Part shown: piece after piece, positions 1-16,770 of the stretch | Position numbering within the stretch: position 1 is the stretch's first letter | Layout: each line of letters begins with the position of its first letter | NCBI GenBank assembly: GCA_013361595.1 | Contig: JABFXT010000276.1 | Location: 1-16,770 of the forward strand | Origin: Nocardia sp. | Lineage (GTDB): Bacteria; Actinomycetota; Actinomycetes; Mycobacteriales; Mycobacteriaceae | Direction: 5' to 3' | Length of the DNA: 16,770 bases | The notes under the pieces: model-generated | What the model saw: the letters and a program-made list of their open reading frames with translations, nothing else | Database searches by the model: none | What the model was told of the DNA's origin: nothing | Translations under genes and position numbers: made by a program

Positions 1-423
1 TTCAGCGGTGACGACGGGCCGGCGAGCGCGACCGTCGCCGAGGCGGGCATCCCGGTCCGGGACGGCAGTTTCGAGTTCACGGTGCTGAATGTGGAGTCCG
101 GGGTCGGTGCCGTCGGTATCGAACGCGCCGAGGGAACCTTCGTGGTGGTGAGTTTCACCGTCCGCAATATCGCGGACCAGACGAAGACCTATCTGCCACT
201 CGGTCAGGAACTCAACGATACCGCCGGCGCGAAATACGGCCCCGATATCACCGCGACCGCGCAGCGTGCGGCAGCCGCGGCCGCACCACGCAACCTGGCG
301 CCGGGCGAATCGCTGGGCACCCACCTGGTCTACGGCCTACCGGCCGGATCGGTGCCGGCGAGCATCACCTTCCGGGATTTCCCGCTGTCCTTCGGCACCA
401 CGGTCGCCGTGAACGCGCAGTAG
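1..423 (+). CDS. DUF4352-type exported protein, C-terminal part (5' end outside window)
   Basis: The reading frame is open from base 1 and ends at TAG (421-423), giving about 140 residues of a longer protein. The order of elements fits the DUF4352 immunoglobulin-like fold of actinobacterial lipoproteins and secreted proteins: a first strand reading RDGSFEFTVLNVESGV, a central strand FVVVSFTVRNIAD, then KTYLPLGQELNDTAGAKYGPD, and a final LAPGESLGTHLVYGLP plus PASITFRD segment. The family is usually anchored by an N-terminal lipobox or signal peptide and has no known enzymatic role; that part lies outside the window, so anchoring cannot be checked. The first ATG inside the window (82) is within the domain and is not the true start. 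The gene converges on the histidine-phosphatase gene with only 15 bp between the stops. Confidence 0.75.
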   Translation, partial: FSGDDGPASATVAEAGIPVRDGSFEFTVLNVESGVGAVGIERAEGTFVVVSFTVRNIADQTKTYLPLGQELNDTAGAKYGPDITATAQRAAAAAAPRNLAPGESLGTHLVYGLPAGSVPASITFRDFPLSFGTTVAVNAQ

Positions 424-438
424 CCCCGGTCAGACCGA

Positions 439-990
439 TCAGTTCAGCCGCAGCGTCCACGCGGTGCGGTGGTGCAACCGGACCCGCGCGCCCGGTGCGA
501 CATCGAATCGCCAGAACGACTCCGGTGCCGCCCCCAGCGCGACGACCAGCACGGCCCGGATCACCGCCGGATGGGTCACCGCGACCGTTCGCGGCCGGGC
601 CGCGGCGACCACCTCGTCCAGCCAGCCGCGGGCCCGTTCGATCAGGTCCAGGATCGACTCGCCACCGTGTTCGCGGTACCCGGGCTCGCTCAGCCAGCGA
701 CCCATTTTCTCCGGCGCCAGCAGGCCCAGTTCCGTACCGCGCCATGCCCCGGCATCGAGATCGCGTAATCTCGACAGTGGTGCGGCATCCAAGCCCAGCA
801 ATCGGGCAGTCTCTCTGGTCCGCCGCTCCGGGCCCGCGAGCACCAGCGCGCCCGCAGGTGGTTCGGCCGCCCGGTCCGCCAGCGCCGCCCGCCCCGCCGG
901 GGTGAGCGGTTCGTCGGCCGGAAACCGCGCCGCCCGCGACGCCTCGGTGACACCGTGGGAGATCAAGTCGAGTTTTCGCACACCAGGCAC
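439..990 (-). CDS. Histidine phosphatase family protein with SHG in place of RHG
   Basis: This encodes a 183-aa member of the histidine phosphatase (phosphoglycerate-mutase-like) superfamily, which removes phosphate through a phospho-histidine intermediate. Visible elements, numbered from the GTG at 990, are LISHG with the presumed nucleophile His12, PERRTRETA with Arg59, the DAGAWRG segment, GGES near 109-112, and VTHPAVIRA with the second catalytic His140. The Arg of the canonical RHG motif is Ser11, so activity or substrate may differ from a standard member. The frame is open up to 1059, but I prefer the GTG at 990: a TATGCT box lies exactly 6 nt before it, as in leaderless transcripts, and the family motif starts only about ten residues later. 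GTG 981 is an alternative. The substrate is unknown. The gene is divergent from the ribbon-helix-helix gene. Confidence 0.75.
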   Translation of the reverse strand: MPGVRKLDLISHGVTEASRAARFPADEPLTPAGRAALADRAAEPPAGALVLAGPERRTRETARLLGLDAAPLSRLRDLDAGAWRGTELGLLAPEKMGRWLSEPGYREHGGESILDLIERARGWLDEVVAAARPRTVAVTHPAVIRAVLVVALGAAPESFWRFDVAPGARVRLHHRTAWTLRLN

Positions 991-996
991 CGTCGA

Positions 997-1002
997 AGCA
1001 TA
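997..1002 (-). promoter_or_regulatory. Candidate -10 box (TATGCT) of a leaderless histidine-phosphatase transcript
   Basis: On the minus strand TATGCT fits the actinobacterial TANNNT -10 consensus and is followed by 6 nt and then GTG (990). This places the transcription start on or next to the start codon. No Shine-Dalgarno is visible before that GTG. No clear -35 hexamer was found. Confidence 0.45.
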
Positions 1003-1016
1003 GAAATGCCGGACTG

Positions 1017-1047
1017 TCACCGGTAGCCGGTTCGCACCATCACCGGT
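1017..1047. promoter_or_regulatory. Paired TCACCGGT repeats, possible operator in a divergent promoter
   Basis: TCACCGGT occurs at 1017-1024 and again at 1040-1047, 23 bp apart (about two helical turns), and each copy contains the palindrome ACCGGT. A further CCGGT lies between them. The repeats sit between the two divergent genes, around the -35 region expected for the minus-strand phosphatase gene. Ribbon-helix-helix antitoxins commonly autoregulate through repeated short palindromic boxes, so an operator for the downstream RHH protein is a reasonable guess, but GC-rich DNA gives such repeats by chance. Confidence 0.3.
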
Positions 1048-1076
1048 TCCCGGCCCCATCGTGCCCCGCTGCCAGC

Positions 1077-1087
1077 AGGAGGTGATC
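1077..1087 (+). promoter_or_regulatory. Near-ideal Shine-Dalgarno (AGGAGGTGATC)
   Basis: These 11 nt are perfectly complementary to the conserved 3' end of bacterial 16S rRNA. The GGAGG core ends 9 nt before the ATG at 1092, which fixes that start. It is much stronger than the ribosome sites of the neighbouring genes, several of which appear leaderless. Confidence 0.8.
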
Positions 1088-1091
1088 GAGG

Positions 1092-1370
1092 ATGACAGAT
1101 ATTCTGATCCGCGCCGTTCCCGGTGCGGTCATCGACGAGATCGACCGGCAAGCCAATGGCCTGGGTATTTCCCGTACCGAATTCCTTCGTCGCAGACTCA
1201 GCCGGGAGTTCCGGCCGGTCGGCGGGGTCACCACCGCGGACCTGATCCGGCTGGCCGGACTGATCGGCGAGGAACACACCCCCGATCTGCTCTCCCCCGA
1301 CCTCGCCGAGACCGAATTCGCCGATCCAGGTCTCACCGGCCCCCATCTGGTCGACGAGGCCCCGGCCTGA
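1092..1370 (+). CDS. VapB-like ribbon-helix-helix protein without a neighbouring toxin gene
   Basis: This 92-aa protein has the layout of VapB-type antitoxins. It has an N-terminal strand (TDILIRAVP, residues 2-10), helix 1 (VIDEIDRQANGLG, about 13-25) and helix 2 (SRTEFLRRRLSREF, about 27-40), which together make a ribbon-helix-helix DNA-binding fold. A C-terminal tail (about 45-92) begins VTTADLIRLAGLI and would normally wrap around the toxin. In the usual operon a PIN-domain VapC toxin follows at or within a few bases of the antitoxin stop. Here the next 85 bp hold only a palindrome and the lhr promoter region, so no toxin is present on either strand nearby. It may be an orphan antitoxin, a transcription regulator derived from one, or a partner of a distant toxin. 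Confidence 0.7.
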   Translation: MTDILIRAVPGAVIDEIDRQANGLGISRTEFLRRRLSREFRPVGGVTTADLIRLAGLIGEEHTPDLLSPDLAETEFADPGLTGPHLVDEAPA

Positions 1371-1377
1371 ACATTCC

Positions 1378-1409
1378 CGCACCCGGCCGGCCCGGGCCGG
1401 CCGGGTGCG
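1378..1409. terminator. Perfect 32-bp GC palindrome after the RHH gene
   Basis: Every base from 1378 pairs with its partner to 1409 (16 + 16, centre at 1393/1394), with arms beginning CGCACCCGGCCGG. It starts 8 nt after the RHH stop and ends 46 nt before the lhr start. In RNA it would form a very stable hairpin. There is no T-tract, as is common for actinobacterial terminators. It could equally be a cruciform or a protein-binding site. Confidence 0.55.
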
Positions 1410-1442
1410 TTCCGCGCCCACTCCGATGTCGGTGCCCCGGTG

Positions 1443-1448
1443 CACACT
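1443..1448 (+). promoter_or_regulatory. Candidate -10 box (CACACT) for leaderless lhr
   Basis: CACACT followed by 7 nt and GTG (1456) resembles the TANNNT-N6/7-start arrangement seen at other genes of this window, although the first T is missing. No Shine-Dalgarno precedes the GTG. Confidence 0.3.
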
Positions 1449-1455
1449 GGGACCC

Positions 1456-4400
1456 GTGACCGAGTTCTCCGCCGCCACCCAGCAGTGGTTCGACGGTGCC
1501 TTCCCCGCGCCGACGGCCGCGCAGCTGGGAGCGTGGCAGGCGATCGCGGCCGGTGAGCACACCCTGGTGATCGCGCCCACCGGGTCGGGCAAGACCCTGT
1601 CGGCGTTCCTGTGGGCCATCGATCGGCTGGCCACGGGTGATCCGCCGGATTCGGGTACCTCGGTGCTGTACATCTCCCCGCTCAAGGCGCTGGCCGTGGA
1701 TGTCGAACGAAATCTGCGGGCACCGCTGGTGGGGGTTCGGCAGACCGCGCGCCGCCTCGGCCTGCCGGCACCGGAGGTCAGCGTCGGCGTGCGCTCCGGT
1801 GACACCACCGCGGCGGAGCGCCGGCGGCTCCAGCGCACCCCGCCCGATATCCTCATCACCACGCCGGAATCACTGTTCCTGATGCTCACCTCCGCGGCTC
1901 GGGACACACTGCGCACCGTGCGCACCGTCATCGTCGACGAGGTGCACGCCATCGCCGGTTCCAAACGGGGGTCGCATCTCGCGCTCTCCCTCGCGCGGCT
2001 CGACCGGCTCACCGAACGGCCGGCGCAGCGGATCGGGCTGTCCGCGACCGTCCGGCCGCCGGACGAGGTGGGCCGGTTCCTGGTGGGGTCGGCGCCGATC
2101 ACCATCGTGTCCCCGCCCGCGCCGAAAACCTTCGACCTCTCCGTACGGGTCCCGGTGCCGGATATGACCGAGCCGGGCGATTCGGACCAGCCCGGATCGC
2201 TGTGGCCGCATGTGGACGAGGCGATCGTCGAACTCGTCCTCGACCACCGCTCCTCCATCGTCTTCGCCAATTCGCGCCGGCTCGCCGAACGCTTGACCGC
2301 CCGGCTGAACGAGACCTACGCGGAGCGGCTCGGTGAGTCCGTCGATACGGCCCACGCCCCACCGGCCCAGCTCGGCCCGTCCACCGAGGTCGTCCACGGC
2401 GCCGAACCGTTGCTGGCACGCGCCCATCACGGGTCGGTGAGCAAGGAGCAGCGGGCCCTCATCGAAGACGACCTCAAGAGCGGCCGGCTGCGCTGTGTGG
2501 TGGCCACCAGCAGCCTCGAACTCGGTATCGATATGGGAGCGGTGGATCTGGTGGTCCAGGTCGAGGCCCCACCCTCGGTCGCGAGTGGGCTCCAGCGCAT
2601 CGGCCGGGCCGGGCACCAGGTGGGTGAGATATCGCGGGGCGTCCTGTTCCCCAAACACCGCACCGATGTGGTGCACTGCGCGGTGGCGGCCCAGCGAATG
2701 CTGTCCGGACAGATCGAAGCGTTGAAGATACCCGCGCATCCGCTCGATATCCTCGCCCAGCAGACCGTCGCGGCCTGTGCGCTGGACCCCCTGGATGTCG
2801 ACGCCTGGTTCGAGACGGTGCGCGGCACCGGCAGTTACGCGTCGCTGCCCCGTTCCTCCTACGAGGCGGTACTCGATCTGCTGGCGGGCCGATACCCCTC
2901 CGACGAATTCGCCGAGCTGCGGCCACGCCTGGTGTGGGATCGCGACGCCGGCACGCTCACCGGCCGGCCCGGAGCCCAGCGATTGGCGGTGACCTCGGGC
3001 GGCGCGATACCCGACCGCGGCATGTTCGCGGTGTACATGGTCGGGGAGAAGGCTTCCCGGGTGGGCGAACTCGACGAGGAGATGGTCTACGAATCCAGGG
3101 TCGGGGATGTATTCGCCCTGGGCGCCACGAGCTGGCGGATCGAAGACATCACCTACGACCGCGTACTGGTGACCCCCGCGTTCGGCCAACCCGGGCGACT
3201 GCCGTTCTGGCACGGCGACTCCCTCGGTCGCCCGGCCGAACTCGGCGCCGCGCTGGGTGAATTCGTCCGGCGCGCCGGTTCGCAGACCTCGCCGGCGGCC
3301 CTGACCGAACAGACCACCGCCGCCGGACTGGACGACAACGCCACCGCCAATCTCCGGGCGCTGCTGGAGGATCAGCGCACCGCGACCGGCCGGCTGCCCA
3401 CCGACCGGACCCTGGTGGTCGAACGTTTCCGGGACGAGCTGGGCGACTGGCGGCTGGTCCTGCATTCGCCCTACGGCCTGCCGGTGCATGCGGCCTGGGC
3501 GCTGGCCGTGGGTGCCCGGCTGCGTGAACGTTTCGGCGTCGACGCCGCACCGAACGCCTCCGACGACGGCATCGTGGTGCGGCTCCCCGACACCACCGAC
3601 GAACCGCCGGGCGCCGAACTGTTCGTCTTCGAACCGGACGAGATAGACGAACTGGTCACCGAACAGGTCGGTGGGTCGGCATTGTTCGCGTCCCGTTTCC
3701 GGGAGTGTGCCGCCCGCGCCCTGCTGCTGCCGCGCCGCGACCCCGGCCGCCGCGCACCGCTGTGGCAACAGCGCCAGCGGTCCGCCCAATTGCTCGATGT
3801 GGCCAGGAAATTCCCGGAGTTCCCGATCCTGCTGGAAACGGTTCGCGAATGCCTGCGCGATGTGTACGACCTGCCCGCACTGCGGGATCTGCTCACCGAG
3901 GTGGCACGTCGCCGAGTGCGGCTGGTCGAAGTGGAGACGGCCACCCCGTCACCGTTCGCCGGCGCGCTGCTGTTCGACTACATCGGCCAGTTCATGTACG
4001 ACGGTGACAGCCCCCTGGCCGAACGCCGGGCCGCGGCACTCTCCCTGGATTCGGCACTGCTCGCCGAACTCCTCGGCCGGGTCGAATTGCGGGAGCTGCT
4101 GGACAGCGAGGTCATCGCCGAAGTCGAATCGGAACTCCAGCGCCGCGCGCCGGACCGGCAGGCCCGGGATACCGAAGGTCTGGCGGATCTGCTGCGGTTG
4201 CTCGGACCGATCACGGCGGCCGAAGCCCGGCAACGCTGCCGGGCGGATCCCACGGATTGGTTCGCCGAATTGGCCAAGGCCCGGCGCGCACTCGAGGTGT
4301 CCTATGCGGGTGAGGTGTGGTGGGCCGCGATCGAGGATGCCGCCCGGCTGCGCGACGCCCTGGGTGTCCCGCTGCCGATCGGCACCCCGGCGGCATTCAT

Positions 4401-6006
4401 CGAACCGGTCGCCGACCCGCTCGGTGATCTGGTCGCCCGATTCGCCCGCACCCACGGGCCGTTCACCACGGAGTCGGTCGCGCACCGCTTCGGGCTGGGT
4501 ACCGCGGTCGCGGGAGCGGCGCTGCATCGCCTGGCCACCGAGAAACGGGTGGTCGAAGGCGAGTTCACGCCGGAGACCGGCGGTTCGGAATGGTGCGATG
4601 TCCAGGTGTTGCGCCGGTTGCGGCGGCGCAGCCTCGCCGCCGCGCGACACGAGGTGGAACCGGTGTCCACCGGCACCTTCGGCCGGTTCCTCCCCGACTG
4701 GCAGCACATCGGCACCGGTGAACTGCGCGGTATCGACGGGGTGGCGACCGTAGTCGAACAACTGGCCGGAGTGCCGATTCCGGCGTCCGCGTGGGAATCG
4801 CTGGTGCTGCCGGCCCGGGTCCGCGACTACTCACCCGCTTTCCTCGACGAACTCATGGCCACCGGCGAAGTCCGCTGGTCCGGCCACGGCGTCATCAACG
4901 CCAAAGACGGCTGGATCGCCCTGCACCCGGCCGACGGAGCTCCCCTCACGCTGCCGCCGGCCGACGAACCCGAGTTCACCGAGGTCCATCTCGCGCTGCT
5001 CACGGCCCTCGGCGCCGGGCCCGCGCGCACCGCGCCACCGGGCCGGCTGCCCGACGGCGACTCCACCGCACCGCCGGTCCCGCACGGCGGTGGCGCCTAC
5101 TTCTTCCGGCAGCTCTCCGATGCGACGGGTCTGCTCGACGACACCGGAGTCGCGGCCGCCCTGTGGGAGCTGGTCTGGTCGGGTCTGGTCTCCGGCGATA
5201 CCTTCGCCCCGGTGCGAGCCCGGCTGTCCGGATCCACCCGGACCCCCACCGCGCACCGGACCCCGCGCCGCGCGCCGCGCGGTCGCACTTACCTGCCCCG
5301 CCCGGCGATGCCGAGCCGTTCCGGGCCGCCGACCGTGGCCGGTCGCTGGTCGCTGCTGCCCGACCGAGCGACCGACAACACCGTTCGCGCCCACGCCACC
5401 GCCGACCTGCTGCTGGAACGCTACGGCGTCCTCACCAAGGGGTCGGTACAGAGCGAGGGCGTGCCCGGCGGTTTCGCGTTGCTGTACCGCGTACTCAGCG
5501 AATTCGAGGACCGGGGCCGCTGTCGCCGCGGGTACTTCGTCGATTCACTCGGCGGCGCCCAGTTCTCCACCACCGATGTGGTGGACCGGCTGCGTTCCTT
5601 CGACGGGGACCGCCGGCCCGCGGGCGCGGCGCTGGCCCTCGCGGCCTGCGATCCGGCCAACCCCTACGGTGCCGCCCTGCCCTGGCCCAAAACCGAGGGC
5701 GGGGCCGGCCACCGGCCGGGCCGGAAAGCGGGCGCCCTGGTCGTCCTGGTCGACGGCGAACTCGTCCTCTATCTGGAACGCGGCGGCAAAACGTTGCTCA
5801 CCTGTACCGAAGATCCCGCCGCCCGGCAGGCCGCGGCGGGCGCGCTGGCCGATCTGGTCCGGACCGGGCGGGCCGATTCGCTGGTCATCGACCGGGTCGA
5901 CGGCGAATCGGTGCACGGCAACACCTTCGCCGCCTTCCTCACCGAAGCCGGTTTCGCCGCGACTCCGCAGGGCCTGCGCCTGCGACGTGCGGTCGGCCGT
6001 CCATAG
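1456..6006 (+). CDS. lhr: Large ATP-dependent DNA helicase Lhr
   Basis: This 1516-aa protein belongs to superfamily 2. Mycobacterial Lhr is a single-strand-DNA-dependent ATPase that translocates 3' to 5' and unwinds duplexes, including RNA:DNA hybrids, and is linked to DNA repair. Visible motifs are Walker A PTGSGKT (41-47), SPLKAL (74-79), the DEVH box (161-164), GLSATV (194-199) and the motif VI stretch QRIGRAGH (380-387). The winged-helix and Lhr-core regions follow to roughly residue 860. The long C-terminal extension typical of bacterial full-length Lhr continues to the end and includes a basic Arg/Pro-rich linker near 1260-1300. The length fits mycobacterial Lhr (about 1,510 aa). The frame is open back to a GTG at 1405, but that lies inside the palindrome, so GTG 1456 is preferred. 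nei2 follows on the same strand, the order also seen in M. tuberculosis. Confidence 0.95.
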   Translation: MTEFSAATQQWFDGAFPAPTAAQLGAWQAIAAGEHTLVIAPTGSGKTLSAFLWAIDRLATGDPPDSGTSVLYISPLKALAVDVERNLRAPLVGVRQTARRLGLPAPEVSVGVRSGDTTAAERRRLQRTPPDILITTPESLFLMLTSAARDTLRTVRTVIVDEVHAIAGSKRGSHLALSLARLDRLTERPAQRIGLSATVRPPDEVGRFLVGSAPITIVSPPAPKTFDLSVRVPVPDMTEPGDSDQPGSLWPHVDEAIVELVLDHRSSIVFANSRRLAERLTARLNETYAERLGESVDTAHAPPAQLGPSTEVVHGAEPLLARAHHGSVSKEQRALIEDDLKSGRLRCVVATSSLELGIDMGAVDLVVQVEAPPSVASGLQRIGRAGHQVGEISRGVLFPKHRTDVVHCAVAAQRMLSGQIEALKIPAHPLDILAQQTVAACALDPLDVDAWFETVRGTGSYASLPRSSYEAVLDLLAGRYPSDEFAELRPRLVWDRDAGTLTGRPGAQRLAVTSGGAIPDRGMFAVYMVGEKASRVGELDEEMVYESRVGDVFALGATSWRIEDITYDRVLVTPAFGQPGRLPFWHGDSLGRPAELGAALGEFVRRAGSQTSPAALTEQTTAAGLDDNATANLRALLEDQRTATGRLPTDRTLVVERFRDELGDWRLVLHSPYGLPVHAAWALAVGARLRERFGVDAAPNASDDGIVVRLPDTTDEPPGAELFVFEPDEIDELVTEQVGGSALFASRFRECAARALLLPRRDPGRRAPLWQQRQRSAQLLDVARKFPEFPILLETVRECLRDVYDLPALRDLLTEVARRRVRLVEVETATPSPFAGALLFDYIGQFMYDGDSPLAERRAAALSLDSALLAELLGRVELRELLDSEVIAEVESELQRRAPDRQARDTEGLADLLRLLGPITAAEARQRCRADPTDWFAELAKARRALEVSYAGEVWWAAIEDAARLRDALGVPLPIGTPAAFIEPVADPLGDLVARFARTHGPFTTESVAHRFGLGTAVAGAALHRLATEKRVVEGEFTPETGGSEWCDVQVLRRLRRRSLAAARHEVEPVSTGTFGRFLPDWQHIGTGELRGIDGVATVVEQLAGVPIPASAWESLVLPARVRDYSPAFLDELMATGEVRWSGHGVINAKDGWIALHPADGAPLTLPPADEPEFTEVHLALLTALGAGPARTAPPGRLPDGDSTAPPVPHGGGAYFFRQLSDATGLLDDTGVAAALWELVWSGLVSGDTFAPVRARLSGSTRTPTAHRTPRRAPRGRTYLPRPAMPSRSGPPTVAGRWSLLPDRATDNTVRAHATADLLLERYGVLTKGSVQSEGVPGGFALLYRVLSEFEDRGRCRRGYFVDSLGGAQFSTTDVVDRLRSFDGDRRPAGAALALAACDPANPYGAALPWPKTEGGAGHRPGRKAGALVVLVDGELVLYLERGGKTLLTCTEDPAARQAAAGALADLVRTGRADSLVIDRVDGESVHGNTFAAFLTEAGFAATPQGLRLRRAVGRP

Positions 6007-6025
6007 CGCGGCGCCGGCCGAGCAC

Positions 6026-6031
6026 TACAGT
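6026..6031 (+). promoter_or_regulatory. Candidate -10 box (TACAGT) for nei2
   Basis: TACAGT fits TANNNT and would start transcription near 6038, leaving a leader of about 70 nt before nei2. That leader can fold an 8-bp stem (6045-6052 with 6074-6081, TCGAGGTG/CACCTCGA). It also holds a short ORF opening with GTG at 6035 or 6050 and ending at TGA 6122-6124, which overlaps the nei2 start. No good -35 was found. nei2 could also be read from the lhr transcript. Confidence 0.3.
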
Positions 6032-6110
6032 GGCGTGCGACCACTCGAGGTGATCGAGACGGTCGACGAACCGCACCTCGAACCCGCGACGCAGAAAGAC
6101 AGAGTCGCTC

Positions 6111-6890
6111 ATGCCCGAAGGTGATGTCGTGTTCCTCGCCGCCGCGCGCCTGCGGGCCGCGCTCGACGGCGAGACACTGACACGCAGCGACTTCCGGGTG
6201 CCCCGATACGCGACCGTCGATCTGCGGGGCCAGGTGGTGGACAGCGTCGCCAGTTACGGAAAGCATCTGTTCATCCGCACCGAGACGGTCAGTGTGCACA
6301 CCCACCTGAAGATGGAGGGCACCTGGCGGGTGTTCCACTGCGGCCAGCGCTGGACCAAACCGCGGGTTGCCGCCCGGATCGTCCTGGGTACCGCCGAGGC
6401 CGAAGCCGTCGGATTCGACCTCGGCCTGGTGGAGGTACTGCGGCGGGGTGAGGAGCACCGCGCCGTCGAACATCTGGGACCGGATCTGCTGGGGCCCGGC
6501 TGGGATCCCACCGAGGCCGTGGACCGGTTGCGCCGGGACCCGGCCCGGCCGATCGGCCTCGCTCTGCTCGATCAGCGCAATCTGGCCGGGATCGGCAATA
6601 TCTACCGGAGCGAGATCTGCTATCTGCGCCGGGTCCATCCGGCGTTGCCGGTCGGCGAAGTCGACGACCTTCCGGCACTGGTGCACGAGGCGCACCGGGT
6701 GCTGTACCGGGCCGCGCATCAGCCGCCGTGGCGGCCGCTGGCCTACGGCCGGGCCCCCCGCCCCTGCCGGCGGTGCGGGACCTCGCTGCGGGTGGAGATG
6801 CTGGGTGAGACCGTACCGGGTTACGACCGTGTCAGCCGACGCGAACGCGGTATCTACTTCTGCCCGAAATGCCAGGTCCAGCCGATCTGA
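6111..6890 (+). CDS. nei2: Fpg/Nei-family DNA glycosylase/AP lyase (Nei2, endonuclease VIII)
   Basis: This 259-aa base-excision-repair enzyme removes oxidised pyrimidines and nicks the abasic site by beta/delta elimination. The start MPEGD places the catalytic Pro2 and Glu3 exactly where the family needs them, which fixes the ATG at 6111 despite a weak ribosome site. Further elements are the conserved Lys in SYGKHLF (Lys51), HLKMEG (65-70), and the helix-two-turn-helix segment LLDQRNLAGIGNIYRSE (152-168). A complete C-terminal zinc finger has Cys219, Cys222, Cys251 and Cys254, with the Arg-containing loop RRERGIYF between the pairs. All key residues are present, so it should be active. It lies 104 bp after lhr on the same strand, forming a DNA-repair pair. 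Its best match by memory is M. tuberculosis Rv3297 (about 255 aa). Confidence 0.92.
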   Translation: MPEGDVVFLAAARLRAALDGETLTRSDFRVPRYATVDLRGQVVDSVASYGKHLFIRTETVSVHTHLKMEGTWRVFHCGQRWTKPRVAARIVLGTAEAEAVGFDLGLVEVLRRGEEHRAVEHLGPDLLGPGWDPTEAVDRLRRDPARPIGLALLDQRNLAGIGNIYRSEICYLRRVHPALPVGEVDDLPALVHEAHRVLYRAAHQPPWRPLAYGRAPRPCRRCGTSLRVEMLGETVPGYDRVSRRERGIYFCPKCQVQPI

Positions 6891-6910
6891 GCTCGTAGGG
6901 TGGCGCATAT

Positions 6911-6937
6911 CGGCCGTCGGCTCCGCTGTGACGGCCG
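6911..6937 (+). terminator. Hairpin 20 nt after nei2
   Basis: CGGCCGTC (6911-6918) and GACGGCCG (6930-6937) are perfectly complementary, giving an 8-bp GC-rich stem with an 11-nt loop just beyond the nei2 stop. There is no T-tract. Its second arm overlaps the -35 region proposed for the next gene. Confidence 0.45.
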
Positions 6938-6955
6938 CCATCGGCGCAGTAATGT
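6928..6955 (+). promoter_or_regulatory. Candidate sigma-A promoter for the small membrane protein
   Basis: GTGACG (6928-6933), a 16-nt spacer and TAATGT (6950-6955) give a plausible housekeeping promoter. It would start near 6962, about 40 nt before the ATG at 7004. Confidence 0.4.
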
Positions 6956-7003
6956 TCGGCCGCTTTCCGACGACACACGGGTACCGCACTGGAAGCAGGT
7001 CCC

Positions 7004-7192
7004 ATGAACACCCGAACCGTCCACTTGACCGCCGTCACCGGCAAGGTGCTCTCCGCGGTGCTGGCGATAGTGGCCACCGCGATGTTCTGTTACTTCCTGC
7101 TGCATCCCGCCGCGACACCGCAGGCACCGGCCCCAGTACCGCTGGGACCCGCGGCCACCACGGCTCCCGGCCACCAGCCCGCCGCACACTGA
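7004..7192 (+). CDS. Small single-pass membrane protein of unknown function (62 aa)
   Basis: I do not recognise this gene. The ATG at 7004 has a plausible Shine-Dalgarno (GGAAGCAGG, 6991-6999) and its own candidate promoter. The protein has a short basic N-terminus, one hydrophobic helix (about residues 13-33, KVLSAVLAIVATAMFCYFLL), and a Pro/Ala-rich tail of about 29 residues without charged residues except the final histidines. By the positive-inside rule the tail would face outside. An alternative is a cleaved signal peptide with a short exported tail, but no clear cleavage site follows the helix. It lies between nei2 and the convergent glpD, whose stop is only 13 bp away. It could be a real small gene or a chance ORF; the ribosome site and clear topology favour a gene. 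Confidence 0.55.
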   Translation: MNTRTVHLTAVTGKVLSAVLAIVATAMFCYFLLHPAATPQAPAPVPLGPAATTAPGHQPAAH

Positions 7193-7205
7193 ACGGCGGA
7201 CCGGC

Positions 7206-8939
7206 TCAGCCGTCGGTGGGCACCGGCTCCAGGATCTCCGGCCGCGGTTCGGGGGCGGCGATACGCAGCGCGTCGGCCGAGGCGTCGTCGGGCTGGGTCT
7301 GCGAGCGGACCTCGGCGTCCACCCGGGCGAGATAGGTCCGGATCTCCCGGTCGGTCTCCGTATCGCTCCAGCCGAGCACCGGGGCGATGAGCCGGGCCAC
7401 CTCTTCGGCGCATTCGGCGCCGCGATGCGGGTATTCGATGGAGATCCGGGTACGTCGCGCGAGCACATCGTCGAGATGCAACGCACCCTCCGCGGCCACG
7501 GCGTACACCGCTTCCACCCGGAGATAGGACGGCGCCGCCGTGATGGGCTGCCGGAGATCGGGCCGGTCGGCGGCCAATGCCATGACCTCGTCGATCAGCG
7601 AACCGTAGCGGTCCAGCAGATGCTTCACCCGGTACGGGTGCACCCCGTACTCCTCGGCCAGCTGGACGGTCTGGTTGACCAGCGCGAAATATCCGTCGGC
7701 TCCCAGCAGCGGCACCTTCTCGGTGATCGAGGGCGAGACCCGGGCCGGGATGTCCTGGGCGGCCTCGTCCACCGCGTCGTAGGCCATCACCCGGTAGGTC
7801 GTGTATTTTCCGCCCGCGATCGCCACCAGACCCGGCGCGATCCGCGCCACCGCGTGTTCACGCGAGAGCTTCGAGGTCTCGTCGCTCTCCCCGGCCAGCA
7901 GTGGCCGCAGGCCCGCGTACACCCCGTCGATATCGTCGTGGGTCAACGGCGTGACCAGTACCTCGTTCACCCGGTCCAGCAGGTAGTCGATATCGGCTTT
8001 GGTGGCGGCCGGATGGGCCAGGTCGAGATTCCAGTCGGTATCGGTGGTGCCGATGATCCAGTGCGCCCCCCACGGGATCACGAACAGTACCGAGGTGGAG
8101 GTCCGCAGGATGATCGCGGCATCGCTGACGACCCGGTCGCGCGGGACGACGATGTGCACGCCCTTGGACGCCCGCACATGGAACCGGCCCCGCTGCTGGG
8201 ACAGCGCCTGTACCTCGTCGGTCCACACCCCGGCCGCGTTGATCACGACGTGTCCCCGCACCTCACCGGTGGTGCCGTCCTCGCTGTCGCGCACCTGTAC
8301 GCCGACGACCCGGTCGGCTTCCCGCAGGAACCCGACCACCTGGGTGGACATCCGGATGACCGCCCCGTAATGGGCGGCCGTGCGGGCGACGGTCATGGTG
8401 TGCCGGGCATCGTCGACCACCGTGTCGTAGTAGCTGATCCCGCCGATCATCGAGTTGCCGCGCAGTCCCGGAGCCAGTCGCAATGCCCCGTGGCGGGACA
8501 GATGACGCTGTCCCGGAACCGATTTCGCGCCGCCCATGGTGTCGTAGAGGAAAAGTCCCGCCGCGACGTAGGGCCGTTCCCAGGCGCGCCGGGTGAGGGG
8601 GTAGAGGAAACGCAGCGGTTTCACCAGGTGCGGCGCCAGACGCGACATCGACAGTTCGCGTTCCCTCAGCGCCTCGCGAACCAGACCGAATTCGAGCTGC
8701 TCCAGATACCGCAGACCACCGTGGAACATCTTGGACGAGCGGCTGGAGGTCCCCGAGGCGAGATCGCGGGCCTCCACCAACGCCACCTTCAGTCCCCGGG
8801 TGGCGGCGTCGAGCGCGATTCCGGCCCCGACCACACCGCCGCCCACCACGATCACATCGAAGTGATCCTTGTTCAGACGGTCCCATGCGGCGCGGCGCTG
8901 ATCGGGTCCGAGAAACTGCGTTCCGGGCTGAATGCTCAT
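7206..8939 (-). CDS. glpD: FAD-dependent glycerol-3-phosphate dehydrogenase
   Basis: This 577-aa membrane-associated flavoenzyme oxidises sn-glycerol-3-phosphate to dihydroxyacetone phosphate and passes electrons to menaquinone. The N-terminus carries the FAD-binding Rossmann motif (FDVIVVGGGVVGAG, about 27-40). The family signature SSRSSKMFHGGLRYLE follows at about 65-80, then the substrate-domain segment IPWGAHWIIGTTDTDW, and a C-terminal cap domain ending in an acidic-Pro tail. The length matches mycobacterial GlpD2 (about 585 aa). The frame extends upstream to 9035, but that extension is made of tandem repeat. The ATG at 8939 has a good ribosome site (GGAGGG) 6 nt upstream. The start overlaps the stop of the last short leader ORF by ATGA, so expression may depend on translational coupling. 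It is divergent from glpK, which supplies its substrate. Confidence 0.95.
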   Translation of the reverse strand: MSIQPGTQFLGPDQRRAAWDRLNKDHFDVIVVGGGVVGAGIALDAATRGLKVALVEARDLASGTSSRSSKMFHGGLRYLEQLEFGLVREALRERELSMSRLAPHLVKPLRFLYPLTRRAWERPYVAAGLFLYDTMGGAKSVPGQRHLSRHGALRLAPGLRGNSMIGGISYYDTVVDDARHTMTVARTAAHYGAVIRMSTQVVGFLREADRVVGVQVRDSEDGTTGEVRGHVVINAAGVWTDEVQALSQQRGRFHVRASKGVHIVVPRDRVVSDAAIILRTSTSVLFVIPWGAHWIIGTTDTDWNLDLAHPAATKADIDYLLDRVNEVLVTPLTHDDIDGVYAGLRPLLAGESDETSKLSREHAVARIAPGLVAIAGGKYTTYRVMAYDAVDEAAQDIPARVSPSITEKVPLLGADGYFALVNQTVQLAEEYGVHPYRVKHLLDRYGSLIDEVMALAADRPDLRQPITAAPSYLRVEAVYAVAAEGALHLDDVLARRTRISIEYPHRGAECAEEVARLIAPVLGWSDTETDREIRTYLARVDAEVRSQTQPDDASADALRIAAPEPRPEILEPVPTDG

Positions 8940-9007
8940 CGTCGTCCCTCCCTCGAAGCAGATACATACGGCCCGTAGAAGCCGCAGCAAAGGCGGAGGT
9001 ATCGCAT
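8936..9007 (-). CDS. Leader ORF 1 (proximal), coupled to glpD by ATGA overlap
   Basis: A 23-codon ORF starting MRYLRLCC and ending SASREGRR. Its ATG (9005-9007) lies 7 nt after a GGAGG in the repeat unit, and its TGA (8936-8938) overlaps the glpD ATG by ATGA. The glpD ribosome site lies inside its last codons. An ATG six bases further upstream (9011-9013) is in frame but too close to the Shine-Dalgarno. No function is known for the peptide. It may act only to couple translation, or it may be a chance ORF of the repeat. Confidence 0.5.
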   Translation of the reverse strand: MRYLRLCCGFYGPYVSASREGRR

Positions 9008-9075
9008 CAGCATCCCTCCCACGAAGCAGATACATACGGCCCGTAGAAGCCGCAGCAAAGGCGGAGGTATCGCAT
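9007..9075 (-). CDS. Leader ORF 2 (middle), TGATG-coupled to leader ORF 1
   Basis: A 22-codon ORF from repeat copy 2, identical to leader ORF 1 over its first 18 codons and ending WEGC. Its stop TGA (9007-9009) shares one base with the ATG of leader ORF 1, giving the TGATG arrangement typical of translational coupling. Its own ATG is preceded at the same 7-nt distance by GGAGG encoded in the previous ORF. It contains two adjacent Cys codons near codon 7. Confidence 0.5.
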   Translation of the reverse strand: MRYLRLCCGFYGPYVSASWEGC

Positions 9076-9143
9076 CAGCATCCCTCCCACGAAGCAGATA
9101 CATACGGCCCGCGGAGGCCGCAGCGAAGGCGGAGGTATCGCAT
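9075..9143 (-). CDS. Leader ORF 3 (distal), TGATG-coupled to leader ORF 2
   Basis: A 22-codon ORF in the diverged repeat copy, or 23 codons if the adjacent ATG at 9146 is used. It differs from leader ORF 2 at three codons (Cys to Arg, Phe to Leu, Tyr to Arg) and ends with the same SASWEGC. Its TGA (9075-9077) overlaps the next ATG. It is the first of the series; a GAGGAG lies about 10 nt upstream in unique sequence. An in-frame extension to 9323 runs through the promoter region and is not believed. Confidence 0.45.
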   Translation of the reverse strand: MRYLRLRCGLRGPYVSASWEGC

Positions 9144-9183
9144 CATGCGGATTCGACTCCTCGAGTGCGCGATCGGCTGGGTC

Positions 9184-9249
9184 GGCTGTCGGTTTGCGCG
9201 TTCGGAGGCCAGCCTATCGGGCACGGCCGGGCGAAGCCCGTCGACAGCC
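9184..9249. promoter_or_regulatory. Separated inverted repeat GGCTGTCG / CGACAGCC in the glpD-glpK intergenic region
   Basis: Arms at 9184-9191 and 9242-9249 are perfect 8-bp inverse copies about 58 bp apart and bracket the proposed glpD -10 box. Between them lies a small hairpin, CGGGC-GAA-GCCCG (9228-9240). It could be a two-site operator for a glycerol regulator, or chance in GC-rich DNA. Apart from the promoter elements listed separately, I see no other feature in the unique 9147-9353 sequence. Confidence 0.25.
9211..9216 (-). promoter_or_regulatory. Candidate -10 box (TAGGCT) for the glpD leader transcript
   Basis: TAGGCT on the minus strand fits TANNNT and would start transcription near 9204, about 60 nt before leader ORF 3. 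No convincing -35 is visible. Confidence 0.3.
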
Positions 9250-9300
9250 GGGCGCGGCCGGGCCCGAATCGGAGTATGCCGAGGGAGACCACCGGCGCAC

Positions 9301-9323
9301 GTGACCGCTGCGACACTCGTCAC
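9301..9323. promoter_or_regulatory. Inverted repeat GTGAC-N13-GTCAC over the glpK -35 region
   Basis: GTGAC (9301-9305) and GTCAC (9319-9323) are inverse copies with centres 18 bp apart, ending 18 nt before the proposed glpK -10 box. The position suits an operator, but the arms are short. Confidence 0.25.
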
Positions 9324-9341
9324 CGATCCGCCGATTTACGT

Positions 9342-9347
9342 TAGCCT
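9342..9347 (+). promoter_or_regulatory. Candidate -10 box (TAGCCT) of a leaderless glpK transcript
   Basis: TAGCCT fits TANNNT and is followed by exactly 6 nt and the glpK ATG (9354). No Shine-Dalgarno precedes the ATG, which supports leaderless initiation. Confidence 0.45.
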
Positions 9348-9353
9348 CCTGCC

Positions 9354-10850
9354 ATGCGCTATGTGGCCGCCGTCGACCAGGGCACGACTTCGAGCAGGTG
9401 CATCCTGTTCGACCGGCAGGGACAGATCGCGGGCGTGGCCCAGCGTGAGCACGAGCAGATCTTCCCGAAGCCGGGCTGGGTGGAGCACGATCCGGAAACA
9501 CTGTGGCGCAACACCGAATTCGTACTCGGGGCGGTACTGGACGAAGCGGGGCTCACCGCCACCGATATCGCGGCGGTAGGGGTCACCAACCAGCGCGAGA
9601 CCACCGTCGTCTGGGAACGCGACACCGGCCGGCCGATCCACAACGCCATCGTCTGGCAGGACACCCGCACCGACCGGCTGTGCACCGAACTCGCCGGAAC
9701 GCAGGGCGCGGACCGTTACTCCGACCGTACCGGCCTGCCCCTGTCCACCTACTTCTCCGGCCCCAAAGTGCGCTGGATCCTCGATACCGTGCCGGGAGCC
9801 CGGGAGCGCGCCGAGGCGGGCGAACTGTGTTTCGGCACGGTGGACAGCTGGCTGCTGTGGAAGCTGACCGGGCAGCACATCACCGATGTCACCAATGCCT
9901 CCCGCACCCTGCTGATGGATCTGCGCACCCTCACCTGGGACGAGCGGATCTGCGCGGAGATCGGCGTGCCCACCGCGATGCTCCCGCAGATCCGCAGTTC
10001 CTCGGAGGTCTACGCGGAGATCGGCGCGGGGCCGCTGGCCGGGGTGCCGGTCGCGGGGATTCTCGGCGACCAGCAGGCCGCCATGTTCGGTCAGGCCTGC
10101 CTGGCTCCGGGCGAGGCCAAGAACACCTACGGCACCGGCAACTTCATGCTGCTCAACACGGGTACCACCCCGGTGTTCAGCGAGCACGGCCTTCTCACCA
10201 CGGTGTGCTATCGGCTCGGCGAGGAGCCGCCGGTGTATGCCCTGGAGGGGTCGATCGCGGTCACCGGTGCACTGGTGCAGTGGTTCCGGGACAATCTCGG
10301 CATCATCTCCGCGGCGCCGGAGATCGAAGATCTCGCGCGCACGGTGGAGGACAACGGCGGCGCGTATATCGTGCCGGCCTTCTCCGGGCTGTTCGCGCCC
10401 CGCTGGCGGCCCGATGCCCGCGGGGTTGTCGCCGGTCTCACCCGGTTCGTCACCAAGGCCCATCTCGCCCGCGCGATCCTGGAGTCGACCGCTTTCCAGA
10501 CCCGCGAGGTGATGGACGCCATGCGCGCCGACGCCGAGGCCCGGTCGCTGGATCTGGCGGCGACCGCGCTCAAAGTCGACGGCGGAATGGTCGACAACGA
10601 TCTGCTCATGCAGTTCCAGGCCGATATCCTCGACCTGCCGGTCGTCCGCCCGCTGGTCAACGAGACCACGGCGCTCGGTGCCGCGTACGCGGCCGGGCTG
10701 GCGGTCGAATACTGGTCGGGCACCGACGATATCCGGGCCAACTGGGCCGCGGACAAGACCTGGACTCCCGCCATGCCCGATACCGAACGCGAATCCCGGC
10801 TCCGCGACTGGAACAAAGCGGTCGAACGCACCTACAACTGGGCGGACTGA
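9354..10850 (+). CDS. glpK: Glycerol kinase (FGGY family)
   Basis: This 498-aa cytoplasmic kinase phosphorylates glycerol with ATP to sn-glycerol-3-phosphate. The N-terminal phosphate loop DQGTTSSR (8-15) opens the first FGGY domain. Glycerol-contacting residues match E. coli GlpK: Arg81-Glu82 in NQRETTV, Tyr133 in STYFSGPK, and Asp239-Gln240 in [10 protein letters not shown]. The C-terminal FGGY domain includes [18 protein letters not shown]. The length equals the usual 500 aa and no key residue is missing. No glpF (glycerol facilitator) gene is in the window. The gene is divergent from glpD, so kinase and dehydrogenase form a compact glycerol module. In M. tuberculosis, by memory, glpK (Rv3696c) is far from glpD2, so the pairing here is a local difference. 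The 3' end overlaps the convergent aminotransferase gene by 19 bp. Confidence 0.96.
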
Positions 10851-12037
10851 ACGGGCACCCGGGGTCGGGCGGCGCGGGCCAGCCGCGCCATCGCCTCGGC
10901 GAGTACGGCCGGCGCGGCGGTGGTGAAGCACATCCGCATGGCGTTCGTATAGGGCTTGCTCACCGCGAACGCCCGGCCCGGCACGAAGGCGACCCCGGCG
11001 TCGAGGGCGCGCGGCAGCAGTTCGGTGGTGTCGGTGCCGTCGGTGAACTCGGCCCAGACGAACATGCCACCGGAAGCCGACGAACAGCGCAGGGTGTCGC
11101 CGAAATGATCGCGCGCGGCGTCGACCAGAGCGGTGGCGCGTACCGCGTACACACCGCGGACGGTTTCGATATGACCGGCGAGCCAGGTGGTGTCGGCGAG
11201 CAGTTCGGCGGCGATCTGCTGGGTCAGCGCCGAGCCGCACAGATCGGCACCCTGTTTGAGCAGTTCCACCGCCCGGCACACCCGTTCCGGGGCCACCATC
11301 CAGCCCACCCGCAATGTCGGGGCGATGATCTTCGATGCCGAGGACAGCCGGATGACCGACCGCGAGTAGGTGGCCACCGGCGGCGGCGCGGGCCGGTCGA
11401 ACCACAGTTCACCGTACGGATCGTCCTCGATCACCCAGAAGCCGTGTTCCTCGGCCAGCATCGCGAGTGCCTGCCGGCGCTGCGGGCTCATGGTGACGCC
11501 GCCGGGGTTGTGGAAATTGCTCACGGTGTGCACGACGGCAGGTCGTTCCCCACCGGCGATCAGTTCCGCGAGCAGGTCGACCCGCAGCCCCTCGTCGTCC
11601 AGCGGCACCGTGACGATCCGCGCGCCGGCCGCCCGGAACACCTGGAGCGCACCGACATAGGCGGGGTCTTCGACCACCACGAGTGCGCCCGGGTCCAGCA
11701 GTACTTCGGCCAGCAGCGACAGCGCCTGCTGCGACCCGTGGGTCACGAAGACCTCGGCGATATCGACCCGGCGGCCGAGCCGGTCCGATTCCCGGCCGGC
11801 CAATACCTCACGCAGCGGCCCCCACCCCGGCGACTCGGTGTACTGGAGCGCGGCGCTTTCGCGAAGTGCGGCTCCGGCGGCGGCGGCGATCCGCGCGCCG
11901 GGCAGGAGCTCGGCGTCGGGCAGGCCTCCGGCGAGGCTCAGGATATTCGGATCAGCGGTGAGTTTCAGCAGGTCACGAATAGCGGAGCTGGTGAGGCCGG
12001 CCAGCTTGCCGGCCAGCGGCGGTTCGTAGTGCGACAT
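10832..12037 (-). CDS. PLP-dependent class I/II aminotransferase (fold type I)
   Basis: A 401-aa cytoplasmic aminotransferase of the AAT-I/LysN-like group, which moves amino groups between amino acids and 2-oxo acids with pyridoxal phosphate. Visible elements are the substrate loop SLAGGLPD (34-41), [12 protein letters not shown] (66-77), the cofactor Asn in NFHNPGG (Asn177), the EDDPYGE segment (204-210) and the PLP lysine in [15 protein letters not shown] (Lys236). The ATG at 12037 has GGAGG four bases upstream. An earlier GTG (12112) would begin inside the inverted repeat of the upstream AT-rich region, so it is rejected. There is no N-terminal GntR helix-turn-helix domain, so this is not a MocR regulator. 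The substrate (for example 2-aminoadipate, branched-chain or aromatic) cannot be told. It converges on glpK with a 19-bp overlap. Confidence 0.88.
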
Positions 12038-12085
12038 GGGGCCTCCGGGGAATTTCCGGTAATACCCCAGAATCATCCCACGAAT

Positions 12086-12113
12086 TTTCACTATTTGGCA
12101 TTGTGATTTCACA
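12086..12113. promoter_or_regulatory. AT-rich upstream region of the aminotransferase with paired TTTCAC boxes
   Basis: The 84 bp between the aminotransferase start and the next gene are clearly AT-richer than the surroundings. TTTCAC occurs at 12086-12091 and 12107-12112, 21 bp apart (two helical turns). The second copy is part of the inverted repeat TGTGA-TT-TCACA (12102-12113). This looks like a regulator-binding region for the minus-strand gene. The regulator is unknown, and no confident -10/-35 pair was found. Confidence 0.35.
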
Positions 12114-12121
12114 TACTGGGA

Positions 12122-13216
12122 TCAGCGGCGGTCCGCTATCACCCACAGCACCGTCTTCCCGTCCCTGTCCACCGTGGTCACCGTCTGCTTGTACACGGTC
12201 TTCTTCCCACCGGGCTGCAACTCGGTGAGATCGACGTCGAACGACGCCGGAGCCCGCTCGGTGATCCGCACACAATGCTCGGTACCGACCGGAATATGCG
12301 TCTCGATGGCGTCCTGGATCGTCTCCGCGCTGGAAATGGCGGGCGAATCCGCCGCGACGAACTGACGGGCTCCGACCCCGCTGCGCTCCACATAGAACTG
12401 GTGCTGGAATCCGAGAATGGCACCCGCGCCACTGGTCGTATCCCCGACCCCGTCCCCGACGATCACCCCGCCCTCCTCGCTCGCCGGGCAACTCAGTGCC
12501 GAATCGGCGACCGGAGGCGCCGACGGCTCGTCGTCTCCACCGCTGACCTCGACGATCGCCACCCCCACCGCGACCACCGCGACCAGCACCGCCACCGCCG
12601 TCACGATCCGGCCGACCGGGATCTTGCGGCGGGGTTTCTGCGATAGCGCACCGGCCACCGACTGCGGGGTGAGCTTCTGCGCGATCGGATCACTGTCCCA
12701 GGACAGACCACCCGCCCGCGGCCGTGCCGAACCCGCGGCCTGATCGGTACCGCCGGGCTGGTTCGGCTGGTTCGGCGAAGGCCAGCGCAGGTCCGGGCCG
12801 CTCTGATGACGCACGGTCGCCTGCTCCGACTCCGGCGCCCGCTCGGAAGTATTGCGCGCGGTCGGCTCCGGTGGGATCTGATGGCGAACCGTGGCGTCCG
12901 GATCAGGTGCGCCGGACGCGGGACGCGGGACCGGGCGGGAATCGGTGGGAGCCGGACGGTAGACCGGAGTGGAACTCTCCGGCGCCCGATATTGCGGGGC
13001 CGGTGGCGGGACCGGCGGCGGTTCCGGCGCAGCGCCCGGGGCCGGCCGCCAGGTCAGCCCGGAATCCTCCGGACGCGACGTCGGCTTCCAGCCCGGCGCC
13101 GGTAGCTCACCCGTCGGCGGACCGAACTCCGATACCGGCGGACCGAAATCGCCGGTGGGGGGTCCGAAATCCGCCCGGTCGGGTTCGCGCTCTCTACCTT
13201 CGCCCTCGCCGGTCAC
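12122..13216 (-). CDS. Proline-rich single-pass membrane protein with a conserved actinobacterial external domain (DUF8176-like)
   Basis: This 364-aa protein has three parts. The N-terminal 200 residues are disordered and Pro-rich, with three FGPP repeats (17-20, 24-27, 31-34) and two ATVRHQ repeats (108-113 and 133-138), then DSDPIAQKLTPQSVAG and a basic KPRRK stop. A transmembrane helix spans about 201-224. The external domain (about 235-364) has a Cys pair (ALSCP and EHCVRI) and segments GDTTSGAGAILGFQHQFYV, ISSAETIQDAIE and YKQTVTTVD. I know this C-terminal type from Nocardia and Mycobacterium proteins of unknown function. The DUF number is from memory. The GTG at 13216 has GGAAGGG about 7 nt upstream. 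The Thr in the repeated ATVRHQ might be a phosphorylation or FHA-binding site, but that is only a guess. A terminator separates it from the upstream gene. Confidence 0.75.
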   Translation of the reverse strand: MTGEGEGREREPDRADFGPPTGDFGPPVSEFGPPTGELPAPGWKPTSRPEDSGLTWRPAPGAAPEPPPVPPPAPQYRAPESSTPVYRPAPTDSRPVPRPASGAPDPDATVRHQIPPEPTARNTSERAPESEQATVRHQSGPDLRWPSPNQPNQPGGTDQAAGSARPRAGGLSWDSDPIAQKLTPQSVAGALSQKPRRKIPVGRIVTAVAVLVAVVAVGVAIVEVSGGDDEPSAPPVADSALSCPASEEGGVIVGDGVGDTTSGAGAILGFQHQFYVERSGVGARQFVAADSPAISSAETIQDAIETHIPVGTEHCVRITERAPASFDVDLTELQPGGKKTVYKQTVTTVDRDGKTVLWVIADRR

Positions 13217-13238
13217 AGCCTATCCCTTCCGAGACACG

Positions 13239-13272
13239 CGGGTGGGGCGGCCGCACACGACCGCCCCACCCG
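13239..13272 (-). terminator. 12-bp perfect stem terminator after the secreted-protein gene
   Basis: Bases 13239-13250 (CGGGTGGGGCGG) pair perfectly with 13261-13272, with a 10-nt loop, 17 nt beyond the stop of the minus-strand secreted-protein gene. There is no T-tract. The stem is strong enough to act as an actinobacterial-style terminator and separates the transcript from the next gene. Confidence 0.65.
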
Positions 13273-13289
13273 GCAAGATTTCACTCACG

Positions 13290-14321
13290 TCAGTATTGGA
13301 GTGAACCACCCCACTGGGTATTGACGCCACCGAGGTTGAACGCCTGCTCCGGGTAGTTGCCCGGCGGCAGCAACGGCGGCGGCGGCGGAATCTTGGCCGC
13401 GGCATCCAGGGCCGCCGCGCCGCCCGGCTGCTGCGCGATCCAATGCTCCACGGCAGCCTTCGCCGTGTTCACCGGAGTGGTGTCGACGACAGTGTCGAGC
13501 CGGTTGTCCGGCAAACCGTTCCCGCCGGTGAACGTCGAGATATTGATGGTGTTCTCGTCGACGAACTCCACCGAGATACCGGCCTCGCCCGTGCCCGTGG
13601 GGGTCCGGAAACCCGCGGTACCGACATAGCCGGACTGGTTCGAGAAGTGGTGGGTGTTGGCGAAATGCCCGGGAGCCAGCGCACCACCGTCGAGGGCGGC
13701 ACCGATCTCCATATGCGGACCCTGCATCTCGACGACCGGCGCCACCGGCGCCTCGTCCAGACTCGGCGCCTGCCACTGCGGGCTCTGCGGCTCGATCAGG
13801 GTATCGGTCTGCGGTGCACCCGGCTGCGCGTTCTCACCGTCGGTATCCGGTGCCACGGCCGGGGCGTCGCCCGGCTTCGCCGGCGGCTGCTGCCCCTGCG
13901 GCGTATTCGGCGAAATGGCCGGCTGCGCCGGGGCGGGCTGACCCGGCACCGGCAGCGGCGCCACACGCGGGGTGGTGACACCCGGCTGAGTGGGACCGGT
14001 CAGGCCCTGGTCGTTCTGGCCGTCCTTCTTCTCCGGCGTCGTGACGCCGGGCTGGCTCGGGCTCGGCGTGGGGCTGCTCTCCGGCTGCTCCTCGTTGTTC
14101 TGCACGCCCGGCTGGCTCGGAGTTGTCTCCGGACCGTTCTGCTGCTGATTGTTGGTGCCCGGCTGCGAAGGCGCAGGCGCCGGTGTCGTCGGTGTAGCAG
14201 GCTGATCGCTCGGAACGGCCCCCGCCGGCGACGCGAAAATGGCCATGGCCGCGGCAGTCGCAAGAGGCAGCGAAGTGCTCGCCACCGCCCGGCCGGCCCG
14301 GTTCGGCTTACGATGTTTCAC
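13290..14321 (-). CDS. Secreted QPGV-repeat protein of unknown function
   Basis: I do not recognise the family. From the GTG at 14321 the 343-aa product has a textbook signal peptide: basic MKHRKPNRAGR, a hydrophobic run ATAAAMAIFA, and cleavage after SPAGA (about residue 35). The mature part begins with about 160 residues of Pro/Gln/Thr-rich, low-complexity sequence holding four QPG repeats (SQPGT, SQPGV, SQPGV, TQPGV, the last two followed by TTP). A conserved-looking domain (about 200-312) includes HMEIGAALDGGALAPGHFANTHHFSNQSGYVGT-type residues and GISVEFVDENTINISTFTGG-type residues. It ends with PPPPPLLPPGN and GGSLQY. The open frame continues to a TTG at 14528, but that would bury the signal peptide. 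An AAAGGG lies about 13 nt before the GTG. A surface or cell-wall role is inferred from export only. Confidence 0.7.
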   Translation of the reverse strand: MKHRKPNRAGRAVASTSLPLATAAAMAIFASPAGAVPSDQPATPTTPAPAPSQPGTNNQQQNGPETTPSQPGVQNNEEQPESSPTPSPSQPGVTTPEKKDGQNDQGLTGPTQPGVTTPRVAPLPVPGQPAPAQPAISPNTPQGQQPPAKPGDAPAVAPDTDGENAQPGAPQTDTLIEPQSPQWQAPSLDEAPVAPVVEMQGPHMEIGAALDGGALAPGHFANTHHFSNQSGYVGTAGFRTPTGTGEAGISVEFVDENTINISTFTGGNGLPDNRLDTVVDTTPVNTAKAAVEHWIAQQPGGAAALDAAAKIPPPPPLLPPGNYPEQAFNLGGVNTQWGGSLQY

Positions 14322-14370
14322 TTTTCGCCCAATCCCTTTCCCGGATGCGGCGCCACCTGCGGCTACACCC

Positions 14371-14397
14371 AGTTCCGTCTCATTCGAGACACGAACT
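14371..14397 (-). other. Hairpin in the 5' leader of the secreted-protein gene
   Basis: AGTTC-c-GTCTC-ATTC-GAGAC-ac-GAACT forms a 10-bp stem with a 4-nt loop and a small internal loop, starting 50 nt upstream of the GTG. The rest of the 14322-14579 gap has no gene I can support. It also contains a GTCC/GGAC mini-hairpin near 14430-14443. I looked for known riboswitch motifs, including ydaO (c-di-AMP), and found no convincing match. The hairpin may be a regulatory leader element or an mRNA stabiliser. Confidence 0.35.
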
Positions 14398-14579
14398 CCA
14401 GCGGGTGACCCGAAGTGGGCCTCGCTGTCCGAGTCCGAAAGGACGAACCCCCCGGCACCAAACCTCGCGACCGCCCGTCGATCGCATCTCTGCCTGGGAA
14501 GTGAACCATACTCGAGCAGTTCCGGCAATGTGGCGAAAACTCACCACCGGCAGGAACACTCACGGGTGATCCACGCATG

Positions 14580-14612
14580 AAAAAGCAATGACGCATCCAG
14601 GAACTTCGCGTC
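14580..14612 (-). terminator. Weak intrinsic-type terminator after lpdA
   Basis: Six bases past the lpdA stop, a GACGC/GCGTC stem (14608-14612 with 14590-14594; 13-nt loop) is followed on the minus strand by ATTGC and five T residues (14584-14580). The T-run is unusual in this GC-rich window, but the stem is short. Confidence 0.35.
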
Positions 14613-14617
14613 TTCTC

Positions 14618-16021
14618 CTACCCCAAGTCGTCGTGGCGCATGAGCTGGCGGGCGGCCTCCATGACCGAACCGGTGAGCGAGGGGTACACCGAAAAAGTCT
14701 GCGCCAGATCGTTGACCGTCAGATTGTTCTGAACCGCCAGCGCGATCGGCAGGATCAGCTCGGAAGCGATCGGGGCGACCACCACCCCGCCGATCACCAC
14801 TCCCGTCGCCGGGCGGCAGAAGATCTTCACGAAGCCGCGGCGCAATCCCGACATCTTGGCGCGCGGATTGGTGTTGAGCGGCAGCATCACCGTGCGCGCC
14901 GGAACTGCGCCGTCGTCGATCGCGGTCTGGCTCACGCCCACCGTGGCGATCTCCGGGCGGGTGAACACCGCCGAGGCCACCGTTTTCAGGCGGATCGGGC
15001 TGACCCCCTCGCCCAGCGCGTGATACATCGCGATCCGGCCCTGCATGGCGGCCACCGAGGCCAGCGGCAGCAGACCCGTGCAGTCGCCCGCCGCGTAGAT
15101 ACCGGGAACAGCGGTCCGTGACACCCGGTCCACCCGCAGATATCCGCCGCGATCGAGTTCGATACCGGCCTGCTCGAGGCCCAGGTCGCCGGTGTTCGGA
15201 GTGGACCCCACGGTCATCAGCGCATGCGAGCCCGTAACGGTGCGGCCGTCGGCCAGAGTGACCAGCACCGAATCACCCGTACGCTCCACCTTGTCGGCAC
15301 GGGCGTGCTTCACCAGTTCCACCCCGCGTTCGGCGAAGGCGTCCTCCAGGACCAGCGCGGCGTCGGCATCCTCACCCGGCAGCACCCGGTCCCGGCTGGA
15401 CACCAGGATCACCCGCACCCCCATTTCCGTATACGCGGAAACGAATTCGGCGCCGGTCACACCGGAACCGACCACCACCAGGGTCTCCGGCAGCTCGGCC
15501 AGATCGTAGAGCTGGCGCCAGTTCAGAATCCGCTCGCCGTCCGGTTCGGCACCGGGCAGTACCCGCGGCGAGGCGCCGGTCGCGAGCAGCACCACTTCCG
15601 CCTCGACGACCTCCTCGGTCGCATCCGGAAACGACACCACGACCCGATGCGTCGCCCGGCCCGTTCCCGGCCCCGCCAACCGACCCCGCCCCGGCAGCAC
15701 CCGCACCCCCGCCGCCTGCAGTTTCGACCGGATATCCGAAGACTGGGCCAGTGCCAGCGCCTTCACCCGCTCGTTGACCTCCGGCAGCCGCACTTCGGCC
15801 TGACTCGGATCGAGCGTGATCCCCAGGTTCCGGGCCCGCCGCAGATCGGTGCGTACACCGGTGGAGGCGATAAAGGTTTTCGACGGCACACAATCCCACA
15901 GCACACACGCCCCGCCGATTCCGTCGGAATCGATGAGCACCACCTGGGCCCCGTGCTGGGCCGCGACCAACGCCGCCTCGTAACCGGCCGGTCCGCCGCC
16001 GATGATTGCTATGCGGGTCAT
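14618..16021 (-). CDS. lpdA: NAD(P)H quinone reductase LpdA (flavoprotein disulfide reductase family)
   Basis: This 467-aa FAD protein closely matches M. tuberculosis LpdA (Rv3303c), which passes electrons from NAD(P)H to quinones rather than acting as a lipoamide dehydrogenase. Visible elements are the FAD motif TRIAIIGGGPAGYEAA (2-17), GGACVLWDCVPSKTF (36-50), ATGASPRVLP, the NAD(P)-binding VVVGSGVTGAEF, YAAGDCTGLLPLASVAAMQG, and the C-terminal VYPSLTGS segment. The last replaces the His-Glu pair of true E3 enzymes. Here Cys39 and Cys44 form a C-x4-C pair, whereas M. tuberculosis LpdA, as described, lacks the first cysteine. The ATG at 16021 has an AGGGGA site, so I prefer it to the upstream in-frame start at 16042. 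The gene is divergent from the cyclotransferase-like gene, as lpdA and Rv3304 are in M. tuberculosis. Confidence 0.93.
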   Translation of the reverse strand: MTRIAIIGGGPAGYEAALVAAQHGAQVVLIDSDGIGGACVLWDCVPSKTFIASTGVRTDLRRARNLGITLDPSQAEVRLPEVNERVKALALAQSSDIRSKLQAAGVRVLPGRGRLAGPGTGRATHRVVVSFPDATEEVVEAEVVLLATGASPRVLPGAEPDGERILNWRQLYDLAELPETLVVVGSGVTGAEFVSAYTEMGVRVILVSSRDRVLPGEDADAALVLEDAFAERGVELVKHARADKVERTGDSVLVTLADGRTVTGSHALMTVGSTPNTGDLGLEQAGIELDRGGYLRVDRVSRTAVPGIYAAGDCTGLLPLASVAAMQGRIAMYHALGEGVSPIRLKTVASAVFTRPEIATVGVSQTAIDDGAVPARTVMLPLNTNPRAKMSGLRRGFVKIFCRPATGVVIGGVVVAPIASELILPIALAVQNNLTVNDLAQTFSVYPSLTGSVMEAARQLMRHDDLG

Positions 16022-16086
16022 ACATTCCCCTGTCCTGATCACCCGCGCGCGGCGCGGCGGCTTCGCGGCCCTCGTTCGCCGCGTCC

Positions 16087-16092
16087 AGCCTA
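16087..16092 (-). promoter_or_regulatory. Candidate -10 box (TAGGCT) for lpdA
   Basis: TAGGCT on the minus strand fits TANNNT and would give a leader of about 60 nt before the lpdA ATG. It overlaps a CCTA-G-TAGG palindrome (16089-16097) that could be a repressor site. The -35 is unclear. Confidence 0.3.
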
Positions 16093-16224
16093 GTAGGTAC
16101 TGCTCCGCACAAGGTCATCGGCATTGCGCGCGTGGCCGGAACGCAATCCGAGACCGCCCGCCACGACCGCGCCGGATCACACGCGTGCCGCCGGGAGCAC
16201 ATTCCGGACGGCGATTTACGACGC

Positions 16225-16240
16225 CCCGTACCGGTACGGG
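16225..16240. promoter_or_regulatory. 16-bp perfect palindrome CCCGTACCGGTACGGG in the divergent lpdA region
   Basis: The palindrome ends 12 nt before the -10 box of the plus-strand gene, so a bound dimer would cover its -35 region. It lies in the 243-bp gap between two divergent genes, a usual place for an operator. No regulator gene is in the window. Confidence 0.4.
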
Positions 16241-16252
16241 CGACCACACAAC

Positions 16253-16258
16253 TAAGCT
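16253..16258 (+). promoter_or_regulatory. Candidate -10 box (TAAGCT) of a leaderless transcript
   Basis: TAAGCT fits TANNNT and is followed by exactly 6 nt and the GTG at 16265, with no Shine-Dalgarno. This is the clearest leaderless promoter in the window. Confidence 0.5.
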
Positions 16259-16264
16259 GCCGGT

Positions 16265-16744
16265 GTGCCGATCTACGCTGCCTACGGGTCCAATATGGAT
16301 TCGACCCAGATGCTCGAGCGCTGTCCGCACTCCCCCATGTCCGGGACGGGCTGGCTGGAGGGCTGGCGCCTCACGTTCAGCGGGGACGATATCGGCTGGG
16401 AAGGTCCGCTCGCCACGGTCGTGGAAGAGCCCGGCTCCCGGGTCTTCGTCGTCCTCTACGACGTCTCCCCGGAAGACGAACAGCGGCTCGACCGTTGGGA
16501 GGGTTCCGATTTCGGAATCCACCGCAAGATCCGGCTCCGCGTCACCCCGAGCCCCGGCAGCGGCACCGACCCGATCCTCGCGTGGCTGTACGTCCTCGAC
16601 GCGTACGAAGGTGGACTCCCCTCCGCCCGCTACATAGGCGTGATGGCCGACGCGGCGGAGAAAGCGGGAGCCCCGGAGGAATACGTACACGCGCTCCGGA
16701 CCCGCAACAGCCGCAACGTAGGACCCGGAAACAACTTCAGCTGA
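16265..16744 (+). CDS. Gamma-glutamylcyclotransferase-like protein (AIG2/GGCT fold)
   Basis: A 159-aa protein of the gamma-glutamylcyclotransferase superfamily, whose characterised members release 5-oxoproline from gamma-glutamyl substrates. The N-terminal YGSNM motif (7-11) is the substrate-binding loop. LDRWEG (75-80) supplies the expected catalytic acid (Glu79), matching the LDxxEG motif of GGCT enzymes. The C-terminal half (LAWLYVLDAYEGGLPSARY, YVHALRTR) matches the Rv3304-type actinobacterial subfamily, which sits divergently next to lpdA. The GTG at 16265 is chosen because the family motif starts within seven residues and a TAAGCT box lies 6 nt upstream. The true substrate in actinobacteria is not established. 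They lack glutathione, so mycothiol-related or peptide gamma-glutamyl compounds are speculative options. Confidence 0.85.
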   Translation: MPIYAAYGSNMDSTQMLERCPHSPMSGTGWLEGWRLTFSGDDIGWEGPLATVVEEPGSRVFVVLYDVSPEDEQRLDRWEGSDFGIHRKIRLRVTPSPGSGTDPILAWLYVLDAYEGGLPSARYIGVMADAAEKAGAPEEYVHALRTRNSRNVGPGNNFS

Positions 16745-16770
16745 GCGGTGTTGTCTGCCCCGCCGTCGGC

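Follow-up and report, generated by a model that had tools for sequence, protein, structure and literature searches.

The glpD leader

The window, i.e. the whole stretch of 16,770 nucleotides of Nocardia sp. DNA that was analyzed, contains the glycerol-3-phosphate dehydrogenase gene glpD and, divergent from it, the glycerol kinase gene glpK. Between the two genes lies a tandem array of three units, whose short reading frames lead into the start of glpD. The features of this region are listed below in order of position.

7206..8939, minus strand: glpD, glycerol-3-phosphate dehydrogenase, 577 aa (open reading frame and NCBIfam)
8936..9146, minus strand: three 68-bp units in tandem, whose three overlapping leader ORFs lead into glpD (sequence, TRF)
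8936..9007, minus strand: leader ORF3, 23 codons; stop in the ATGA shared with the start of glpD (ATG 8939)
9007..9075, minus strand: leader ORF2, 22 codons; stop in TGATG
9075..9146, minus strand: leader ORF1, 23 codons from ATG 9146 or 22 from ATG 9143; stop in TGATG
9157..9162, minus strand: Shine-Dalgarno sequence GAGGAG of the native glpD type, now serving leader ORF1 (sequence and unit-free relatives)
9211..9216, minus strand: TAGGCT, a possible, weak -10-like box upstream of the array
9354..10850, plus strand: glpK, glycerol kinase, divergent neighbor (open reading frame and NCBIfam)

Both genes are assigned by family models: glpD matches NCBIfam NF008899 with 362.1 bits (cut-off 360), and glpK matches TIGR01311 with 730 bits (cut-off 590). 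Because glpK starts at 9354 on the plus strand and is thus divergent, the array occupies a leader position and not an operon junction. Elsewhere in the window, positions 1405-6006 of the plus strand hold an open reading frame of 1533 aa that resembles a large Lhr-type helicase, as read from its translation.

TRF describes the array as 68 bp x 3.0 with 96% matches. A sequence-only reading of this DNA had proposed a relay of three leader ORFs into glpD; the coordinates of this relay and its TGATG, TGATG and ATGA junctions are exact to the base, and the derivation of the 68-bp period as 69 minus 1 is correct. The description of ORF1 as an ATG followed by 22 codons holds from the ATG at 9143, but this codon is in frame with another possible start, the ATG at 9146, which lies 10 nt from GAGGAG (9162-9157, minus strand) and gives 23 codons. 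Unit 2 of the array is a chimera, its 5' half being as in unit 3 and its 3' half as in unit 1: it shows four differences to each of these units, while units 1 and 3 differ from each other at eight positions. This chimerism fits a growth of the array by slippage or unequal crossing-over.

A dispersed repeat family in Nocardia

The 231-bp array region, used as a query, is found at 20 places on 18 contigs of its own genome (5.18 Mb, 908 contigs, 78% complete), and a sequence-only unit model (R1) built from 73 units has at least 33 matches there. A single unit used as a plain DNA query finds matches in only 3 of 60 relatives, its own genome among these. The search of other Nocardia genomes that had been proposed at the outset turned up a dispersed family: an exact core pattern of 30 specified bases occurs in 49 stretches of an 84,980-species collection, from which the own genome is possibly absent, and all 49 are titled Nocardia (N. 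fusca, N. jinanensis, N. rhamnosiphila, N. flavorosea and N. carnea). None of the named exact-pattern matches in this collection belongs to mycobacteria. With model R1 at E <= 1e-3, at least 44 out of 150 Nocardia genomes are matched, the best 32 candidates per genome having been scored under strict filters. In 17 of these 44 genomes the best E-value is below 1e-9, and 16 of the 17 have at least nine matches; the other 27 genomes are matched more weakly. For the order as a whole, 16 out of 298 sampled genomes are matched, six from Nocardia and ten from outside the genus, the latter all weakly (E 1.6e-4 to 9.8e-4). Out of four such non-Nocardia matches that were inspected (L168-L171), three lack a unit-like junction and look like chance matches; L171 has GGAGG and ATGA after the match, but its core is poor.

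Variations were noticed at several loci. One variant in N. jinanensis (L101:5792-6003) has units 84 bp apart and a different tail, and the minus strand of L167 (G017) holds two unit cores, 67 bp apart and without TGATG junctions; that genome has no other matches. Several copies of an 8-bp microrepeat, TGCGATAC, stand at the 5' ends of the first units in L066, L068, L082 and L092; in L066 the microrepeat compensates for a unit of 67 bp, and the chain closes nonetheless. In L065 and L084, the sequence directly before the first unit is like a unit tail (GGAG...TGA), which suggests conversion or an older, decayed unit.

Placement at stop and start codons

For the analysis of placement, 141 units were grouped into 65 elements, which contain from one unit (26 elements) to eight units (one element); overlapping duplicates of one locus were dropped, and the G030 loci were left out as redundant with N. 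rhamnosiphila records. Downstream, we counted an ATGA, GTGA or TTGA (DTGA) start of a long ORF at most 14 nt from the end of the profile match; upstream, we counted elements that begin at most 26 nt from the stop codon of a long ORF. Long ORFs were those of at least 100 codons, or of 30 codons to the edge of the locus.

The placement of elements at DTGA starts is far beyond chance. Such a start of a long ORF follows 46 of the 65 elements, compared with 3.4% of 20,000 random positions, and the remaining 19 have none downstream. At the other end, 44 out of 65 begin at the stop of an upstream long ORF (8.2% at 20,000 random positions), and in 31 out of 65 both ends lie on stop and start codons (0.27% at 20,000 random positions). 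When the opposite strand of the same 65 elements is scored as a control, the counts are 0/65 downstream and 7/65 upstream. Further copies, which the sequence-only reading had suggested looking for at ATGA/TGATG junctions, are found among the 46 elements that run into a DTGA start. The genes after ten translated elements, named from their translations, are nuoE, an ABC-2 permease, a response regulator, a CoA transferase, a P450, an mce gene, an aldehyde dehydrogenase, a NUDIX gene, panC and a proV-like ATPase. At L079:1630-2028, six units precede a response-regulator-like gene with a TTGA start, a setting that recalls senX3-regX3 of the MIRU elements; except for the first entry, the unit junctions in L079 are TTGA, too.

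Empty sites and the history of the glpD copy

At glpD, nhmmer finds units in 4 out of 30 Nocardia loci, i.e. three units in the window genome (G000) and one each in G030, G074 and G029, and none in the other 26. N. jinanensis (L066) has two units. The comparison of copy number at this gene that had been called for was run between species, and it gives a series of 0, 1, 2 and 3 units, with one unit in three species, two in N. jinanensis and three in the window genome. Junctions were parsed at 26 of the 30 loci. The glpD genes of unit-free relatives have the native Shine-Dalgarno sequence and ATGA, with AGGAGTCG/GGAGGAG preceding the ATG. In the unit-free G003 the start of glpD reads CCAGGAGTCGAAACCC-ATGACCATTCAG; in G074, CCAGGAGTCGGAACCG-ATG is followed by the unit and then by GTGACCATACAG, the distance from start to start being exactly 68 nt. 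The comparison of G003 and G074 implies that it is now the leader ORF which uses the native Shine-Dalgarno sequence and ATG, and that glpD is served by the GGAGG of the unit.

Five further loci were compared (nuoE, ABC-2, mce, panC and proV-like), whose carriers possess 1 to 5 units, with copy numbers that again vary between species. In 13 out of 13 unit-free relatives, two long ORFs overlap at these loci by ATGA (nuoE: G003, G004, G019, G081; ABC-2: G080, G019, G017, G081; mce: G003; panC: G019, G017, G080; proV-like: G003). The nuoE locus of G014 and the panC locus of G004 gave no profile hit and look like decayed units; they are not part of the 13. Where G003, G014 and G004 have diverged units at other loci, these were counted as units. 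Judged from these empty sites at six loci, units of the family insert at a start codon or a stop/start codon.

The phylogeny of glpD (midpoint-rooted; 27 out of 31 sequences, the four unparsed ones being left out) places the five unit-bearing species in one monophyletic clade with a FastTree support of 0.994. Within this clade, the window genome with its three units is sister to N. jinanensis with two, and the three one-unit species stand alongside. A single insertion with subsequent tandem growth by recombination accounts for both this monophyly and the chimeric unit 2. According to this model, the insertion would have happened a single time in the ancestor of the five species, and two and three copies would have arisen later by recombination between units.

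Translational continuity

For the 46 out of 65 elements with an identifiable downstream gene, we asked whether a strict chain of stop/start overlaps (ATGA or TGATG) leads from a start codon near the beginning of the element to the gene. Such a chain is present in 40 of the 46; controls retain it in 28% of cases after one random indel and in 29% after interior shuffling. It is found in 25 out of 27 elements without frame-changing indels and in 15 out of 19 elements with such indels, compared with 34% after one further indel. When the chain is followed from its true entry at the upstream stop, which additionally requires the stop of an upstream gene, it reaches the gene in 28/33 elements vs 8/33 and 16/33 in the wrong frames. 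For frame-shifted elements only, the advantage is modest: 14/18 in the true frame vs 8 and 10 in the wrong ones.

The claim of a chain that stays intact at any copy number is true of exact 68-bp units, but not as a rule for the family: only 40 out of 76 intervals between units are exactly 68 bp, and out of 68 scorable internal junctions 38 have the canonical hand-over, while 30 are without the simple 22-codon form. Some arrays (e.g. L091, L078, L080) are spanned by one long frame that ends in the start overlap of the host gene. What is kept seems to be unbroken translation as far as the gene, rather than a count of short ORFs. We take these comparisons as moderate evidence for selection on translational continuity.

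Peptide, RNA structure and mobilization

The peptide encoded by the unit shows no amino-acid constraint. Substitutions are spread evenly over codon positions 1, 2 and 3, with counts of 161, 154 and 165 (unfiltered cores, 99 distinct), entropies are similar across codon positions, and the ratio of synonymous to nonsynonymous changes in the cores (93:190) agrees with that of the opportunities (34:78). Stop codons in the ORF frame are fewer than expected (4 vs 15.7), but they are also low in two reverse frames (3 vs 8.5 and 1 vs 5.0); stop avoidance in the ORF frame is therefore suggestive only, because it is confounded by conserved columns.

RNAalifold over 73 units predicts -1.5 kcal/mol with six pairs, two of which have a single two-sided change, and thus no meaningful conserved hairpin or other RNA structure. 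Rfam has zero matches in positions 8800-9400 of the window. A consensus scan, which is weak for actinobacteria, detects no sigma-70-like promoter in 8900-9400. Boxes similar to TAGGCT at 9211-9216 occur upstream of glpD in several relatives; if these boxes are real, transcription would begin upstream of the array.

With no meaningful conserved hairpin, mobility of the hairpin-driven (REP/IS200-like) type was rejected. A Y1 transposase (Pfam: PF01797) is present in 4 out of 11 repeat-rich genomes (G030, G029, G115, G110) and in none of 9 others, a distribution with a chance probability of about 0.07; none was found in the repeat-rich genomes G000 (78% complete), G151, G119, G113, G074, G163 and G111. 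This is a weak hint at a possible past source, and the transposase fails to explain the family.

Interpretation of the array

We presume, with a probability of roughly three in four, that the array is a Nocardia 68-bp mobile repeat, which was inserted in sense orientation at ATGA and is nearly transparent to translation owing to a predicted ribosome relay. According to this model, a unit would insert in sense orientation at an ATGA, either where a gene starts or where a stop and a start codon are coupled. An incoming ribosome, recruited by the native Shine-Dalgarno sequence or arriving from the upstream gene, would then translate some 22 codons into a meaningless peptide. The 3' end of the unit would supply GGAGG together with DTGA, so that termination would overlap with the next start and be followed by re-initiation, either on another unit or on the host gene. 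The 3n-1 length rule would preserve this hand-over while the copies at glpD multiply. A relay with its own GGAGG and stop/start overlaps would leave the insert nearly transparent to translation and hence nearly invisible to selection. Termination-reinitiation at ATGA/TGATG overlaps, often aided by a Shine-Dalgarno sequence, is described as experimentally established for E. coli and H. volcanii (PMC6728339), and it is by analogy that we infer a hand-over of ribosomes along the relay. A near-neutral effect on glpD is inferred from the same model.

If each hand-over lost or added ribosomes, the array could have been kept because copy number sets the translation of glpD; the series of 0, 1, 2 and 3 units among species would suit such a rheostat, as would the GGAGG and start that every unit possesses. 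However, the family occurs at many unrelated genes and in variable numbers at five other loci, as expected of a neutral element, and a Shine-Dalgarno sequence in each unit would buffer losses, which makes the rheostat unlikely. We regard it as quite improbable, too, that the units act on transcription through an internal promoter or operator, in the way described for the MIRU region of senX3-regX3. This region can drive senX3-independent expression of regX3 (PMC4213456), yet the scan of 8900-9400, weak as it is for actinobacteria, offers no sigma-70-like promoter, and a promoter would not need the base-exact placement at DTGA (46/65 in sense, 0/65 on the wrong strand).

Two explanations confined to glpD fare far worse. 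A short ORF with a Shine-Dalgarno sequence precedes glpD in five species and invites comparison with a gene-specific regulatory leader peptide (attenuator), but the unit ORF also precedes unrelated genes, its codon positions vary equally with similar entropies, and there is neither a meaningful conserved RNA structure nor an Rfam match. The dispersal of the family and the absent peptide conservation largely refute regulation of glpD by a leader peptide, and we consider it very improbable. Local duplication did occur, given units that are 96% alike and a chimeric unit 2; as the full explanation, however, an immobile VNTR formed by duplication of the glpD leader is refuted by the dispersed copies, since the unit is present at other loci, and a one-unit insertion is absent from 26 out of 30 Nocardia loci. 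We give this alternative almost no credence.

Comparison with MIRU and other known systems

MIRU elements, whose original description reportedly dates from 1997, are not known to possess terminal inverted repeats or a palindrome. A 2025 review describes them as apparently mobile repeats, present in many mycobacteria, whose insertions lie at start codons, with an internal ORF coupled to the host gene at -4 spacing, which probably minimizes the effect of the insertion (PMC12548453). Another account gives their length as 40-100 bp and counts 41 places in H37Rv, of which 12 vary in copy number; it calls their exact function not well understood (PMC2734929). The units of senX3-regX3 measure 77 and 53 bp and are, according to the report on this locus, confined to M. 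leprae and the M. tuberculosis complex; promoter activity is ascribed to the region that contains them (PMC4213456).

The glpD-type Nocardia unit resembles MIRU in being short (68 bp), dispersed, tandem and ORF-carrying, and in inserting at start codons. The ends of its ORF overlap neighboring stop and start codons, it has no meaningful conserved palindrome according to RNAalifold, and the lengths of 77 and 53 bp (MIRU) and 68 bp (Nocardia) are all of the form 3n-1, as a TGATG relay demands. It differs in its Nocardia host and its unit length of 68 bp, and the glpD copy lies in a gene leader rather than in an operon junction. A MIRU primer pattern matches 0 out of 401 genomes of the taxonomic family, a sample that, like the 298 genomes of the order, possibly leaves M. 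tuberculosis outside. The sequence-only reading had called the array a MIRU-like element. Architecture, insertion behavior, the empty sites at six loci and the copy numbers varying between species agree with this term; the named matches are all Nocardia, hence the element is MIRU-like rather than a MIRU. The likeness is well supported as one of architecture and insertion behavior.

It is a tentative suggestion that the Nocardia family is an independently evolved counterpart of MIRU, and that translation-transparent mobile elements form a general class which arose more than once and whose tandem growth leaves a heritable tuning knob on host genes. If this is true, elements built as relay modules would target coupled stop/start codons and regenerate their own target, and tandem growth would provide a ready-made heritable tuning knob on glpD, nuoE and panC. 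With the length rule, the stop/start overlaps and a ribosome site within the unit, translation would continue across the insert, which may explain its tolerance inside operons like nuo. With six empty-site loci and 1-8 units per element, the Nocardia family represents a natural comparative series for insertion, growth and translation effects and could serve as an independent model for the biology of MIRU, the elements that underpin tuberculosis strain typing. Some Nocardia are themselves opportunistic pathogens; the genus is not known to stand on the control lists. Among the literature matches listed, mostly openly accessible papers, there is no report of such elements in Nocardia.

Other known systems share single features with the unit. 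Termination-reinitiation leaders of the iraD type are single and native, whereas the Nocardia unit is mobile, tandem and dispersed. REP/BIME, BOX, RUP and CIR are short dispersed repeats that are probably mobilized in trans, and the same probably applies to the Nocardia unit; in contrast to them, it is sense-oriented, lies at start codons, has an ORF architecture and has no meaningful conserved hairpin. The best reading is that the array at glpD belongs to a family of short mobile repeats that is new and peculiar to Nocardia as far as the named matches go, and of a kind already known from MIRU.
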